Source: a virus. Taken from it: a stretch of 64,000 nt of DNA. This document shows positions 1 through 64,000 of the stretch, piece by piece (the first letter of the stretch is position 1; each line of letters starts with the position of its first letter). The position numbers were made by a program, and so were the translations under genes. The stretch covers positions 1 through 64,000 of IMG/VR virus record IMGVR_UViG_3300010430_000024, one strand, 5' to 3'. The notes beneath the pieces are model-generated. The model ran no database searches and was not told the DNA's origin. It saw only the letters and a program-made list of their open reading frames with translations.

Positions 1-3000
1 AAGTCACTAGAGTTCGGGAACGTAACCCAGTCGCCAGTTCCATCGAGCAACAACGACGTGCTACCGAATTTTGTCTGGGCTGTGTCAAGTTGAGCATTAG
101 CTACAAAGGTAGCTACGCGAGCGCCATCATCTATTGACGTATAGGTTGTTGCAGCATCCGTACCATCAAAATCTGCTAACAGTGAAACACTAGCCCAGTC
201 TGAATCTTCAGCTGGATATGCTTCTGTTGGTGCGGTGAAGTTTGCGGTGTATCGAGCTACGCCTTTCGTTACGCGAATATTGTCCAACCAACCATTAAAG
301 TCTTGTACTAAACTGGGCGCAAAGATGCCTCCGATTGTGAATGGCTGGGTTACCGTAAATATAGTGCCAGTGTCTGCTATCTCAGTTCCTAACTGGACTC
401 CATCAACAAAGTGATACAGGAAACCACCAGTCCTAGTAGCAGCAAGGTGATACCACTGCTCGCCAACGGGGTTCCATGCTTGGTCCCTTGAAACGACATC
501 CGCGCCAGTTGTTGAATATCCAAATCGCAGATTATTATTTGTAATCGCAAACGACCACGAGGCTTGACTGCCCGTAGATAGGTACTTATTAAAGAACTGA
601 TGATCGCCAGTGCCGGGGTCGCCGTTAAAACGCACATGACATTCAACCGTGAAGTCACCACTTCCCAAATCCATATCTGTTGATTGCGGGAACTGGATGT
701 AATCATCAGTGCCATCAAACAACGCTGACGCTGTGCCAAACTTAAATTGCGCCGTATCAATTTGCGCTTGATTGAAAAAAGACGATACCAATTCTGGGTG
801 GGCTTGATCTATGGCAGCTGTCGCTGTGTCGGCACCCTCAAAATCCAACAGTATGGAGACGCTACTCCAGTCGGAGTCTCCTGCGGCTACCCCCGGAACA
901 AGAGCTGCCACCTCATTGGCATCTATGTTGATGGCTGCTACAACACTGAGAGACACATCGCTTTGAAAAGAAGCCTCACCAGCGACATCCAAAACGTCAT
1001 CAAAATCAACCGCACCAGTAACACCAAGAGTGGTGTTAAATGTACCTGCCGCATCGACGTTCAGTGTGCTATCGAAGTCAACCGCACCCTGTGCGTTCAG
1101 TGTGTCGGAAAGTACAACTGCACCATCAACATCCAGCGTACCCGCAATAGTCGCATCACCCTCGATACTCGTGAGTGCTGACGTGATCTTTGTTATCAGT
1201 CCGTCAATCTGCGTAGTGTAAGCAGGATCGCCAACATAGAACGTCGTGGGGTCGTTCTGAACAGTCTTGGTATACTCGCAAATCTTTGGGTCAGTGGAAG
1301 AGTCACGTGAGATGAAAATCCTGTTTCCGTCTTGCGATATATGTATTTGATTCCAGAGACCAAACCCAGAATCTGTCTGGACATTCCTACTACCAGTCCA
1401 TGTGATTGTCGTGACATCGAAAGGCACGGTCATTTTCGCGATATAGAAAATGGTGGTGTACAGCGCAATAAGCGTCAGTCCATCTTCTGAAATAGTAAAG
1501 TCATCTATCACATTGCCCGGAGCGCCAGACATGTTGTCGTAACGCTGATTGGACGCAAGTGTATAGCTGGTAATATCGTAGGCAGTGCTGAGGTCGAACA
1601 TCCTCAACTCATAGATGCTGCCAGCCGCTTCACCAACACCGCAGAGCTTGGTGCCATCGCGTGACATCCAGTACCCACTCTCACCTACAGTCGGGAAACC
1701 AAGAGCCGAATTAAGCACCGTAGCATTTGCTGCCACAGAGCCGTTAATCACGTACGCCGAGGAACTGGTATAAGTCTCAACGCTATTACCAGAAGCCAGC
1801 TGAACCATGTACTGAAGGCCGCTTTCAATCCACCTCCCTGTGTACCAAGGATTGGTTAAGGAGTCAGCTGCCCCGTCGCTTGTCGCATTCGAGAAATCAT
1901 ATGCAGTGGTCAGCGTGTAGCTACGCATAACATCTTCGGTGTTATTGCCCATGATGCAATGAAGCCCATCATCGGACAGGTCAAATACATCTATACCATT
2001 GGCTACGTCCTGCGCGATGCCTGTAGATTCAAGTGCCGCTGTGTCATGGGTAACTGCTACGTATGTCCAATCAGTGTCTGGGTCGGTTCCCCAGATGCTC
2101 GAAATAGTAGCGAAGTCGCCAGCAAATATAAGCATCTCCACATCTTCTGCGGCAGGATTCTCCCAATTGATACCAACGTCATTTTTCAGCCCTACGAGCG
2201 TACCGTCGATGTCTGTTCTGTACGCTGGGTCACCCATAGTCCAAGCTGTAGCGCCCGGTCCACCCTCTACGCCGCCTGCTGAAAGCCATAGGTTCGTGTC
2301 ATTGTTCGCTGAGTTGTTGTCCCAGCGCTGCTGCAAGATCAGGACGGTACTATCAGGTGATACGTCAAACCCTTCCGTATTGCCACCAGCGCCAGTTCTG
2401 GTATTGACTATCCCAATAGCACCGAACGAAAGGGTGGTTATATCGAAGGGTGTGGTGGCAACATACTCATCCATCTTCGTGGCATGTAAGACGTACAGCA
2501 ACAAACCATCAGGTGACCACAAAAACTCAGTAATGTTTGTGCCACTGACAATTTCATCATTAGTCTCCGTGCCAGTGCTTAGGTCGAACGGAGCTGTCAT
2601 GGTGATTTCTTTAATGCTCGGACCGACGTTGTACCATAGGGTCAACCCGTCATCAGAGACAGTTACACCTTTAGGTGTTCCAACGACAGAGAACCCATAG
2701 TTTTTTGTTGCTAAATCACCGGATACGGGATTCCATGCAGTACCTGTGTTGCGGCGTTCTTGTATTTCAAGCGTGGTTCCACCAACCGCCATATAGACAG
2801 ACCTGCCTTCATCAGCAAAGCAAAAGCCCCACGTGTCAGACTCATTTAATACTTGTACTGGACTAGCGTTCTCCGGTCTGTAGGGAACGCTATATGTGAC
2901 CCCGGCTCGCCATATGCCACCAGCAGCAGCATTATTCAAGCAAGCTGTATACCCGGCAGTGCCGTCACCATTGAATTTGAAACCAGATGTTTCTGTCTGC

Positions 3001-4577
3001 GGAAATTCAGTGCTGCTGTCCCAACTAAAGGTACTAATAGCAGGCCAACTACCAATAACTGCTGGCAGGTCTCCGAAAATAAGTAACTCAATGTCATCAC
3101 CAGTAGAATTTTCCCAGTCGATGCCAATGGAATTCTTGAGTCCTATGAGGGTGCCATCGATATCTGTTCTGTACGCTGGGTCGCCAACAGTAAATCCTGC
3201 CGCTCCAGCTCCAAAACCGAACGCCTCAGTGGGTGGAGTAAAGTTCGCTGTATATCTGGCAGATTTAGTTATCCTGAGATCATCTATCCAACCATTATGG
3301 TATTCAGCTAACCCTGACCCGGTAGAGGCGACACCAATGTAAAACAGCCCCGTAGTGGCATGAAGGGAATCTGTTGATATATTGACTGTAGCACCCTGCT
3401 GAACTCCATCAACAAACAACCTCAGATCAGCGCCAGATCGACATGCAGCAATGTGATACCACTGATCATCGTCAGGGAACCATGAGCGAGTAGTATTGGT
3501 AGTTGAGGTGCCATTTGTTGAATAAATAAAACGCAAAGTTGCATCATGAAAACCAAACAAATAGGATCGTTGGCTTACCCCATTAGCGTCCCAAAAACCA
3601 CATAGCGTATGCTTTGACCCACCACCGGGAACTAACTCGAAACGTATCCAGCCTTCGATTGTAAAATCACCATCCGCAAGTTGCAGACCTGCGTCATTCG
3701 GGATAGTGATGTACCCCGGACCCGGTGACCCACCAACCTCATCAAAGAATGCTGAAGCGGTGCCATACTTGATAATTGAAGTATCGAGAGATACATCATC
3801 AACAAAAGTTAAGGTGTAATTATTAACAGATAGGTCGGGTGCTGTAGTCGCCCCATTGTCTCCATCAAACGGAACGAGAAGCGCAACATTAGCGTAATCA
3901 GGATCGCTGCCAGTTGTTTCCGAAAATACTACGAACTCTATAGAGTCGAAAGTCTCATTCTGCCAGTTGATTGAGTAATCGTTTGCTAGTTGTAGATACC
4001 CCTCGTACGGGTTCCACTTCAGCAGGCTTGCGGTGTCGTGCCAGTTCTCGCCGTCATCGTTATACAGCATGTCGAAAGCTGTCTGCGTGGTGAGGTCTGT
4101 GTCGGTAAGCTCAAGAAGAGTATCAACGCCACCACCAATAGAACCTACATCCTGCGATTCCCATCGGTTGTTTGCTTCGACCCACGTGAGTACCTGATCG
4201 TCTGTTGGGGTTGGCACATGGACATCAGTCAGTTCGCCAAGGGCTAATGACCCACCAGCTGTTCCGGGTAAGAACTCATCACCATCCCAGATAAGACTCT
4301 GACCAACAGAGGGTGAGCCATTAACGTCAGTAAGGTCGAAAATGCTTGACGGCACACTCAGGTCGGTGATGTCAGCTTCAACATGCGTGTGAATTATCGG
4401 CGCATAGATAGCGTCAAGGTCGTCGGCAAACTCAGTGTCAGGAATAACGGATTCTTCGTTTTCCAACGACTGAAAACGATATTCGAGAGCAGCCACAAGC
4501 TGCCGCATGTCATACGGCTTGATGGGTTCCTCTATCCGAAAGGAAGGAAACGCTACTCGCTGTTTGTTCCGACTCAT
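1..4577 (-). CDS. Giant tail fibre/spike with LamG and beta-propeller-like repeats (3' end beyond window)
   Basis: The minus-strand frame from the ATG at 4577 stays open to base 1, so this is at least 1,525 residues with the C-terminus outside the window. The ATG overlaps the stop of the upstream gene (ATGA), which fixes the start. The N-terminus (MSRNKQRVAFPSF) is followed by a linker with repeated ELTD/DLTD segments. At least two LamG/concanavalin-like domains follow, each with a WYHIAA- or WYHLAA-type strand, a LFVDG/HFVDG turn and a closing GW-DD/DN-(I)R motif. Between them are repeats of the form DGLTL-W/ALY...MTxPFD, which look like beta-propeller blades. It was probably virion-attached and binds host surface glycans. 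Function is inferred from family and position; no catalytic motif is seen. Confidence 0.85.
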   Translation of the reverse strand, partial: MSRNKQRVAFPSFRIEEPIKPYDMRQLVAALEYRFQSLENEESVIPDTEFADDLDAIYAPIIHTHVEADITDLSVPSSIFDLTDVNGSPSVGQSLIWDGDEFLPGTAGGSLALGELTDVHVPTPTDDQVLTWVEANNRWESQDVGSIGGGVDTLLELTDTDLTTQTAFDMLYNDDGENWHDTASLLKWNPYEGYLQLANDYSINWQNETFDSIEFVVFSETTGSDPDYANVALLVPFDGDNGATTAPDLSVNNYTLTFVDDVSLDTSIIKYGTASAFFDEVGGSPGPGYITIPNDAGLQLADGDFTIEGWIRFELVPGGGSKHTLCGFWDANGVSQRSYLFGFHDATLRFIYSTNGTSTTNTTRSWFPDDDQWYHIAACRSGADLRLFVDGVQQGATVNISTDSLHATTGLFYIGVASTGSGLAEYHNGWIDDLRITKSARYTANFTPPTEAFGFGAGAAGFTVGDPAYRTDIDGTLIGLKNSIGIDWENSTGDDIELLIFGDLPAVIGSWPAISTFSWDSSTEFPQTETSGFKFNGDGTAGYTACLNNAAAGGIWRAGVTYSVPYRPENASPVQVLNESDTWGFCFADEGRSVYMAVGGTTLEIQERRNTGTAWNPVSGDLATKNYGFSVVGTPKGVTVSDDGLTLWYNVGPSIKEITMTAPFDLSTGTETNDEIVSGTNITEFLWSPDGLLLYVLHATKMDEYVATTPFDITTLSFGAIGIVNTRTGAGGNTEGFDVSPDSTVLILQQRWDNNSANNDTNLWLSAGGVEGGPGATAWTMGDPAYRTDIDGTLVGLKNDVGINWENPAAEDVEMLIFAGDFATISSIWGTDPDTDWTYVAVTHDTAALESTGIAQDVANGIDVFDLSDDGLHCIMGNNTEDVMRSYTLTTAYDFSNATSDGAADSLTNPWYTGRWIESGLQYMVQLASGNSVETYTSSSAYVINGSVAANATVLNSALGFPTVGESGYWMSRDGTKLCGVGEAAGSIYELRMFDLSTAYDITSYTLASNQRYDNMSGAPGNVIDDFTISEDGLTLIALYTTIFYIAKMTVPFDVTTITWTGSRNVQTDSGFGLWNQIHISQDGNRIFISRDSSTDPKICEYTKTVQNDPTTFYVGDPAYTTQIDGLITKITSALTSIEGDATIAGTLDVDGAVVLSDTLNAQGAVDFDSTLNVDAAGTFNTTLGVTGAVDFDDVLDVAGEASFQSDVSLSVVAAINIDANEVAALVPGVAAGDSDWSSVSILLDFEGADTATAAIDQAHPELVSSFFNQAQIDTAQFKFGTASALFDGTDDYIQFPQSTDMDLGSGDFTVECHVRFNGDPGTGDHQFFNKYLSTGSQASWSFAITNNNLRFGYSTTGADVVSRDQAWNPVGEQWYHLAATRTGGFLYHFVDGVQLGTEIADTGTIFTVTQPFTIGGIFAPSLVQDFNGWLDNIRVTKGVARYTANFTAPTEAYPAEDSDWASVSLLADFDGTDAATTYTSIDDGARVATFVANAQLDTAQTKFGSTSLLLDGTGDWVTFPNSSD

Positions 4578-7081
4578 CCGCGCTTACCGTGTGGTCCTGC
4601 TCTTCCCCTCCAGTTGCCCATGCGCCACTTGTCTCCGGTATCGTTCGATGAGACCTTGATCGCGACCTGCCGCGCACGAATTCTGGTTGACACTTTCCTT
4701 GTGTTGCCGTCCACCGTGTATGGTCCCTTCGTTATCCTGTCAGCCGCTGGGTATTTGCGTCCTGTCAGGTTCACATCGACGCTTCCTTCGAGCGTCAGGA
4801 AGTCTGGGATTAACTGGTCTACGTGCATTAACTCTTCACCAGCATTCGGTATCTCCATATCGAATGACTCGATATAGCTTGACATCGCTACACCGTCAGC
4901 ATCGGTTCCGGTCTCATGCTCGTACAGGTAACCATCAGCGCTGGTTGCGTAGGCTTTCTCGAACTGTGGTGATCGATCTGCCCATGCTGTACGAGCCAAC
5001 ATGCCAGTAGCCCATGTACCTTCTTCGTAGTTGAACGCCACGTAACGATTCACTTCAATTGGGCTGATGTCAAAGTCCTGTGCAGTTAGTACGCCCACCG
5101 GACCAACCGCAAAGTTGTAGAAGCGAATTGAGTTTTCAGCCGTTACCGCTGGCTCCATATGAAGCCCAGCAGAACCACCTGTGTACAGCAACAACTCAGC
5201 AGCAGACAGAGCGATTTGCCATACCTGAGTACCATCGAGCCACAAGGTGAGGTTTGGCGTATCGAACTGCGCCGTTAAGTTGTACTTCGTTTCCGCTGCC
5301 GCTGCCGATCCAGATACCGCAGTGAATGTGTACGTACCCGGATCATTGTCCAAGACGCTCTTCACACCACTCGCGTTCTTCTTCCTGACGCGAATCGTAT
5401 CAGTGAAGATGTCAGCCTCAATGTAGATGCCCTGAGCATCATCAGAGGTGGTATCTGGGGTGCCTGTGATCTCGGTACGCAGGAACATCATGCCAGACCA
5501 CCGAGTAGCAACTTGTCCTGCCTCAAACGCGAACTCTACACCCCACTCACATTCTGTCGGGGTCAGAATCGGTTCATCGTTGGTCAGGATGTAATCGTAC
5601 TCGTAACCATTGTCAGCCGTGTTTGTTACCGTCGTGAAGCCAGCCGATGAATTGAATTCGTATTCATAGCCAATCACTCCAGCACCACTAGGCGTAGCAA
5701 GAGAGAAACCTGATGGGATTCTCAGGTCGAATGGATGCTGCGCATAAGCCAGCGGGTCGTACGATGGATAGAAGAACCAGACCTCATTGAACTCACGATT
5801 CAGACCACCGTAAACCTTGTCTCGCTGATCGACGTTGATGAAGTCGTACACCCAGTTGCGAACGTCACACGGCAGCACCTTGACGATACCGTCATAGATA
5901 TAGAAGTCAGACTCAGCCATGAAGATCACGCGAGCGTCAATCGGTACTGCTGCGTTCGGACCCAGTATCGAGACGTTCTCACCAACCGTATTCAAGCCGA
6001 AGACATCAAAACCACCGAAGAACGGTAATGTGTGTACGCTGACATCCGTGAAAACGAGCGTCTCAAGCCGTGAGCGTACGCCTGTGACGATTTTAGAGCC
6101 TGAGTATAGTCTTAGGTCACCTGATGTGTTGGTGCTGGTAGGCACCCAATCATTCAGGTCTTCGGTCGAACACCACCTGATCAACATTGGATCAAATGCG
6201 AGGTTGAAGAAATCGTAAGCACCCAGAGCGATCACGTGTCGATCTCGCTGCGAGACGATCATAGCCTCATTATTGGGTGGCGCATCACCGCCAAACGGAG
6301 AGGCTCTTGTGCCAGTACCCTTGGATCGATCCCACCAGTACATCTGTCCACCACGTGGGCAGCACAGTAAGTCTTCGCCCCATGTATCAAGAGACCATGT
6401 GCGGATTGGCAGCACCAGCGTTGATCCTGTCCGGGCATCACCGTAGCCTTCGCGCCCGTACGGACCTGTGCCATAACCTGTAGCCGTGACAGCTGTCTCT
6501 GCCCCTACAGTGATTTGGTACTCAGCCCTGACCGCTGTGCCGCCTTCATTTGCGCCGCCAGTTGCTGCTGTACCAGAATGAGTTATATCGTAAGTGTTCG
6601 GTCCAGTGACAGCATCAACCGTGTACTCACCCTCAAAATCGAGACCACTGGATGCACCGACAATCGTGTTCGTGAATTCCACGTAGTCGCCAAGCTGCGC
6701 TCCATGGTTCGCATCAGTAACCTCTATACGTGACAAGCCAGTGAATGTCTCAAAAGGACCGAGACCACCATTAGCAGGCTCTGAGACGTGCCTCAATGGA
6801 GTGATGTCGTAATAGGTGCCGTCCTGCCATACATACAGCTTGGTATCAGTAGCGACGGCTGACCAGCGTTTAGCATCCAGTGAGGACCAATCCAGCAGGC
6901 GACGACAGATGCCAATGAACTGCGGCGAATCAACCTGCACCCAGCCACCTATCTTCTCAGCCAGACCCTTACGAAAACGCACCTTGTCCATCGAGTACCA
7001 GCGACCCACAGCGCCGCGCTCTGACTGCTCTGTGTACTGACCAGCACTGATGGGTAAATTAAAGATCGCCTTCTGTGTCAT
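4574..7081 (-). CDS. Tail/packaged-DNA stabilisation protein, P22 gp10-like candidate
   Basis: An 835-residue structural protein. The N-terminus (FNLPISAGQYTEQSE, then KVRFRKGLAEKIGGW) resembles the plug or tail-hub proteins that podoviruses place after the adaptor proteins. The middle contains beta-rich segments and a LamG-like stretch (LTLWLDGTQVWQIALS). It follows the glycine-rich gene with a TAATG overlap and couples to the fibre gene by ATGA. In P22 the equivalent protein closes the portal channel and carries the tail needle; that role is inferred from the N-terminus and gene order. A general tail or baseplate protein is the alternative. Confidence 0.7.
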   Translation of the reverse strand: MTQKAIFNLPISAGQYTEQSERGAVGRWYSMDKVRFRKGLAEKIGGWVQVDSPQFIGICRRLLDWSSLDAKRWSAVATDTKLYVWQDGTYYDITPLRHVSEPANGGLGPFETFTGLSRIEVTDANHGAQLGDYVEFTNTIVGASSGLDFEGEYTVDAVTGPNTYDITHSGTAATGGANEGGTAVRAEYQITVGAETAVTATGYGTGPYGREGYGDARTGSTLVLPIRTWSLDTWGEDLLCCPRGGQMYWWDRSKGTGTRASPFGGDAPPNNEAMIVSQRDRHVIALGAYDFFNLAFDPMLIRWCSTEDLNDWVPTSTNTSGDLRLYSGSKIVTGVRSRLETLVFTDVSVHTLPFFGGFDVFGLNTVGENVSILGPNAAVPIDARVIFMAESDFYIYDGIVKVLPCDVRNWVYDFINVDQRDKVYGGLNREFNEVWFFYPSYDPLAYAQHPFDLRIPSGFSLATPSGAGVIGYEYEFNSSAGFTTVTNTADNGYEYDYILTNDEPILTPTECEWGVEFAFEAGQVATRWSGMMFLRTEITGTPDTTSDDAQGIYIEADIFTDTIRVRKKNASGVKSVLDNDPGTYTFTAVSGSAAAAETKYNLTAQFDTPNLTLWLDGTQVWQIALSAAELLLYTGGSAGLHMEPAVTAENSIRFYNFAVGPVGVLTAQDFDISPIEVNRYVAFNYEEGTWATGMLARTAWADRSPQFEKAYATSADGYLYEHETGTDADGVAMSSYIESFDMEIPNAGEELMHVDQLIPDFLTLEGSVDVNLTGRKYPAADRITKGPYTVDGNTRKVSTRIRARQVAIKVSSNDTGDKWRMGNWRGRAGPHGKRG

Positions 7082-8298
7082 TACGGCTCGAACTCAATTC
7101 CTGTAAGTAGCAAACCAGATGCCTGTGCTATTGGGGTAGGCTCAGCGCCTGAGTGACCACCAGTCCTGCCTATCTGGATCAACCCTGAAGCTGAACCAAT
7201 TGATGCTGTTGTGCCAAGTTTGAAGCTCTCACCTACAGTCAGGTCATACCAAGTATCAGACGCACCCGGATCAACTGTCCAGCCGGGTGATCCACCCTCG
7301 GTGTTCGATGGTGCAAAGACAAAGTAATTACCGGGCGTGAACGAGTTACCAACCCACCATGCTGTGGAGTAATCTACATCGCCTCCTGAGTGCTGCCTTC
7401 GGAAGACACCAGTACTCAGAAGTATAAAGCCAACCTCATCAGATGTTGCAGTCATGGTGAATCCAGTTTCTGAGATTTCACTAAACAGCACCAGCTTGCC
7501 GTCAGTCTCACCTTTGATTCGACCCTCTGATCGAAGTGTTGCTTCACTCTTCGCGCCACTGAAAGTAGCGCTCGCTCCATTTGTTGGGGCAAAGGAAGAG
7601 CCACCATCACCACCAGCACCACCATTGCCTTGTTGATTGATTCCAAATCTATTGGTAGATGGGTTGGCGAACTGACCGTATATCCCGGCGTAGCCCCAGT
7701 CGCCACCATCACCGCCATCATTGGTAGCTGCGGTGCCGCCATTGCCACCATTGCCTATTGCAAGCTGACTGCCAGCTGATCCTGCTGCCCCTAACGGAGA
7801 GCCTGTCGGAGAACCCGCAGCGCCACCACTAGCGTCACCCCAACCGACACCACCACCGCCGCCACCGCCCGGAGTGCCACCAGCGCCAGTATCGTTGTAA
7901 GAGCCACCACCGCCGCCACCGCCACCGCCGAAGAGAAAGCCATTATCAACATCAATCGAAACATCAAAAGTGTCGGACTGGATGGCATGTCCACCCGATC
8001 CTCCAGCATTGCCATGAGTGCCTGTCGCACCGTTGTCGTCACCTCCAGAGCCACCAGCACCACCTGTTCCTATAAAGCGCCCACTGTTGATTGCAGTAAA
8101 CTGGAAAGTGCTACCCGCAGCAAAGTCGGTCGTAATGATAATTTCTGCAACATCGGCATCGTCTGCTATGAGTGTGACCTCAACAGGCTCAGATGGAGAG
8201 CCTAGATATACCCACAGGTCACCAATGTAAGTGTCACTGGTGAAATCAATAGTGAACGCACCACCGCCACCGAAAAGAGAGAGAGGCTTTTTCCACAT
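7081..8298 (-). CDS. Glycine-rich tail adhesin-like protein
   Basis: About 405 residues. I chose the ATG at 8298 because it overlaps the stop of the upstream gene (TAATG) and begins MWKKPLSLFGGGG; an upstream in-frame start at 8337 lies inside the previous gene. The centre has runs of Gly (up to nine in a row) and GGxGG repeats, interrupted by short polar segments. Such polyglycine sandwiches occur in phage receptor-binding adhesins of the T4-family gp38 type. The C-terminal third is non-repetitive and could be the receptor tip. It lies between two tail-fibre-type genes, which fits host recognition. Not identifiable beyond that. Confidence 0.7.
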   Translation of the reverse strand: MWKKPLSLFGGGGAFTIDFTSDTYIGDLWVYLGSPSEPVEVTLIADDADVAEIIITTDFAAGSTFQFTAINSGRFIGTGGAGGSGGDDNGATGTHGNAGGSGGHAIQSDTFDVSIDVDNGFLFGGGGGGGGGSYNDTGAGGTPGGGGGGGVGWGDASGGAAGSPTGSPLGAAGSAGSQLAIGNGGNGGTAATNDGGDGGDWGYAGIYGQFANPSTNRFGINQQGNGGAGGDGGSSFAPTNGASATFSGAKSEATLRSEGRIKGETDGKLVLFSEISETGFTMTATSDEVGFILLSTGVFRRQHSGGDVDYSTAWWVGNSFTPGNYFVFAPSNTEGGSPGWTVDPGASDTWYDLTVGESFKLGTTASIGSASGLIQIGRTGGHSGAEPTPIAQASGLLLTGIEFEP

Positions 8299-9161
8299 TA
8301 GACCGAAGCCAGTCCTTTGATTATCGACACCACCCACCGTGCGCCACCGATATCATCGAGACCAGTTACGTACTCAAAGCCAAGGTAATCAATCGACCCG
8401 AAGGCAGTTGACAATACAGGTGCGCCACCAGACGCAAGGAACGTGTTGGACGCGAATGTAATGGCATGTGGTGCGCCAGTACCCTGCTCGACAATCAAGC
8501 TGAATGTCTGCCCGTTAGTCGCATTGGTTGGAGCTGTCAAATTAAACGCAGCTGTCGTCAGGTGATAGAAAGCGTTCGAGTCAGCACAGTCAACATTGAC
8601 GTTGCCAGTATCAATCAGGAGTGCTGTACGATCAGTTACCTGACCCTTGGTGAAGGTCTGTGCAACATTCTTCTGCGCGAACTCAGTATCCGCAATACCA
8701 TTCAGCAAAACTGAGTCAGCGGCCAAAGTCGCATTCGCTGCGGTCACTGCCGTTGCTGCGGATGCTGCCTGCACATCAGTACCATCACAGTAAACCCACT
8801 GACCCTCACCAGCGATGATTGTTGGTCCTATGCCTGCAACCGTCTTCACCATGACATCACCATCGGACGTGTTCGCAACCAGATAGACCTTACTGCGAGT
8901 CGGCACAATGATGTTACGCGACCCACCGGGCGAGCCGTTCAAATCAAGGATCATGTAACGAGCGCCAGTCGCGGCAGTAGGACCACCAGCAGTGTCATCC
9001 AGCGTGTAATCCTGTGCGACGGTTATATCGACAACAGCCGTACCAGCAATACTGTCTTCCAGAAGCTGGAGAGCGCTGTCATTAAGAACGGTTCCCCATG
9101 TGTCTGGGTTCTCATCCAGAGCCTGTAGGGTCATCCTGAGTAATGGGCTAATGGTAGACAT
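8298..9161 (-). CDS. Tail fibre-associated protein
   Basis: A 287-residue protein beginning MSTISPLLRM, then QALDENPDTWGTVLND, a start typical of small phage fibre proteins. The body is Ala/Thr/Val-rich, predicted beta-helical, with repeated short hydrophobic strands and no signal peptide. The C-terminus (GFEYVTGLDDIGGARWVV) resembles fibre tips that pack as trimers. It overlaps the next gene by one base (TAATG), suggesting coupled translation and related function. Exact role unknown. Confidence 0.65.
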   Translation of the reverse strand: MSTISPLLRMTLQALDENPDTWGTVLNDSALQLLEDSIAGTAVVDITVAQDYTLDDTAGGPTAATGARYMILDLNGSPGGSRNIIVPTRSKVYLVANTSDGDVMVKTVAGIGPTIIAGEGQWVYCDGTDVQAASAATAVTAANATLAADSVLLNGIADTEFAQKNVAQTFTKGQVTDRTALLIDTGNVNVDCADSNAFYHLTTAAFNLTAPTNATNGQTFSLIVEQGTGAPHAITFASNTFLASGGAPVLSTAFGSIDYLGFEYVTGLDDIGGARWVVSIIKGLASV

Positions 9162-9164
9162 TTC

Positions 9165-9824
9165 TTACCTCTGGTTAGTCGGTGACGCTGGCACTTCCAT
9201 CGGTGTCAGGTTGTATCGTTGGTTGAGTAACTCGTAAGTCTCTCTCTTTGCCAGCGGCAGAGAGTCGGTGTAATCCGTCTTCCATATCTCAACGCGATCA
9301 TCAGCCTTCAGGAACTTCTCTGACTCAGCAAGACATGCCTTGAAGAGTAGATCATCCTGATGCAGTGACAGCCACGTGGTGTCCTGTCCAACAGAGAGGC
9401 TCTCTGGGCGTGTTACGCCACGAGCGTTAAGGGTGTAAGTGCCGTCAGGGATCGGGGATAGAAGCCAGTCAGTCTCAGTCTGTTCAGAATAGTATTTAGG
9501 TGGAGCTGTGGACCCAATCACCTGATGATCCCTGACGAAATCGGTTGAACGCAATTCGAGAAAAGTTCTCACGCCTGCGCTGTCGTAATAAATTGATTGT
9601 GTCACCACCAACTCAGTATCGGTGACTGGCTTTGTTGCGGTCTCAACACCCGGCGAGGTAGCTGCCGTTCCCTCTGACGTAAAGATGGACAGGTCGAGAT
9701 CGCGCCATAAACGCATCTCACCAAGATTGATCAGATCATCAATCGACCCTGCGAACTCAAGGTCGTCGTCTTCCATCCACGACTGAAGATTGGCTGAGAG
9801 TTCTGCATATGTTTTGTTGCTCAA
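9165..9824 (-). CDS. Head-tail adaptor-like protein
   Basis: A 219-residue, mainly helical and acidic protein. The N-terminus (MSNKTYAELSANLQSWMEDDDLEF) and the middle IDDLINLGEMRLWRDL resemble phage adaptor proteins that sit between portal and tail hub. The C-terminal part (LAESEKFLKADDRVEIW) is typical of the same family. A second adaptor-like gene lies at 10974-11702. Start codon coordinates fit an overlap with the stop of the upstream gene. Assignment rests on sequence style and position in the morphogenesis operon. Confidence 0.6.
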   Translation of the reverse strand: MSNKTYAELSANLQSWMEDDDLEFAGSIDDLINLGEMRLWRDLDLSIFTSEGTAATSPGVETATKPVTDTELVVTQSIYYDSAGVRTFLELRSTDFVRDHQVIGSTAPPKYYSEQTETDWLLSPIPDGTYTLNARGVTRPESLSVGQDTTWLSLHQDDLLFKACLAESEKFLKADDRVEIWKTDYTDSLPLAKRETYELLNQRYNLTPMEVPASPTNQR

Positions 9825-10423
9825 GGTGCCGCTCCATATATCTGCACAGAGGTGATTGCATGATCCCAGAAGGTCGCGTCAGCCTGTGGTGTGATGTAGA
9901 ACGTGCCACCGTTTGTCTGGAAGTCTGACCCTGCGAACAATGGGATAACGAAGTTGAAGTGCTGTGTAACACCAGCGCCCTTGGCAAACACAGCGGTCTG
10001 CGCATAAATAATAGGGAATGAACCACCACCGACATCAAGCTCGAACTCGAACAGATTCTGCGAAGCTACTGTTGATTCAGCCGACATAGCAACACGCACC
10101 ATACCGAAGTTATTCAGACCGTTCGGGATCAGTTTGTTCGTTGTTACATCCCAGAAATGCCCAGCACCACCGTGACCCGTCTCCGGGTGACCGAAGTCAC
10201 CACCAGCGCCATCAATGGTCATCTGCGTTCGAGCCGCTGCCAAGATCGTGCGCGGCGAGCCTACCGTGTAGGTGCCATCCAAGTGGAAGTCCCACCCCTG
10301 ATTTGCAAGGTATCGAGAGCTGACAGTAAAGTCCCGCATGTCCTGCGGTGTGATTGAAGCTGGTCCCTGCCCATCAGCGAAGATGGCTTGCAGTTCAGCT
10401 TCTGTTCTTACGGTGTCTACCAT
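9821..10423 (-). CDS. Virion-associated protein, unknown
   Basis: A 200-residue protein starting MVDTVRTEAELQAIF. The short helical N-terminus (residues 1-35) is followed by a long Gly/Thr/Phe-rich beta region with strands such as FEFELDVGGG and FYITPQADATFW, suggesting a jelly-roll-like domain. It sits between an adaptor-like gene and a conserved phage structural gene with overlapping ends. I do not recognise the family. Confidence 0.55.
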   Translation of the reverse strand: MVDTVRTEAELQAIFADGQGPASITPQDMRDFTVSSRYLANQGWDFHLDGTYTVGSPRTILAAARTQMTIDGAGGDFGHPETGHGGAGHFWDVTTNKLIPNGLNNFGMVRVAMSAESTVASQNLFEFELDVGGGSFPIIYAQTAVFAKGAGVTQHFNFVIPLFAGSDFQTNGGTFYITPQADATFWDHAITSVQIYGAAP

Positions 10424-10977
10424 TAGTCGAACTCCGCGCTAAAGTCTGAAGTGAATACATTGTCGTACGTGTATCCAAGATAATAATCATTGCCAGCCGC
10501 AGCAACACCATCAAACACTACATTGAACGGCACGGTAAATGACGGACAGTCTGCCTCGGTTCTTGTCATGGACACAAACCAGCTCATATCGTCACGCTGA
10601 ATGTACACACACTCACCAAAGATAAACGTCATTGCCTGATCGAGCACGATATGCCTCTCACCGCCAACGAGAGCCTCTGTGATCGTCCCTGTCGCTGGAT
10701 ACAGTATGTTCGGTTCAGGTGGGCAGGAATTCAGCCCAGTGCCGTCTGGTAACCCGTAGCCATCCTCGATAGATATCTCTGGTGCAGGTCTGTACAGGGC
10801 TATAGGATCAGTCACCGTGACTGGTATCTCTTGAGGGTGTTTCGGCTCCCACCAATCAGGATGCACCAGCAAGCCGGGAACGTGACCGTCCTCGACCAGA
10901 TCGCGGTACATCATCTTCTGTCCTGAGCGCTGACACTCAGCAACAGCGTTATGACCCTTGGCGTAAGTCTTGCTCAT
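10423..10977 (-). CDS. Conserved phage structural protein
   Basis: A 184-residue protein. The N-terminal segment AVAECQRSG...MMYRDLVEDG, then LLVHPDWWEPKHPQE, is a conserved block found in structural modules of many tailed phages, usually annotated as hypothetical. The C-terminal half is beta-rich. Start overlaps the stop of the adaptor gene (ATGA at 10974-10977). A head-completion role is a guess from gene order. Confidence 0.6.
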   Translation of the reverse strand: MSKTYAKGHNAVAECQRSGQKMMYRDLVEDGHVPGLLVHPDWWEPKHPQEIPVTVTDPIALYRPAPEISIEDGYGLPDGTGLNSCPPEPNILYPATGTITEALVGGERHIVLDQAMTFIFGECVYIQRDDMSWFVSMTRTEADCPSFTVPFNVVFDGVAAAGNDYYLGYTYDNVFTSDFSAEFD

Positions 10978-11702
10978 CGATAATGTCTCGCACTCCCTCT
11001 CCTTCGCCTGCTGCCAGACGTTGGAACGATGCGTACATCACCACGCTCGCGAACAGCATTTTGAGCCTTGAAGAATGCGTTCTCTGCTTTGCCGTATAGC
11101 GCCTGTTCGAGTTCAGGTGGCGCGAACTTCTCAGCCAGACGAAACGCCAGACCGTAAGCGAAAGCATCGTACATTTGGTAAGGGATGTCAGCGGTATCAG
11201 CTGCGGTATCCGAGTCCTCGAATTTACGCACAGTGTCGAACACCAGTATGTCGGTCGAGTTCTCAGGAGTAGTCCAGAGCGTCATGGTAATGCCATCGCG
11301 CCCCTTGTCGATAAATACCCTGTCAGGTCGTCCCTCAATGTCTTTCTCAGGGATGTCGAGGTACTCACTGCGAGGCATGAATGTGACAGGCGTGTCTACG
11401 CCATTACGGCGCAACGCCACATCAATAATGTCGATGATGTTTGTACCACTGACATCGAGATCGAAGTCCGTACCAGCAACGTAAGAAGCCTGACTCTCAA
11501 CAAGAGTCATGGTCTCCTGCACGATACGGAAATCGTGATAGTCCTCAGTCGCCCATGCAGCCAACATGAAACGCATGGAGCGCCGAGCAGATAGAATGTG
11601 CCTGCCAGTAATCTTGGCAGGGTCTATCCGCGCACGCTCCATGGCCTCATCGACCAGCTCAGCGAGATCGGGATTAAAAATGTACGTCCCTGATGTCGCC
11701 AT
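10974..11702 (-). CDS. Adaptor / P22 gp4-like tail accessory factor
   Basis: A 242-residue helical protein. The N-terminus FNPDLAELVDEAMERARIDP and the middle LSARRSMRFMLAAWA are typical of the adaptor proteins that bind below the portal ring in short-tailed phages. The C-terminus is basic (RRRRGSARH). The gene lies downstream of capsid genes and upstream of the gp10-like gene, as expected for a neck protein. Functional assignment is by family resemblance. Confidence 0.65.
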   Translation of the reverse strand: MATSGTYIFNPDLAELVDEAMERARIDPAKITGRHILSARRSMRFMLAAWATEDYHDFRIVQETMTLVESQASYVAGTDFDLDVSGTNIIDIIDVALRRNGVDTPVTFMPRSEYLDIPEKDIEGRPDRVFIDKGRDGITMTLWTTPENSTDILVFDTVRKFEDSDTAADTADIPYQMYDAFAYGLAFRLAEKFAPPELEQALYGKAENAFFKAQNAVRERGDVRIVPTSGSRRRRGSARHYR

Positions 11703-11706
11703 GAGC

Positions 11707-12084
11707 TTATCCTTGCTGAATAGTGTACGTTACAGAGCCAGTGCCAGCCGTGATGTTGATACGAATAGCAAACATCGGTTTATCCGAGATAGCAACGGAA
11801 GCATCAGCACTGCCACTCGCGATCTCGTTATCCCAGTCAGCACTCGCTGGAGCAACATACCTGTCATTCGGATTGCCTGCATTGCCACCACCGACATTAA
11901 CTGCTGCAAGAGCAGTCGCGTCATACATGATGTTTTGAGAGGTAGAGTCAACCGTGAAGGTGACTGTGCCATTCGCAACAACATGTATCCTCATGTCATC
12001 GAGTGCTGTCTCAACAACTACATAGGTCGCGCCTGTACCTGCTGGCGTAGTGCCAGTGATTGGGCGTTTACGAAGGTGTCCCAT
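11707..12084 (-). CDS. Small virion protein, unknown
   Basis: A 125-residue protein beginning MGHLRKRPITG. It is Thr/Val/Ala-rich and predicted all-beta, ending ITAGTGSVTYTIQQG. It lies in the head module between the adaptor gene and another beta-rich small gene. It may be a capsid-surface or neck protein. Nothing more specific can be supported. Confidence 0.5.
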   Translation of the reverse strand: MGHLRKRPITGTTPAGTGATYVVVETALDDMRIHVVANGTVTFTVDSTSQNIMYDATALAAVNVGGGNAGNPNDRYVAPASADWDNEIASGSADASVAISDKPMFAIRINITAGTGSVTYTIQQG

Positions 12085-12095
12085 AAGTCACCCCC

Positions 12096-12566
12096 TTAGT
12101 TGTTTACAGAGCCATCATCATCGAACGTGTAGGTGATGAATATGTCGAACGTGCCGCCAGTAGCATTCGTGCCACCACCGTCACTAACGGTGATCTCTGC
12201 CAACTCGGTGTTTGGCACACCAAGTAACACGCCACCACCAGTGCCCATGATCGCGGTAATGCTTGCCGTGATATCAACACCATCAACGAGACCGTCATCG
12301 TCGGGCGTACCCAACTCAAGACCTACATCAAGCAGCGGGTTAGTACCGCCAGTCGCCGCACTGAACACATCAACCTTCAGCGGGATCGCATTGATTGGCA
12401 AAAACTTGCCAGTCAGTATTCCTGCTGCGGCGAGAGTTGCGTCAATGCCTCTAATTGCCAATACAACCGGAACTACAGCAACTGCTGGTGCCGGGGTTTT
12501 ACTGCTGCTTGCCTCTGTTGCGCCACTGGCTCTCCAGTAGCCTTTAATTGTACTTCTGATACCCAT
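12096..12566 (-). CDS. Small virion protein, unknown
   Basis: A 156-residue beta-rich protein with an Ala/Pro-rich linker (residues 15-35) and a C-terminal strand region ending TFDIFITYTFDDDGSVNN. It is located directly after the major capsid gene in transcription order. Minor capsid or decoration function is possible from position only. Confidence 0.5.
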   Translation of the reverse strand: MGIRSTIKGYWRASGATEASSSKTPAPAVAVVPVVLAIRGIDATLAAAGILTGKFLPINAIPLKVDVFSAATGGTNPLLDVGLELGTPDDDGLVDGVDITASITAIMGTGGGVLLGVPNTELAEITVSDGGGTNATGGTFDIFITYTFDDDGSVNN

Positions 12567-12639
12567 CTGTCTGTCTCCAGTCCACTAAGTGGTCGTCAGG
12601 GTGAAAGGCAGGGACCGAAGTCCCTGCCAATCAGGTTGC

Positions 12640-13554
12640 TTATGCGCTTCCAGAACTTCCGAATGCGCCTCGGTAGTCAGACCAACCGAACGTGTAGCGT
12701 TCACGCGCTTTGTAACGCATGTTGCCAGTCTCGAAGTCGCCTTCAAGACCACGTTGGATGTTCTTCCTGACCATGTGCTTCAAGCCATCCGGGCAGTCAG
12801 TAATCAAAGTCCACGCACTGGGGTCCGTGAGACGATGATTCTTATGCGATCCACCGGGGATCATGCCCATCTTCTTCACGGCATTGATATCGTTGTCTGC
12901 CGTACCGGGACGGTAAGGAGACATCAACAGCCGCTCAGCGACAAAGCATAGGTCGGTTGGGATGATTAACTTGGTAGCTCGAACAGCGATAGGGATCGAA
13001 CGCTCGTCCACGAACTTGCTGATGGCGATCAGAGCTTCCTCAAGAGAGGTCTCCGACAGGTCAGCCTGTGTCGTAAACGTGTTCGCCTGCGTGCCACCGC
13101 CGAAGAGCGGATGCGCCGTCGAGAACAACTCAACTCCGTCACCGCCCGGATAGGCAGAGTCGTAGCCGTTGTTCAAGGTAGCCGCACCTTTAACTTCCTT
13201 GGTGTGCTGCATTGAGCGTGCAAGTGCCTTGGAGTACTTAGAGCCGAACGATCCATACAGACCATCTTCCTCAGCTTCTTCCGTCAGGGAGAAGGCAAGG
13301 GCAATAGTCTCGTGGACATATCGTGACGTGAATGCTTCGCCGCCCTGATCATAACTGACCGGAGCACCTTCAGGCTTAACTGGAGCACCAGCCAGACCTG
13401 CAAGCAACACATCCTCTTCATACGCTTTAGTGGAATTCTCTACCGCATAGATAGGTCTCCACTCCTGCTCGTACCTACGAAACTCCAGCCCGAAGACGGT
13501 GTTCAAGCCTTCTTGCAAGAGCTTACGAAAACGAGCGCGATTCATGATAGCCAT
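12640..13554 (-). CDS. Major capsid protein, Mu gpT-like
   Basis: A 304-residue protein matching the Mu gpT-type HK97-fold capsid family. The key block is FSLTEEAEEDGLYG, then YSKALARSM and TKEVKGAATLN (about residues 89-132). It continues with the STAHPLFGGG loop and ends with a basic, aromatic segment RYKARERYTFGWSDY. It sits after scaffold and decoration genes in transcription order, as capsid genes do. A diverged copy of the key block occurs in the Tat-signal gene at 29225-29467. Confidence 0.85.
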   Translation of the reverse strand: MAIMNRARFRKLLQEGLNTVFGLEFRRYEQEWRPIYAVENSTKAYEEDVLLAGLAGAPVKPEGAPVSYDQGGEAFTSRYVHETIALAFSLTEEAEEDGLYGSFGSKYSKALARSMQHTKEVKGAATLNNGYDSAYPGGDGVELFSTAHPLFGGGTQANTFTTQADLSETSLEEALIAISKFVDERSIPIAVRATKLIIPTDLCFVAERLLMSPYRPGTADNDINAVKKMGMIPGGSHKNHRLTDPSAWTLITDCPDGLKHMVRKNIQRGLEGDFETGNMRYKARERYTFGWSDYRGAFGSSGSA

Positions 13555-13566
13555 TATTACGCTCCT

Positions 13567-14157
13567 TTACGTAGTAGGTTTAGCAGCTTCAAGCACTGCT
13601 TCGTTGAAGATGACTTCGACCTTGGCGTTCGCACCAATTTCGGCAGGGAAAATGCCGTCAGGTGCGGTAGCTAGACCGAGAGTCAGGAACTGACCAGTTG
13701 CGCCGTACGTCGAATCCAACTGTTGACCGGAGACACCAGTAGCAGCATTACCTGCCGTAACGTCTTCCATGTCAGCAGCCAGACCAATATTCGCAGCAGC
13801 GATGGTCAGGGCTTGTACTGCGTAAACGATGCCGGGGTCGGTATAGACGAACGCCTCAGCAGCTACACTGCCAAGAGTTGCCGTACCGGAAGCCCATTGC
13901 TTTTTCCACTGCACGTCGCCTGCTGCATCTGTGTACTGGCAACCCGCGAATACTCCTAGAACTACCGGAGATGGGGTGCCCTGTGCACCTACGGCAACAT
14001 CGATGTTCTTACTGGTGCCAGTAAGAATAACAACGTCACCAAGGAAGATGTCGGACGCGAGAGCAGAAGCAATAGTAAAACCGCCATCGTAACGCACAGT
14101 GCCACCCTTGAGGTGGCGAACGGGACTAAACCCGCTTTTTGCGTCGAGATTTGCCAT
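13567..14157 (-). CDS. Capsid decoration / head stabilisation protein
   Basis: A 196-residue protein directly upstream of the capsid gene in the same operon. The N-terminus ANLDAKSGFSPVRHLKGG and the compact beta-rich body (DIFLGDVVILTGTSK, then VVLGVFAGCQYTD) match the structural proteins that accompany gpT-like capsids. It probably coats or cements the shell. The role is inferred from neighbour and pattern, not from a catalytic motif. Confidence 0.6.
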   Translation of the reverse strand: MANLDAKSGFSPVRHLKGGTVRYDGGFTIASALASDIFLGDVVILTGTSKNIDVAVGAQGTPSPVVLGVFAGCQYTDAAGDVQWKKQWASGTATLGSVAAEAFVYTDPGIVYAVQALTIAAANIGLAADMEDVTAGNAATGVSGQQLDSTYGATGQFLTLGLATAPDGIFPAEIGANAKVEVIFNEAVLEAAKPTT

Positions 14158-14168
14158 TGAACATTCCT

Positions 14169-14729
14169 TTATTCATCGTCAGCCACCCTAACGGGTTGTA
14201 CCCGTCTTGCTGGGTGGGACACCGATGTTTTATGCTCTGAAATAATCGGATGCCCCGCTATCTGGGCCGACTCAAGGTCATGTTCAACGCTTAGCATCTG
14301 GTTCGCAGTATCGCGCCTGATGGTTTCTTTGCGATTCTCAAGGACACGTGAGTCGATCTCCATCAAGATGAGATCATCCACCACAATCATCCCCTCATTT
14401 GAATTCGCGAAGGTGGCATAAATGCGCCAGTCTTCAGGCAACGAATCAGGTGACCGAGGTCTCCATCCTTCGCGCCATGCACGGTTCAAATTTTTGGGAT
14501 CATCCGCACCGAATAGTGACTTCCTGACCCAGCGTTGAGTCATTCCATCCTGAGCAGGTGGTGCGTCGAGCGAACTCGGTCGCACCCACTGGGCCTCAGT
14601 TTGTTGGTGGGTGGCATCGTACTCCGACATCTCGTCCACACGAGACTCGTGTCCATGGTCAACGCCATGGGTGGTAACAGCTGGCTTAGGTGCTACCTTT
14701 TTGCTTACTTTCTTTTTGCTGGCAGTCAT
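14169..14729 (-). CDS. Hypothetical protein in the capsid module
   Basis: A 186-residue protein with a Lys-rich N-terminus (MTASKKKVSKKVAPK) and a conserved middle WVRKSLFGADDPKNLNRAWREGWRPR. The helical C-terminus includes RVLENRKETIRRDTANQML. The WREGW block occurs in proteins next to scaffold genes in other phages, function unknown. It overlaps the start of the scaffold gene's stop region by four bases. Confidence 0.55.
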   Translation of the reverse strand: MTASKKKVSKKVAPKPAVTTHGVDHGHESRVDEMSEYDATHQQTEAQWVRPSSLDAPPAQDGMTQRWVRKSLFGADDPKNLNRAWREGWRPRSPDSLPEDWRIYATFANSNEGMIVVDDLILMEIDSRVLENRKETIRRDTANQMLSVEHDLESAQIAGHPIISEHKTSVSHPARRVQPVRVADDE

Positions 14730-15781
14730 CGGTTTTCTCCTTGCTCGGCTTCTCGCTTATTACGTGCAAACTCTCTCAAGACCTCTGGGTCGTTCGGGTC
14801 AAGATTAAATTGCCGCATAGTCGCAAAATCCTCCGCATCAAGATTAACCTTACTGCTGCTGGATCGCTGGTGGCGTGTTTCATTGCCGCCGACTGGAGCT
14901 ACAACAGGTTTGCCTCGTCGTCTCTCGGTGTCAGTGTCGCTCTCGGCACCAGCATCCAAATCATCATACAGTTCCGGTGCCTTCTCCTGAATTCGCTTGT
15001 TGAGTTCTTTGAAGTACTCAGGCGTATTAGGATCGTAACCGTCTGCATAAACCTCTTTATCAAGGCGATTGGCAAGACGGGTCTGTCGTTCAAACCCGTC
15101 TTGTTTGTACCAATCACCTTGGTCTTCCATCCACTTCGACGTTTCCGTATCTGTGGCTTTCCGACTCGTTGGTGTAACTCTATCATCAAACGGTTGTACA
15201 TTACCATCTGGTGATAGATTGTCTAGGTTGGTTTCAGCCATCACTTTGTCAGCTTTCAGATCAGTAAGCCGCGTCGTGAGACGCACCTGATCGTCTGTCT
15301 TACCGTCCTCAATAGCTTGTTTGAGATCGGCCTGAGTCTGCGTGATAGCCGAACCAGCCTGTTCGACAGTTCTCTGGAAGGCTTTCTTGTCTCGGTCATG
15401 GGAGTCTTTAGCAAGCCTGTTCGCCTGCTCTTCCCAGTAATCGCCGCGCTGCTTTTCCTTAGCCGTTGCTCGTGTAGCGCGTTGAATCCGAGCCTTCACC
15501 TTCTTCGAGTATCCGTCATCGTCACTGTCACTACTTGCAGTCTGCTTCTTGCTGTCTTGCTTATCGGCTGCTGAATCATCTACTGAGTCATCAACGTCTG
15601 CGGATCGCAATCCATCAAGCTGCTGGCTGTCGTCGTTTACGTCACTAACGTCTGCCGATTGTGCATCGGGAGATAGTTGAATGCCGTCGTCTTTCGTGTC
15701 AGCGTCCAAGTCCACAGTAACAGGTTCTTTCTCCTGCATACCGTGTAAGTCTTCAAAAACTATTTCATTTTCAGTGCCCAT
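14726..15781 (-). CDS. Capsid scaffolding protein
   Basis: A 351-residue, very acidic, low-complexity protein rich in Asp/Ser/Gln. The N-terminal half is disordered (DADTKDDGIQLSPDAQSADV). The middle is a strongly helical coiled coil (ARIQRATRATAKEKQRGDYWEEQANRL) and the C-terminus is basic (LREFARNKREAEQ). This layout and the position just before decoration and capsid genes are typical of internal scaffolds. Confidence 0.75.
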   Translation of the reverse strand: MGTENEIVFEDLHGMQEKEPVTVDLDADTKDDGIQLSPDAQSADVSDVNDDSQQLDGLRSADVDDSVDDSAADKQDSKKQTASSDSDDDGYSKKVKARIQRATRATAKEKQRGDYWEEQANRLAKDSHDRDKKAFQRTVEQAGSAITQTQADLKQAIEDGKTDDQVRLTTRLTDLKADKVMAETNLDNLSPDGNVQPFDDRVTPTSRKATDTETSKWMEDQGDWYKQDGFERQTRLANRLDKEVYADGYDPNTPEYFKELNKRIQEKAPELYDDLDAGAESDTDTERRRGKPVVAPVGGNETRHQRSSSSKVNLDAEDFATMRQFNLDPNDPEVLREFARNKREAEQGENR

Positions 15782-15793
15782 TATTCACCCCTG

Positions 15794-16183
15794 CTAAATG
15801 TGTGCGCGGAACTGAGTCGGGTCTTTAACGATAGCCATAACGCCATCGTCATTCATCGATAAGTACTTCACGCCGTTTTTCATGTGGACCTTCTGCCCAC
15901 CGTAAGTGCCAAACACTATCCAGTCACCAACCTTCGGCTTTGGATCAACGTCTGCCAGATTGATACCCGAACGAGTGACAGCCTTGTAGCAAAGATTACC
16001 CATCGCTACGATCTGTCCGACGTACGTCAGGTACTCTTCTGACTCGCGTGCAGTCTCAGCGTAGACAATCCCACCAGCTGATTCCTTTGGTGGCTCGTAC
16101 GGTCTGACAATCAAGCGCCATCCAATCGGTGTGAGCGGCAGCTCTGCCTCGACCTTTGGAGCTACAAAAGAAACCTCACCCAT
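15794..16183 (-). CDS. GroES-like co-chaperonin
   Basis: About 129 residues (start MGEVSFVAPK at 16183; an upstream GTG at 16192 is possible). The GroES pattern is visible: PIGWRLIVRPYEPP, then the mobile-loop region ESAGGIVYAE, VGQIVAMGN, PKVGDWIVFGTYGGQKV, and a C-terminal YLSMNDDGVMAIV. GroES-type proteins cap GroEL; phage examples such as T4 gp31 redirect host GroEL to fold the capsid protein. Its place between portal and scaffold genes supports a role in capsid folding. The N-terminus overlaps the preceding gene by eight bases. Confidence 0.8.
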   Translation of the reverse strand: MGEVSFVAPKVEAELPLTPIGWRLIVRPYEPPKESAGGIVYAETARESEEYLTYVGQIVAMGNLCYKAVTRSGINLADVDPKPKVGDWIVFGTYGGQKVHMKNGVKYLSMNDDGVMAIVKDPTQFRAHI

Positions 16184-16415
16184 TGTCGTCACCCGTCATC
16201 TCTGGAAGGTCACTATCGTCTGCTGCCTCAATCATCTTGTTGAGTAAGTCCTTGGATATCTTGACGGTCTGCTCCATGCCCTGAATGCGACCGCACGCTC
16301 GGTTGTACGCCTCCATATTTGGTAGCGAACCCTTCGCTATCGTGACGGACTGTTCGACCACTGACTGCTTGATGATCGTTTCGAGGTTCTTTATGAAATG
16401 TCTAACTTGTTGCAT
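16176..16415 (-). CDS. Small helical protein, unknown
   Basis: A 79-residue protein with SD GGAG eight bases before the ATG. It is almost entirely helical (FIKNLETIIKQSVVEQSVTI, then CGRIQGMEQTVKISKDLLNKM) and ends in an acidic tail. The repeated heptads suggest a coiled coil. It lies between portal and GroES genes with overlaps on both sides, so it is part of the head operon. Function unknown. Confidence 0.6.
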   Translation of the reverse strand: MQQVRHFIKNLETIIKQSVVEQSVTIAKGSLPNMEAYNRACGRIQGMEQTVKISKDLLNKMIEAADDSDLPEMTGDDNG

Positions 16416-16581
16416 CTAACTTTCTCCTTGCTACGCCTGCCAGTTTATCGAGCAGTGTTTGATATGACGCGCCAGTCTCCTGTGCGGAACGGGCGAATTG
16501 TCGAGGGGATACACCACGAACGCCTCTCTTACGGAGGAACTCGCGTGCTGCACGCACTTCTTTAGGTTTTGGTTGTGCCAC
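16402..16581 (-). CDS. Small basic protein overlapping the portal 3' end
   Basis: About 59 residues from a GTG at 16581 preceded by AAAGG; the frame is open further upstream but only inside the portal gene. The product is basic and helical (REFLRKRGVRGVSPRQFARSA, then TLLDKLAGVARRKL). The SPRQFARSA block looks like a small helix-turn-helix. The overlap with portal is 20 bases. It could be a head-assembly or DNA-binding factor; unknown. Confidence 0.5.
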   Translation of the reverse strand: MAQPKPKEVRAAREFLRKRGVRGVSPRQFARSAQETGASYQTLLDKLAGVARRKLDATS

Positions 16582-18994
16582 TCGGTCGTGCCTTTTTCTG
16601 TGTCGCAGCTTTTGCCGCTGCCAGCTTATCTTCTCTTGCGATCTTTGCTTCGTTAGCTCTTGCTTCACGAGCCTCCTTCCTGTTCGCCATGAAGTCATCG
16701 CGCTGCTCTTTGCTCATCGCAGCAGCCTCTTGACGCTCTATATCTGCGAGGGTGGCTTCATCCTGCCGTGCCATCAATCTGTCGTGGGCATCGTCCAGTC
16801 TCGCCTGCTCGCGTTCATGCACTTCATCGTCAGGGTCCATGCTGTCGTCAGGGTCCATGATCTGTATCTGCGGAACCTGAGCCGCTGCCTGTGCGATCTG
16901 CTGCTCCAGCTCTGGTGGCATTGGCTGCTCTGGACCAAACTGTCCGGGTTGCGGCAACTGGTTACCCAGCATCCGTTGCATTTCCACGAAGTACTTGAAT
17001 GAGTAATGCTGTGCCATGTGCGCCTGCATGATCGGACCCAGCTGCTCCAGTGCCTCTGGTTGCAGACCATTGACAAAGTTCATGTGCACCTTGATGTGTG
17101 CGTCATGGTCTTGGTCGATGAACGGTTGGGCACTCTGCCCTTGCAGCATGTCCATGTTCTCCATCACAGGGTCTTTGCGCTGTGGCTGGTTCTTCTGCAA
17201 CACACCGTCTGGATCAGGGATGCGAATAGCCTTCAGGAAGCGCTCTTCGACCTCCATGCGGTTGTACAGGTCAGGCGCTTGTGTTGCCCTCTCGATGAGA
17301 GCTTGTCCCTGAGCGATCCTCTGAGTGCTTGAGAAGATGTTCGGATCACTGATGGGAATAACATCGACCCTGCCGTCGTAGTCATTACGGAGCACTACAG
17401 ACTCAGGGTCTTCAACCTTGTAAGGGTACTGGTCCGGTAGGAATTCATAGTTTAGCTCAGCACGTAGTTTGAACTCTTCTGCCGCCGCCATATGTAGACG
17501 GCGATGGATGGCAGACAAGGGCTTACTGCCCTGCTCTATGAGTGCGATGGTTGTACCCACCGGACCAGTGTTCGATGCCTCACCTGTCAGCACTTCTGTT
17601 GAGCTGCTGAACGATTTGCCTGCCTCAAGCAGAACCTCGAACAGTTTAGCCAGTGCTGGCGATGGGTCTTTGAATGGTGGCGTGTAGAAGGCGCGTGCCA
17701 ACTCTTCAGCCGACATGTTCACTTCTTTGTACAGTCCCGGCGTGATGTGCTCGTCACCGGGCTTCAGCTTAGCGTCATTGGAGACGTAGCCACCCTGCAT
17801 GTTGGCGAACGCAGCAGAGTCGAGAAGCGCCCTGATGGTCGCTGACGTAGCCTCAGCCACGCTGCCGATGAGGTGCAGCAAACCAAAGCCGTAGAAGCCC
17901 AGACCCGGAAGATATTTGTAGTGCGTGAACCAGATGCGCTTTTGCATCAGCTCGTCATCTTCCCTCCAGTTGCGACGGATGGATAACACCTCACGTGTCT
18001 CACGCTCGATGGTGACGATGTACGGCAGTGGTGACTGCTTGCCGTAGCGCTCTTGGTCAGTATCTACCATCAAGTCGCAGTGACACTCAAGCACGGTGTA
18101 CACGTTGTCATCGGTGTGCGTGTCAGGAGACCGTGAGTCAGCAATGTCCTCATGCTCTCGGATGCGGTCATCACCAGTGTCTGTTGCATACGGTGTCAGG
18201 TCAGGTAGCTCCAGCGCCTCCCAGAACCCTGACTCGAACAGCTTCTTCATCTCTGTCGAGTTCTTGAACATCCGATGCGTGTAGCGTGGTGAACTCGCAA
18301 GGTCGGTGGCGATGTACGGCACGATGAAATCAGACGATGGGATGTAGCGACTCACCACCATGTTGCTGAGGCTGTCCCAGTACGTTTTCTTGAACGCTGA
18401 TCCACCCAGTGGCAGATAGAACAACATCGAATCGACCTGCCAGAAGTAGCTGCGATCCTGATCAAGAATCTGGTAGTTCATGTGGTTCTTGATGCGGTCG
18501 GCTTGATCCTCTGTTTCGCGAGTCATCTCACCCACGACCTTGGTCTTCACTGGTCCTTCTGATGGGAATATCTCTTCGATGGCACGCGCCTGAAATTGCA
18601 CCACAGCTTCACCAATGAGCGGATACGTCACTGCACTGGCACCATCGAATGGCAGCTCTTCACCGGGGATGTTGTTCAGACCCAACAGCTCCATGGCTTG
18701 ATCCATGCGTTGCTCCCAGTCCTTACGAGACTCGATGTCGGTCTCCACCCACTCGATCACATCGTTAGCCAGCTTCTGAAGCTCGGTGCGGGACAAGTCG
18801 TACATGATGTTAGCTGCGTGCTCATCACTGTCGTCTTGCGACATACGGCTCATACCGGGATTGAAGTCTACCGTGGCGCTGTTGCCGCGACGTGTTATCT
18901 GTGCGCCGCCAACCTCACCAGAGAATCCCTCATCAGGCATCTCTGGCATCTCAGGACTACGCCCGTAATCAATATCGTCTGGTCGTGTTGCCAT
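16562..18994 (-). CDS. Portal protein (P22-type)
   Basis: An 810-residue portal protein. After a disordered N-terminus come LQKLANDVIEWVETDIESRK and the long alpha/beta body with the GASAVTYPLIGEAVVQFQAR block and the WFTHYKYLPGLGFYGFGLLH segment. The C-terminal 150 residues are Gln/Ala/Arg-rich and coiled-coil-forming (EREQARLDDAHDRLMARQDE), like the barrel extension of P22-type portals. It follows TerL directly. It forms the dodecameric DNA entry ring at one capsid vertex. Confidence 0.85.
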   Translation of the reverse strand: MATRPDDIDYGRSPEMPEMPDEGFSGEVGGAQITRRGNSATVDFNPGMSRMSQDDSDEHAANIMYDLSRTELQKLANDVIEWVETDIESRKDWEQRMDQAMELLGLNNIPGEELPFDGASAVTYPLIGEAVVQFQARAIEEIFPSEGPVKTKVVGEMTRETEDQADRIKNHMNYQILDQDRSYFWQVDSMLFYLPLGGSAFKKTYWDSLSNMVVSRYIPSSDFIVPYIATDLASSPRYTHRMFKNSTEMKKLFESGFWEALELPDLTPYATDTGDDRIREHEDIADSRSPDTHTDDNVYTVLECHCDLMVDTDQERYGKQSPLPYIVTIERETREVLSIRRNWREDDELMQKRIWFTHYKYLPGLGFYGFGLLHLIGSVAEATSATIRALLDSAAFANMQGGYVSNDAKLKPGDEHITPGLYKEVNMSAEELARAFYTPPFKDPSPALAKLFEVLLEAGKSFSSSTEVLTGEASNTGPVGTTIALIEQGSKPLSAIHRRLHMAAAEEFKLRAELNYEFLPDQYPYKVEDPESVVLRNDYDGRVDVIPISDPNIFSSTQRIAQGQALIERATQAPDLYNRMEVEERFLKAIRIPDPDGVLQKNQPQRKDPVMENMDMLQGQSAQPFIDQDHDAHIKVHMNFVNGLQPEALEQLGPIMQAHMAQHYSFKYFVEMQRMLGNQLPQPGQFGPEQPMPPELEQQIAQAAAQVPQIQIMDPDDSMDPDDEVHEREQARLDDAHDRLMARQDEATLADIERQEAAAMSKEQRDDFMANRKEAREARANEAKIAREDKLAAAKAATQKKARPSGTTKT

Positions 18995-18996
18995 GG

Positions 18997-20652
18997 TTAT
19001 CCTCTTTGACCTCCGTACATGCGAACAGGCTTGTTCACATGATTCATCAGGTTGTCGTTGTCATCATCATCGTCCAAGAAGTCAGCACTCCACTTCTTCC
19101 TCAACCACAGCATTGCCATGGTGCAGGTGTCTACCAAGTCGTCATGATCATCTGCCGGGAAGTTACCACACTGGGAAATCACTTCGCTTGCCCAGTTGCG
19201 CTTCACGTAGAAGACGCAACCACGCTCTAACACAAGAGACGCAGCGTGCGCTCGCACGAACTTCGAGTCAGTGACTTTGATTCGCGCTACGGGGAGGTTC
19301 GCACGCCGCATTTCCTGCGCCAAAGAGTGACCGGATGCCTTCTTCTCGATCAGCACCTTATCGGGTTTCCATAGCTCAGCAGCCTGCATTGCATTGTCAC
19401 GCAACTCAGGGAACTCCATGCGTTTGTTCAGTCGCTCCAGCATGATCAGGCACAGTCGTGTCTGTCCTTTGTATTGTGCTGTCCACGGCAACTTCGGATT
19501 GAGCCGCTCTTCGTACTCGAACACGCCCCACGTGGTCCGGGCACTGTAGTCATGCTCTTCATCCTCTTCAAATGCGGTGTCGTATGACTGGATGATCATG
19601 GACAGCTCTGGCAACTCTGGCTCTACCCACTCGCGCCAGTGATGCTCTTTCATGATGTTGCCGCCCTTGGCTGACGGGTTCTGCTGAATCTGTGACTCGA
19701 AGCCTCGCTCGGTCAGCTCCATGGAGAGCTTCGCCATCTCTTCAGGACCGAAGCGATCCTCTTGCAGTAGGTCGTTCTCCACCTTACGTGGATCAGTGAA
19801 GATCAACTGCTCTTTGCGTAGCGGCGCTATGTGATCACCAAAGGTCCAGATTTCAGGATCAGCAGGGATGACTCTCTTGCTCTCCTTCTTCGCCTTGGTG
19901 ATGCAGCGAGTCTTCGGCATGAAGTAACCGGGAAGGTTGAGGTGCACCCACCCACCAGTTGAGAGTACATGCCCCGGAAGGTCTTGGTGATGACCCCGCT
20001 GTGCGATGATCACGCGACCGAGCTTCTTCATGTCGTTGCCACGTGTTGACATGGTGTCTCGCCACCAGTCGATTACGCCTGCGCGGATCGTGTCGGAGTT
20101 GATCTCTTTCATGTTGTGAGCGTCATCCACTACGATGCGATCACCACCCTCACCCGTTGCAGTACCACCTACTGATGTCGCCAGTCGGTAGCCGTAGTAA
20201 TCGTTATCGAACCTGCCCTTCTGGTTGAGGTCGCTCGACAACTGATAGCAATCCCCGAAACGCTCCTGATACCAAGGCGACTGTATTAAGCGGCGACACT
20301 TCACGCTGTCTCGAATCGTCAGGGACGATGCGTACGTTGCAAACAGCCACTGTGTTGATGGGTTCCATGTCCATTCCCAAGCAGGCCACATGACAGCCAC
20401 GACCGTGGACTTCGAGTGTCGTGGTGGGATGTTGATCACGAGGTCATCGATATCACCCAGTGATACATACGTGAGGTGCTCACAGATGGCATCGATGTGC
20501 CAGCCGCTCTTGAATTCCTTGCCCGGTTCAACCACGTGCCATGCTTCAGCGACGAACCTCTTCAGGTCTCGCTTCATCTCTTCAGCCTGTGCCCACGTCC
20601 ACAGTCGTGAGGCTGAGTGCTGGTCTATATCTTGTGGGAGAATTTCAATCAT
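18997..20652 (-). CDS. Terminase large subunit
   Basis: A 551-residue packaging motor. The ATPase domain shows a Walker A variant (IPPRHSKSTVVAV, about residues 76-88) and a Walker B segment (DRIVVDDAHN). The nuclease domain shows acidic positions in SYDTAFEEDEEHDYSA, a conserved LIEKKASG block and a C-terminal DDHDDLVDT. Length is normal for the family. Unusually, the small subunit is not adjacent but at 35207-35824. Confidence 0.9.
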   Translation of the reverse strand: MIEILPQDIDQHSASRLWTWAQAEEMKRDLKRFVAEAWHVVEPGKEFKSGWHIDAICEHLTYVSLGDIDDLVINIPPRHSKSTVVAVMWPAWEWTWNPSTQWLFATYASSLTIRDSVKCRRLIQSPWYQERFGDCYQLSSDLNQKGRFDNDYYGYRLATSVGGTATGEGGDRIVVDDAHNMKEINSDTIRAGVIDWWRDTMSTRGNDMKKLGRVIIAQRGHHQDLPGHVLSTGGWVHLNLPGYFMPKTRCITKAKKESKRVIPADPEIWTFGDHIAPLRKEQLIFTDPRKVENDLLQEDRFGPEEMAKLSMELTERGFESQIQQNPSAKGGNIMKEHHWREWVEPELPELSMIIQSYDTAFEEDEEHDYSARTTWGVFEYEERLNPKLPWTAQYKGQTRLCLIMLERLNKRMEFPELRDNAMQAAELWKPDKVLIEKKASGHSLAQEMRRANLPVARIKVTDSKFVRAHAASLVLERGCVFYVKRNWASEVISQCGNFPADDHDDLVDTCTMAMLWLRKKWSADFLDDDDDNDNLMNHVNKPVRMYGGQRG

Positions 20653-21455
20653 GTTCGCAAACTGAAGAACTTCGCGACCGTCAACAGACGACGCACGACG
20701 AACTCTCCGAATGAACTGGTAACTGTGTGAGCTGAGATCAGGGCATCCCAGACGGCTGCTGCCTGAGCATCTGCTGTGGTCTGTGCAAGGATCGCTGCGA
20801 TGTCAGCTTCGAGATCAGGTAAGCCTGCAATCGTTCCTGATGACGATAGCGTCACCACCACCTGCGTGAAGGCAGTCGGTGAGATTGCATTGGTGGGAAC
20901 CAAGAGCGTGTCCAGCCCTACCACGTTGCCACCCTGTACCGTCATCTGCTCGACATTGAAGACGTGATAGAAGTCACCGAACTGGAAAGAGTTGTCGATG
21001 CCGTTCACCAGCGTCTTCGTGGTCAGTGTGTTCAGGTCATCAACTGCTATGACATCAGCGATGCTTCGGTCTGTGAAGTTGATCACCAGTGAGCCACGAT
21101 CAACACCAGCAGTAACGAAGTCAGCTGCCGTATCAACGAAGGTGATCTCTCCCTGTAGTGTTGGTGCGCCTGATGCGGTGGTTACCGTACCAGTCTCAGC
21201 AGGTGTGGTACGTGCCTCGAATGCCAGCTTCAGGTCTTGCTCTGACAGGGTGATGTCAACCAGCTTGCCACCACCAAGGTCATCCTTGCCGCCTGCGCTA
21301 ATCAGGAATGGGTGCGACATAGCCTGAAAGGATGACTCGAACGGACGTGTGGTATCGACGTAATCCTGCACCAGCAATTCTACTGATGGTGAGGCGACCT
21401 CTGCGACCCTTGGGGATCGTCTTAGATCATACGTTACGTCCGTTCGTGTGGTCAT
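20649..21455 (-). CDS. Structural protein with a shared beta-domain
   Basis: A 268-residue protein. After an N-terminal block with LLVQDYVDTTRPFE comes a domain of the form FVDTAADFVTAGVDRGS...IADVIAVDDLNTL...FQFGDFYHVF. The same pattern recurs near the C-terminus of the 851-residue product at 22031-24586 (ADFVTDGVNPGM...VSRTDLNTL). The C-terminus is helical. It couples to its neighbours by ATGA overlaps. Probably a virion or fibre-attachment protein. Confidence 0.55.
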   Translation of the reverse strand: MTTRTDVTYDLRRSPRVAEVASPSVELLVQDYVDTTRPFESSFQAMSHPFLISAGGKDDLGGGKLVDITLSEQDLKLAFEARTTPAETGTVTTASGAPTLQGEITFVDTAADFVTAGVDRGSLVINFTDRSIADVIAVDDLNTLTTKTLVNGIDNSFQFGDFYHVFNVEQMTVQGGNVVGLDTLLVPTNAISPTAFTQVVVTLSSSGTIAGLPDLEADIAAILAQTTADAQAAAVWDALISAHTVTSSFGEFVVRRLLTVAKFFSLRT

Positions 21456-22015
21456 GATCCTTCTGCTACTGCTCCCAGTTTTGCCAGCTCTTTGTCACGC
21501 TGCCTGCACAGTGCTAAGCACTCACTGAACTCCTTGATGCTCGCGTCCTCTGCAACGATGACTGCCTTGCAACGCTCGATGCCCTCATTGTTCTGGATGA
21601 TCTGCTTCCTCATGGCCTTCACGTCGTATGGTGGGAACTTCTTCTTCAGCTCTCTGATGCCATCGTCACGAACCTGTGCCGTTATACCGTTAGAGCCTTG
21701 TCCTTTTTCCAGCTTGTAAATCTCATCATCACGGTGCTGGCACATCCTGATCTGACCGTCGTACTCACTGGTCATTGTGTTGAGCTGACTCATGGTCGTC
21801 TGCATTCGCTTCTTGTTGTCTTCGCACTCATGGATGCGAGAGACCAAGTAGTCAATGCGGTGTGTCGGGTACTCCGCATTGACTGTCTCGATTGCATGTA
21901 ACCGTTCAGCCTTAATGGCCTCTGGCAACTGTGCCTTCGCCTCATTACCCAGACCAAGGGGCAGCTCATCAATCCTCTGCCCCTTGATGCGGATACTATC
22001 TACGCCTTTACTCAT
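21452..22015 (-). CDS. Coiled-coil protein, unknown
   Basis: A 187-residue, charged, predominantly helical protein (AIETVNAEYPTHRIDYLVSR, then IRELKKKFPPYDVKAMRKQI) with Cys-containing helices near the C-terminus. Long heptad regions suggest a rod or trimerisation element. It lies between two large structural genes. It may be a chaperone or linker for fibres; this is a guess from context. Confidence 0.5.
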   Translation of the reverse strand: MSKGVDSIRIKGQRIDELPLGLGNEAKAQLPEAIKAERLHAIETVNAEYPTHRIDYLVSRIHECEDNKKRMQTTMSQLNTMTSEYDGQIRMCQHRDDEIYKLEKGQGSNGITAQVRDDGIRELKKKFPPYDVKAMRKQIIQNNEGIERCKAVIVAEDASIKEFSECLALCRQRDKELAKLGAVAEGS

Positions 22016-22030
22016 ACCCCTGTCTCCTGA

Positions 22031-24586
22031 TTACGTGGCGATTGTGTCTAGCTGCCTTACAACGGTCACTGCACCACCACTGGCTGTTACTTCTGCGTTC
22101 TGCGTGAATGGCAGGATCACCTTGCCCTGCCTGACGTTCACTACAGTGTCGAACACTGTTGATTGTACGAACGTGTTACTGGTCGTCGCACCTGTTGCTT
22201 CTACATCGAGAATCAAGTCGTACACAGTGTCGCTCGTGTCGTATGCCTGAATCGTCTCGTTGATGGTGTACGCCTCGCCAGAATCAGCGAGACCTCCAGC
22301 ACCGTATACCAGCCTGATCACCAGCGTGTTGAGGTCAGTCCTGCTCACCACTTCAAAGGTTGAGCTGCCAACAGACGCGAAGTGAATCAACATGCCCGGA
22401 TTCACACCGTCAGTTACAAAGTCAGCAGTCGAGTCTTCGAGCAACGTATCTGTCGTACCTGTCGTGGTTGAGCTTGGAGTGACCGGATGCAAGACGAATG
22501 AACCACCTGCGCCTGTCACCCTGCTGTCGTACTCGTAGCGATGCTCTTCCTGCTCATCAACTGCGACCACTCGAACGTAACCAGCGGTTGGCACTTCGGT
22601 ATCGACCGTGCCAGTGATCAGCAGAGTCGTTGCAGATATTCCCGTCGCTGCCATGCCACCGAACTGATCCTTATCGATGATGCCATCAACACCTGTGTCG
22701 CGAGCCACCAGCACCCTGTCGAGGGCCGCTGTATTCGAGACGATGAATGACACGGTATTCGGGCTAACCCGTTGCGTACCGTTGTCATCGATCAGCGTGT
22801 ATGCCTGCGTGTCGTTGTCGTGCTGTCCTGTGTACAGGATGCCGCGACTTCCGAACAACTGAGTACCTGTGAACGTGCCGAATGGTGAGCCTTTGTTACT
22901 CGATGGGAAGTTCTGAATTGCCCCACCAGCGCCACCAGTGTCTGCATTAACCGTGTCACCACCAGTCGTATCAGTCAGCAGGTCATTGTCAGCGATGCCA
23001 TCAAGTGACGTTTGCTGATCGGTGACCATGATGTAGTTCTGCAACGTGCCTTCACCTGCTGCTGTTGCATTCACACCAAGCACTCGTGCTGTGTAGCCAC
23101 CCTGCCCGGTGATGTCATCACCCTGAGTGAATGTGCCTGACTCAGTGACGGTCCAGACCTGCGCCTCGATGCCGTGATACTGCTCACCATCAACAGAGCA
23201 AGCCACCGTGTCCCAGAACGTGTTGTCCTGTCCACGTCGCGTCACATACTTGATGCGCTCGTAGACATCGGCTACTGCGACACCGTTGGCACCCGGACCC
23301 TGTGCATCAATCGTCACCGAGTACGGCTCGGTTGTGCCTGATCCATCATGGTCGGACAGCACATGACCGATGGTAATAGTCACTGTGCCACCGTTGCCTG
23401 CACCCGTCTCAGTCGGTCCACCTACATTCGCTGTCGGTGCGCCGTTGATCGTGCCGTTACGGTTGGCACTGGTGAAGGTGTCAGTCGTGGCAAATGGTGT
23501 GAGGTCTCCTACCTCGTAGTACTCGAACGTACCAGTTGCACCTGAGTCATTGACTGCGGTGACAACGTACGCGCCACCCTCCTTACTGCCAGTCGTGTTG
23601 TCCAGTACATCACCGACAAGCATCGCTGTACCCGTACCTGACTGCCACACACCAGCCCAGTAGCCAGTGGTGTTGTTGATGTCAGGACTGGATGCCAGCG
23701 GCAGAGCTGAAAAGCCACCTGCTGCGACGTTCAGTCGGAAGTTGTCGTACAGGGATGTATACCTGCGAGCGAAGACCTCCAAGTCCTCGTCAGCGATGTC
23801 AACACCCTGTGTTCTGGTACGGACCAGAATGGAGATGATGCCCAGTGCGAGGGTTGGATCGGTTGCCCACCACTGGAACACATTGGTCGCTGAGTCTGCC
23901 AGCTTGATGCGGTTCTGCACCACGTACACCTCGGTAGCTGTTGGAACGCTACCAATCGCCTGAATGGCTGTGTACTTGGTGATGCCGTCAGTCTCACCAG
24001 CGTCTGGTGTGTTCGAGCCTGTACCAGCTGGTGTATCACCTGTGCAACTGATCGTGCCAGTCGTGTCATCGAATGAATCACCCGTTCCCGGTGTCGAGTC
24101 ATCGGGCCTGATCCAGCACACGTTGGTGCCGTCAGGTTCGACCTCGAAGTCGAGTAGCGTACCAGTGTCGCCTGACACTGATGCCACTACCTGCTTGCCG
24201 ATGTCACCAGCCACGAAGTCCGTGACGATGGTGTACGGTTTGCGAATCACGCCGTTGCCGTTGGTGTCTGGCAAGATGACGTTGGTCCAGTCGGCTGTGA
24301 TCGTTCCTTCTTTCAGGAACTCGGTTGACGAACGTGGGATGAAGTACTTGTTCTCCATCGTGAATGCGTTCGGTGTGGTCGGCAGCATGGGGTTTGTGAA
24401 TCCCATGGCCTGAAACGCATCAGCCTCATCAGCAACGGCTGAGTAAAGCTGGAGCGTCGTATAGACGGTTGTGCCTGCGCCTGATGCACGACGTATCATT
24501 CTCATGCCAGCATTTGCGTCAGCACCTACCGTCTCGTCATCAAAGAGGATTTCAAAGTCACCTCCGAGAATGCTGAGTGTAGTCAT
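22031..24586 (-). CDS. Large beta-rich structural protein
   Basis: An 851-residue Thr/Gly/Asp-rich protein starting MTTLSILGGDFEILFDDETV. It contains several beta modules, including a C-terminal ADFVTDGVNPGMLIHF...VSRTDLNTL domain shared with the 268-residue gene nearby. There is no signal peptide. Length, composition and location suggest a fibre or capsid appendage. I do not recognise the family. Confidence 0.55.
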   Translation of the reverse strand: MTTLSILGGDFEILFDDETVGADANAGMRMIRRASGAGTTVYTTLQLYSAVADEADAFQAMGFTNPMLPTTPNAFTMENKYFIPRSSTEFLKEGTITADWTNVILPDTNGNGVIRKPYTIVTDFVAGDIGKQVVASVSGDTGTLLDFEVEPDGTNVCWIRPDDSTPGTGDSFDDTTGTISCTGDTPAGTGSNTPDAGETDGITKYTAIQAIGSVPTATEVYVVQNRIKLADSATNVFQWWATDPTLALGIISILVRTRTQGVDIADEDLEVFARRYTSLYDNFRLNVAAGGFSALPLASSPDINNTTGYWAGVWQSGTGTAMLVGDVLDNTTGSKEGGAYVVTAVNDSGATGTFEYYEVGDLTPFATTDTFTSANRNGTINGAPTANVGGPTETGAGNGGTVTITIGHVLSDHDGSGTTEPYSVTIDAQGPGANGVAVADVYERIKYVTRRGQDNTFWDTVACSVDGEQYHGIEAQVWTVTESGTFTQGDDITGQGGYTARVLGVNATAAGEGTLQNYIMVTDQQTSLDGIADNDLLTDTTGGDTVNADTGGAGGAIQNFPSSNKGSPFGTFTGTQLFGSRGILYTGQHDNDTQAYTLIDDNGTQRVSPNTVSFIVSNTAALDRVLVARDTGVDGIIDKDQFGGMAATGISATTLLITGTVDTEVPTAGYVRVVAVDEQEEHRYEYDSRVTGAGGSFVLHPVTPSSTTTGTTDTLLEDSTADFVTDGVNPGMLIHFASVGSSTFEVVSRTDLNTLVIRLVYGAGGLADSGEAYTINETIQAYDTSDTVYDLILDVEATGATTSNTFVQSTVFDTVVNVRQGKVILPFTQNAEVTASGGAVTVVRQLDTIAT

Positions 24587-24598
24587 TGCGTGTTACTC

Positions 24599-26728
24599 CT
24601 AATCATTTAGTGGATCGAACTTTGCGATGGAGTCCACGGCTTGAGAAAGAGTAGCGGTAAGACCTGATGATGTAATGGTGCGAACAAGTTCGCCCGTTGG
24701 TGGTATGGGGAGATAGCGCGTCACATCTAGCGTGGCACTTCTGCCCAAGGCTTGGTTCGGAGACGATACCGAACCCACCAGCGCCCGTACAAAGAAGAAC
24801 GGACCCTGTGAATTGATGGTCGTGGTAGCCCAGTCACCCGGTGCGGTCCACGACACGATGTTTGATCCTGACACACTGAACGACGATGTGCCATCCGTCA
24901 CGCCAGTCAGTGCTGTCCATGCACCGTTCCAATACTGCCACGTGATGGTGAAGCCTGAGCCTACATCACTGACATACTGCTTCAGTCGCGTGAACTCTTC
25001 CGAGTGACCGTACAGGTACGCATCACCGTTCACTGCTGTGGCTGGAGTCAGTGTCATGTCATCCACGGCATTGCTATTGGATACGGTTGTCTCATCGGTG
25101 AACGCTCCACCATCATCAGCGATGGCAGCGTTACACAGTCCTTGGTTACGCGCCCTGACAAGAACGTCGATTCCAGCACCAAAGGCTGCTTCGTAGTTGA
25201 ATGTGGTGTCGGTCACTTTGCCAGTCGAGTCAGCCAGTCCTTCGAGCAACACATCACCGATAGTTACTGTGCCTAGTGTTTCGTTGGCAATCATGGTCGC
25301 TGCTGTGCCTTCCGCAAGACCATCGATGGTGATCGTGACAGCGTTGTTGATGGTCGGTGCTGTGCCTGAGTCCCTGATGGTGGGCGTAGCACCACCGTTC
25401 TGGATATTGATCGTTACAGCCGCATTAACTGAGATGTACACCTCTGCGTCTGTCGTGGCATCAGCGCCATAGCCGCTGTATGTGAAGTTGTCAAAGTCAT
25501 AGGTGCCTGTCACGCTGATCTCGATGGCGTGACCTGTGCCGTCACTGTTGAACACAGCGCCAGCCACATTGTTACTGTCGCCACTGGTATCCAGTAGCAC
25601 CGCACCGTTGGCATCGGTCGTACCGTTGTACGTCAGGTCCGACATGTTCATGCCGTTCCATATCATCTGGTCACAGTTGTTGAACGTGATCGAATCAGCG
25701 TTCTTGGATGCGTCAACACCCGGCCATGTGATTGCACCGAAGTCCACGAATGAGCTGCCATCAAGAGTGATCTCATCAAAGTCTGCGTTGTCGAAGTAGA
25801 ACTGACAGCGTGTACCAATGCTCTGGTTGGTAACACGTGTCTGCCTGAAGATGTTGGTGCCAGTGGCGTTACCTACCACTCGCATCGGGAAGTGATTGGC
25901 ACCCACTGCGTGTCCACCACCATTGTCACCCACATACAGCCATGTCTCATCAGTGCCAGCGAATGCTGTAGTTGCAGTGCCTGCGTCTCCCCACTCTGTA
26001 GGCACGAAGATATAGTACGTTGAGCCAATGGGGTTCGAGAACATACCAGCACCGACCGTGATGTCATCACCCACCAAGTCAGTCATAGTCTCTGGCGTAC
26101 CTGATGTGCCTCCAGAGATGGTTGCACAGTAACCTGTGGTCGCGCTGGTGCTGTTGGCAAGGTAGTAGATGCCATCGAAGAAGGTGTTCGGGATCGTACC
26201 CTGTCCCTTAATCAGATGGATTGAGCCGTAACCCACCTGCTTGATGATGGTCTGATCAAGCGTGGCTTCAGTACCTGCGTGAGTGTAGAAGTCCACGTTA
26301 TCGGTGCCGGGTGCTGCCACGATAACTGACACATCCAGCTTCATGGTTGAGTACTTCTTCTCGTACGGTAAACCAATAACATCATAGCCAGCCACTGCAT
26401 ACCCGATGACATGGGTGCTGGTGCCATCTGCTGTGTCAGCGAGAACAACCTGAGCGCCGAGTCCTGCAAAATTATCGTGCAGGTTGTCCTTGATCATCAG
26501 GTAGATGGTGGAGTCGGACAGATCAAGGTTGAACGTCGAACCAGCAGCGTCCTGATCGTATGCCAGATACTCCTGTGCGTTGGTAACCTGAAACTGCAAC
26601 GCATTGGTGCCTTCGATGACAACACCAGACTCTGCTGTGTTCGACTGCGGGTCAGCGTTACTGTCCGATGCTACATCAGCAACAGCTTCACAATCTTGGA
26701 GTTGGGTTCTGTTATCAGCGAGTGCCAT
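24599..26728 (-). CDS. Large beta-rich structural protein
   Basis: A 709-residue protein of mostly beta-helix-like repeats (NCDQMIWNGMNMSDLTYNGT, then TINIQNGGATPTIRDSGT) flanked by a conserved N-terminal EAVADVAS region. The C-terminal part contains an Ig-like block with WQYWNGAW. It is adjacent to the 851-residue protein and likely part of the same appendage. Polysaccharide-binding or depolymerase activity is possible for beta-helix proteins, but no catalytic motif is seen. Confidence 0.55.
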   Translation of the reverse strand: MALADNRTQLQDCEAVADVASDSNADPQSNTAESGVVIEGTNALQFQVTNAQEYLAYDQDAAGSTFNLDLSDSTIYLMIKDNLHDNFAGLGAQVVLADTADGTSTHVIGYAVAGYDVIGLPYEKKYSTMKLDVSVIVAAPGTDNVDFYTHAGTEATLDQTIIKQVGYGSIHLIKGQGTIPNTFFDGIYYLANSTSATTGYCATISGGTSGTPETMTDLVGDDITVGAGMFSNPIGSTYYIFVPTEWGDAGTATTAFAGTDETWLYVGDNGGGHAVGANHFPMRVVGNATGTNIFRQTRVTNQSIGTRCQFYFDNADFDEITLDGSSFVDFGAITWPGVDASKNADSITFNNCDQMIWNGMNMSDLTYNGTTDANGAVLLDTSGDSNNVAGAVFNSDGTGHAIEISVTGTYDFDNFTYSGYGADATTDAEVYISVNAAVTINIQNGGATPTIRDSGTAPTINNAVTITIDGLAEGTAATMIANETLGTVTIGDVLLEGLADSTGKVTDTTFNYEAAFGAGIDVLVRARNQGLCNAAIADDGGAFTDETTVSNSNAVDDMTLTPATAVNGDAYLYGHSEEFTRLKQYVSDVGSGFTITWQYWNGAWTALTGVTDGTSSFSVSGSNIVSWTAPGDWATTTINSQGPFFFVRALVGSVSSPNQALGRSATLDVTRYLPIPPTGELVRTITSSGLTATLSQAVDSIAKFDPLND

Positions 26729-27139
26729 CTACTGACCCCACCTGACTGCTAACGCGATGGCTGCTGCATTGCATCCATAGAGGTGAGCCTTGGTTGGTCC
26801 AGCCTCAGTGCTGATGCTGTAGGTCTCATTGACTCGTGCGTGTTCCATGTTGTTCATAGCAGTGTTGCCCACCACGATCACGATGTCCTCATCCTGTGGT
26901 ATGGCAGACACCGGGTTGTAACCTGTTGGCTCAAGGAAGACTCGTGTACCCGGACCAGCACTAAGCAGTGCCGTCATCATGTTGTCGCACTGCATGAAGG
27001 CGTAGTTATCCATCGACTCAACCACAGGCGTGAAGATGAAGTTGTCAACCTTGAATGATCCCTTCAGTTGTCGCCACAGCTGCCACTCCACTTCAGGTGG
27101 CATCTGCGTGGTCTCCCATCGTGCGACGACCGTGATCAC
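26729..27139 (-). CDS. Conserved phage protein, possible SPOUT-like fold
   Basis: A 136-residue protein from a GTG at 27139 that overlaps the stop of the upstream small gene (GTGA). The C-terminal half runs EDIVIVVGNTAMNNMEHA, then LYGCNAAAIALAVRW. This is the order seen at the knotted site of SPOUT RNA methyltransferases, where a Gly-rich strand and a final helix form the SAM pocket. That link is tentative; the key catalytic residues are not clear. It sits among fibre genes. Confidence 0.5.
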   Translation of the reverse strand: MITVVARWETTQMPPEVEWQLWRQLKGSFKVDNFIFTPVVESMDNYAFMQCDNMMTALLSAGPGTRVFLEPTGYNPVSAIPQDEDIVIVVGNTAMNNMEHARVNETYSISTEAGPTKAHLYGCNAAAIALAVRWGQ

Positions 27140-27309
27140 CTATTCAGGTCATCCGACATTGGCTTGCGTGCCTTCGGTCTATTGCGACCGGGATGTGCTC
27201 CACCCGGACCTGAATCACCCGGCTTGCCCGGTGTGGTTATCTTCTTCGGCTTTGTCTTTGCTCGCTCTGGTTTAGCCCAGTCGCGCCGCTGTCTGCTCAT
27301 GTTGCTCAT
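27136..27309 (-). CDS. Small basic protein
   Basis: A 57-residue gene beginning MSNMSRQRRDWAKPERAK with SD GGAG six bases before the ATG at 27309. It is very Lys/Arg/Pro/Gly-rich and has no hydrophobic core, so it is probably disordered and nucleic-acid- or protein-binding. The stop overlaps the next start (GTGA). Support is the SD and coupling; function unknown. Confidence 0.55.
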   Translation of the reverse strand: MSNMSRQRRDWAKPERAKTKPKKITTPGKPGDSGPGGAHPGRNRPKARKPMSDDLNR

Positions 27310-27318
27310 CTGCTGCTC

Positions 27319-27939
27319 CTATGAGTACGACAGGCTTAGCCTGTTGTCCCAGATGTTATCGAAGTTATCGTTGCCATCAGCAAACACGATAGCGATGTCA
27401 CCGTCTGACTGCATGGTCAGTCGTGAGATGCGCCATGATGCTGCTGATGTGAGTACACCGGGGAGTGCGTCACCACGGTAGGTCACCTCTGGAAATACAG
27501 AGGGGTCAATGGTGTCTGATCGAGTTGTTAGTGCCAAGCTGCCCGGACTCCCTTGCAAGACCCATGACCCAGTGACCTTGAGATAGATGTCACCGTTGTC
27601 TGCGTCAGTGTAGACATCTCCATCGCTACCCAGACCAGCGCCCGGTGCGCCGTTGCCAACGTAGTGAGTATTGCCATCAGCGCCGTCCTGACCACTAACT
27701 CCTGCTGGACCAGCCGCACCATCAGCACCATCTTCTCCCTGCTCACCCTGTGGGCCGCGTGGTGGCGTGTCTGATATGAGACCTTCTTCGTACCCTTCCT
27801 CATAGGCTGTCCACGAGCCACGGACCACTGATGCGTCGTAAGGGTTGTCGCGAGGACGACCAAACAAGGCATCGTTGAAGCCGTGGTCGAATGCGATCTT
27901 GCGTTGTCCAGAATATGCCAATGACTGTTCCCAATACAC
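27319..27939 (-). CDS. Collagen-like repeat protein, fibre candidate
   Basis: A 206-residue protein from a GTG at 27939. After a helical N-terminus (AFDHGFNDALFGRPRDNPYD) there are collagen-like Gly-X-Y triplets, GPQGEQGEDGADGAAGPAG, followed by a small beta domain with DVYTDADNGDIYLKVTGSWV. Collagen triplets in phage proteins form trimeric fibre shafts, and the DNGDIYLK-type tip is common in phage tail fibres. Upstream, a perfect GGGCAGC/GCTGCCC hairpin (27943-27962) sits just before the start codon. Confidence 0.6.
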   Translation of the reverse strand: MYWEQSLAYSGQRKIAFDHGFNDALFGRPRDNPYDASVVRGSWTAYEEGYEEGLISDTPPRGPQGEQGEDGADGAAGPAGVSGQDGADGNTHYVGNGAPGAGLGSDGDVYTDADNGDIYLKVTGSWVLQGSPGSLALTTRSDTIDPSVFPEVTYRGDALPGVLTSAASWRISRLTMQSDGDIAIVFADGNDNFDNIWDNRLSLSYS

Positions 27940-28090
27940 ATAGGGCAGCGGTTAAGCTGCCCCTGTTTGTTTGAGTCGCCACCTGTGGCAGGGACTAGGT
28001 GTTGATGGCTCAGCACCGTGCGCTATTCGTTACTGATTACTGACCGCGCTTGATCGCCATCGTTGTGAATCTTATACCATCAGCTGCTAA

Positions 28091-28213
28091 TCAGCCAGTC
28101 TTCTTCTTTGACTTCTTCTTGGTCTTCTTTTTGGTGGTAGCCGTACCAGCTGATTGCTTAGCACGCAGCTCTTGGAGTTTGCGCCTCTGCGCCATGAAGG
28201 GTGTCTCGCTCAT
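28091..28213 (-). CDS. Small Lys-rich protein
   Basis: A 40-residue reading frame from the ATG at 28213, beginning MSETPFMAQRRKLQELRAK and ending in a run of Lys-rich residues (KKKTKKKSKKKTG). It is too short for family assignment. Its tight place between two genes on the same strand, with five bases to the next one, supports it. Possibly DNA-binding; unknown. Confidence 0.45.
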   Translation of the reverse strand: MSETPFMAQRRKLQELRAKQSAGTATTKKKTKKKSKKKTG

Positions 28214-28217
28214 AGTG

Positions 28218-28421
28218 TTAGTTCCATGTGATTAGCCCCTGTCGTAGATCATCGACCTCTTGCGCGGTCAATCCGAATGGTTCAGTTGTATTCCACGAGT
28301 GGTGGCGCAGCTCGAAGTGAGTGCCACAGTTGACGACCATGATGCTGTCACCCTCGTTCGGGCACAGTCGGTACACATCCACAGTGCCCGTCAGCTCATC
28401 GATTCCATCTTTGTTGCTCAT
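28218..28421 (-). CDS. Hypothetical protein
   Basis: About 67 residues. I chose the ATG at 28421 because it has GAGG six bases upstream; the frame is open further but without a good site. It begins MSNKDGIDELTGTVDVYRL and ends TAQEVDDLRQGLITWN. The middle is beta-rich (SIMVVNCGTHFELRHH). Unrecognised. It lies in the accessory block between the Lys-rich gene and the Tat-signal genes. Confidence 0.5.
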   Translation of the reverse strand: MSNKDGIDELTGTVDVYRLCPNEGDSIMVVNCGTHFELRHHSWNTTEPFGLTAQEVDDLRQGLITWN

Positions 28422-28522
28422 GCGGTGCCTCGTCATACTATGCACCCCTGCAACGCCACTGTAACGCTTAGACGGGACAATGCAACTCCATATCGTCTTC
28501 AGTACCAACCTTACACCAACCA

Positions 28523-29044
28523 TTATCTCCATCCCTTGAGACCGTCCTCATCTTCTCGTATGCGCTCTCTTGGTGTGTAGGCTGTCGAGTAGTAGTCAGG
28601 CTCGTACACCTTGTCAGCAACGATCACATCATCTCCCAGTGAGTTCACGCAGCTCCAGTACTCACGCTGCTGAGTGCTCTGTGAGCATTGCTGCTCTAAG
28701 GGGCTTTTGGTCCTATCCTGTGCCAGTGTTCCCTCAGTGAGGTGCTCTGGGTTCTCTATACGGTATCCTGATGCCAGTGACACCATGTTAGGTGTGTCTG
28801 CTTGCATAGGGGCTAGGGCTTTACTTGCGTGTCTTGCCAACCAACTGTAGAACTTCTTGATTGTGACCGTCTCATACTCAGGACCAATGTACCTGATGTT
28901 GTTGCCCATGATCTCGAAGATTGATGGACCATAGAACTGCTTGCCACTGGGTATCGAGATCATCTTCTGTCCCGGTATCCACAGTCCAGCTGCGGTCATC
29001 ACACCACCTGCCATCAGTCCCTTCAGTAAGTCTCGTCTGTTCAT
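28523..29044 (-). CDS. Tat-signal protein, unknown
   Basis: A 173-residue protein with a twin-arginine signal at its start: MNRRDLLKGLMAGGVMTAAG, matching the RRxxLK rule followed by a hydrophobic stretch. Afterwards comes SIPSGKQFYGPSIFEIMGNNI and a Gln/Ser-rich C-terminal part. In the Tat pathway such proteins are exported folded. The gene overlaps its upstream neighbour by ATGA (29041-29044). A phage gene with a Tat signal is unusual; see the companion at 29225-29467. Confidence 0.6.
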   Translation of the reverse strand: MNRRDLLKGLMAGGVMTAAGLWIPGQKMISIPSGKQFYGPSIFEIMGNNIRYIGPEYETVTIKKFYSWLARHASKALAPMQADTPNMVSLASGYRIENPEHLTEGTLAQDRTKSPLEQQCSQSTQQREYWSCVNSLGDDVIVADKVYEPDYYSTAYTPRERIREDEDGLKGWR

Positions 29045-29223
29045 TCCATAAATTCCCGGTACATCCTGTCCAGCAACTCCTGATCACTCTCCCTCCAGAT
29101 GAAGGGCTTTGTGTACGGTGCGCCAGTGATCTTGATGTGCATCTCCTTGGCTGTCTCGATCATGGCGTGCTTCATCGCGTCCTTGATCCGCATCTCTTCG
29201 TATCCGTGGTTACCGTTCACCAT
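29041..29223 (-). CDS. Small hypothetical protein between Tat-signal genes
   Basis: A 60-residue, charged, helical protein (YEEMRIKDAMKHAMIETAKE, then DQELLDRMYREFME). Its stop overlaps the start of the 173-residue Tat-signal protein, and its ATG is one base after the stop of the 80-residue Tat protein, so three genes are coupled. Function unknown. Confidence 0.5.
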   Translation of the reverse strand: MVNGNHGYEEMRIKDAMKHAMIETAKEMHIKITGAPYTKPFIWRESDQELLDRMYREFME

Positions 29224-29224
29224 G

Positions 29225-29467
29225 TTATTCCATCACCCTCATTCCAACTACTTCTCGTGTCTCCATCATGGACTTAGCTAATGCCTTCGCATAGCGGTCG
29301 CTGATATCACCGTACAGACCCTCATCGATCTCTTCCTCGGTGATTGTGTACGCCAGCTTCACGCTTTTACGACCGAACTCTGGGAACTTCGGTGCCAGCT
29401 TTGATGCCATGGCGACCGTGGCAACACCTGCCACCAGTCCCTGCATAAATTTGCGTCTACTTAGCAT
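29225..29467 (-). CDS. Tat signal fused to a capsid-protein fragment
   Basis: An 80-residue protein in two parts. Residues 1-25 are a Tat signal (MLSRRKFMQGLVAGVATVAM). Residues 38-76 (YTITEEEIDEGLYGDI, then RYAKALAKSMMETREVVG) align with the major capsid protein block LTEEAEEDGLYG...YSKALARSM...TKEVKG. So a conserved capsid segment has been placed behind an export signal. Residue-by-residue similarity is visible by eye; whether it is exported and why is unknown. Confidence 0.65.
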   Translation of the reverse strand: MLSRRKFMQGLVAGVATVAMASKLAPKFPEFGRKSVKLAYTITEEEIDEGLYGDISDRYAKALAKSMMETREVVGMRVME

Positions 29468-29720
29468 ACGTCCAGTCTTCTGCCATCAGGTCACCCTGAG
29501 ATGCCAGCCACGGCACAATGGTCCCTTGAGCGTTACGGATATCTATGTGTGGCAGGTAATTGATCACAGTGCCCTCTGGGTAGATGCCAAGCAGTGGTGG
29601 TCTGTCCACCGTGAACGTACTGCCCGGCACAAGAAAGATGAACTGGTCTGCACCATTCCATCCCTCTCTGGTCATCCTGTTGCCTTCTTTGATCTCAAAT
29701 AGTGCGTCTGAAAAATCCAT
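29457..29720 (-). CDS. DUF2829 protein, Tad2-like anti-Thoeris candidate
   Basis: About 87 residues; start ATG at 29720 with SD GGAG seven bases upstream. The sequence follows the DUF2829 pattern: FSDALFEIKEGNRMTREGWNG, then FIFLVPGSTFTVDRPPLL, and the closing DGTIVPWLAS-type block, here AQGTIVPWLASQGDLMAEDW. Family members include Tad2, which sequesters the cyclic ADP-ribose signal of the Thoeris defence. Family membership is clear by eye; anti-Thoeris activity is inferred. It lies among accessory genes. Confidence 0.75.
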   Translation of the reverse strand: MDFSDALFEIKEGNRMTREGWNGADQFIFLVPGSTFTVDRPPLLGIYPEGTVINYLPHIDIRNAQGTIVPWLASQGDLMAEDWTYAK

Positions 29721-29898
29721 CATCTTTCTCCACTTTGGTAGCTCTATCAATTACTGCAATCGTCTCTGCTGATATACCACGCATCCTAACGAACTGTGAC
29801 ATCTCCTTGAGTGCTTCGGCCTGTTCCCTAACCAAAGGACGTGAGGCTTTCACCTCATTGCGTAGCTCTCGCTCGCTCATCTTGTCAGGGTTCTTCAT
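29695..29898 (-). CDS. Hypothetical helical protein
   Basis: About 67 residues from the ATG at 29898 (SD GGAG nine bases upstream; the upstream in-frame ATG at 29919 contains that SD and is unlikely). It is charged and coiled-coil-like (ERELRNEVKASRPLVREQA, then EALKEMSQFVRMRG). Its stop overlaps the DUF2829 gene by 26 bases. No function can be named. Confidence 0.5.
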   Translation of the reverse strand: MKNPDKMSERELRNEVKASRPLVREQAEALKEMSQFVRMRGISAETIAVIDRATKVEKDDGFFRRTI

Positions 29899-30271
29899 GC
29901 GCCTCTCTCCTTGCCTCAATCATTGGTCCGATGTTGCCCTTGCCGACGACTTCCGTGTACCGCATAGTCCTCCCCGAAGCGTGATCAAGCACTTCGTTGC
30001 GCTCTGCGTGGTACGTTCGCACTCTTCCTGCATCCTTACGACGCGCATTAGGTCTCTCGTAGTGGGAGAGTAATCGAGCAGCCAGATGATTGAACGCAGT
30101 TCTCTGATTTGTGACACGGCTTTTGCTGGCTGTTCCAATAGCTGTGATACCAGTGTCACGATGCGTGATTCGGCAGCAGTTTTCGTGTTTATTTCTGTGT
30201 TGTCCACCGCTTCCCTCCCCGGAGTACCACTCCAGTTTGAAATCTTTTTTTGTGAGGTGTAGCTCATCCAT
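29885..30271 (-). CDS. Stand-alone GGQ release-factor domain protein
   Basis: A 128-residue protein with the catalytic GGQ of class I release factors (EGSGGQHRNKHENCCRITH, GGQ at about residues 22-24). The usual continuation follows: TGITAIG, then SRVTNQRTAFNHLAARLL and RVRTYHAERNEVLDH, parallel to the RTYNFPQxRVTDH end of RF domains. It lacks the stop-codon recognition domains of RF1/RF2, so it resembles ArfB/PrfH-type peptidyl-tRNA hydrolases acting on ribosomes. The catalytic motif is intact. Substrate is unknown. Confidence 0.8.
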   Translation of the reverse strand: MDELHLTKKDFKLEWYSGEGSGGQHRNKHENCCRITHRDTGITAIGTASKSRVTNQRTAFNHLAARLLSHYERPNARRKDAGRVRTYHAERNEVLDHASGRTMRYTEVVGKGNIGPMIEARREAHEEP

Positions 30272-30678
30272 TAGTCAATCGTCACACTCAGGTCATCAAT
30301 GCCTGCTGGTGCTGCCAGCAGGGTGCCAGTTACCACAGCATCGACTGAGCGCCTGTCTGCTGTGTCCACAACTGTAGCCTTGAACGCATAGGTGCCTGCG
30401 GTTAGGTTGTCCACCACGAACGTCTGAGGGACATCTGAGGCAACTACGACAACAGGGCTATAGTTCGCCCCACCATCAGCACTCATGCTGATCTCAGTTC
30501 CCATGATCTCGCTCACGTCCAATGCTACGCCGTCTTCGCGAGTCGTTGGTAGTGTCCAGTTCAGTGTCGCTCTTCCCATCTCAATCTCCAGTGTCATGTT
30601 ACTGACAGGCATCGGCCTGTCGTTGATAAGTCCCAGCAGCCTCAATAGCCACCGAACAAGTTTTAGCCACCAGCTCAT
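30271..30678 (-). CDS. FN3-like protein with N-terminal hydrophobic helix
   Basis: A 135-residue protein. Residues 1-20 (MSWWLKLVRWLLRLLGL) are amphipathic or membrane-associating. The rest is an Ig/FN3-like beta domain (RATLNWTLPTTREDG, then VDNLTAGTYAFKATVVD). It overlaps the next gene. A similar FN3-type domain occurs in the upstream gene, so the two may be partners on the cell surface or virion. No known function. Confidence 0.5.
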   Translation of the reverse strand: MSWWLKLVRWLLRLLGLINDRPMPVSNMTLEIEMGRATLNWTLPTTREDGVALDVSEIMGTEISMSADGGANYSPVVVVASDVPQTFVVDNLTAGTYAFKATVVDTADRRSVDAVVTGTLLAAPAGIDDLSVTID

Positions 30679-31214
30679 GCGCAGTCAGCGACTACCAGTG
30701 GCTTGGGTATTACTCCCGATGACCAGCTCACACTGGTTGTCGGAACTGCATATTTTCCATTTACATTCTGGTTGACGATGCACTCAACATCAGCACTGAC
30801 CGTGCCTACTGGCAGCAACCAAAATCCATTCGCAATCGATACAGGCTGGTACACCATCGCACCCATTGCTGCGGTGAACGTGGTGACCGTTTTCTCTGCC
30901 TTGCCTGAAACTCGCGACTCTTCGCCGTCTGTCGTGTACGACGTTGCCACGTACTGGTAATCACCGGGGAGTTTTCCATTTAAGGTCACTGTCGTGGTCG
31001 CTGGATCGTCAATTTCAGCCACTAACTGCCATATTCGGGTGCCAGCCAGAGTGGTCAGCGGTCCAGCATCAGTGCATTGTTCCTGCCCTGTTGGGTTGGT
31101 CCAGTCCAGTATCACGTCATCAGCAAGTGCTTCCTTGACGCAGTACGCAAAATACAACACCACTCCCACGGCAATCAGGGTTGGAAACCATAGGCTGTCG
31201 AAGAACTTTTTCAT
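30675..31214 (-). CDS. Membrane-anchored FN3-like protein
   Basis: About 179 residues from the ATG at 31214. The N-terminus MKKFFDSLWFPTLIAVGVVL is a positively charged membrane anchor or signal peptide. The body contains an FN3-like domain (LDWTNPTGQEQC, LNGKLPGDYQYVATSYTTDG) followed by a second beta region with two Cys. It is preceded and followed by similar small envelope genes. Role unknown; superinfection exclusion is possible but unsupported. Confidence 0.5.
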   Translation of the reverse strand: MKKFFDSLWFPTLIAVGVVLYFAYCVKEALADDVILDWTNPTGQEQCTDAGPLTTLAGTRIWQLVAEIDDPATTTVTLNGKLPGDYQYVATSYTTDGEESRVSGKAEKTVTTFTAAMGAMVYQPVSIANGFWLLPVGTVSADVECIVNQNVNGKYAVPTTSVSWSSGVIPKPLVVADCA

Positions 31215-31402
31215 GAGCTGCACTGGCACTCATCAATCCTCAGATCGAGGAACACTGCATCCCATGTGGTCACTGGTGTATCGCAGAACTTGTTGTAGCT
31301 GGCTGCTTCGTTGTGTGCCATGAACCACACCATCAACACCAAGAATGAAATCATGCCAGCAAACATCAGCGGCACCAGTATTCTGTCATCACTTAGTCTC
31401 AT
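31211..31402 (-). CDS. Small single-pass membrane protein
   Basis: About 63 residues from the ATG at 31402. One transmembrane helix (ILVPLMFAGMISFLVLMVWF) is followed by a short outside segment with three Cys. Its stop overlaps the next start. Small membrane proteins are common near phage lysis or exclusion genes; function here unknown. Confidence 0.5.
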   Translation of the reverse strand: MRLSDDRILVPLMFAGMISFLVLMVWFMAHNEAASYNKFCDTPVTTWDAVFLDLRIDECQCSS

Positions 31403-31584
31403 TTCGGCACCTCCAAGCACTGAGCCACAAGCGCATACTTGTAGGTCTGTTTCGCCTTCGGGTTTGCTTCAGTCAGGCTCTCTGCTGCTGCCTGACAATC
31501 CTCCATCGTCTTGAAGCCCTCGATCCTCTGTGGATCGGTTACGCCGTTGTTCACCATCACCCAGAACAGCAGTATTACTTTCAT
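31399..31584 (-). CDS. Small exported protein
   Basis: About 61 residues from the ATG at 31584 (MKVILLFWVMVNNGV). The N-terminus is hydrophobic like a short signal peptide, and the mature part is helical and Ala/Gln-rich with two Cys (MEDCQAAAESLTEANPK, then VAQCLEV). Couples to the membrane protein downstream by overlap. Unrecognised. Confidence 0.45.
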   Translation of the reverse strand: MKVILLFWVMVNNGVTDPQRIEGFKTMEDCQAAAESLTEANPKAKQTYKYALVAQCLEVPK

Positions 31585-31665
31585 CCTCTTCCCCTGTTGA
31601 CAACAGACAGCACTCCGCTTCGTCACATGCGTCACTACACGGAATGCTACCCGTTGCGTAACACA

Positions 31666-32376
31666 TTAGCTGTGATCAGCCTCTGTGGTGTCGCTGTTTA
31701 GGACCACCGAGGATGCAGACTTCAGAGTTTCTTCTGGGTCTACACTGTCAGGGTCCAGTCCAGCATCGTGGTAGAACGACTGTGTTGCTCCTGCTGCCCC
31801 ACCAACGGACGTATTGCAAGCGTACGTCGATGTTGCCTGTGCAAGATTCATCATAGCCGCGCCTCTCAAATTACTTGAGAAGTTCGCCACGTTGCCAATG
31901 CCAAAGTCATAGCCAGCGTTCCACGCTTGTTCACCTTCACCGAGGTATACAAACGTCCAGCCTCTCTTCTTCTCCAGCCTTTTGACCATGTTCTTGATGC
32001 GTTCCTGATTGTATTGACTCGAAGCGTTCTCGTAGCCATCAGTGTGAACAACGAACAGGACCTTAGCTTCTTTCGGAAGACGCTCTTTTGTCTTCTTGAT
32101 CAGCATACCCATTGCGTCGTAAAGCGGAGTACCACCACAAGGCTGGTACTGATCCATCGTCAGCGCGTAGCACTCTTTCACCTTACGGTTTTTGAATACC
32201 TTGCGAAGATATGGAATACCCGGACGTGCATCAAATTTGTAGAGCGAGATAAAGCATCGCTTCGTCTCTTTCTTCAGGTTTGAAACATAGTCGTTGAAGG
32301 AGTCAATCACAGATTTGCGATGACACCCCATGGAACCGCTTTCATCAAGCAGCATTACTACATGCGTTTTTTGCAT
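31666..32376 (-). CDS. von Willebrand A domain protein
   Basis: About 236 residues from the ATG at 32376 (SD GGAG, six bases). The metal-binding MIDAS motif DxSxS is present (VMLLDESGSMG, residues 11-15), with the later Thr in CGGTPLYDAM and Asp in HTDG. vWA domains bind partner proteins in a Mg-dependent way. The C-terminal 60 residues are Ala/Ser-rich. It overlaps its upstream neighbour by about 30 bases. Its target is unknown; the Ro60 gene at 47578 carries a second vWA domain. Confidence 0.7.
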   Translation of the reverse strand: MQKTHVVMLLDESGSMGCHRKSVIDSFNDYVSNLKKETKRCFISLYKFDARPGIPYLRKVFKNRKVKECYALTMDQYQPCGGTPLYDAMGMLIKKTKERLPKEAKVLFVVHTDGYENASSQYNQERIKNMVKRLEKKRGWTFVYLGEGEQAWNAGYDFGIGNVANFSSNLRGAAMMNLAQATSTYACNTSVGGAAGATQSFYHDAGLDPDSVDPEETLKSASSVVLNSDTTEADHS

Positions 32377-32707
32377 GGTCATCTCCAGACAGAGACAGCT
32401 TGAACGCTGCCTCAATAGTTGGCAGAGAAGTTATGGCCTCTGCCGTGCCATATCTCTTGACCATCCTACAGACCTCACTGAAGTCCGACATCCGCGTGAA
32501 TCTGTCGTGACTACAACACGACTGCCAGTCTCTTCCCCTGCAAATCTGGTACGCCAGTTGCGACCGTCTTGCAGCAGCACGCACGACCGTTTTCCGGTGG
32601 TGCTGAAGATTCCATTTCGCCATGCCATGGAGCTTGCTTTCTTCCTTTCGGATGGTCCTCGCCTCATCAGCGAGGTTCTTGATTTTGATCTTGAGTTCAA
32701 TGCTCAT
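32345..32707 (-). CDS. Conserved phage hypothetical protein
   Basis: A 120-residue helical protein, MSIELKIKIKNLADEARTIR, then HHRKTVVRAAARRSQLAYQ. The pattern (charged N-terminal helix, Arg-rich centre, LAYQICRGRDW) matches a family of phage hypothetical proteins of about this length. It has AAGGGA as a ribosome site about nine bases before the ATG. No function is known to me. Confidence 0.55.
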   Translation of the reverse strand: MSIELKIKIKNLADEARTIRKEESKLHGMAKWNLQHHRKTVVRAAARRSQLAYQICRGRDWQSCCSHDRFTRMSDFSEVCRMVKRYGTAEAITSLPTIEAAFKLSLSGDDHAKNACSNAA

Positions 32708-32724
32708 TTTAATGTCCCTTGATA

Positions 32725-32752
32725 GATTAAAGTTTTTAGCGTTTTTCTTTAA
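32725..32752. repeat. Inverted repeat in the leader of the gene at 32345-32707
   Basis: GATTAAAG (32725-32732) and CTTTAATC (32745-32752) are perfect 8-bp arms separated by 12 bases. The element lies upstream of the start codon, in the transcribed leader or promoter of the minus-strand gene. It could be an operator or an mRNA hairpin. The rest of 32753-32931 contains only short hairpins such as AGGGGTG/CACCCCT and nothing I can name. Confidence 0.4.
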
Positions 32753-32931
32753 TCTGGGACGGGCGGCGCTCTACATTCAGTTCATCTCTGTATCCTCAGT
32801 TGTAAGTACCGCCGATAAGGGGTGCACTACCACCCCTCATCGACTTGAGGGCATCATCACCCCCTTACGGACATTCTATTTTTTTCTCGGAGCTGAATGT
32901 CTAAGGCGCTCCACTTCGGTGTACACGGATT

Positions 32932-33006
32932 TGGACCCGCTGCCGGGAGTCGAACCCGGTCTCTCCGCTTTGAAAGGCGTTGACACTCCACAGTGCCTTC
33001 AGCGAG
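32932..33006 (-). tRNA. tRNA or tRNA-like gene with UCA in the anticodon position
   Basis: Read on the minus strand it has a 7-bp acceptor (CTCGCTG/CAGCGGG, one G-U), D stem GGCA/TGTC, a perfect T arm (CCGGG-TTCGACT-CCCGG), discriminator T and an encoded CCA. Canonical numbering puts TCA at positions 34-36, which would read UGA. The anticodon stem is poor (ACGCC against GCGGA; three of five pairs fail); a shifted register gives a 3-bp stem and an 8-base loop. So this could be a suppressor or frameshift tRNA, a decayed tRNA, or a tRNA mimic. No spacer is seen before the operator at 33024. Confidence 0.6.
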
Positions 33007-33023
33007 TTAATGTACTTTGTACT

Positions 33024-33052
33024 TTACCACATAGTGTGAACTAATTCACACT
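33024..33052. promoter_or_regulatory. Operator-like site, palindromic copy
   Basis: TTACCACATAGTGTGAA is followed by a perfect palindrome, AGTGTGAA-CTAA-TTCACACT (33033-33052). It belongs to a motif that recurs at five other intergenic places in the window. Here it lies between the tRNA-like gene and the minus-strand gene ending at 33059. No clear promoter boxes accompany it. Confidence 0.5.
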
Positions 33053-33058
33053 ATCTGA

Positions 33059-33370
33059 TCATTGTCCTGCCATGATCCTGAGTATCTCTTTGGTGTCCTC
33101 TTCGACAAGTTCAACCTGCTCACTGACACGTCCGATCTCAGTCCTCGCTCCAGTGATTGCGTTCGTGTTCGTTTGGATTGCGCCAGTCATCTGCACGATG
33201 GCTGGTTGCTCCAGTGTCTGTGTCTTGATGGCTTTGGATATCTTCGCATCCAACCATAGCTCGCTGTAGCCAAACATCAGCCCAACAACCACACCATAAA
33301 TAGGCCAACCCTTGATCATCATCTTGATGATCTCAGCCAGCCTGTCTACTGCTTGATCTTCGTTGCTCAT
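33059..33370 (-). CDS. Membrane protein with coiled-coil tail
   Basis: A 103-residue protein with one transmembrane helix (WPIYGVVVGLMFGYSELWL, about residues 22-40) and a C-terminal heptad region (NTNAITGARTEIGRVSEQVE). The gene follows the YadA-like gene with a 4-base overlap. Such small membrane proteins can act as holin accessory or exclusion proteins; no direct evidence. Confidence 0.5.
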   Translation of the reverse strand: MSNEDQAVDRLAEIIKMMIKGWPIYGVVVGLMFGYSELWLDAKISKAIKTQTLEQPAIVQMTGAIQTNTNAITGARTEIGRVSEQVELVEEDTKEILRIMAGQ

Positions 33371-34317
33371 TCATCAGGTTCCTTGTCTTCCCCTTTGTTA
33401 TAACGAGCATCGAGACGGCGCTTAAATTGTGCGCGGATATCGGATTGCTTTTTCTCTTCAGCTTCCTGCGCGGCCCGAAGAGCTGCCGCTTCCTGCTTTA
33501 GTCGATCAATGTCTTCATCGTCAGTCTCGTGCTTTGCTATCTCCAGCTTCAGCTCTTCAATTAAGCTCTGCTGTTGGGAGTGACGATACTCACCAAGCTC
33601 GACAGCTTCCTCAAACTCTTCTTTCTGCACTGCTTGTGCCATTAGGTCACTGTACTCAGCCTCATCTATCTGGATCATCCCAGTAGGCACTGGTGCTGGT
33701 TGGATGGGTTCGGGTTCAGGGGCGATGGTCGGCATCTCTATGCGCCGACTCCCACCAAACTCAAACCCAAAGCTACCTCGTACTGCTGTCTCGTCACCAG
33801 CTCTACCGACTGATAGTGTCAGTGCAGAGTTGCGTTCGTTATCGAACATGTACGCATAGCCAACACCAACACCTGTCGTGTTGTTGATTTTTGCCCCACT
33901 AAAGGTAATGCGCTGAGTCTGGTCCTGCGGCAAAAATACCTGCATGGCTGTCTGTGCTGCTAACGCATCACGTGCTGACTGAATCCATTTATTGTGGATG
34001 TTGAATGTGTTGTTGGTGTTAGTGATCCACTCTGTTGGAACCACACCATCCTTGCCGTCAATGCCGTCGCGTCCGTCTTTACCATCAATGCCATCAATAC
34101 CGTCAATGCCGTCGCGTCCGTCCTGCCCATCAGCACCATCAGCACCATCAGCGCCATCCTCGCCTTCATAGCCGCAACCATGCTCCAAGAATCGTGGGTG
34201 GTCACACTCTTCCCAGTCTGTTGCGTACGCTGCTGACGTGGTAAACATAAACCACGCAACCAACATCAACGCGCCGAGACTAAGCCCCGTCGTCGTCTTC
34301 ATCAATCCCGTCATCAT
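33367..34317 (-). CDS. Secreted collagen-repeat protein with YadA-like beta-barrel segment
   Basis: About 316 residues from the ATG at 34317 (GAGG six bases upstream). An N-terminal signal peptide (LSLGALMLVAWFMF, cleavage near AYA) is followed by DGADGADGQDGRDGIDG collagen triplets. Then comes a region like the outer-membrane anchor of trimeric autotransporters (TGVGVGYAYMFDNERNSALT, then VRGSFGFEFG), and a C-terminal coiled coil (KLEIAKHETDDEDIDRLKQE). In YadA the anchor is C-terminal; here it is internal. It probably sits in the host outer membrane. Which side the tail faces is unknown. Confidence 0.65.
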   Translation of the reverse strand: MMTGLMKTTTGLSLGALMLVAWFMFTTSAAYATDWEECDHPRFLEHGCGYEGEDGADGADGADGQDGRDGIDGIDGIDGKDGRDGIDGKDGVVPTEWITNTNNTFNIHNKWIQSARDALAAQTAMQVFLPQDQTQRITFSGAKINNTTGVGVGYAYMFDNERNSALTLSVGRAGDETAVRGSFGFEFGGSRRIEMPTIAPEPEPIQPAPVPTGMIQIDEAEYSDLMAQAVQKEEFEEAVELGEYRHSQQQSLIEELKLEIAKHETDDEDIDRLKQEAAALRAAQEAEEKKQSDIRAQFKRRLDARYNKGEDKEPDE

Positions 34318-34423
34318 CAAAGTCCTCGTCGTATTGATAGCACTGTGCAGTCGCCAGCACCTCAATAAGTTTCTCCAACGCTGGGCTTACCTCCAGCTTT
34401 ATCGTTATCGTCACATCGCTCAT
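34280..34423 (-). CDS. Small acidic protein overlapping its neighbours
   Basis: A 47-residue gene (MSDVTITIKLEVSPALEKLI, with an acidic C-terminus DDDGIDEDDDGA). Its ATG overlaps the stop of the upstream gene (ATGA at 34420-34423), and its 3' end overlaps the collagen-gene start by 38 bases. The overlap and good start support translation. Unknown function. Confidence 0.5.
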   Translation of the reverse strand: MSDVTITIKLEVSPALEKLIEVLATAQCYQYDEDFDDDGIDEDDDGA

Positions 34424-34617
34424 ACGAGACGTTCCTGAACGCCTTCATACTGAAGGTGGTTGTCCACCTTCTCGCGACTCACGAACTCGTGCTTCCACAG
34501 TTTCCTCAGCGCCTTCTGGGCTGAGCTGTAGCTCGTCCGATACCTTGTCGTCGCTCCCCGTATGGTCAACTTCATACCGGGCGTTAAGTCCTGAATAATC
34601 TGATCCTCTATCGCCAT
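34420..34617 (-). CDS. Small winged-helix-like protein
   Basis: About 65 residues from the ATG at 34617, with GGAGG eight bases upstream. The sequence TTRYRTSYSSAQKALRKLWK, then HEFVSREKVDNHLQYEG reads like a winged helix-turn-helix with a wing. It overlaps the preceding gene by 173 bases in another frame. It may be a small regulator; assignment is by pattern only. Confidence 0.5.
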   Translation of the reverse strand: MAIEDQIIQDLTPGMKLTIRGATTRYRTSYSSAQKALRKLWKHEFVSREKVDNHLQYEGVQERLV

Positions 34618-34846
34618 CAGTCCATCCTCCGATGCTTGATTCTGGCAGCTGCACAAAGCGGTAAAACTCCAGCAGTGGCAGGGTTATAAATTTGCGCTCG
34701 CCACTGGTTAGTTCAACCCTGACCCATAAAATCTGAGGGTTCGGCACAGCGCCCTTTGGATATACCAAGTCGCAGGATGTCACCTGCTCAGCACCAAAGG
34801 CTTGGTGCCGACATAACTCGTCAAGTTTGATTGTGTACCCGGTCAA
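34445..34846 (-). CDS. Hypothetical protein sharing DNA with the next gene
   Basis: The frame is open from 34930, but the best start is a TTG at 34846 overlapping the stop of the small membrane protein (TTGA); an ATG at 34930 is the alternative. It has CRHQAFGAEQVTSCDLVYPK, then RVELTSGERKFITLPLLEFY, a compact beta-rich region. Its last 57 codons overlap the winged-helix-like gene, so either the overlap is real or the end is in another frame. Unrecognised. Confidence 0.45.
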   Translation of the reverse strand: MTGYTIKLDELCRHQAFGAEQVTSCDLVYPKGAVPNPQILWVRVELTSGERKFITLPLLEFYRFVQLPESSIGGWTDGDRGSDYSGLNARYEVDHTGSDDKVSDELQLSPEGAEETVEARVRESREGGQPPSV

Positions 34847-34947
34847 GGATGCCCACCAGTGAACGCTGTCATCAGCGCTGGAACAAATATCATGCCCAGT
34901 ATCAACAATACTAAGCCAGCAATGAGCCACTTAAATCCTGTTCGCAT
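34843..34947 (-). CDS. 34-residue single-pass membrane peptide
   Basis: MRTGFKWLIAGLVLLILGMI, then a short Pro/Thr tail ending GGHP. SD GGAG lies eight bases before the ATG at 34947. It is a single hydrophobic helix with a basic start, like small phage membrane peptides. Its stop overlaps the proposed TTG start of the next gene. Confidence 0.5.
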   Translation of the reverse strand: MRTGFKWLIAGLVLLILGMIFVPALMTAFTGGHP

Positions 34948-34974
34948 AGTTTTTCTCCTGATAAACCAGTGTAC

Positions 34975-35214
34975 TTAGTTTGGCACGACTATTCCAGATG
35001 GCTTGTCCTTGACCTGCTCCTTGAGTGCCGCTCTGGCTTCATCCTCGAACGTGCTTCGCAGGATCGTCAGGAACTTGTACACCGTGTACTGAGCCTCGGT
35101 CAGGTCTTCCACGTCCTCTGGTAAAAGCTCTCCCTCTGGTAACCCAAAGTCAGCGCCATACTCCAGAGCGTCCTGCCCCTCTACATCCTTCACCATCAAA
35201 TAACATTCAGCCAC
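34975..35214 (-). CDS. Small acidic helical protein
   Basis: A 79-residue protein (MAECYLMVKDVEGQDALEYG, then LTEAQYTVYKFLTILRSTFE). It is acidic and starts inside the 3' end of TerS, overlapping by eight bases. Its coupling to TerS suggests a packaging-linked role, but there is no family evidence. Confidence 0.55.
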   Translation of the reverse strand: MAECYLMVKDVEGQDALEYGADFGLPEGELLPEDVEDLTEAQYTVYKFLTILRSTFEDEARAALKEQVKDKPSGIVVPN

Positions 35215-35824
35215 TCTTCACCTCTTTGTAGTTTCCTTCGATTGGTGTTGGTTCTGACATGACACCAATCACCGCTGTTCGTAATTTGTCCAGCTGGGCT
35301 GGTGAGGCATTCTTGAATGGATTCTGCTGGTTGCCCACCAACTTCAGCTTGTCATCGAAGATGCCGAAGTGTCTGCCCATGTTCTCCAGTGCCTTCGATT
35401 TGTCTGCCAGCACATACGTGTAGTGCTTGACCCAAATCTTCTGCGGCTTGCCGTCCTCAATGATTGTGATGTCGTGCAGGTTGTATGTGACCTTTTCCAC
35501 GATGGCTCGCTGATCGACTGTCAGCTCATCTGGTGATTTATAGACGAACTCTCCGGGGCAATATTCATCTTCCTTCAGGAAGTCCACCCGGTCGGTGAAT
35601 GCAATCTTCGAGAACTCGTTGATAACATCAGCGGCTGACTTCTCCACTCTCTCATTGACTCTTGCCCTGAGCCGTTTGATCTCAGCGACAATCTCAGGAT
35701 CATCCAGTAAACGATATGCACGCTGCGTAGCGTACTTCTCAGAAAACCCTGCCGCCTTCGCCGCCTGAGTCACGTTGGGGTCTTTCGCATAGAACTGGCA
35801 GAACAATAGTCGTCTTGGTGTCAT
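35207..35824 (-). CDS. Terminase small subunit
   Basis: A 205-residue protein. The N-terminal helix-turn-helix (AAKAAGFSEKYATQRAYRLL, residues 17-36) and FCQFYAKDPNVTQ are the DNA-recognition part of Terminase_2-type small subunits. The middle KSAADVINEFSKIAFTDRVD and KSKALENMGRHFGIFDDKL are conserved in the family. It recognises the packaging site and feeds DNA to TerL, which is about 15 kb away on the same strand. It is the first gene of the minus-strand block; the operator at 35861 lies upstream. Confidence 0.85.
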   Translation of the reverse strand: MTPRRLLFCQFYAKDPNVTQAAKAAGFSEKYATQRAYRLLDDPEIVAEIKRLRARVNERVEKSAADVINEFSKIAFTDRVDFLKEDEYCPGEFVYKSPDELTVDQRAIVEKVTYNLHDITIIEDGKPQKIWVKHYTYVLADKSKALENMGRHFGIFDDKLKLVGNQQNPFKNASPAQLDKLRTAVIGVMSEPTPIEGNYKEVKSG

Positions 35825-35860
35825 GCCTATAGTGTACCTAACCCATTGATAGAGATAAAG

Positions 35861-35877
35861 TTACCACTGAGTGTGAA
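35861..35877. promoter_or_regulatory. Operator-like site, TTACCACTGAGTGTGAA
   Basis: A 17-bp copy of the recurring operator-like motif, between the divergent TerS gene and the tRNA-Tyr promoter. It could control both directions. A near-identical sequence lies at 46727-46743 next to the repressor-like gene. Confidence 0.5.
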
Positions 35878-35895
35878 ATAAATAACAGAAAGGGG

Positions 35896-35923
35896 TTGAC
35901 ATTCCTGTGGAAGTGGTTACAAT
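35896..35923 (+). promoter_or_regulatory. Promoter for tRNA-Tyr and the early region
   Basis: TTGACA (35896-35901), 16-bp spacer, TACAAT (35918-35923), then the tRNA starts 10 bases after the -10 box. The spacer contains ATTCCTGTGGAAGTG, a motif also seen in the spacers at 38689, 47348 and 52470. This is a strong sigma70-type match by eye. Confidence 0.75.
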
Positions 35924-35932
35924 GCGCAGCAT

Positions 35933-36016
35933 GGAAGCGTTGAGCAACTGGTCGCTCAGCAGACTGTAAATCTGTGCCCTCTGGGATTGTAGGTTCGAAC
36001 CCTACCGCTTCCACCA
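35933..36016 (+). tRNA. tRNA-Tyr (GTA)
   Basis: Acceptor GGAAGCG/CGCTTCC, D stem GAGC/GCTC, anticodon stem GCAGA/TCTGT with loop CTGTAAA (anticodon GTA at 35966-35968), a long variable arm as in bacterial tRNA-Tyr, T arm GTAGG-TTCGAAC-CCTAC, discriminator A and encoded CCA. All parts are intact. A strong promoter lies directly upstream. Confidence 0.95.
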
Positions 36017-36031
36017 AACATAGAGACAGTT

Positions 36032-36206
36032 GGTCTCGCCGGGTGTACTCCTACCTACTCATAAAAGGAGCCGGGAAGTCTGGGTCAGCCAGAACGTACC
36101 TCCGCGATAGAGGCGAGACCGATTTTATTTTGGGGAGATGTTACTACGTTAGCATCCTCGCGATGGGCGCGGCTCTTGATGCCTCAGCCAAACGAACGTC
36201 TCCCCA
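36032..36206 (+). ncRNA. Structured RNA downstream of tRNA-Tyr, two elements
   Basis: Element 1 is closed by a perfect 9-bp stem, GGTCTCGCC (36032-36040) with GGCGAGACC (36112-36120), and contains hairpins such as TCTGG-GTCAG-CCAGA. Element 2 is closed by TGGGGAGA (36131-36138) with TCTCCCCA (36199-36206), with inner pairs CGTT/AACG, GCATC/GATGC and CGCG/CGCG, and is followed by CTTTTTAT, like a terminator end. A CCAGCG-TTG-CGCTGG hairpin follows at 36218-36232. It is probably co-transcribed with the tRNA. Not a known family to me; an independent RNA, leader or processed terminator are possible. Confidence 0.6.
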
Positions 36207-36252
36207 CTTTTTATATGCCAGCGTTGCGCTGGTTGCTTAACAGGAGAATGTC

Positions 36253-36852
36253 ATGTTGACAGAAGACGACAGGAATAACATAAGGGTTCGCTTTACGAAC
36301 CGATTCAGGGATAAATCCTTTGAGGGTGACCTTCAAGCGGATGTGAACGAAACAGCAGAACTCATTCAGCTGGATCGACGCATCAAGAACCTTGAGGCTG
36401 ACCTGTGGGATGCCCAGCAAGAGAAACACATCGTTAGGCGAGCACACTCTACCGTAATCAATGAAGAGCGTGTCCGAGTTGCCAAAGCTAATCTTGGTGT
36501 TCGCGTTTTCACTGAATCTTTGATTAACGAAGTTCATGCGCGTGCCCAGCAAGTGAAGAAGCTGCGCGGCGAGGACTTGGGCTGGAGAAGCAGGCACGGT
36601 GGTCAGTACCCCACCATTCGTCAGTTCGTAAAAAGCGGTACGTATGGTAACGGCTACCACAATGATCGTGACTTTCACCCCTTGTTTGTAGAGACCCAAT
36701 TGCTGGGCGCTGCCCTCGGAGTAATCAGCCAGAGCACCGCAAAGAAAGATGCCGATCTGTACGATAGGGTTTACACGCACTACACAAAGGTTCGTGCAGA
36801 ACACATCGACATTGGTCAGCCTGTAGACCGTAAGGAGAATGACAATGCCTAG
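36253..36852 (+). CDS. Hypothetical early protein
   Basis: A 199-residue protein with SD GGAG (AACAGGAGAATGTC then ATG). It is largely helical and charged (RRIKNLEADLWDAQQEK, then VHARAQQVKKLRGEDL). The centre includes RSRHGGQYPTIRQFVK and GYHNDRD. No motif I recognise. It opens the plus-strand early block after the tRNA and structured RNA. Confidence 0.6.
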   Translation: MLTEDDRNNIRVRFTNRFRDKSFEGDLQADVNETAELIQLDRRIKNLEADLWDAQQEKHIVRRAHSTVINEERVRVAKANLGVRVFTESLINEVHARAQQVKKLRGEDLGWRSRHGGQYPTIRQFVKSGTYGNGYHNDRDFHPLFVETQLLGAALGVISQSTAKKDADLYDRVYTHYTKVRAEHIDIGQPVDRKENDNA

Positions 36853-37489
36853 AGTAACGCACGTAAAAGCAGCACGAAAAGACAACCCTGTCGCGAAGAA
36901 GGGAGAATCATATTACTGGTGGAAGTTCAGGTACGGTGGCAAGCGCTACTCCCTGACTTACCCGAAGGCTTCACAGCTCACCCAGTCAGCCTACTTCGGC
37001 ACGGTGTATTCCATGCAGGAAGAGGTCGAGGCTTGGGAAGGCGAGGACGTGCTTTCGTTCGAGGGGCTGAAGGAAGACATCTTGGGTCAAGTTGAAGAGC
37101 TGCGTGAAGAGACGCAGAGCAGCTTGGACAATATGCCTGACCAGTTGCAGTACTCACCGACAGGCGAGCTGTTACAGGAGCGTGTAGACGCTCTTGATAG
37201 CGCTGAGTCTGACATAGAGTGCATTGATGAGCCTGATGACGCTGAAGAGTTCGACCGTGAAGAGTTCGACCGTGAAGAGTTCGATGGCAGCGATATCGAT
37301 GATGAAGATGATCGACTCGAAGCTGAAGAGGAACACGACGAAGAACAGGACGAGCTGGAGCGTCAGCACGATCAAGAACAGAGTGATCTTGAGGGTGAGC
37401 ACAACGACGAACAGGAGTCTATCTTTAGGGACTGGATAGAAAACGCTAAGTCTGAGCTGACTGATGCACTGGATGGAGCAATCGTATGA
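36845..37489 (+). CDS. Conserved phage early protein with acidic C-terminus
   Basis: About 214 residues; ATG at 36845 has SD GGAG seven bases upstream. The N-terminal block PRVTHVKAARKDNPVAKKGE, then YYWWKFRYGGKRYSLTYPK, is a widespread phage domain of unknown function, probably DNA-binding through its aromatic and basic surface. The C-terminal half is highly acidic with tandem DREEF repeats and a Glu/Gln/His-rich stretch, and looks disordered. Acidic tails can mimic DNA, but that is a guess. Confidence 0.65.
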   Translation: MPRVTHVKAARKDNPVAKKGESYYWWKFRYGGKRYSLTYPKASQLTQSAYFGTVYSMQEEVEAWEGEDVLSFEGLKEDILGQVEELREETQSSLDNMPDQLQYSPTGELLQERVDALDSAESDIECIDEPDDAEEFDREEFDREEFDGSDIDDEDDRLEAEEEHDEEQDELERQHDQEQSDLEGEHNDEQESIFRDWIENAKSELTDALDGAIV

Positions 37490-37632
37490 TGACACTTGAG
37501 AGCATGACAAACGAAGACCTGCGCTGGTTCATTATGCGAGCTAAGCAGAACGTAAAGACCAACCCAAAGAATGGGTGGGAGCGCAGGTTGCGTGAATTGC
37601 GTCAGGAGCAGAAACGAAGAGTGATTTCGTAG
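37486..37632 (+). CDS. Small basic helical protein
   Basis: A 48-residue gene (MMTLESMTNEDLRWFIMRAK, ending RRLRELRQEQKRRVIS) with SD GGAG seven bases before the ATG, overlapping the previous stop. It is strongly basic and helical. Not recognised. Confidence 0.5.
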   Translation: MMTLESMTNEDLRWFIMRAKQNVKTNPKNGWERRLRELRQEQKRRVIS

Positions 37633-37639
37633 CGACTCC

Positions 37640-37682
37640 ACTGGAGGTGGGGCTTGACACCACCTCCAGAGTCAGGTATACT
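37640..37682 (+). promoter_or_regulatory. Promoter with overlapping inverted repeat
   Basis: TTGACA (37654-37659), 17-bp spacer and TATACT (37677-37682) form a near-consensus promoter. A perfect 10-bp inverted repeat, CTGGAGGTGG (37640-37649) and CCACCTCCAG (37660-37669), spans the -35 box with a 10-base loop. It may be an operator or a hairpin ending upstream transcription. The following gene starts at 37706. Confidence 0.75.
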
Positions 37683-37705
37683 GTCTGTTGTAAATGGAGA
37701 AAGCT

Positions 37706-37981
37706 ATGTACCAACTGATGGATTACTTTTCAGACCACGGTCACAAGACCGTGTTGGTCGGCCCAAAGGGCAGGAAGCTGATGCCCATCCTTGTGATGGA
37801 GTCCAGCGGCCTGACAGTAAAGAAGGTTCCTCTCACTGAAGAGCGCTTCCTTACTGAGATACCTCTGCCCCCAAGGTCAAGAGGAATTAGCACCGTCGCC
37901 AAAAGATTCAAGGCGTTCGGTAACAGAAATGGAATGACTAAAGCAGCCAAGTCTTTCCTGAAAAACGTATCGGCTGCATAA
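37706..37981 (+). CDS. Hypothetical early protein
   Basis: About 91 residues from the ATG at 37706 (SD GGAG six bases upstream). MYQLMDYFSDHGHKTVLVGPK reads like a small beta-alpha fold. The C-terminus is basic with KRFKAFGNRNGMTKAAKSFL. First gene behind a strong promoter. Unrecognised. Confidence 0.55.
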   Translation: MYQLMDYFSDHGHKTVLVGPKGRKLMPILVMESSGLTVKKVPLTEERFLTEIPLPPRSRGISTVAKRFKAFGNRNGMTKAAKSFLKNVSAA

Positions 37982-37994
37982 CTGGAGAAACACA

Positions 37995-38216
37995 ATGTCA
38001 CTTATTACTTTAACGGCAATAGCAAAAGTCCTGAAAGAATCAGGCGTAACTGCTGACGACATCCTTGGTGAGGCTGGTTTGTCTCGCGAAGAAGCTGTCG
38101 CAGCTCTGTCCGAAGAGCTTGGCATCAAGGCACCTGAAGGTGCTGTCGAGGTCACTGACGCTGAGGTCAGAACAGTTCGTGAAGCTCTCGCCATTCAGAC
38201 GCGAATCTTCTCCTAA
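37995..38216 (+). CDS. Small protein, unknown
   Basis: A 73-residue protein (MSLITLTAIAKVLKESGVTA, then LSREEAVAALSEELGIKAPE), with an alternating helix pattern like a small helix-turn-helix or UBA-type fold. SD GGAG lies before the ATG. It is followed by a terminator hairpin. Function unknown. Confidence 0.55.
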   Translation: MSLITLTAIAKVLKESGVTADDILGEAGLSREEAVAALSEELGIKAPEGAVEVTDAEVRTVREALAIQTRIFS

Positions 38217-38222
38217 CTTGAT

Positions 38223-38240
38223 GGGGAGGTTCGCCTCCCC
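38223..38240 (+). terminator. Terminator hairpin with UUCG loop
   Basis: GGGGAGG-TTCG-CCTCCCC (38223-38240) is a perfect 7-bp stem with a stable UUCG loop, followed by ACTCTTT. The same hairpin recurs at 39907-39924, so it is a reused terminator. Confidence 0.65.
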
Positions 38241-38259
38241 ACTCTTTAAAGGGTGAGAC

Positions 38260-38460
38260 ATGAGTGATCCAACACTTGAAGACACATGGACAGTTTTCTG
38301 TCCACATTGCGGCGCTGATCCTATGGAGGTTTGCAAACCTATGGGGCATGGCTCAGATATGTCATCCCATTCTCTGCGGTGGAAGGCGCTGAAAAGGCAA
38401 CGCATAGCCGCTGCTGATAAGGAGGTGAGTGATGCAGGAGACGATTATGAACGACTGTAA
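38260..38460 (+). CDS. Small zinc-binding phage protein
   Basis: A 66-residue protein with CPHCGADPMEVCKPMGHGSD, then SSHSLRWKAL. The spacing C-x2-C-x7-C...H is that of a common phage zinc-finger domain. Its stop lies inside the following HTH gene. Likely a small DNA- or RNA-binding regulator. Confidence 0.6.
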   Translation: MSDPTLEDTWTVFCPHCGADPMEVCKPMGHGSDMSSHSLRWKALKRQRIAAADKEVSDAGDDYERL

Positions 38461-38686
38461 ATGGTATGGAATGCACCAACGCGATAACCGCATCTGGCTG
38501 AAGCGCTTCATGAAGCACTTCGGATTGACCAGACCGCACATCGCCGCATTCGTAGAGGTAAACATCAGCACCGTAGATCGATGGCTGACACCAGAGGACG
38601 CAAAGAGCCACAGAGCCATGCCCAACATGGCACGAAAGCTGCTGTTCTCTTTGGTCGAAACTGGAGACATCAAAGAAAAGACTTGA
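38432..38686 (+). CDS. Helix-turn-helix regulator
   Basis: About 84 residues; ATG at 38432 with GGAGG six bases upstream (a GTG at 38429 is also in frame). The HTH-like part is FMKHFGLTRPHIAAFVEVNI, then STVDRWLTPEDAKSHRAM. It is a candidate early regulator. Its last bases reach the promoter of the next gene. Confidence 0.6.
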   Translation: MQETIMNDCKWYGMHQRDNRIWLKRFMKHFGLTRPHIAAFVEVNISTVDRWLTPEDAKSHRAMPNMARKLLFSLVETGDIKEKT

Positions 38687-38710
38687 CTTCCAATGGAAGT
38701 TACCTATAAT
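38683..38710 (+). promoter_or_regulatory. Promoter for the DUF932 gene
   Basis: TTGACT (38683-38688), 16-bp spacer, TATAAT (38705-38710). The spacer holds CTTCCAATGGAAGTT, a palindromic motif shared with other phage promoters here. It lies at the end of the HTH gene. Confidence 0.75.
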
Positions 38711-38754
38711 ACGCACATCAAGTCCGGTTGTCGGGCTTGCAATTGGAGAAAATT

Positions 38755-39900
38755 ATGAAACGTGGAATGTCACTTGAGAACCTTCTTACCACAGTAGTCG
38801 AGCAAAACAAGGTTAAGCGTGATTTCGTAGCTAACACCGGAGAGTCTATCTCCATGGTCGCCGCTACCGACATGCCTAACAAGGTTGCCTTGGTACTACT
38901 CAAGGAAGGTGCCTCTGAGCTGGAACGATTCTCGATCTCTGAGAATTGCCACCGTCAAATCGCAGGTCGTCTTCGGATTCCTCTGAAGCACTACTTTCGT
39001 ATGCTGGAAGATTACCGTGACCTGATCATCAATGAGGTCAATGCAATCTTCAAGCAGGAACCCCAGACACGCTTGCTGCGTACACTGGATGGAAAGGCTC
39101 GTGCCTTCTTGTCCGATAAGTACAAGGTTCTGGACAACGATCAGGTTCTGGAGCAGGTCTTGCCTCCCATAGTAAAAGGCGATATCCCTTCTCAGTTGCT
39201 GTCAGCTAACATCACAGAGAACAACATGTACATGAAAGTACTGTTCACTGATGACTCGCTGGCGCAGGACATCGGAGAGCTGGCTCGACCCTCTAACCAC
39301 ATTGGTGGTCAGGACAACGGTCAGACTCGCGACATCGTTCGCCCCGGTGCCATCATCAAGAACTCTGAGACTGGTATGGGTTCAATGGTCACTGAAGGGT
39401 TCTTCTACCGGGACTACTGCCTTAATGGTTGCGTCTACGGTGTGTCGAACATCTTCTCGACTAAGCGCATCCACCTTGGTGGAAAGCTGGTTGCTAATGG
39501 CGACTTCGAGGTCTTCTCGGACGAGACAAAACGCAAGCAGAATGAGCTGGTCATCGCTGAAGTTACTGACACGATGAAAGCCCTGACCAACCCAGAGAAC
39601 GTCCAGAAGATGGGCGATGCTTTGAGAGCTACCAAGGAAGGTACGCAGGTCGAAAATGCTTTCGCAGCTGTTGACCAGTTGGCGAAGGAAGTAGACATCC
39701 GTGACGGTGAGAAGGAGAGCGTGATCTCGAACTTCTTGCAGGATGGCGACTTCAGTCGATGGGGTATGTTGAACGCAGTCACCAAGATCGCTAACACCGA
39801 TGCTGTTGACTACGAGCGAGCTTGCGAGCTGGAGAACATCGGCTCACAACTGATCGACATGCAGATGTCTCAGTGGAACCGCATCGCGGTAGCCGCGTAA
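38755..39900 (+). CDS. DUF932 phage/plasmid-like protein
   Basis: About 381 residues from the ATG at 38755 (SD GGAG, six bases). The DUF932 pattern is visible: KALSD-type block here as FLSDKYKVLDNDQVLEQVLP, then YRDYCLNGCVYGV and the C-terminal RWGMLNAVTKIANTD. The family is common on phages and plasmids, function uncertain, often linked to DNA metabolism or host takeover. A strong promoter and terminator flank it. Confidence 0.75.
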   Translation: MKRGMSLENLLTTVVEQNKVKRDFVANTGESISMVAATDMPNKVALVLLKEGASELERFSISENCHRQIAGRLRIPLKHYFRMLEDYRDLIINEVNAIFKQEPQTRLLRTLDGKARAFLSDKYKVLDNDQVLEQVLPPIVKGDIPSQLLSANITENNMYMKVLFTDDSLAQDIGELARPSNHIGGQDNGQTRDIVRPGAIIKNSETGMGSMVTEGFFYRDYCLNGCVYGVSNIFSTKRIHLGGKLVANGDFEVFSDETKRKQNELVIAEVTDTMKALTNPENVQKMGDALRATKEGTQVENAFAAVDQLAKEVDIRDGEKESVISNFLQDGDFSRWGMLNAVTKIANTDAVDYERACELENIGSQLIDMQMSQWNRIAVAA

Positions 39901-39906
39901 CTGGGT

Positions 39907-39924
39907 GGGGAGGTTCGCCTCCCC
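39907..39924 (+). terminator. Terminator hairpin with UUCG loop
   Basis: GGGGAGG-TTCG-CCTCCCC followed by TTTCCCTTT; same stem and loop as at 38223. It ends the DUF932 transcript, partly, and lies only 20 bases before the next gene. Confidence 0.7.
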
Positions 39925-39943
39925 TTTCCCTTTGGAGACGATC

Positions 39944-40960
39944 ATGAAGAAGCACCCCAAACCCGGATACCTCGGACCAGCGTTCCATCGCTATCTCGAA
40001 TACCTTGAGACGGTGGAGCACGCTGTCGTCACAGGCAAGCAGCCTAAGAAGTTTCGCAACACCACCATCACAGTGAACAACCGTCTCTGGGATTGCGGTG
40101 ATGAGGAACAGTTCGGTGAGATGATCAAGGATGCCTTTCCGGTTGATGCTGTGCTCGCTGGTGTCGTCAGGTCATCAGTCAAGTACAAGCTCACCGTTGA
40201 TACGTTCGTCCAGCTGGGCGACACATACGGGCACGAGCTTCTCAATATCTCACGCACCACACCCGTTCACCTGCCACACGAGTGGTGCACTATTATTGTT
40301 GAGGGGTTCGGCAACGACGACATCATTCTGGTTGCTCAGCGACAGACAGCAGACAACCACAAGTCTTACCCGGAGCTGGAGCTTGAGCCTGATGAACCAT
40401 TCATCTGTCTCAACATCGGAGCATATCGCTCTCGTGGCGTTGAGCTGGAGGACGGCACCACGTCACAGAACAACAAGCTAAGCTACTTCCCGGTGGAGAT
40501 ACACATGCGTGAAGGTGTTGTCGAGAAAGGCAACAAGGTTCTATACGCCATGGCAGGCAAGGCTGAACCCACCAAGCAAGGTCAGAAGATCATGGACCTC
40601 CTGTACAGGACGTTCCTGATCTGGCATCACCAGTTTCACCTTCAATCTTTACTGCGCAGTAAGAGCATCCCCGGAGCAAAGGCTTCACCCGGAAGGATGT
40701 TCCGCAGGACACAGCTGCGCAAACGAATCGATCACCCTCAGTTTGAACACACGATCATACAAGTGGAGATGGACTCACCTGAGCCATCACAGACTGGGCG
40801 CTCGATGTTCCAGCCGCACAAGCGGCTACACCAAGTCCGAGGCTTCTGGAGGCACTACAAGAAGACAGGGCGTAAAGTATGGGTCAAGCCTCACTGGCGC
40901 GGAGATGAAAAGCTCGGTGTCGTGAAGCGAGACTTTGAAATGATAATGCACGACCACTAG
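39944..40960 (+). CDS. Hypothetical protein, possible AcrVA2-like C-terminal domain
   Basis: About 338 residues from the ATG at 39944 (SD GGAG). The N-terminal part is mixed; the C-terminus ends with RLHQVRGFWRHYKKTGRKVW, then VKPHWRGDEKLGVVKRDFEM, a block seen in many phage proteins and resembling the core of AcrVA2-type anti-CRISPR proteins. I see that similarity only by memory and pattern. Function otherwise unknown. Confidence 0.55.
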   Translation: MKKHPKPGYLGPAFHRYLEYLETVEHAVVTGKQPKKFRNTTITVNNRLWDCGDEEQFGEMIKDAFPVDAVLAGVVRSSVKYKLTVDTFVQLGDTYGHELLNISRTTPVHLPHEWCTIIVEGFGNDDIILVAQRQTADNHKSYPELELEPDEPFICLNIGAYRSRGVELEDGTTSQNNKLSYFPVEIHMREGVVEKGNKVLYAMAGKAEPTKQGQKIMDLLYRTFLIWHHQFHLQSLLRSKSIPGAKASPGRMFRRTQLRKRIDHPQFEHTIIQVEMDSPEPSQTGRSMFQPHKRLHQVRGFWRHYKKTGRKVWVKPHWRGDEKLGVVKRDFEMIMHDH

Positions 40961-40969
40961 GAGAAAACT

Positions 40970-41512
40970 ATGTCGTTATCACAAAAGCAGTATGCAACAA
41001 ACCTGCTGGACCGACTCATCAGTCTTGATGATCAGGTCACTGGAGCGTTCTATGAGATGGGTCAGATTCTGTCTGCCATCGAACACGGAAAGCTCTGGGA
41101 GATGCTTGGCTATGAGTCGTTCGCTCATCTCGTTGAAGAAGAGATGTCGTTCACCTCTGGCACCGCTGGTAAGTACTACCACACCTACCGTCACTTCAAG
41201 CGTCTGGGCTACAACAAGACAGAAGCTCTGGAGTTGATTCGCAGCTTCAGCTTCACCCGCGTAGCGGAGTGGGCTGCTAAAGCGAAGGTCAAGGTCAGCA
41301 AGCGAGCGGTCGGTAATGCGATCAAGAAGATTCTGGAGAACAAACACCAGATCAACTTCACCGTCAACAAGGACCAGTACGAGATGGTCAATCGAGTGCT
41401 ACGCGCCCATGGTGCAGAGCAAAGCGACAGTGGTCGCTGGCTGTACAGCACGGATGCCTTCGTTGATGCAATGAAGGTTGCTGATCGACCGAAGCTCAAA
41501 GCAGTGAGCTAA
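40970..41512 (+). CDS. Hypothetical protein with KilA/ParB-like helical domain
   Basis: A 180-residue helical protein. LSAIEHGKLWEMLGYESFAH, then EEEMSFTSGTAGKYYHTYRH resembles a domain that accompanies DNA-partitioning or phage regulatory proteins. The C-terminus is small and beta-rich. Followed by a strong bidirectional terminator. Not further assignable. Confidence 0.55.
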   Translation: MSLSQKQYATNLLDRLISLDDQVTGAFYEMGQILSAIEHGKLWEMLGYESFAHLVEEEMSFTSGTAGKYYHTYRHFKRLGYNKTEALELIRSFSFTRVAEWAAKAKVKVSKRAVGNAIKKILENKHQINFTVNKDQYEMVNRVLRAHGAEQSDSGRWLYSTDAFVDAMKVADRPKLKAVS

Positions 41513-41519
41513 TAAAAAA

Positions 41520-41543
41520 GGGACCACCAGAATAGGTGGTCCC
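41520..41543. terminator. Bidirectional terminator between converging gene blocks
   Basis: GGGACCACC (41520-41528), loop AGAATA, GGTGGTCCC (41535-41543), followed by TTTCC on plus and preceded by AAAAAA on plus (T-run on minus). It separates the plus-strand early block from the minus-strand replication block. Confidence 0.85.
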
Positions 41544-41596
41544 TTTCCATTGCACTTTGGAGAATAACAATGTGCCCCATTAGGAAGGCACAACCA

Positions 41597-41956
41597 CTAT
41601 CTCACAATCTCAATCTCAATTCCATTCTCAGCCTCAACCATGGCGATCTTCAAGGTGCCCAGTGGCGTGTCAAAGCCCTTCACATCTTCGTAGCGCATCC
41701 TTCGCTCTTCGTTGTCCCAGTACTTGAAGTCCACCACGTAGTAACGCTGCCGCTTGTTCCTGCCCATCACTGGCTTGCCACCACAGGCGAGGTTCATCTT
41801 TACCTGACACTGTAGCTCGCGAATCACTCCAGCCTTCTCCATGAGAGCCAGTTCCTGATAGCGCTCGAACTCCCTGATGGAGTCGAACGTCATGCCACCC
41901 CATTCGACCTTTTTGTTTCGGTACTTGGCTGGCTTTTTCGGTTTGTCTCTTCCCAC
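41597..41956 (-). CDS. DUF1064 phage nuclease
   Basis: About 119 residues from a GTG at 41956 (AGAGG seven bases upstream). The DUF1064 block is clear: KKPAKYRNKKVEWGGMTFDS, IREFERYQELALMEKAGVI, and the C-terminal YVVDFKYWDNEE with VKGFDT. Members are small PD-(D/E)XK-fold nucleases in phage replication or recombination regions. It overlaps the upstream gene by 67 bases. Confidence 0.65.
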   Translation of the reverse strand: MGRDKPKKPAKYRNKKVEWGGMTFDSIREFERYQELALMEKAGVIRELQCQVKMNLACGGKPVMGRNKRQRYYVVDFKYWDNEERRMRYEDVKGFDTPLGTLKIAMVEAENGIEIEIVR

Positions 41957-42255
41957 CGTACTGCCTCTGCGAAGATGTTGTATGGAAGCTGGTCGTTTAC
42001 CCATATCAGATGATCCCATTGTCTGCCGAATTGTGATTCCCATGTCTCTACTCCCATGCCTGAGTCGATGCCCATGTCGCCTATGTGATAGTCGTCCTTC
42101 AGTGGTATCTGAAGGAACGGGTTTTGTTTCTGTGCGACACCAACGTGCCAACCCATCTCCTTCATGGACCCACCATGACAGTGATGCAAAGTTATGAATG
42201 GACTACGTGAGACCGCACAACGCAGCTCACGCAGGCTCTTCTCGTGTTTGCTCAC
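41890..42255 (-). CDS. Phage HNH-like / DUF968-type protein
   Basis: About 121 residues; start uncertain, GTG at 42255 chosen (TTG at 42282 possible). The core is ITLHHCHGGSMKEMGWHVGV, then LQIPLKDDYHIGDMGIDSGM, a pattern (His-Cys-His ... Tyr-His-x-Gly-x-x-Gly-Ile-Asp) known from phage HNH-type or Ref-like nucleases. It sits between two nuclease-like genes. Activity not proven. Confidence 0.6.
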   Translation of the reverse strand: MSKHEKSLRELRCAVSRSPFITLHHCHGGSMKEMGWHVGVAQKQNPFLQIPLKDDYHIGDMGIDSGMGVETWESQFGRQWDHLIWVNDQLPYNIFAEAVRWEETNRKSQPSTETKRSNGVA

Positions 42256-42763
42256 CGCTATCTGTTGGTGGAGTGTTGTCAAACAGCACCTGTATAGGTT
42301 TTAGACTTTCAACTGGAAGGCTCAACCTTGGTCCATACCCAAAGTCACGTGTCTCGCTTTTTTTCGCGAACTCTTTTCGATGGATGCACCCAAGTATCTT
42401 TACCTTTGTTGGCGATAGTGCCTGACAACAAATGCCAACCGGAGCAGTGAAGCACTCCATGTTGTCCATCAGGTAGTGCGGGTTTGGTCCGGTGAACGCT
42501 ATCGTCTTTACATGGCAAGGCCACCCATTGATAACAATGTCTATACCATCGTCTCCACCGACATGGACATCCATATTTAGCGGCACATCGTACTCCTTGT
42601 GCAGCGCGAACTCACCCATGCTACCGAGATACTGTAGCTCAAACTCACCACGATCTTTTGCGTATTTTTTACTCTTCACCCGCAGCGCTCGCTTCACACA
42701 CCTCTGCCGCTCTGAGAACAGCGCTATGAACTGAAGATCAAACGCCGTCAGGTCAACTATCAA
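42227..42763 (-). CDS. PD-(D/E)XK-like nuclease candidate
   Basis: A 178-residue protein. YLGSMGEFALHKEYDVPL, then VGGDDGIDIVINGWPCHVKT matches the E...GxD...xVK arrangement of restriction-type endonucleases. Its last part is Ser/Glu-rich. Neighbours include primase and helicase genes, so a role in DNA processing is likely. Not a named family to me. Confidence 0.6.
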   Translation of the reverse strand: MIVDLTAFDLQFIALFSERQRCVKRALRVKSKKYAKDRGEFELQYLGSMGEFALHKEYDVPLNMDVHVGGDDGIDIVINGWPCHVKTIAFTGPNPHYLMDNMECFTAPVGICCQALSPTKVKILGCIHRKEFAKKSETRDFGYGPRLSLPVESLKPIQVLFDNTPPTDSGEQTREEPA

Positions 42764-43434
42764 AACGGTGCCTCATAAACTTCGCTGTACCACTTCTGAT
42801 ACGGCTCCAGTATGTCCTGAACAAAACGGTTAGCCACAATGCTGTCGTGGTCAAGGTCAGCCCTACTGTTGATACCCAGTTCCTGATACATCCATAGCTT
42901 CGCAACATCTTCTCCCATGACTGGCGTTGACAGTATGTCGTCCTTCTTGTTGACCCACTCCCAGAACTCAGCGCTGCGACAGAACATAGCGGCGACATTC
43001 GATAGCTTCTGCTTCCCAGTGTCGTGCTGCTTCTCCACCCTGTCACGCATCTTGGGGTCGATCACCTCCTGATCGTCGTCCAGCTCGAACAGGGAGATCA
43101 GCAGGGCCGTCTTCCTGTTCATCCCCTCGAACGGATGACCCATGCCATCGTTGGCGATCCAGAACTTCGCGGTATGTCCGTTCTGCTGGCTGTCGTTCCA
43201 GCCTGCCAGCATCACCTCATCTTCGTACAAGGCGTGTCTGACTGCTCCTGCCGTGTGGCACGCCATCATGAACCGAGTCCCGGCCTTACCCTTGCGGCGC
43301 TTTGTGTACGCATGGAATGGGTTCCGCTTGTCCTCGGCCTTGTCGTTCATCGGTAGCTTGAACGTCACCGTAGAGCCTGTCTCGTCGCCCCACGCGGCAC
43401 TGTGCATTGTTACCTGTGCGCTGTATGAAATCAT
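42760..43434 (-). CDS. Conserved phage replication-module protein
   Basis: About 224 residues from the ATG at 43434 (GAGG eight bases upstream). NGHTAKFWIANDGMGHPFEG, then KTALLISLFELDDDQEVID is a conserved phage block; the C-terminus is helical. Located between primase and a nuclease-like gene. I cannot name the activity. Confidence 0.6.
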   Translation of the reverse strand: MISYSAQVTMHSAAWGDETGSTVTFKLPMNDKAEDKRNPFHAYTKRRKGKAGTRFMMACHTAGAVRHALYEDEVMLAGWNDSQQNGHTAKFWIANDGMGHPFEGMNRKTALLISLFELDDDQEVIDPKMRDRVEKQHDTGKQKLSNVAAMFCRSAEFWEWVNKKDDILSTPVMGEDVAKLWMYQELGINSRADLDHDSIVANRFVQDILEPYQKWYSEVYEAPF

Positions 43435-44384
43435 GGTGCCCACCTCATTAGTGCTGCTGGTCGCAACCCCTCCATGTCCTCATGGAGAGAGTCAACCATA
43501 TCTGTGTCTATTGCCTCTGGCATTATCACGACGGTCTCGACCTTCAGCTTCTGCTTCATGGTCTTGGCGCAGGTAAAGGCAGCAGCCTGACCAGTGAACG
43601 ATGCGTCGTTGTCTGCCGCGATGATCACCTTCGTCACATGCCGTGGGATCGACTTGAACTCTGCCAGCCCGTGTGCGCTGATCGTCGCCCATGCTGGATG
43701 ACCAGTGAGCGACCATGCTGCCAGTGCGGTCTCGATTCCTTCTGCCAGCACGAGCGTATCCTCCGGCTCACCAAGGCGCACACAGGCTCCTGTGATGCTC
43801 TCCAGAGTGGGCATGATCTTCTTCTCTTTGCCGTCTGGTGTCAGGTATGTGCGGTGTATTGATACTGGCTCGCCCTTCGGGTTGCGGATAAGTCCCAGCA
43901 TCGCGTTGTAGGTTCCTTTGTGCGCCTTGCCGTCATACAGGTCCAACTTCTCGATGCCCCTGATATCCTTGCCAACCTGATCAACGATCTCCGATGGGAT
44001 GCCACGACCAACCAGATAGTTATAGGCATAGAATGGCTCATTCGCGTTTGACCATGTGACGTTCAGGTTTTTCCTGCGCCTGTCGATATCAACGTCAGGC
44101 TTGAATGGCTTCTCTTCGACGTTATTCACAACCTCATCCACACGCCGTGCGGCTTCGGAAAAGTCGATGCCCAGCGTTTCCATGATGAGCTTAAACCCAT
44201 CTCCTGTACCACAGTGATTGCAGAACCAGTCACCATCGTTCCGATTGTTATCGAACCTGTAACGGTCAGTGCCTCCGCATATAGGACATGATGTGTGCCG
44301 TCTACTGACGGCTGATTCACCAACAAGTTGTGTGATGATGCCATCCCACTTACCCTTGGCTGCTTGCTTGGTTGTCATTCTCAT
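43431..44384 (-). CDS. DNA primase with zinc finger and TOPRIM
   Basis: A 317-residue primase. N-terminal zinc-binding site CPICGG...CNHCG (Cys at about 33, 36, 55, 58). The C-terminal half has a TOPRIM-like domain with LVLAEGIETALAAWSLTGHP and KVIIAADNDAS, the acidic metal-binding residues of phage primases. It makes RNA primers at the fork. The downstream helicase lies in the same operon with overlap. Confidence 0.8.
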   Translation of the reverse strand: MRMTTKQAAKGKWDGIITQLVGESAVSRRHTSCPICGGTDRYRFDNNRNDGDWFCNHCGTGDGFKLIMETLGIDFSEAARRVDEVVNNVEEKPFKPDVDIDRRRKNLNVTWSNANEPFYAYNYLVGRGIPSEIVDQVGKDIRGIEKLDLYDGKAHKGTYNAMLGLIRNPKGEPVSIHRTYLTPDGKEKKIMPTLESITGACVRLGEPEDTLVLAEGIETALAAWSLTGHPAWATISAHGLAEFKSIPRHVTKVIIAADNDASFTGQAAAFTCAKTMKQKLKVETVVIMPEAIDTDMVDSLHEDMEGLRPAALMRWAP

Positions 44385-45909
44385 TCTGTTTCTCCATCGC
44401 TTTTGCGTATCTTATATCCATGCCCCGGCACCATGACTTCACCTCTGGTGCTGGTTCTTCGAGCGGCACTTTTGAAAAGTCATTGTCAGGCCACACGCCC
44501 ATTTTCTTTTTGTATTTATGTGCCGCCCAGCCCTCTACTTTTTTCACCTTCGGCTTCTTTGTTCCAATCGCCAGTAGCGACCTGTACCACAGCTCACGTT
44601 CCTCTGGTGTGAACTTACGCTCCTTGGCTGTGCGTCGTGATTCTGCTCTGACCTCCATCAGGTCACCAGAGCGTGACTCTACGTACCTGCCCTTCTTCTC
44701 TGGGATATGACCACAGGTCGGACACGGCAGTTGCCGGGTGTACACCGTCGCACACATGACGCATGTGATAGGCTTCTTGTCATCTAAATCCTTTTGTCGT
44801 TCAGCTGGAGTTGATATGAGAGCGCGACCCTCTTCGAGCAGCCACCTGTGGTTATCTTGGATGAAACCGTGTTCGTAGACGTTACCGCTATGGTCGATGA
44901 TGCGGGAGTCTTTCTTGTTTGTGGATTCGCAAGTTCGGAGCGTCCTACCGCCCATCTGAATATAGAGGCCCAAGTGCTTTGTCGGACGAGCGAGAACACA
45001 GGCACTCAGGCTGGGTTCATCGAACCCCTCGGTGAGTACCCCGTAGTTGCAGACAACCTGTACCTTGCCTACCTTCAGGTCGTACACCAGCTGCTTCCGT
45101 TCAGGCAGCGGCGTATCTCCATCCACGTGCGCCACCGCAACCCCTGCTTTATGGAACTCGTCGCGCAAGTTAATCGAATGTTTGACCCCGCTCGCAAACA
45201 CTACAGTTGGCCTGTCATGAGCAAGCCTGTACCAGTGTTCAACAATGTCACCAACCAATGAGCGCTGATTCATTTTCGCTTCGAGGTCAGCCGGGTCATA
45301 GTCACCACCACGAACCTTCACTCCAGTCAGGTCGAGAATGGTCGGCGCGAAGGTGATGGGTTGAACCAGATACCCGTTGTCGATCATCCACTGGGTACTG
45401 GGACCGAGCACCATGTAATCGTACACGTGACCCAGACCCTTGCCGTCTCCGCGAATGGGTGTAGCGGTCAATCCTATAACGACACTTTCACCGTAGTGGT
45501 TGATGAGTGTGATGTAGGTCGGTGCGAGAGAGCGGTGAGCTTCATCAACGATAACTATGTCAGAGTCAGGGAAGGGCAGCTTGTCCGTTGTGATACATCT
45601 GGCAGCGATAGTCTGGACACTGGCGACTTGGCAATCCGCTGCGCCATATGGATATTCGCCAGCCATGAGAATCCCATGGTCCACTCCGAAGTTTTCGAGC
45701 TTGTCAGCACACTGGTAAATAAGCTCGCGGCGATGGGCGAGGAACTGGGAACGACGACCCTTCTGCGCGGCAAGTTTTACGATCTGTGCTGCTATGACAG
45801 TCTTGCCCCCACCAGTAGGGACGACCACGAGAATCTTCCGGTGTCCAGCGGCAATCGCCTGTCTCACCTGATTGATGATGTCGTTCTGGTAGTCGCGAAG
45901 GACGAACAC
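44350..45909 (-). CDS. DEAH-box DNA helicase
   Basis: A 519-residue superfamily-2 helicase. Walker A is VVVPTGGGKTVIAAQ (residues 28-42), the DEAH box lies in DIVIVDEAHRSLAP, motif III-like VIGLTATPIRGDG, and VI-like QMGGRTLR. The C-terminus carries a four-Cys zinc knuckle (CVMCATVYTRQLPCPTCG). UvsW-type phage helicases have this layout. It overlaps the primase gene and the gene upstream of it. Confidence 0.85.
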   Translation of the reverse strand: MFVLRDYQNDIINQVRQAIAAGHRKILVVVPTGGGKTVIAAQIVKLAAQKGRRSQFLAHRRELIYQCADKLENFGVDHGILMAGEYPYGAADCQVASVQTIAARCITTDKLPFPDSDIVIVDEAHRSLAPTYITLINHYGESVVIGLTATPIRGDGKGLGHVYDYMVLGPSTQWMIDNGYLVQPITFAPTILDLTGVKVRGGDYDPADLEAKMNQRSLVGDIVEHWYRLAHDRPTVVFASGVKHSINLRDEFHKAGVAVAHVDGDTPLPERKQLVYDLKVGKVQVVCNYGVLTEGFDEPSLSACVLARPTKHLGLYIQMGGRTLRTCESTNKKDSRIIDHSGNVYEHGFIQDNHRWLLEEGRALISTPAERQKDLDDKKPITCVMCATVYTRQLPCPTCGHIPEKKGRYVESRSGDLMEVRAESRRTAKERKFTPEERELWYRSLLAIGTKKPKVKKVEGWAAHKYKKKMGVWPDNDFSKVPLEEPAPEVKSWCRGMDIRYAKAMEKQNENDNQASSQG

Positions 45910-46298
45910 TAAAACGTATCCTCTGATTTACGCGCACGGTAAGCTCGCTTCTGTTCTGCCCAGTGTGCGCGTAACGACTCCATGTTTTTCGCATTCGCAT
46001 ACTTCTCGTAGTTGGTAATTCTCCAGCCCCACTCTCGATGCTCATCCAACCGCACGATGCGACGACCATCCTGACCATCGGTTCTACTTGTCGGGTCATC
46101 TTCCTCAAGGGCTTTGATGCCCTTCTCAAATATCTCTTTGGGGATTGTGGTGCGATGAGATAGTGCGGTCGGGGTCATGTCCACGATGCCGTGCTTGTCT
46201 GCAAAGGTGATTAGAACCATGAAGGTGACGACTGCTTCCCAGCGAGTCTCTACCAGTGAGCCGTCGAACATCGACTCCCAAACTTTCCCGTATGCCAT
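45909..46298 (-). CDS. Replication-linked protein
   Basis: A 129-residue protein. YGKVWESMFDGSLVETRWEA, then HRTTIPKEIFEKGIKALEED fits small phage replication proteins near a helicase, with a winged-helix-like middle and a basic C-terminus. It is the first gene of the minus-strand replication operon, downstream of the iteron-like region. Possible helicase loader or initiator; inferred. Confidence 0.55.
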   Translation of the reverse strand: MAYGKVWESMFDGSLVETRWEAVVTFMVLITFADKHGIVDMTPTALSHRTTIPKEIFEKGIKALEEDDPTSRTDGQDGRRIVRLDEHREWGWRITNYEKYANAKNMESLRAHWAEQKRAYRARKSEDTF

Positions 46299-46350
46299 TG
46301 CTTCCCTTCTTAGTATTAACAGTATTGCTAATCATTGGTGGGTAGGGTTT

Positions 46351-46386
46351 ATCTACATCTACATCTACATCTATATCTACATGTAC
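46351..46386. repeat. Hexamer tandem repeat (ATCTAC)n
   Basis: Six tandem hexamers: ATCTAC three times, ATCTAT, ATCTAC, ATGTAC. It lies in the leader between the repressor gene and the replication gene. Such runs can be binding sites or slippage-prone spacers. Confidence 0.7.
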
Positions 46387-46389
46387 AAA

Positions 46390-46433
46390 TGTCCGTAGAC
46401 AGTCCACAGACAATAGCAACTGTCCATAGACAG
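46390..46433. promoter_or_regulatory. Iteron- or operator-like repeats
   Basis: TGTCCGTAGACAG (46390-46402) and TGTCCATAGACAG (46421-46433) are near-identical, each with palindromic TGTC/GACA arms, and a weaker half-copy (TCCACAGACA) lies between. They sit directly upstream of the replication operon and next to the HTH gene, so they may be repressor operators or origin iterons. Confidence 0.5.
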
Positions 46434-46434
46434 G

Positions 46435-46686
46435 TCAAGCAGGAAAGATGTCGGTAATACTGAGGGGATAGTCGTTGCGGCTTGCGATCTCGATGATCTT
46501 GAGTGCGGCTGGTCCACGTGGTTTTGACTTGCCTGCCTCCCAGACCCGGAGCGTGTCGATCTTGGCTTCTATCAGGTCAGCAAACTCTGGTCGGTCCATT
46601 CTGAGTTCTTCACGGAAGCGTCGAATCACATTCTGGTGGGGAGGTGTCGCGTCCGGTCTCTCGTTGGGACCAAAGGAATTTGCCAT
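46435..46686 (-). CDS. HTH repressor-like protein (XRE type)
   Basis: About 83 residues from the ATG at 46686 (GTG at 46689 also in frame). VIRRFREELRMDRPEFADLI, then EAKIDTLRVWEAGKSKPRGP is the helix-turn-helix of XRE/HTH_3 proteins. The C-terminus (IIEIASRNDYPLSITDIFPA) is short. It is flanked by two regulatory regions: palindromic repeats downstream and an operator-like site 40 bases upstream. A candidate for the factor that binds the recurring 17-bp motif. Confidence 0.7.
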   Translation of the reverse strand: MANSFGPNERPDATPPHQNVIRRFREELRMDRPEFADLIEAKIDTLRVWEAGKSKPRGPAALKIIEIASRNDYPLSITDIFPA

Positions 46687-46726
46687 CACGGTGTTCTCGT
46701 TTGTGTTATCAGGAAGGGTGATTATC

Positions 46727-46767
46727 TTACCACTGAGTGTTGACTTTCACCAGCGCGAGAGTATCAT
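46727..46767 (+). promoter_or_regulatory. Operator and promoter of the Y RNA array
   Basis: TTACCACTGAGTGTTGA (46727-46743) is an operator-like copy overlapping the -35 box TTGACT (46740-46745). With a 16-bp spacer, the -10 box is TATCAT (46762-46767). The expected start is near 46774, exactly where the first Ro-binding stem begins. Confidence 0.75.
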
Positions 46768-46773
46768 GCTTTC

Positions 46774-46866
46774 GCCTGAGCCGAATGCTCGTCGGTTATC
46801 CGAGCCAAACCTTCGGACGTAACCGCGAAAGCGGTCGTCAATCCGACAGCAACAACATGTTCAGGC
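46774..46866 (+). ncRNA. Y RNA-like unit 1
   Basis: Lower stem GCCTGAGC (46774-46781) with GTTCAGGC (46859-46866), one G-U. After it comes CCGA, nine to eleven bases and GTTATC, the Ro-binding 5' strand; the opposite strand is AGCAACAACAT just before the lower stem. The upper stem is GTCGG with CCGAC. The body contains a CCGC-GAAA-GCGG hairpin. This matches the Ro60-binding core of Y RNAs (vertebrate Y RNAs have GGUCCGA...GUUAUC on the 5' strand, from memory). The stem starts at the predicted transcription start. Confidence 0.8.
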
Positions 46867-46869
46867 TAA

Positions 46870-46969
46870 GCGGGATGCCAGTGGTGGCATTGCTCCATCG
46901 TCTACACCATGCTCGACAGCGAGCCGACTGAGGATGGTTATCATAGTTCGATTCTATAATCCCGCTCCA
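46870..46969 (+). ncRNA. Y RNA-like unit 2 within a tRNA-Gly-like frame
   Basis: Ends GCGGGAT (46870-46876) and ATCCCGC (46959-46965) form a perfect 7-bp acceptor, followed by T and an encoded CCA (46967-46969), as in tRNA-Gly. A TGCCA-GTGG-TGGCA hairpin takes the D-arm place and ATAG-TTCGATT-CTAT is a T-arm mimic. The anticodon arm is replaced by a permuted Ro-binding module: 3' strand ACACCAT then GCTCG-ACAG-CGAGC closing loop, then CCGA...GTTATC, with the upper stem CCATC/GATGG. Every module part is present. Confidence 0.75.
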
Positions 46970-46972
46970 ATT

Positions 46973-47002
46973 TTGACACGTTGCGAAGCGACGTGGTGAT
47001 AC
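46973..47002 (+). promoter_or_regulatory. Promoter before Y RNA-like unit 3
   Basis: TTGACA (46973-46978), an 18-bp spacer and TGATAC (46997-47002). The lower stem of unit 3 starts seven bases later. It is a weaker -10 box than at the other promoters. Confidence 0.45.
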
Positions 47003-47008
47003 AAGTTT

Positions 47009-47090
47009 TGTGGACCGAAGATCAATCGTTATCTGTTGAGTGCGAAAAGCGCTTCTTGGAAATACCTCGGTTGCTCATACCATGTCCACA
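47009..47090 (+). ncRNA. Y RNA-like unit 3
   Basis: Lower stem TGTGGAC (47009-47015) with GTCCACA (47084-47090), perfect. 5' strand CCGA-AGATCAATC-GTTATC, 3' strand CTCATACCAT, upper stem CAATCG with CGGTTG. It is followed by CATTTAAGTTTT, a linker also seen after unit 4 and, in a variant form, after unit 5. Part of a tandem array. Confidence 0.85.
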
Positions 47091-47099
47091 TTTAAGTTT

Positions 47100-47180
47100 T
47101 GCGAGCCGATGAGTAAGAGCGTTACCCAACCTGTTAAGTTGATGGCGAAAGCCACACCGCTCTCTCGCAACATGTTCGCA
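47100..47180 (+). ncRNA. Y RNA-like unit 4
   Basis: Lower stem TGCGAGC (47100-47106) with GTTCGCA (47174-47180), one G-U. 5' strand CCGA...GTTACC, 3' strand CTCGCAACAT, upper stem AGAGC with GCTCT. The body has a GGC-GAAA-GCC hairpin. The unit is 9 bases after unit 3 and is followed by the same TTTAAGTTTT linker, so it is probably part of a multi-unit transcript. Confidence 0.85.
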
Positions 47181-47188
47181 TTTAAGTT

Positions 47189-47335
47189 TTTAGGACCGGA
47201 TGGATTGAAGGTTATCTTCTGAAAAGAGTAGGTCACTGGTTCGATTCCAGTTGCGCACCCTACAATGGTGCGTATAGCTCAGCTGGCAGAGCAACTTGCC
47301 GTAAGGCATCTCCTTCGCCAACAACATGTCCTAAA
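47189..47335 (+). ncRNA. Y RNA-like unit 5, YrlA-type with permuted tRNA-like domain
   Basis: Lower stem TTTAGGAC (47189-47196) with GTCCTAAA (47328-47335), perfect 8 bp. 5' strand CCGG...GTTATC, 3' strand GCCAACAACAT, upper stem GAAGG with CCTTC. Inside is a tRNA in permuted order: T arm ACTGG-TTCGATT-CCAGT (47235-47251), acceptor strand TGCGCACC (47252-47259), closing loop, matching strand GGTGCGTA (47267-47274), then D arm GCTC...GAGC (47277-47292), and a TGCC-GTAA-GGCA hairpin. Bacterial YrlA RNAs have just such a tRNA-like module. Confidence 0.88.
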
Positions 47336-47341
47336 TTTAGT

Positions 47342-47369
47342 TTGACTTCCTATGTCAGTTGTGTACAAT
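47342..47369 (+). promoter_or_regulatory. Promoter before unit 6 and the Ro60 gene
   Basis: TTGACT (47342-47347), 16-bp spacer with CTTCCTATGTCAGTT, TACAAT (47364-47369). The predicted start is near 47376, at the first base of unit 6. The spacer motif matches other phage promoters here. Confidence 0.75.
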
Positions 47370-47376
47370 CGCCTTT

Positions 47377-47462
47377 CGGTTGTTCAACAACATGCTCGAC
47401 AGCCCCACAACCGGGCGCAGCTGCGTAGCTGCTTTTATTCGAGCCGAGGAAGAATCGTTATC
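47377..47462 (+). ncRNA. Y RNA-like unit 6, permuted, in the Ro60 mRNA leader
   Basis: The 3' strand comes first: CGGTTG (47377-47382), TTCAACAACAT, then GCTCGA; the 5' strand follows: TCGAGC (47439-47444), CCGA-GGAAGAATC-GTTATC ending at 47462. Lower stem GCTCGA/TCGAGC and upper stem CGGTT/AATCG pair correctly. Between the strands is a GCAGCT-GCGT-AGCTGC hairpin. It lies between the promoter at 47342 and the start codon at 47578, so it is in the mRNA leader. Confidence 0.75.
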
Positions 47463-47577
47463 TATGATGAAGAGGCGTTTGAGGCTCAGTCGGTGAATAG
47501 ACTTCTCAAAGGAGGACACCACTGAGCCGAGCCAATTTTTGTATGCTCGTGATGGACGAGCCGAACAGGGGAAAAAG

Positions 47578-49209
47578 ATGGACTATTCAAAGCACGTAAA
47601 TACTCGCGCCACCTCACAGCGTGAGCGCACTCCCGGCAGGACTGATGAAGTCAAGAACAGCGAAGGTGGATTCGTCCATGCTGTTAGTGATTGGGATCGT
47701 CTTGACCGCTTCCTGATTCTGGGTTCTGAAGGTGGAACCTTTTACATCAGCGAGAGCAACCTGACCAAGGACAATGCTGAAGGCACCATCCGACTAATCA
47801 AACAGGATGGACTTCGTGTCGTTAATACGGTTGTCGAAATCTCACAGGCTGGTCGTTCGCATAAGAACGATGCTGCCCTGTTTGTACTCGCTATGTGCGC
47901 GAAGCTGGGCAATGAGCAGACTCGTAAGCTGGCACTTGGCGTATTGCCCAAGGTCGCTCGAACGGGTACTCACTTGTTTCAGTTCGCAACCTTCATTGAA
48001 GCCTTCGGTGGTTGGGGCCGCGCAACTAAGCGTGCCTTCCAGCGTTGGTACAATGAGCGGGACAACGACAAGCTGGCTTACCAGCTGTTGAAGTACCGTC
48101 AGCGTGATGGTTGGACTCACCGTGACATCATGCGTCTGGCTCACCCGGTTACGACCGATGACCAGAAGCGTGCGATGTTCGATGTGACGACTCACCCAGA
48201 GAAGCTGGATAACGTAGACGTTCGTGCCGAGCTGCCTGAGATTTATCAGGGCTATCACATGGCGCGTGACGACATGCCCAGCGCTGACAGGGTTGAGCTT
48301 CTGAAAGACTTCAACCTGTCGTGGGAAATGCTACCGACTGAGTGGCTGAAGGATGAAGCTGTGAACACGCAGCTGCTCCAGAAGATGCCGCTCATGGCTA
48401 CCATTCGTCAGCTCGGTAAGATGACTGCGAACGGTACGCTGAAGCCGATGGACATGAACACCAAGCTGGTGTTGGAGCGTCTGATGGATGACGAGCAGAT
48501 CAAGCGCTCACGCATTCACCCGATGCACTACTTGCTGGCGTTGAAGAACTACTCAGCTGGTCACGGCTTCCGTGGCGGCATGACTTGGAACTCTGACCCA
48601 CGTGTGATCTCTGCACTGGATAAGGGATTCGAGAAGTCGTTCGCGAATGTCGAGCCTACTGGTAAGGCGTTCATGCTCGGTGTCGATGTCTCAAGCTCGA
48701 TGCGATGTGCGGTCTCTGGATCGAACATCAGTTGTGCAGAGGCTGCTGGTGCCATGGCAATGGTGATCGCTCGTACTGAGCCTGTTCACTTCGTCCACGG
48801 CTTTACCAGTGGATCGAGTCGCGGCTACAGCTATCGTCAGTCCAATGTTGAGGGCTTCGTTGATCTCGGCATTGGCTCGAACGACTCAATGGCAAGCGTG
48901 ATGAGTAAGGTGCAGAACCGAAACTTTGGTGGCACCGACTGCGCAGTTCCGATGTTGTACGCCTCGGCAAACAACATCATGGTTGACACCTTCGTGGTGT
49001 TGACTGATTCGGAAACGTGGGCTGGTGACATCAAGCCAGCTCAGGCTTTGCAGTCATACCGTCAGACCCATAACCCGAACGCTAAGCTCGTGGTTGTTGG
49101 CATGACTTCAAATGGATTCAGCATTGCTGATCCGAACGATGCTGGCATGTTGGATGTGGTCGGCTTCGACGCTAACGTACTCCCCGTTATCGCGGAGTTC
49201 AGTAGATAA
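47578..49209 (+). CDS. rsr: Ro60/Rsr-type TROVE protein
   Basis: About 543 residues from the ATG at 47578, with AGGGG upstream; a TTG frame opening at 47539 lies in the leader structure and is unlikely. The TROVE domain is a helical-repeat ring: FLILGSEGGTFYISESNLTK, then LFQFATFIEAFGGWGRATKR and WTHRDIMRLAHP. The C-terminal third is a vWA domain with LGVDVSSSMRCAVSG (MIDAS DxSxS) and VLTDSETW. Ro60 proteins bind misfolded RNA in the central hole and Y RNA on the outside. Directly upstream are six Y RNA-like modules, so this is a phage Ro-Y RNA system. Confidence 0.9.
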   Translation: MDYSKHVNTRATSQRERTPGRTDEVKNSEGGFVHAVSDWDRLDRFLILGSEGGTFYISESNLTKDNAEGTIRLIKQDGLRVVNTVVEISQAGRSHKNDAALFVLAMCAKLGNEQTRKLALGVLPKVARTGTHLFQFATFIEAFGGWGRATKRAFQRWYNERDNDKLAYQLLKYRQRDGWTHRDIMRLAHPVTTDDQKRAMFDVTTHPEKLDNVDVRAELPEIYQGYHMARDDMPSADRVELLKDFNLSWEMLPTEWLKDEAVNTQLLQKMPLMATIRQLGKMTANGTLKPMDMNTKLVLERLMDDEQIKRSRIHPMHYLLALKNYSAGHGFRGGMTWNSDPRVISALDKGFEKSFANVEPTGKAFMLGVDVSSSMRCAVSGSNISCAEAAGAMAMVIARTEPVHFVHGFTSGSSRGYSYRQSNVEGFVDLGIGSNDSMASVMSKVQNRNFGGTDCAVPMLYASANNIMVDTFVVLTDSETWAGDIKPAQALQSYRQTHNPNAKLVVVGMTSNGFSIADPNDAGMLDVVGFDANVLPVIAEFSR

Positions 49210-49215
49210 CATCCT

Positions 49216-49256
49216 TTATCACTGGGTGTTGATTTGTCAGCACCCAGTGGTATACT
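49216..49256 (+). promoter_or_regulatory. Operator-like site and promoter of the recombination operon
   Basis: TTATCACTGGGTGTTGA (49216-49232) is an operator-like copy overlapping the -35 box TTGATT (49229-49234). After a 16-bp spacer comes TATACT (49251-49256). CACTGGGTG and CACCCAGTG are perfect 9-bp inverted arms around the -35 box. This may combine terminator and promoter functions after the Ro60 gene. Confidence 0.65.
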
Positions 49257-49260
49257 TAGG

Positions 49261-49390
49261 ATGTGTGAGTGAAGCTGGACAGGCACCTATTAAGGTACAC
49301 GAGTCCGGGTCTGACTGGGGAGCATTCCCCTATTAGGTGAGCGGTTGAAAGTATCGCTGTAAAGCAGGTTGGATTCCTGCCCTCGCACAT
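49261..49390 (+). ncRNA. Structured leader RNA with tRNA-like ends
   Basis: A 9-bp closing stem ATGTGTGAG (49261-49269) with CTCGCACAT (49382-49390), one G-U. Internal pairs: CACCTA (49284-49289) with TAGGTG (49334-49339), GGGGA with TCCCC, GCGGT with ATCGC, and GCAGG-TTGGATT-CCTGC (49364-49380), a T-arm-like hairpin just before the 3' strand. It begins at the predicted transcription start and ends 48 bases before YqaJ. Riboswitch-like leader or tRNA mimic; family unknown. A TGCACTG/CAGTGCA hairpin follows at 49401-49419. Confidence 0.55.
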
Positions 49391-49438
49391 TTTATCCGTA
49401 TGCACTGGTTGTCAGTGCATCACAATTAGGAGAACAGC

Positions 49439-50383
49439 ATGTCCCTTACAAAGGCGCAGCTCGAAGAACGACGAACAGGGGTAGGTGGCTCAGACGCAGC
49501 GACCGTACTCGATATCAATCCATACACCACCGCTTATGAACTCTATCTCGATAAGCTGGGTGAAGCCCCACCAGAAGACGAAGACTTTCTCAAGGAAGCA
49601 CGCTACTGGGGTTCCGTTTTGGAACAGCCTGTCTGCGACCGTTATGCGGAAGAGACTGGCTACAAAGTCCAGAAAGCCAACCAACTTATTCGCTCGAAAA
49701 AGCACCCGTTTATGATCGCCAACATCGACCGCAAGGTGGTGGGCGAAGATCGTAAGATTGGGTTCGAGGCAAAGACCGCAGCTCGACCAGATGGCTGGGG
49801 TGACTCTGGCTCAAACGAGATACCTCCGTACATCATGCTCCAGTGTCAACACTACCTCGCTGTCACTGGATACGACTGCTGGGACCTCGCTGTACTCATC
49901 GGTAACCGCGACTATCGCATGTACCGAATCAACCCCATTGAATCGATCATCACTGACCTCATAGAGGCAGAGGAAGAGTTTTGGGATCAAGTACAGGCGA
50001 AGGTGGCACCAGAGCCGAAATGGCAGTCAGCGGCAACCACGCGGCTGCTCAAGAACATGTACCCCGGCACCAACGGTCAGGTAGTACGCTTGCCAGAGGT
50101 CGCTCAAAAATATCAGGACGTAATGAAAGATGCCCAAGAACAAAAGAAGTTATTCGACGGTGTTATCGACGGCTGCAAGAACCGGATTGCTATGCTCCTT
50201 GGCGAAGCCGCAGTCGGCATCCTCCCCGACCAGACCGCATTTACCCGTAAGGAACAAACACGGAAAGAATTCACGGTTGCAGAGAATACTTACGTTGTCA
50301 CAAGGCACGCCACAAAGTTACCAGTCGCGGCTGTTAAAGCTATCGAAGAAGGAACAGTAATCCAGATCGAGGCACCGTCATGA
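49439..50383 (+). CDS. YqaJ-type recombination exonuclease
   Basis: A 314-residue viral recombinase nuclease. GVGGSDAATVLDINPY (residues 15-30), then FMIANIDRK with Asp97 and IGFEAKTAA with Glu110 and Lys112 form the lambda-exonuclease-type active site. The C-terminus is helical. It makes 3' single-stranded tails for the RecT-like annealase encoded two genes on. SD AGGAG is present. Confidence 0.85.
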   Translation: MSLTKAQLEERRTGVGGSDAATVLDINPYTTAYELYLDKLGEAPPEDEDFLKEARYWGSVLEQPVCDRYAEETGYKVQKANQLIRSKKHPFMIANIDRKVVGEDRKIGFEAKTAARPDGWGDSGSNEIPPYIMLQCQHYLAVTGYDCWDLAVLIGNRDYRMYRINPIESIITDLIEAEEEFWDQVQAKVAPEPKWQSAATTRLLKNMYPGTNGQVVRLPEVAQKYQDVMKDAQEQKKLFDGVIDGCKNRIAMLLGEAAVGILPDQTAFTRKEQTRKEFTVAENTYVVTRHATKLPVAAVKAIEEGTVIQIEAPS

Positions 50384-50691
50384 GCCAACGATTCGCGATT
50401 ACGATTAACGATGACGGCACCGTCGAATGGCACGGAGTGGACGCTGGCAAGACCACAGTGCTGGCAATGAATGAAGAGAAGAGGCTCATCGTGCTGCACA
50501 CGGCTGGAAGTTACTGGTCGGATAATGGTGGCAGGCATTACGGTGAAGCAAGAGTCGCTGTGCACGAGTTTGAATATGCAAAGCGCTCTAATCCGTTCAA
50601 TGAACCGAACCCAAGAGAATTATTTTTAACTGAATTGTTTGGCGTGATGGACTGGAAACCACGCGGCAATAACTGGAGACCAAAACAATGA
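50380..50691 (+). CDS. Small protein between exonuclease and annealase
   Basis: A 103-residue protein (MSQRFAITINDDGTVEWHGV, then LFGVMDWKPRGNNWRPKQ). It overlaps the preceding stop (ATGA) and couples to the next gene. It is beta-rich and not recognised, but its position suggests a link to recombination. Confidence 0.55.
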   Translation: MSQRFAITINDDGTVEWHGVDAGKTTVLAMNEEKRLIVLHTAGSYWSDNGGRHYGEARVAVHEFEYAKRSNPFNEPNPRELFLTELFGVMDWKPRGNNWRPKQ

Positions 50692-51611
50692 CAACGAAGA
50701 AAGCAGCTAAGAAAAAAGCGAAGAAGAAAACGTCGCGTGCACGTACACCAGCGAAGCGTAAAGAGGTGATCGACACATCCACAGGTGAGGTCGTAGTGAC
50801 TCAGGCTGAGGCCGAAGAGTCGTTGACTCAGGCTGCTGGTAAGGCGCTTGCCAGTGACCCTGCGTTCGCCAAGTACGAACTCGCTAAGCGTGTTGCTCAG
50901 TCGCTGGCGAACTCTAACCTTGTGCCATCGGATTACCGTGGCAAACCCAACGATGTCTTTGTTGCAATCAACATGGGATCAGAGCTTGGCATGGAGCCGT
51001 TTCAGGCTATCCAGTCCATAGCTGTGATCGAAGGAAAGCCCTGTCTGTATGGCGACGGCTTGATTGGGGTAGTGAGAGCCTCCCCGAAATGTCTCTGGAT
51101 TGAGGAAACCCTTTCTGAGGATGGTAAAACAGCAACCTGTCGCACACAGCGCGACGGTGATCCTAATCCGGTGACAGCGCAGTACTCCATGACTGACGCT
51201 ATGCAGGCAGGCATTGACTCGAAGTTCAACTGGAAGAAGCACCCGAAGAGGATGCTCCAGATGCGTGCTCGTGCGTACTGCCTGCGTGATGCTTACCCCG
51301 ACCTACTCAAAGGTCTGGGTGTCGTTGAAGAGAGGCAGGACCATGACGACACACCTCCACCAGTGACTGAATACACGCTGCCTGAGCAGCAGAACAACGA
51401 GCAGCTTGAGAAGGCCAAGGATGTCTTTGGTGAAGGCGTTGAGGTGTGTCCTACGCTGTCCGAGGTCGAGCGTGCGATACATCAGTCTGACTCCATGGAG
51501 GACCTGCTGGCTGCTGGTCAGAAAGCCAAGCTATTAACGCCAGAGGAACAGAGCACTGCTCGCATCACGTACAAGAAGATGAGGGCTGTTCTGCTGGAGG
51601 ATCAGCAATGA
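50688..51611 (+). CDS. RecT/Bet-like single-strand annealing protein
   Basis: A 307-residue protein. A Lys/Arg-rich N-terminus (KKAAKKKAKKKTSRARTPAK) precedes the annealase core: AQSLANSNLVPSDYRGKPND, VFVAINMGSELGMEPFQAIQ, SIAVIEGKPCLYGDGLIGVV. This matches RecT-superfamily proteins. The C-terminal 100 residues are helical. Paired with YqaJ and SSB, it forms the recombination set. Confidence 0.85.
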   Translation: MTTKKAAKKKAKKKTSRARTPAKRKEVIDTSTGEVVVTQAEAEESLTQAAGKALASDPAFAKYELAKRVAQSLANSNLVPSDYRGKPNDVFVAINMGSELGMEPFQAIQSIAVIEGKPCLYGDGLIGVVRASPKCLWIEETLSEDGKTATCRTQRDGDPNPVTAQYSMTDAMQAGIDSKFNWKKHPKRMLQMRARAYCLRDAYPDLLKGLGVVEERQDHDDTPPPVTEYTLPEQQNNEQLEKAKDVFGEGVEVCPTLSEVERAIHQSDSMEDLLAAGQKAKLLTPEEQSTARITYKKMRAVLLEDQQ

Positions 51612-51862
51612 GTAAGCGAGACAAATATCCCCGCATCAATAGCGAGCGAAAAAAGGGTCCGGGTGCGTCATGCCAGCCTTGTGAAGAGCTAGGACTCGAA
51701 ACTGGAGCAACTCACGATGTCTGCATGGAGTTCACATACATGCGCGGAGAAGATGAGTTCACCAGAGTGTGTGAGATTCATCTGAAGGAGATTCGCGAAC
51801 TGGTCCACCCGGCTCGCCGCAGCAAGCAGTGGCCTTTGTGGTTTCAGGGAGTATGGAAATGA
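51608..51862 (+). CDS. Small Cys-containing hypothetical protein
   Basis: An 84-residue protein (KGPGASCQPCEELGLETGAT, then CEIHLKEIRELVHPARRSK) with a possible four-ligand zinc site (CxxC, Cys/His). It overlaps the RecT-like stop. Unknown function. Confidence 0.5.
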   Translation: MSKRDKYPRINSERKKGPGASCQPCEELGLETGATHDVCMEFTYMRGEDEFTRVCEIHLKEIRELVHPARRSKQWPLWFQGVWK

Positions 51863-52014
51863 ACTGGCGAAAAATTAAATGCTTCTTTGGTTTCCATGCG
51901 GTGGACACCGCGAAAGATGATGGAAGCATAATCACTCAGAGCTGTTTGTACTGTGACCGACTGGTCAGGATGTATGAGCGCGACAACGAAAACGTAATCA
52001 GGAGAGTAAGATAA
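51859..52014 (+). CDS. Small zinc-knuckle-like protein
   Basis: About 51 residues from the ATG at 51859 (GGAG seven bases upstream; the upstream in-frame GTG-like start at 51829 is less likely). [20 protein letters not shown], then [18 protein letters not shown] resembles small phage zinc-finger proteins (Cys-x...His...CxxC). Its last base overlaps the SSB start. Confidence 0.55.
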
Positions 52015-52439
52015 TGGCACGCGGAATCAATAAAGTAATAGCAATCGGTAACCTTGGTCAGGACCCTGAGACACGCTACGTGCCTTCAGGTGCTGCGGTA
52101 ACCAACTTCAGTATGGCAGTCAGCGAGTCGTGGAAAGACAAGCAGACAGGCGAACAGAAGGAGCGTACCGAGTGGATCAATGTCGAGGTATGGGGAAAGC
52201 TGGCAGAGATATGCGCCCAGTACCTGACCAAAGGATCGCAGTGCTACATCGAGGGCAAGCTACAGACTGACTCATGGGACGACAAAGAGACAGGGCAGAA
52301 GCGCTACAAGACCAAGGTCCGGGCAGATAATGTGCAGTTCCTCAGCAGCAAGGGTGATCGACCACCGCAGCAGGATGGTGGAAACAAAGCACCACCTCAG
52401 CCGGGTCCTGACGACTTCGATGATGACATTCCCTTTTAG
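52014..52439 (+). CDS. ssb: Single-stranded DNA-binding protein
   Basis: A 141-residue SSB. OB-fold: [20 protein letters not shown], then [20 protein letters not shown] and [21 protein letters not shown] flexible Gly/Pro/Gln linker leads to the acidic tail ending DDDIPF, the usual partner-binding tip. Belongs to the recombination/replication set. Confidence 0.92.
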
Positions 52440-52449
52440 TGGTAATACT

Positions 52450-52492
52450 TTCACACTTAGTGTTAGACTTCCTGTGGCAGGTATGGTAAAAT
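52450..52492 (+). promoter_or_regulatory. Operator-like site and promoter of the caspase-like gene
   Basis: TTCACACTTAGTGTTAG (52450-52466) is another operator-like copy. It overlaps a weak -35 (TAGACT, 52464-52469); 17 bases later is TAAAAT (52487-52492). The spacer carries CTTCCTGTGGCAGG, close to the spacer motif of the other promoters. Confidence 0.55.
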
Positions 52493-52514
52493 ACCTGCTA
52501 ACAGGAGAAAGACA

Positions 52515-53285
52515 ATGAATAAATTAGTGATACACCCGAAGGACAAGAGTACCGACTTCTTGAAGCCGATATACCACGGTCGTAACGATACGACTGTGAT
52601 CACTGGCGGCTGCACGAAGAAGGACGTAGAGGATGCCATCAAAGAGCACGACCACATTATCATGCTCGGACACGGTACACCGCAGGGACTTCTTGCGATG
52701 AACCAGTTCAATGGCAAGGTAGCACCACGAGCCGCATACAAGCCTGTGGTTAAGCCAAGCACAGCTATCCGTAAGTCTACGACTGGATTACCCCTCAAAA
52801 GGGATGACATCAAGGACTTCTACACGCCGAGCCAGATCATCCAAGATGAAGATGACTGGTTCGCTAACCGACAGGTTGGTGGTGGTAGCTATGGTGGCTA
52901 TTCAAGCACCCTGACAACCAGCTACGTCATCGATGATGAAACGGCTGATCTGTTGCGCGAGAAGAAGCTGACTACGATCTGGTGTAATGCCGATCAGTAC
53001 ATAGAGTGGAATGAGCTGGAAGGTTTCTACACCGGAATGTTCATCAGTGAGGAAGGTGAGGCTAGGATGATTGGCACTGCCGACACCGACAAATGGCAGG
53101 TTGAGGAAAGCAACTACGCTTTCGTCAGCATTGTTCGCAGGTTCCTCGACCACTCGGCAGAGAAGTTACACGCTGCCCTGACGCTGGAGTACGGAGAGAT
53201 GGCTGATCGTAACGCCGTCGCAAAGTACAACCTGCATCGGCTGTACACACGCAGCAATGCAAACGCCAAATTGCATCTCGCGTGA
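52515..53285 (+). CDS. Caspase-like protein of unknown function
   Basis: A 256-residue protein. HDHIIMLGHGTPQGLL (His53) and TTIWCNADQY (Cys157) have the His-Cys spacing and surrounding strands of the caspase/CHAT fold. A 65-residue insert (about 70-135) lies between. I recall close patterns in other phage genomes (VIHP...GHGTPxGL...IWCNAD). SD GGAG lies before the ATG. Peptidase activity is inferred from the dyad and not shown. Confidence 0.65.
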   Translation: MNKLVIHPKDKSTDFLKPIYHGRNDTTVITGGCTKKDVEDAIKEHDHIIMLGHGTPQGLLAMNQFNGKVAPRAAYKPVVKPSTAIRKSTTGLPLKRDDIKDFYTPSQIIQDEDDWFANRQVGGGSYGGYSSTLTTSYVIDDETADLLREKKLTTIWCNADQYIEWNELEGFYTGMFISEEGEARMIGTADTDKWQVEESNYAFVSIVRRFLDHSAEKLHAALTLEYGEMADRNAVAKYNLHRLYTRSNANAKLHLA

Positions 53286-53539
53286 GGTACGGGGTCATGA
53301 TCTTTGTGTCTCTGTCCCTACTGGCAATAGTGGCGTTCACCGTTAAGGTGTTCGTCACTGCCAGCTCTGCATATGAAGACAAGATCGAGCGCCTGTGTGC
53401 GCCGAAACAAGAAAGCAAATGGGCATACCTTGCCCCACCAATGGAGAAAAATAATGTTTGGATTGAATCAGAAGCATCTCGCAAAGAGATGTGCAAATCT
53501 CGAAGAGAGGGTGACGGAGCTACTGACAGTTCGCGATAG
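53282..53539 (+). CDS. Small membrane protein
   Basis: An 85-residue protein from a GTG at 53282 overlapping the previous stop. One transmembrane helix (IFVSLSLLAIVAFTVKVFV) near the N-terminus, then a polar domain with two Cys. Its last 86 bases overlap the next gene. Unknown. Confidence 0.5.
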   Translation: MRYGVMIFVSLSLLAIVAFTVKVFVTASSAYEDKIERLCAPKQESKWAYLAPPMEKNNVWIESEASRKEMCKSRREGDGATDSSR

Positions 53540-53855
53540 ACTGAGTGACGAGAACCACCAGCTGGTAACCGAGAATAAAAGTCTCGCCCAGACCAAGCAA
53601 ATGGATGAAGAGATGATCGCGCACAAGCTCAAGATGCGTGAAGAGTCTGTCGTCCTGAATGCCGACAAGAAAGTATCTGAAGCAGTACGTAAAGCTGCCA
53701 AAGAAAAAGATGAAGGCATAGCTGCGACCAAGGATGAATACCGTGACAAACTGGAGAGCCAGCTGGAGAAACGCGGCGACGAGATGAAGGAAATTCAGAT
53801 TGAAATTCTTAATCGTTTGCCTGACGTGAGTCTGGCGATCAAACAGAAAAGCTGA
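53454..53855 (+). CDS. Coiled-coil protein
   Basis: About 133 residues from the ATG at 53454 (GGAG, seven bases); an ORF opening at 53373 lies within the previous gene and lacks a site. It is almost wholly helical heptads (LSDENHQLVTENKSLAQTKQ, then EKDEGIAATKDEYRDKLESQ). The function is unknown; it may be structural or a partner of the membrane protein. Confidence 0.55.
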   Translation: MFGLNQKHLAKRCANLEERVTELLTVRDRLSDENHQLVTENKSLAQTKQMDEEMIAHKLKMREESVVLNADKKVSEAVRKAAKEKDEGIAATKDEYRDKLESQLEKRGDEMKEIQIEILNRLPDVSLAIKQKS

Positions 53856-54478
53856 TGGGTGTTCTGCGTCCCGGCGCACACATTGCCATGAACGGGAAAA
53901 CCATGGACCCGGAGTCAGCCAGACGGTTGGCTTCGGGATTCTGGAAGCACGAGTGGTCTCCCCTTGACGACATCACAACGTGGGTCTGCGACAAGCGCAA
54001 ACTGCACGAAGAAGTGCAGAGGTTAGGACAGGACCATCGGATATGGGAGAAGTTCGCACGTGACCCGACAGCCTTTCTCGATGCTCGCTTCGGTGAGGGA
54101 ACAGGCGAGGCGTATCGACACTCAGGTCAGGACCGAGTAGCAATGCGGTTCGATCCATTCATGAATGAGAGAAATAAAATGGCACTAGGATATATTCACA
54201 ACACAGGCTTCACCACCGCCACAGGCACAGCCACCAACATCACTACCACAAGCAATACAGACTCGTGGATCATGGAGCACCAGCAGGAACAGCGCATCTA
54301 TGAGCAGCAACAGCGCGTACGCAAGAAGCGAATGCAGGAGAAAGAATCCATCCGCTTCAAGCCGAACTCTCTGGTCAGGAACCTACCCTTCGTCCATGGT
54401 GGCGACAGCTTACTGGCAACCCTGCAACGTGACTTCGATCACTGGGCAAAACCACAAATGAGGTTACTCAATGGATAA
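53855..54478 (+). CDS. Hypothetical protein with Gln/Arg-rich middle
   Basis: A 207-residue protein starting at the overlapping TGATG. N-terminus PESARRLASGFWKHEWSPLD; the middle is Thr-rich (TTATGTATNITTTSNTDSW) and then Gln/Arg-rich. Probably disordered centre with two folded ends. Unrecognised. Confidence 0.5.
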   Translation: MGVLRPGAHIAMNGKTMDPESARRLASGFWKHEWSPLDDITTWVCDKRKLHEEVQRLGQDHRIWEKFARDPTAFLDARFGEGTGEAYRHSGQDRVAMRFDPFMNERNKMALGYIHNTGFTTATGTATNITTTSNTDSWIMEHQQEQRIYEQQQRVRKKRMQEKESIRFKPNSLVRNLPFVHGGDSLLATLQRDFDHWAKPQMRLLNG

Positions 54479-54884
54479 CACACAAGCACAACAGGTATAT
54501 GGTCTCGACTCTGCCGAGTGGCTCAGCCGATGGGATGACAACAAGATCGTCTGGTCCGTAGAGATGGGTGGACTCGGACCCGGTTACGAGCAGGCAATCC
54601 AAACCGCTGTAGCAGAATTCCTGCGCATCATCGTCGCTGAAAACTTTGATCACCACACATGGGGTGACAAGGATGTCTGGGCTAAAGATCGTGACAAGAT
54701 CAACGAGCTGGCACATAAGAACGAAACGATCTCAGGGATGGGATTGAGTGGCGCTCAGGCTGGCGCAGCGCTCAGCGTTGCCACACAGTTCTATATGCGA
54801 GACCCATGGGTAGCGCTCAACGATACCGCAATCAGGGACCGTCTCATACAGGTCCAGAAGGAGTTTCCCAATGGTGGTGTATGA
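54471..54884 (+). CDS. Conserved phage hypothetical protein
   Basis: A 137-residue protein, helical (LGPGYEQAIQTAVAEFLRII, then GAQAGAALSVATQFYMRDPW). Overlaps both neighbours. The GLSGAQAGAALSVATQFY block appears in phage proteins of unknown function. Confidence 0.55.
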   Translation: MDNTQAQQVYGLDSAEWLSRWDDNKIVWSVEMGGLGPGYEQAIQTAVAEFLRIIVAENFDHHTWGDKDVWAKDRDKINELAHKNETISGMGLSGAQAGAALSVATQFYMRDPWVALNDTAIRDRLIQVQKEFPNGGV

Positions 54885-55005
54885 ATCACTACAGAGACTC
54901 TCTCTTGACGTTGGTGATGAGGTTGTCGCAGCAACCCTTTTCAGGGATTACGTGATGGTGTTCACGCGAATGGGGCGCGTCTACAGGGTGAGGCATGATG
55001 GCTGA
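54871..55005 (+). CDS. Small hypothetical protein
   Basis: A 44-residue gene (MVVYESLQRLSLDVGDEVVA, ending VYRVRHDG) with SD GGAG seven bases before the ATG. Small beta barrel-like pattern. Overlaps both neighbours, supporting translation. Confidence 0.5.
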   Translation: MVVYESLQRLSLDVGDEVVAATLFRDYVMVFTRMGRVYRVRHDG

Positions 55006-55177
55006 CTTCATTCACCTGACCAACATCATTCAGGGTGAGGTACTCAGGATCAGGGAGCGTAGGCCGCTGGAGCAGCAACCAGAGCTACTCTTAGAGCTGA
55101 TCGACTACCTGAACGACCAAACCACAGCTGTGACAATGACGCGCCTGAAGGTCGCTGAGGAACTCTCAGAGGCTTGA
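54998..55177 (+). CDS. Small hypothetical helical protein
   Basis: About 59 residues from the ATG at 54998 (or 54995). HLTNIIQGEVLRIRERRPLE, then LLLELIDYLNDQTTAVTM. Helical and acidic-basic mixed. Unrecognised. Confidence 0.5.
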   Translation: MADFIHLTNIIQGEVLRIRERRPLEQQPELLLELIDYLNDQTTAVTMTRLKVAEELSEA

Positions 55178-55190
55178 TCTGTCAGTTATA

Positions 55191-55207
55191 TTCACATAAG
55201 GTGTGAA
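55191..55207. promoter_or_regulatory. Operator-like site TTCACA-TAAGG-TGTGAA
   Basis: A palindromic copy of the recurring motif (TTCACA and TGTGAA arms, 5-base centre), just before the start of the next small gene (ATG at 55209). It may repress that gene or act as a late switch near the lysis module. Confidence 0.5.
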
Positions 55208-55208
55208 T

Positions 55209-55409
55209 ATGAACACGTTGACTGAGAAAGTTTTACCGCTCTACGAGAAGGTTATCCATATAGCCTTTGGGTGCGGTTGTGTCCAGACGTTTTCCCCGAA
55301 CCAGATGACGGCTCAGCGCTGCCCAACCCATGGCGACAGCATGATCTCGTCTACTGAGGAACTTCAGCGGGTGCCGTCAGTTCACCAGCATCAGCCTTGT
55401 CATTGTTAG
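55209..55409 (+). CDS. Small Cys-rich protein
   Basis: About 66 residues from the ATG at 55209. KVIHIAFGCGCVQTFSPNQM, then RCPTHGDS and a final HQHQPCHC. The Cys/His pattern suggests metal binding. Its 3' end overlaps the opposite-strand Rz1 gene by 59 bases. Weakly supported. Confidence 0.4.
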   Translation: MNTLTEKVLPLYEKVIHIAFGCGCVQTFSPNQMTAQRCPTHGDSMISSTEELQRVPSVHQHQPCHC

Positions 55410-55677
55410 CCTGATCCAGAGCGTCGTACAGGTCGAAGATCAGGTCGAACAGGTCATCGACCGTGAATTCCTCATCAAGCCCAGCAGGGTAGGCTACAGG
55501 GGCTGTCAGGTTAGCTGGCAGTTCCTTGTAGACCTCGACCTGTTCAATTACTGTCTGCGTCTCCGTTACTACCCGGACCTCTGGATCGCTGGCGCAGCTG
55601 GTCAGCAGTAGCGGGACAGAAAAAATCAACCCGCAAACCAGCAAGGTCCTTGCAGTCAGCATTCTCATCTTGTTCAT
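55351..55677 (-). CDS. Rz1: Outer-membrane spanin lipoprotein (Rz1-like)
   Basis: A 108-residue protein with a signal sequence ending in a lipobox (LLVCGLIFSVPLLLTSCAS, Cys as lipidation site). The rest is short, acidic and helical (DDLFDLIFDLYDALDQANN). Its first 134 bases overlap the Rz-like gene in another frame, the usual Rz/Rz1 arrangement. o-spanin joins i-spanin to break the outer membrane. Confidence 0.85.
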   Translation of the reverse strand: MNKMRMLTARTLLVCGLIFSVPLLLTSCASDPEVRVVTETQTVIEQVEVYKELPANLTAPVAYPAGLDEEFTVDDLFDLIFDLYDALDQANNDKADAGELTAPAEVPQ

Positions 55678-55984
55678 CTTCTCTTGCTTCCCTTAGTATG
55701 TCGTTCTCTGCTCTCGCTGCCAGTAGGTCTGCCTCGCGTTCAACCAGTATCCTCTCGCGCTTCACTGTGTCTACACGTCGATCTTCAATCATGATGTCAA
55801 TGCGTTTTCGCAAACTATTGATCGTGACCAAGTTCGTTTTGTTTGCGTCAGCAGCCTCGATGGTCTCTGCTGCCTGAGCCTCCAGCTTGGCTTCCAGCTC
55901 ACCGTTGCGGGTAATGGATGACTTCAGCTGCCACCCCATAACAATGATCACCAGAGCAGCCCCACCAAGTACGTATGGATTCAT
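55544..55984 (-). CDS. Rz: Inner-membrane spanin (Rz-like)
   Basis: A 146-residue protein with an N-terminal membrane anchor (MNPYVLGGAALVIIVMGWQL) and a long coiled coil (NGELEAKLEAQAAETIEAAD, then ERILVEREADLLAARAENDI). Ends in a short Cys-containing tail. Together with the overlapping lipoprotein it forms the spanin complex of the lysis cassette. Confidence 0.85.
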   Translation of the reverse strand: MNPYVLGGAALVIIVMGWQLKSSITRNGELEAKLEAQAAETIEAADANKTNLVTINSLRKRIDIMIEDRRVDTVKRERILVEREADLLAARAENDILREAREDEQDENADCKDLAGLRVDFFCPATADQLRQRSRGPGSNGDADSN

Positions 55985-56232
55985 GGGATAACCTCGTGTT
56001 CTCTTTTCTCAAGCAAAGAAACCCGATCCTGCAAGTCACCAAGCTGGCGAGCAAGGTCGCTATGAATCAGCATCGGCTCTTCAGCTGCTGCCTTCAGGTA
56101 CGCAAGCTCTACTCGCATCTCAGCCACAGCCACAGCTGTACTCTGGGTGGTGTTACCAACCCACAGCAACAAAGCAACCAGCAGTAACACAAGTACTGTC
56201 TGTGCGTGTCGTTCAAGTACATTCGATGGCAT
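55981..56232 (-). CDS. Membrane protein with coiled coil, lysis-linked
   Basis: About 83 residues from the ATG at 56232. One transmembrane helix (TVLVLLLVALLLWVGNT) and a heptad region (VELAYLKAAAEEPML, then RQLGDLQDRVSLLEKREH). Lies between holin and spanin with overlap. Possible antiholin or second holin component. Confidence 0.55.
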   Translation of the reverse strand: MPSNVLERHAQTVLVLLLVALLLWVGNTTQSTAVAVAEMRVELAYLKAAAEEPMLIHSDLARQLGDLQDRVSLLEKREHEVIP

Positions 56233-56249
56233 ACTCACATTATCACCAC

Positions 56250-56537
56250 TCAATGCCCCACTCCTTGGTGCGAAGAGCCATTCCAATAGCTCTGTGTCAG
56301 GTCTTTCAGAATCTTCGATAAGATGCCCAGTATGATAGCAGGAAACCCAGCGACTGCTGCTGCCGCCACTGATCCTACGATCTGATCATCTGGCAAGGTG
56401 TTCCAGTCAAACGCAATGAACCACTTCACAATAAAGAACCATGCGTACATAAAGAACGAATAGTAAGCAGCCAGCACCAACCTCGGAATGACGCGGTAAC
56501 TGTTGAGCAGCACCGCACCTCTGTCCCACCTATCCAT
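56250..56537 (-). CDS. Holin-like membrane protein
   Basis: About 95 residues from the ATG at 56537 (MDRWDRGAVLLNSYRVIPRL). At least two hydrophobic helices (AAYYSFFMYAWFFIVKWFIA; VAAAAVAGFPAIILGILSKI) with a polar link. Next to the endolysin gene, with overlap. It forms the membrane hole in the usual lysis scheme; assigned by topology and position. Confidence 0.65.
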   Translation of the reverse strand: MDRWDRGAVLLNSYRVIPRLVLAAYYSFFMYAWFFIVKWFIAFDWNTLPDDQIVGSVAAAAVAGFPAIILGILSKILKDLTQSYWNGSSHQGVGH

Positions 56538-56970
56538 TGAACGGACCCCTGTACTCAAAGTGTGGAAGGTCATCGAAATTCTGATCATCGATGATCACGT
56601 TGTCCTCATCCCAATTTCCACCCCACCTGATGTCATGACCCAGTGCCCTGCCCGTACCAATGATCAGCCCAGCAAGATAGATGAAACGCTTAGCGTCGTT
56701 CCAGTCGATAGGATACGGCGCTACATCGACAGCCTCTGACAGCCAGCCCTCCATTTCAGTTCCACCACGATTCATCGGTGCATTGTGTTTCGACTTGCCG
56801 GGACCGAGTTTGGTTTTGTTCTTGCGCAGCAGCTCTCCCTGCCTCTCCCACGAACGACGACCCTCAAGTACCGAGTTATCGAACTCCTTGACCACGACCT
56901 CCAGCGTCTCAACAAGCTGTGGACAAACTGTGTCTAACTGTGCGCGTGATGCACTTCCGTACGATGCCAT
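56530..56970 (-). CDS. Endolysin, M15-type peptidase
   Basis: A 146-residue peptidase. The zinc site is SKHNAPMNRGG (His62), EAVDVAPYPIDW (Asp82) and DLPHFEYRG (His137), with length and arrangement of L-alanyl-D-glutamate or VanY-type endolysins. No signal peptide, so it needs the holin. Overlaps the holin gene. Confidence 0.8.
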   Translation of the reverse strand: MASYGSASRAQLDTVCPQLVETLEVVVKEFDNSVLEGRRSWERQGELLRKNKTKLGPGKSKHNAPMNRGGTEMEGWLSEAVDVAPYPIDWNDAKRFIYLAGLIIGTGRALGHDIRWGGNWDEDNVIIDDQNFDDLPHFEYRGPFNG

Positions 56971-56972
56971 GA

Positions 56973-59900
56973 CTATTCCCTCGTTTTTACCAGTGATGCA
57001 AGATTCGGCACGGACATGTCGTTCGACACCATCTCCAACAGCTCAGCAGTAGTTGGTGCATCCTCTTGAATGCGCCTCATGTACGCGACCGAGTTATCCA
57101 CACCCCACTCGTCAATCAGGTCGATCACCTGACTTGTCTCGATAGGCTCATCAGTGATCGGGTTGTACTCACCACCCGGTCGCAATTTCCAAGCCTCCTT
57201 GAATAACGTGTTGCGTGTCTCTTCAAGAGTGTCAATTTCCTTCTGCTTCCTATCTCTGAACTCACCATCAGTTTCGCCTTTTTCTTTCTCTTTGTTGATG
57301 GTGATCTGCATGATCGCAGTGTTCACGTTTTGAATGTTCTCGCGAACATTCTCCAGCGAACTTGCTGCACGAATATATGGAGCATTATCGGTATGGGTCT
57401 TGAGATATTCCTCGACGTTACCTTGCTTCTCATGGAACGAGAGCGACCCTTGAATCGCAGTAACCTTGTCGAGCATCTCATAAACCTCAGTCTCGTACTT
57501 GGTGTTGCGTGGTGGATTGTCACCACGGTTGAATCGACCAAGCACAGCATAGTCCTGAGTTTCAGGAGATGGTGGCAGCGGGTAGTCAAGCATCCGCTCA
57601 ACTCCCCAGTCAGCAGCCTGAAGGACGTAACGCCCAATGGTTCCTGTGTACCCCGCATACAGGTTCTGTAGGTGCATTGGAGACCTGATCTTGCCGCTTA
57701 TTGTATCCAGCCCTTCTGGCAGTCGCTTCGCCAACTCAATCATCATCGGACTGGTACGATAGTTGTACTGGTCAGGAGGAAGCCGCTTGCCTTGGTAGTA
57801 GCTGACAATCGGTCTACCCCTGAAGTAGTTCATGTTGTTATTCATTTCACGGATTGGCGCGATTGTCTGCGGGATCGGACTCATGGCAAACGTCTGTGCC
57901 ATCATGTGAGCGAACTCTTTCATCAACGTCTTGCCAGCATCAGTCTCTTGGTCATACCTATAGTTGAAGAACATCTCTGGGATGGTGTTGAAGATAGCGC
58001 CAACCTCGAATGGTTTTGGCAGACGGTAATGCGTATCGCCAACCCACCAGTGGTAGTAAGCGTGTCGGTCCCATGGCTGTAGGCTCTTGTAACGCTCATC
58101 GTCTTTGAACGCTCCGTACAGAGCCAGACCAGCAAGGCTGATCGCTAAACCCTTAATGGTGAACGCTATTGGGTGCTCCCTTGCGCCTCTTCCGAGACGG
58201 TACATGCCCTGTGCGCGAGCATTCATAAACGGCACCGTCTGAATCAGGAATTGAACCACAGGCCAATCGCCTCCCATGGAGAAGTCCATCAGGTCCTTCG
58301 CCTCGTAAGCAGCTCGCTTCTTCGATTTGCCTGCGGCGATGGCAGCATTGTAAACAGCCATACGGTTCGAGTTCTCAATCGATGAGCCGAGGTGCATCCA
58401 TGCCCTGATAAGTTTCTTCGGTGAGTCAAGCACTGAGCCAACAAAGCCCTTATTCTTCATTGCCTCCTTCAGCATCTTCCTCGTCTGTTGAGGATCACCA
58501 CCAGTGATGTATCCATTTTCAAACGCTGCTCCTGCGCCCACCAAGGTACGCATGGTCTCGTCTTCCATGAGCGCCTGACCGAAGCCCTTGATCGCAGAAA
58601 GTACAGGTAGGTTGCCCTTATCCCTGCCGATAACAAACGCTGATCCGGTATCACGAATGAAGTTCGACAGCATGAACGAAGGATCGATTGTGATCAGCGT
58701 CGTCAGTAGTCGCTTAGGTGCACGGAACAGGTTGATCCACTCACCAAAGTGCTTCTTGTTGATCGCGCTGAGGGAGCGATACAGAAGCATGTCGTCGGTG
58801 TAGTAGTACTCACGTTTGCCGTCGCGCATGACGCTAACGATACCGTCACCCTGCGGTGCCTTGAGCGCGAACATCTTCGCCATTCCAGTGAGTGCTTTCT
58901 CTGGGAGATCGTTCATGTGGATGCCAGCCTGATCTTCAGGAACGATCACGCCCTTCTCGATCAGCACCTTTTTCAGCTGCGCCATCGGGATCATCTCTGG
59001 CTTCCAGTCCAACGGCTTCTTCGAGATGATGCCAGAGCCACGCAGCGCATCAATCGATTCGAGTGCAGCGTTGTTCTTCACGGATGCGTCCACCAGCTTG
59101 GTGACGTTCATCATGATGTTGCCAATGATGTCGCTGACGTTCTCTTTCCCACCACGCAGACGACGAATCGGTGCACGCTGATTCGCAATACCGGATGTTG
59201 GTGACATGCCAGAACCAGAAAGCCTGTTGTCGTCAACACGATAGAACGGCACGTAATCAGCGCTCTCCCACGTCGGTCTGGTCTCTGCATCTATGATGCC
59301 TGACGCTTCACCAAAGTCGAGCATCTTCTTATTGAATGCAGCGTAGTCTTTTGCTACGCGCTCGAAGTGTGGGAACTTGTCGCCCAGTGCGACCATCGCC
59401 TTGAGTTCGTTCGCGCCGAATAGATGCTCACGGCCTGTTCGCGAAACTTTGTCAAGCGATTTGGCAGCATCAGCCATGATCTTCTGACGTGCGTTAGCCT
59501 CTCCCTGCTTCTTCAAAGCAAGCTCGGTCAGCTTGTCCATGATCGCGTTGGCTTCAGCTTCAGTCTTAATGCCCTTGCCTTTGAGGTAGGCCCAGCCCAT
59601 CTTGTATTTCACATAGATGTTTTCGCTGGTGTTCCGGGTATCGGGTTCACGCCAATTCCAAATCTTCCACCGATGTGTTCCAGCTTTGGCGCGTTTACCG
59701 CCAGCCTGCTTTTTCACGTGCGGGAGAAACTCATTGTCCCAGTACTCTTGCTCCACCTTGGATAGAGCGGCTCGCTCATCCTTAGTTATATGGTCTGGCT
59801 TCACTTCCCAGTGGCGCAGAAGTTCTTTATCTGCTTGCAGTGCCAGAAGAGCCATGATGTTGTCGTTCTCATTGCCGTGATCTACTCCGCTAGATTCGAT

Positions 59901-62900
59901 CATTGCTTGAACGGCATCATCAACTCTCTTCTTCTGTTCAGGTGGTAGGTTGCCGTAACCCTCCAACATCAGAGACTTGCCACGCTTGCCTGCCATGTAC
60001 AGACCCCACGTGTCCGGGTCGCCCAGTATTGGCTGAAGAATCTCAAGCAAGCCCTTGCCCTCGTTCTGCACAATGCCGTCCTTCCAGACAGGGTTTCCGT
60101 AGTACAGGACAGCCTTCATCATTGAGTCCAGTGATGTCGTCAGGCGAGCGCTTATGTACGCACCATCACTCTCACCAGCAGCATTGAGTGCTCGCCTCAG
60201 TCCATAGAACTGATCGACCATACCCTGCCGCATCTCTGCGCCCAGACCTTCGCGGAACTCAGCAGCACGTTGCGTTAATGTCTTCGGCTGGTAGCCAACT
60301 TTTTTCGCAGCGGTCTTCAGCTTCGGGTCTGTCTTTGGGCTGTAATGGAACGGAGCAACCGGACCACTAAACTCTTCACGCATCTTCTCGTTGATCGGGA
60401 AGTACATGACCCTCACACCCTCGCGATCAGAGCCGTAGTTCTCATCGATGTACACATCAAGACGCGATTGAGCATAGCTCTGCTCAGTGAATACGTCCTG
60501 CACAACTGGACCCTTCTTGTCACTCATGACAACCCAACCGTGCATCTCACCAGTAAGCTCAGTGACGTGCAACTTGCCATGATCATCAGCAATCTGCTTG
60601 TCCCGATTCGGTGACTTCCGCGTGAACTGACCTTCTTCTTTTGTGGCCTTGTTCATATCGTTTGCTTTCACATACGTGTCGCTGATATGCACGCCGTACT
60701 TCTTCAGTTCCTTGTTCCACATTCGCACAGTGATGTCTTCGTACGACTGCCTTGCGCCAGCCAGCTTCGGTCGCCCGTACGTCTCTGAGTAACTACCAAC
60801 TTGGTCACCGACCATGACGTTGATTAAGCCACCAGCCATCTCTTCATCAATCAACCCTTGACTGATGACTTCACCTAAAGGTTCCCCAGTCGGTGGCATC
60901 TCATCGCTCGGTCGGCTCGTTCTTCTTCTGCGTGGACGATTTCGTTGCTCTATGTCCTGAGTAATCAGATCATTGATTGCGGCCTCGTCGTTAGCAAAAC
61001 CGATGAAGCCATTGTCGGACCTTCGGTGCACCGCAGTTGTGGTCTCATTTGTTGTCGAGAGAATGTAATCGTCACGACTTATATTGCCGTCTTCGTCTAC
61101 TTCTGGCGCAGCAGGCAGCTCTGGTGTTGGTATCTTGCCGCTCTCCTGCTGATAAATCAGTTTGGCAACATCAGCTCCAAGCACAGGCACCATGCTACTG
61201 CGTGATACCACTATCGGTTTTGCTGCCTCTGGGTAACGAATGACATAGACCTCCTGCTCTTCGCCACGGATGCCTACGTTCTCTTTGCTCCATGAGATTC
61301 GTTTGGTTGGTTGAACACCACTCAAACCCATCCCACCACGAGTTGCAGATGACAGTCCGTTGTTCCACATCACGCCACCCAACCCACGACGCACTGCGTC
61401 AGCGATCAGGTACTTGAGTGCCAGCGGTCTCCACTGGTCATCCTTCGAGACTGGACTATCCTTATGAACTTGTCCGTAGTTCAGGCGTTTCTTTACTACA
61501 ACAAATCGCTCGAACACCTTGTCCATCTTCTGCGACTCATCGCTCATCATAGCCATGTTCTCGACCATGTTGCCCTTTACGATGTCCCAGTTCGGACCTG
61601 CCGCCCCTTCTTCTTCGGTTGCAGGTTCAGGAGTAGCTGGTGCCTCTGGTCCGAATGCCGCACCAACTGGTGGGGAAAGCTCTTCTTGTTCGTAGTAGTT
61701 CTTGATGGCATCAGAAAAGTTCCTCTTAGCGTCATCAAGATCAGACTCGTAATCGTGCTCTTCGCCATCGATCATCATGTCATAGGCATCACCAGCTTCC
61801 TTGGCAATGATCATTATCTCTACGTAGTTAGTCGGGTCACCATCCTCATCCCAGCTGACTGGGAGGCTACCTATAACCAGCGCAGTCGGACCCCTCTCGT
61901 GCCACTCTTCCCGAATTTGCTCATCAGCCTGTTCACGATATGCGTCGTCGTCGTACATGACATCTCTGCGATAGTCTTCGCGAGCTTCTGAAAGCGCTTC
62001 TTCAGCATCGGAGTTATCCACATCACCGTCTGCATCGATCTCAACCGCATCACGGTAGGTTTCGCCCTGCCTGCTGACACCTTCGTGATATTGTTCGAGG
62101 TTGTCCCAATCGTCCTCGCCCATGTTGTCGTAAGCGTACTGGATGATGTCACTGAGGTGCTCGCCATCGTCGTTCATCTCATAGTCGTAATACGACTCGA
62201 CACCATGATCGCGCATCGTAGAGGTTGCCTCACCATCCACATCTTCTTCCTCGAAGTTGAATAGCGATTCAAGTTCATCCCAGTCGTAGTCCTGCTCACC
62301 GACAAGCGACAGTCCAGACTCGTTGCGACGATGAGTGTCAAGAGAGATGCGACGTTTCTCTGCTGCGTGGTTCTCCATCCATGTCTTAACCAGTTTAGGC
62401 ATCAGGTCTTTTGCTTTTTCTACATCAGCTTTACTGCCTAACACCTTGACATCAATAAAGTCATCACCTGCTCTGACGGCATCCAGTATCAGCGTGCCCG
62501 GTGCAATATCACTGTGTCGGCTGACTCGACTTGGCGAGATAATTTCTTTCATCAATGAGATTGCGTCGTACCCAGTTCTCATTGCGGTGTTGGCATCATT
62601 GAGCACTACGTTCGGGATGCGTACCGTCGCCTGCTCGCGAGTGCCTAGCCCGGACAATAGCTCAGCTATTCGGTTGGTATCAGCGCCCGTCCTGCCGTAG
62701 AGAGTTTCAAGGAACGGCTTCAGCCTGTAGCCAATCATCGGCATCCGCAACCCTTCGTCGTAGTTGCTGCTGCTGGCTATGCGATCCATGTTCTGACCGA
62801 AGTTTCTCTTCAGGACATTGACAGCATCAACCAGCGCTTTCTGAGTGGAAGCATAACGAAGATCGTTGTGAATGGAATCAATAACCTTGTTCAGCTCACC

Positions 62901-64000
62901 TCTCATTGAGATAGCAATTCGGTTCATTGCTTTGCCGTCGAGGTACTCAAAGCCACGAGCATCCATCGACCCTGCGATCTCAGCATCAGTGATCTCTGTA
63001 ATTGTTTCCTCTACGCCATCACGAGCATCGCTGAGCATCTCTTTAATCTTGTCGAGTTCCTCAACAGTATGGGTCTTCCAGACCTCTCTCTTCTGGTCTG
63101 CGGATAAGTCTTCCCATACGTCACCAGTTTGCGTAACCGCACGTTCACGCAGAGAACTAAAGGCTGTTCCAGTCATGCCCTCGGTTGATCCATCTGGCAA
63201 ATTCAGGATAGGTTTAAGGGTGTCATTCACGACCTGCCAAATGTCCTGACTCACGCCACGACCGAACTGATCGCCCACCATGTTAAGGAGGTTGCGTTTC
63301 TCGGTGTACTCCTGATCGACCTCAGCCTTCTCGTTGCCACTTGCGAAGCCCTTGCGTAACTTCTGCAACCAGTCAGACTGGAGTTCGATGAGCGACAACA
63401 GCTTGCCCTTCATCCTTTCATTCGGAAACTCCAGCTCTGGCATTCCATCAAACTCAAGCAACTCGGCAACGCCAGTACGGATGTGCATGAGGTTCGCTTC
63501 ATAATGCCCGGTGTAGCCCATCTCGCCACCACGACCTTCACTCTTGATCAGGGCAACACGAAAGTCCTGCGTGTAACGCGAACCCTGTGGCGACCACTCA
63601 GAATACTCAGTGGTATGAGCTGCCCAATCAAACCAGCGATCCAAGTCCTTGTCGTAACCGATGTTAAAGCCTTTGGCGCGGGTCTTCTCACGCTCAGCTT
63701 TGATCATCTCCTTCTGTTCATCAGTTAGATTGTCTATCTCTTCGTCGGTCAGCTTGCCAAACAATCTGTCCAGCGCATCCGTGTAACTCATGCGCTGGTA
63801 ATCACCTTGCTGGTCAGCGTAAATGCGGTACGCATTTTCAGACAACATGTGAGCCTGCATCAGCTCTTTGGTTAGTTGAGTCTTCTTCGGGTTTAGCTTC
63901 TGCGTCATGATCTCGGTAATCCGAGTACGCATCATTTCAGGGGTGGCTTCATTGACTCGCGGTCGATATTCCTCGCCCTGCATTTCCTTGAGCGGCCCAA
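56973..64000 (-). CDS. Giant polyvalent protein with LPD38 domain (5' end beyond window)
   Basis: At least 2,336 residues from the internal ATG at 63983; the frame stays open to the right edge (GPLKEM before it), so the true start is outside. The N-terminal half is helical, charged and partly low-complexity. Around residue 1,770 is SNFIRDTGSAFVIGRDKGN, then DWPVVQFLIQTVPFMNARAQ, the LPD38-type block of phage polyvalent proteins, with a hydrophobic helix after it (AFTIKGLAISLAGLALYGAF). Such giant proteins are usually carried in the virion and injected. No enzyme motif I can state with confidence. Confidence 0.75.
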   Translation of the reverse strand, partial: GPLKEMQGEEYRPRVNEATPEMMRTRITEIMTQKLNPKKTQLTKELMQAHMLSENAYRIYADQQGDYQRMSYTDALDRLFGKLTDEEIDNLTDEQKEMIKAEREKTRAKGFNIGYDKDLDRWFDWAAHTTEYSEWSPQGSRYTQDFRVALIKSEGRGGEMGYTGHYEANLMHIRTGVAELLEFDGMPELEFPNERMKGKLLSLIELQSDWLQKLRKGFASGNEKAEVDQEYTEKRNLLNMVGDQFGRGVSQDIWQVVNDTLKPILNLPDGSTEGMTGTAFSSLRERAVTQTGDVWEDLSADQKREVWKTHTVEELDKIKEMLSDARDGVEETITEITDAEIAGSMDARGFEYLDGKAMNRIAISMRGELNKVIDSIHNDLRYASTQKALVDAVNVLKRNFGQNMDRIASSSNYDEGLRMPMIGYRLKPFLETLYGRTGADTNRIAELLSGLGTREQATVRIPNVVLNDANTAMRTGYDAISLMKEIISPSRVSRHSDIAPGTLILDAVRAGDDFIDVKVLGSKADVEKAKDLMPKLVKTWMENHAAEKRRISLDTHRRNESGLSLVGEQDYDWDELESLFNFEEEDVDGEATSTMRDHGVESYYDYEMNDDGEHLSDIIQYAYDNMGEDDWDNLEQYHEGVSRQGETYRDAVEIDADGDVDNSDAEEALSEAREDYRRDVMYDDDAYREQADEQIREEWHERGPTALVIGSLPVSWDEDGDPTNYVEIMIIAKEAGDAYDMMIDGEEHDYESDLDDAKRNFSDAIKNYYEQEELSPPVGAAFGPEAPATPEPATEEEGAAGPNWDIVKGNMVENMAMMSDESQKMDKVFERFVVVKKRLNYGQVHKDSPVSKDDQWRPLALKYLIADAVRRGLGGVMWNNGLSSATRGGMGLSGVQPTKRISWSKENVGIRGEEQEVYVIRYPEAAKPIVVSRSSMVPVLGADVAKLIYQQESGKIPTPELPAAPEVDEDGNISRDDYILSTTNETTTAVHRRSDNGFIGFANDEAAINDLITQDIEQRNRPRRRRTSRPSDEMPPTGEPLGEVISQGLIDEEMAGGLINVMVGDQVGSYSETYGRPKLAGARQSYEDITVRMWNKELKKYGVHISDTYVKANDMNKATKEEGQFTRKSPNRDKQIADDHGKLHVTELTGEMHGWVVMSDKKGPVVQDVFTEQSYAQSRLDVYIDENYGSDREGVRVMYFPINEKMREEFSGPVAPFHYSPKTDPKLKTAAKKVGYQPKTLTQRAAEFREGLGAEMRQGMVDQFYGLRRALNAAGESDGAYISARLTTSLDSMMKAVLYYGNPVWKDGIVQNEGKGLLEILQPILGDPDTWGLYMAGKRGKSLMLEGYGNLPPEQKKRVDDAVQAMIESSGVDHGNENDNIMALLALQADKELLRHWEVKPDHITKDERAALSKVEQEYWDNEFLPHVKKQAGGKRAKAGTHRWKIWNWREPDTRNTSENIYVKYKMGWAYLKGKGIKTEAEANAIMDKLTELALKKQGEANARQKIMADAAKSLDKVSRTGREHLFGANELKAMVALGDKFPHFERVAKDYAAFNKKMLDFGEASGIIDAETRPTWESADYVPFYRVDDNRLSGSGMSPTSGIANQRAPIRRLRGGKENVSDIIGNIMMNVTKLVDASVKNNAALESIDALRGSGIISKKPLDWKPEMIPMAQLKKVLIEKGVIVPEDQAGIHMNDLPEKALTGMAKMFALKAPQGDGIVSVMRDGKREYYYTDDMLLYRSLSAINKKHFGEWINLFRAPKRLLTTLITIDPSFMLSNFIRDTGSAFVIGRDKGNLPVLSAIKGFGQALMEDETMRTLVGAGAAFENGYITGGDPQQTRKMLKEAMKNKGFVGSVLDSPKKLIRAWMHLGSSIENSNRMAVYNAAIAAGKSKKRAAYEAKDLMDFSMGGDWPVVQFLIQTVPFMNARAQGMYRLGRGAREHPIAFTIKGLAISLAGLALYGAFKDDERYKSLQPWDRHAYYHWWVGDTHYRLPKPFEVGAIFNTIPEMFFNYRYDQETDAGKTLMKEFAHMMAQTFAMSPIPQTIAPIREMNNNMNYFRGRPIVSYYQGKRLPPDQYNYRTSPMMIELAKRLPEGLDTISGKIRSPMHLQNLYAGYTGTIGRYVLQAADWGVERMLDYPLPPSPETQDYAVLGRFNRGDNPPRNTKYETEVYEMLDKVTAIQGSLSFHEKQGNVEEYLKTHTDNAPYIRAASSLENVRENIQNVNTAIMQITINKEKEKGETDGEFRDRKQKEIDTLEETRNTLFKEAWKLRPGGEYNPITDEPIETSQVIDLIDEWGVDNSVAYMRRIQEDAPTTAELLEMVSNDMSVPNLASLVKTRE

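What the first reader, a model, noticed from the sequence alone, without database searches (positions are those of the whole stretch)
46727..49209. Phage Ro60 (TROVE) gene with an array of six Y RNA-like Ro-binding modules
Seen in sequence: six 5' strands of the form CCGA (one CCGG), 9-11 bases, GTTATC (one GTTACC), and six 3' strands of the form (CA)ACAT or ACCAT before the lower stem. Each of the six pairs through a lower stem of 5-8 bp and an upper stem of 5-6 bp, with sequences that differ between units but still pair. That covariation is strong evidence for real RNA structure. Known: Ro60/Rsr proteins bind Y RNAs through such a module, and bacteria usually have one or two Y RNAs. Inference: this phage carries a self-contained, multi-copy Ro-Y RNA system, perhaps to control RNA decay or RNA quality after infection. 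I know of no phage with such an array.
Basis: partly seen in the sequence, partly recalled or inferred. Interest (0 to 1): 0.95.

Follow-up and report, generated by a model that had tools for sequence, protein, structure and literature searches.

The report
Phage Ro60 gene with tRNA-like Y RNAs
This phage carries a gene for the ring-shaped RNA-binding protein Ro60 together with six small RNAs predicted to bind it; such phage Y RNA sets are already known, but one of the six looks like a transfer RNA whose decoding arm has been replaced by the Ro60-binding site, which could give researchers a direct way to test what these RNA-protein particles do.

Summary
The window is phage DNA (terminase, portal). 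At 47578-49209 it encodes a Ro60/Rsr orthologue. Upstream, on the same strand, lie six Ro-binding RNA modules. All six pair, and they covary across related phages (lower stem 122/125 and upper stem 123/125 positions paired; 0 of 20,000 shuffles).

The claim of uniqueness fails. Phage Y RNAs have been reported, named actinophages carry 2-4 near Ro, and some Anaerolineae and phage Ro loci carry 4-6.

Unit 5 is YrlA (a permuted tRNA-like domain). Units 2 and 6 carry the Ro module in reverse strand order. Unit 2 is a tRNA-like RNA in normal tRNA order (7-bp acceptor, D and T arms, encoded CCA), with the Ro module replacing the anticodon arm; it is a circular permutant of YrlA. The acceptor covaries strongly. 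Related forms recur in unrelated phages and bacterial genome bins; 12 are otherwise complete tRNAs interrupted by a Ro module between nucleotides 28 and 29. Promoter-like sites are conserved.

Most likely the phage makes Ro-RNA particles whose tRNA-like ends recruit host tRNA-binding or RNA-decay factors. Binding and function are inferred. Verdict: a new variant of a known kind.

The parts
46740..46767 (+). Promoter-like site (TTGACT-16-TATCAT) at the start of the array; predicted start of transcription falls on the lower stem of unit 1
   Evidence: same spacing in all 7 loci examined
46774..46866 (+). Unit 1: plain Y RNA module, canonical strand order
46870..46969 (+). Unit 2: tRNA-like RNA in normal tRNA order (acceptor GCGGGAT/ATCCCGC, D arm, T arm with loop TTCGATT, 3' end TCCA) with a permuted Ro module (46895-46942) in place of the anticodon arm
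47009..47090 (+). Unit 3: plain Y RNA module
47100..47180 (+). Unit 4: plain Y RNA module
47189..47335 (+). Unit 5: YrlA-type Y RNA, Ro module carrying a permuted tRNA-like domain (T arm, closed 8-bp acceptor stem, D arm)
   Evidence: Rfam RF02553 36.4 bits at 47205-47321; acceptor 8/8 paired with different sequences in 8 loci
47342..47369 (+). Promoter-like site (TTGACT-16-TACAAT) directly before unit 6
   Evidence: same in L005, L006, L149
47377..47462 (+). Unit 6: permuted Ro module (3' strand first; lower stem closed by two hairpins); in this phage it lies in the predicted leader of the Ro mRNA
47541..47561 (+). Leader hairpin ATGCTCGTGATGGACGAGCCG, identical in all relatives; resembles the lower half of a permuted Ro module; possible Ro autoregulation site (inferred)
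47578..49209 (+). Ro60/Rsr gene (TROVE and vWA domains), 543 aa
49229..49389 (+). Promoter-like site (TTGATT-16-TATACT) and a further tRNA-like RNA (acceptor TGTGTGAG/CTCGCACA, T arm) downstream of Ro; relatives carry different tRNA-like RNAs in this slot

Best explanation
This is a phage-encoded Ro RNP cassette. One ring protein (Ro60/Rsr) is made together with a set of Y RNAs that all carry the same Ro-docking helix but different outer ends. Units 1, 3 and 4 are plain Y RNAs. Unit 5 is YrlA, with a closed, permuted tRNA-like domain. Unit 2 presents the same tRNA-like surface in normal tRNA order with an open, CCA-ending acceptor. Unit 6 is a permuted module placed in the Ro leader. Transcription most likely starts at 46774 and again near 47375. 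The first transcript is cut into single RNAs; only three bases (TAA) separate unit 1 from unit 2, so a tRNA 5'-processing cut (RNase P) could release both. Ro then binds each module, leaving the variable end free to tether host partners (PNPase in the known Deinococcus case, or tRNA-processing or tRNA-modifying enzymes) and steer decay or quality control of structured RNA and tRNA during infection. Shown here: the gene, the modules, their pairing and covariation, the tRNA-like forms, and the conserved promoter-like sites. Inferred: transcription, processing, binding, partners and benefit.
For: Ro60 orthology. The residues matching human K170, R174 and H187 (K172, R176, H189 here) and the vWA metal-site residues D370, S372 and S374 are invariant in 13 aligned sequences (the role of K170, R174 and H187 in Y RNA binding is from memory). 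Module pairing and covariation. Unit 2: acceptor 100% paired with two-sided changes at 6 of 7 pairs, T stem 94%. A covariance model of unit 2 finds it in L004, which was not used for training (52.5 bits), and in unrelated phages L284 and L272 (35 bits). YrlA acceptor paired 8/8 in all eight loci. Promoter-like sites with an identical 16-nt spacer in 7 of 7 arrays. Array and Ro are on the same strand and conserved together in L003-L008, L016 and L149. Known precedent for tethering: Rsr-Y RNA-PNPase (PMC8394870).
Against: There are no transcripts, binding data or host. Only unit 5 matches Rfam YrlA, and below its gathering score. No RtcB was found in this record, so the bacterial RNA-repair operon context is absent. 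Several aligned examples of the tRNA-like form outside the window family were chosen by a descriptor that required acceptor and T-stem pairing, which inflates their share of the covariation; the six family members lie at matching places in related arrays. The loops of the alignment used for the covariance model were trimmed by hand, so its D-stem counts should not be used. The window's unit 2 has unusual D-arm spacing.
Confidence: 0.6

Rival explanations
1. Decoy model: the tRNA-like Y RNAs (units 2 and 5) lack a normal anticodon arm, so they occupy tRNA-cutting nucleases or other tRNA-targeting defence proteins without being cut. Ro stabilises the decoys.
For: The competitive-inhibitor idea for YrlA against an anticodon nuclease is in print (PMC7790460). 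Unit 2 replaces the anticodon arm completely. A separate slot downstream of Ro holds different tRNA-like RNAs in different relatives. Related loci carry tRNA-Y chimeras with many different anticodons.
Against: Three of the six units have no tRNA-like part. Ro itself would not be needed for a decoy. No defence target is known here.
Confidence: 0.2
2. Autoregulation model: the modules act mainly as Ro-binding sites in the leader of the Ro mRNA and set the Ro level, not as separate Y RNAs.
For: Unit 6 and the invariant 21-nt hairpin lie just before the Ro start codon, and a promoter-like site precedes unit 6.
Against: In L005, L006 and L149 the equivalent of unit 6 lies in the middle of the array and is followed by a terminator-like hairpin with a T run, as seen in the sequence. 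Units 1-5 have a promoter-like site of their own and tRNA-like ends not needed for a binding site.
Confidence: 0.12
3. Inherited host-like quality control: the cassette was taken from a bacterial Ro locus and does the same job as there, with no infection-specific role.
For: Bacterial Ro loci show the same parts: multi-Y sets and tRNA-like Y RNAs.
Against: The cassette is kept and diversified across a phage family, and Ro-like matches occur in 347 phage records, which suggests a benefit to phages.
Confidence: 0.08

Closest known systems
Bacterial Y RNA YrlA (Rfam RF02553; Salmonella YrlA, PDB 6CU1)
   Same: Unit 5: Ro module plus permuted tRNA-like domain with T arm, closed acceptor and D arm
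   Different: Below the Rfam gathering score (36.4 against 69). Unit 2 is the other circular permutant: acceptor open with CCA, Ro lower stem closed
Ro60/Rsr proteins (human Ro60; Deinococcus radiodurans Rsr)
   Same: TROVE ring and vWA domains over the full length; conserved Y RNA-binding and metal-site residues
   Different: Encoded by a phage, without RtcB in the record; partners unknown
RYPER (Rsr-Y RNA-PNPase of D. radiodurans)
   Same: Ro plus tRNA-like Y RNA, as in the known tether
   Different: PNPase binding not tested; several RNA types together
Phage Y RNAs: mycobacteriophage Y RNAs (Chen et al. 2014, cited in PMC12282133) and Listeria phage CKA15 (PMC12282133)
   Same: Ro/Rsr homologue with several candidate Y RNAs nearby on the same strand
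   Different: Actinophages examined here have 2-4 modules; none showed the open-acceptor form in the descriptor search
tRNA-Gly
   Same: Unit 2 acceptor GCGGGAT with U73 and CCA resembles tRNA-Gly (from memory)
   Different: No anticodon arm; not a tRNA

Membership tests
Ro60/Rsr | TROVE and vWA_Ro60 domains over the curated cut-offs | tested here: met
   134.6 and 202.4 bits against 23 and 27.7
Ro60/Rsr | Full-length match to solved Ro60/Rsr | tested here: met
   Human Ro60 9nen, E 7e-117, residues 17-542
Ro60/Rsr | Y RNA-binding residues (human K170, R174, H187) kept | tested here: met
   K172, R176, H189, invariant in 13 sequences; which residues bind is from memory
Ro60/Rsr | Binds Y RNA | not testable with these tools
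   Needs purified protein
Y RNA | Ro-docking helix: lower stem, CCGR bulge, upper stem, GUUAYC opposite ACAU-like strand | tested here: met
   Six of six units
Y RNA | Encoded next to a Ro gene | tested here: met
   Directly upstream, same strand
Y RNA | Expressed as a separate small RNA | not testable with these tools
   No transcript data
YrlA (RF02553), unit 5 | Score over the Rfam gathering cut-off | tested here: not met
   36.4 bits against 69, E 1.2e-05; so it is described as YrlA-type, not as a curated RF02553 member
YrlA (RF02553), unit 5 | Permuted tRNA-like domain: T arm, closed acceptor, D arm on the Ro stem | tested here: met
   All eight relatives, acceptor 8/8 paired
tRNA, unit 2 | 7-bp acceptor, T arm with UUCRANN loop, CCA end | tested here: met
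tRNA, unit 2 | Anticodon arm | tested here: not met
   Replaced by the Ro module; ARAGORN does not call it intact
RYPER | Y RNA tethers Ro to PNPase | not testable with these tools
   Host and binding unknown

The most novel reading that the evidence does not exclude
There is an overlooked class of tRNA-Y RNA chimeras: a Ro-binding module built into a tRNA in normal order, between nucleotides 28 and 29 or in place of the anticodon arm. The known YrlA would then be a circular permutant of the same design. Both permutants sit side by side in this phage array, and the chimeras present real or blanked anticodon arms on a Ro ring, as sensors, substrates or decoys for tRNA-acting factors.
Probability: 0.4. 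Interest if true: 0.8.

Novelty: new variant of a known kind. Interest (0 to 1): 0.62.

Why it matters
What bacterial and phage Ro60 particles do is still open. A compact phage cassette with one Ro and six RNAs of four designs lets each outer end be tested separately in one system. The normal-order tRNA-Ro form shows how the permuted YrlA could be derived from a tRNA, and it suggests tRNA biology as a target besides general RNA decay. It also means tRNA annotation near Ro genes is missing a recurring kind of interrupted tRNA.

Tried and rejected
Uniqueness of the array: rejected. Rfam YrlA as a test for all six units: only unit 5 responds. A broad DNA pattern scan for the tRNA-Ro form returned mostly ordinary tRNAs and chance matches. 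Excising the insert and asking ARAGORN for a tRNA was not informative: 27 of 32 elements against 25-27 after shuffling; the anticodon-hairpin test replaced it. MAFFT misaligned the ends of unit 2, so stems were aligned by segment. RtcB in the phage record: none. Chen et al. 2014 and the Sim et al. review could not be read, so whether they describe the normal-order form is not known. Many of the ~73-nt hits of the unit 2 model overlap ordinary tRNAs.

Full report
What was checked. The window belongs to a 73,646-base virus record with terminase and portal genes; its Ro protein has many phage relatives. ORF 47578-49209 matches TROVE and vWA_Ro60 over their cut-offs and human Ro60 along its length (E 7e-117). 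The residues matching human K170, R174 and H187 are invariant in 13 aligned phage proteins; that these residues bind Y RNA is from memory.

The six modules are real. All six 5' strands and six 3' strands are present. A strict descriptor finds five in the region and none in 2,000 shuffles. Close relatives (Ro 70-80% identical) carry the same kind of array upstream of Ro. Over 25 modules the lower stem pairs in 122/125 and the upper in 123/125 positions; re-dealing the 3' strands never reaches this in 20,000 trials. Some 3' strands were chosen as the best-pairing candidate, which favours pairing somewhat, but the partners lie at matching places in the relatives.

Architecture. The order of strands shows that units 2 and 6 have the 3' strand first. 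Unit 5 is YrlA-like: Rfam RF02553 scores 36.4 bits, below gathering. Its closed 8-bp acceptor stem pairs completely in eight relatives with changing sequence. YrlA is known to be circularly permuted relative to tRNA (PMC11472068). Unit 2 (46870-46969) is the other permutant: a 7-bp acceptor, D arm, Ro module where the anticodon arm should be, T arm with loop TTCGATT, acceptor, and TCCA. On ten sequences the acceptor is 100% paired with two-sided changes at 6 of 7 pairs. Four of these ten were found by requiring pairing; within the six members of the window family, positions 3 to 7 of the acceptor still change on both sides (alignment). A covariance model built from six sequences finds the untrained member L004 (52.5 bits) and two further phages (35 bits).

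Transcription signals. Three promoter-like sites on the Ro strand (46740, 47342, 49229) are among the best in the region. The first has an identical 16-nt spacer in seven of seven arrays, the second recurs in L005, L006 and L149, and the third in L004, L008 and L016. The predicted first start falls on the first base of the unit 1 stem. Only TAA or TAT lies between unit 1 and unit 2 in the relatives, so cleavage at the tRNA-like 5' end would free both (inference). A 21-nt hairpin before the Ro start codon is identical in all relatives and resembles half of a permuted module; a role in autoregulation is a guess.

How common. Counting 5' strands near Ro in 80 bacterial and 80 viral loci gives up to six in both, with the opposite strand nearly empty. 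Anaerolineae contigs and phage L268 hold about five checked modules each. Actinophages hold 2-4, some inside tRNA arrays. Thus the array is a large example of a known arrangement.

The wider class. A descriptor for tRNA plus Ro module finds 34 elements in 28 Ro loci on the Ro strand and none on the other; a few entries are copies of the window family under other locus ids. Outside the window family many keep an anticodon hairpin directly after GUUAU. Hairpins with U33 and a purine at 37 occur in 12 of 31, against 0.43 after shuffling. Requiring a complete tRNA gives 14 elements, 12 of them clean, with the insert in the 5' strand of the anticodon stem (between nucleotides 28 and 29 by tRNA numbering) and with eleven different anticodons; two looser cases (L141, L241) are doubtful. 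One control needs care: 47 of 296 other modules also show such a hairpin, some because YrlA-type RNAs keep it, as in L141. The ARAGORN excision test did not discriminate.

Mechanism. The best-supported reading is a set of interchangeable outer ends on one Ro ring, by analogy with the Deinococcus Rsr-Y RNA-PNPase particle (PMC8394870). The main rival is a decoy for tRNA-cutting nucleases, an idea already printed for YrlA (PMC7790460). Neither is tested here. The host is unknown; the only genome-bin close relative (L149, 80% identical) is a 7.2-kb contig in a Desulfuromonadales bin, probably itself phage.

Novelty. Phage Y RNAs and multi-copy sets are known or expected (PMC12282133). The normal-order tRNA-Ro form was not found in the papers that could be read, but the key paper (Chen et al. 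2014) was not available, so novelty of that form is likely, not certain.

Noticed in passing
L154 341-466, L162 2227-2349, L175 5188-5311, L186 2107-2236, L200 5127-5248, L216 904-1023, L225 5794-5920, L253 2075-2195, L261 685-804, L283 1743-1888, L284 2159-2280, L306 2110-2236: Otherwise complete tRNAs with many different anticodons, interrupted between nucleotides 28 and 29 by a 48-74 nt Ro-binding module.
   Followed up: partly
L161, L166, L171, L175, L193, L194, L202: In Myxococcota genome contigs the Ro gene lies inside chromosomal tRNA arrays of 10-24 tRNAs within about 5-7 kb.
   Followed up: no
window 49229-49389; L004 6649 on; L006, L008 and L016 downstream of Ro: A promoter-like site and a tRNA-like RNA downstream of Ro; relatives hold different tRNA-like RNAs in the same slot. 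No Rfam match for it.
   Followed up: partly
window 47541-47561: 21-nt hairpin identical in all relatives just before the Ro start codon, not in a constant reading frame with Ro.
   Followed up: partly
L148 4985-5041 (Gordonia phage GMA2): Pistol ribozyme (56.8 bits) between tRNA genes, near tmRNA and YrlA-like matches.
   Followed up: no
window 32932-33006, minus strand: ARAGORN calls a tRNA with a two-base anticodon.
   Followed up: no
L017 2692-2847: 156-base match to the Rfam tRNA model (44.7 bits) just upstream of a phage Ro gene; another tRNA with a large insert.
   Followed up: no
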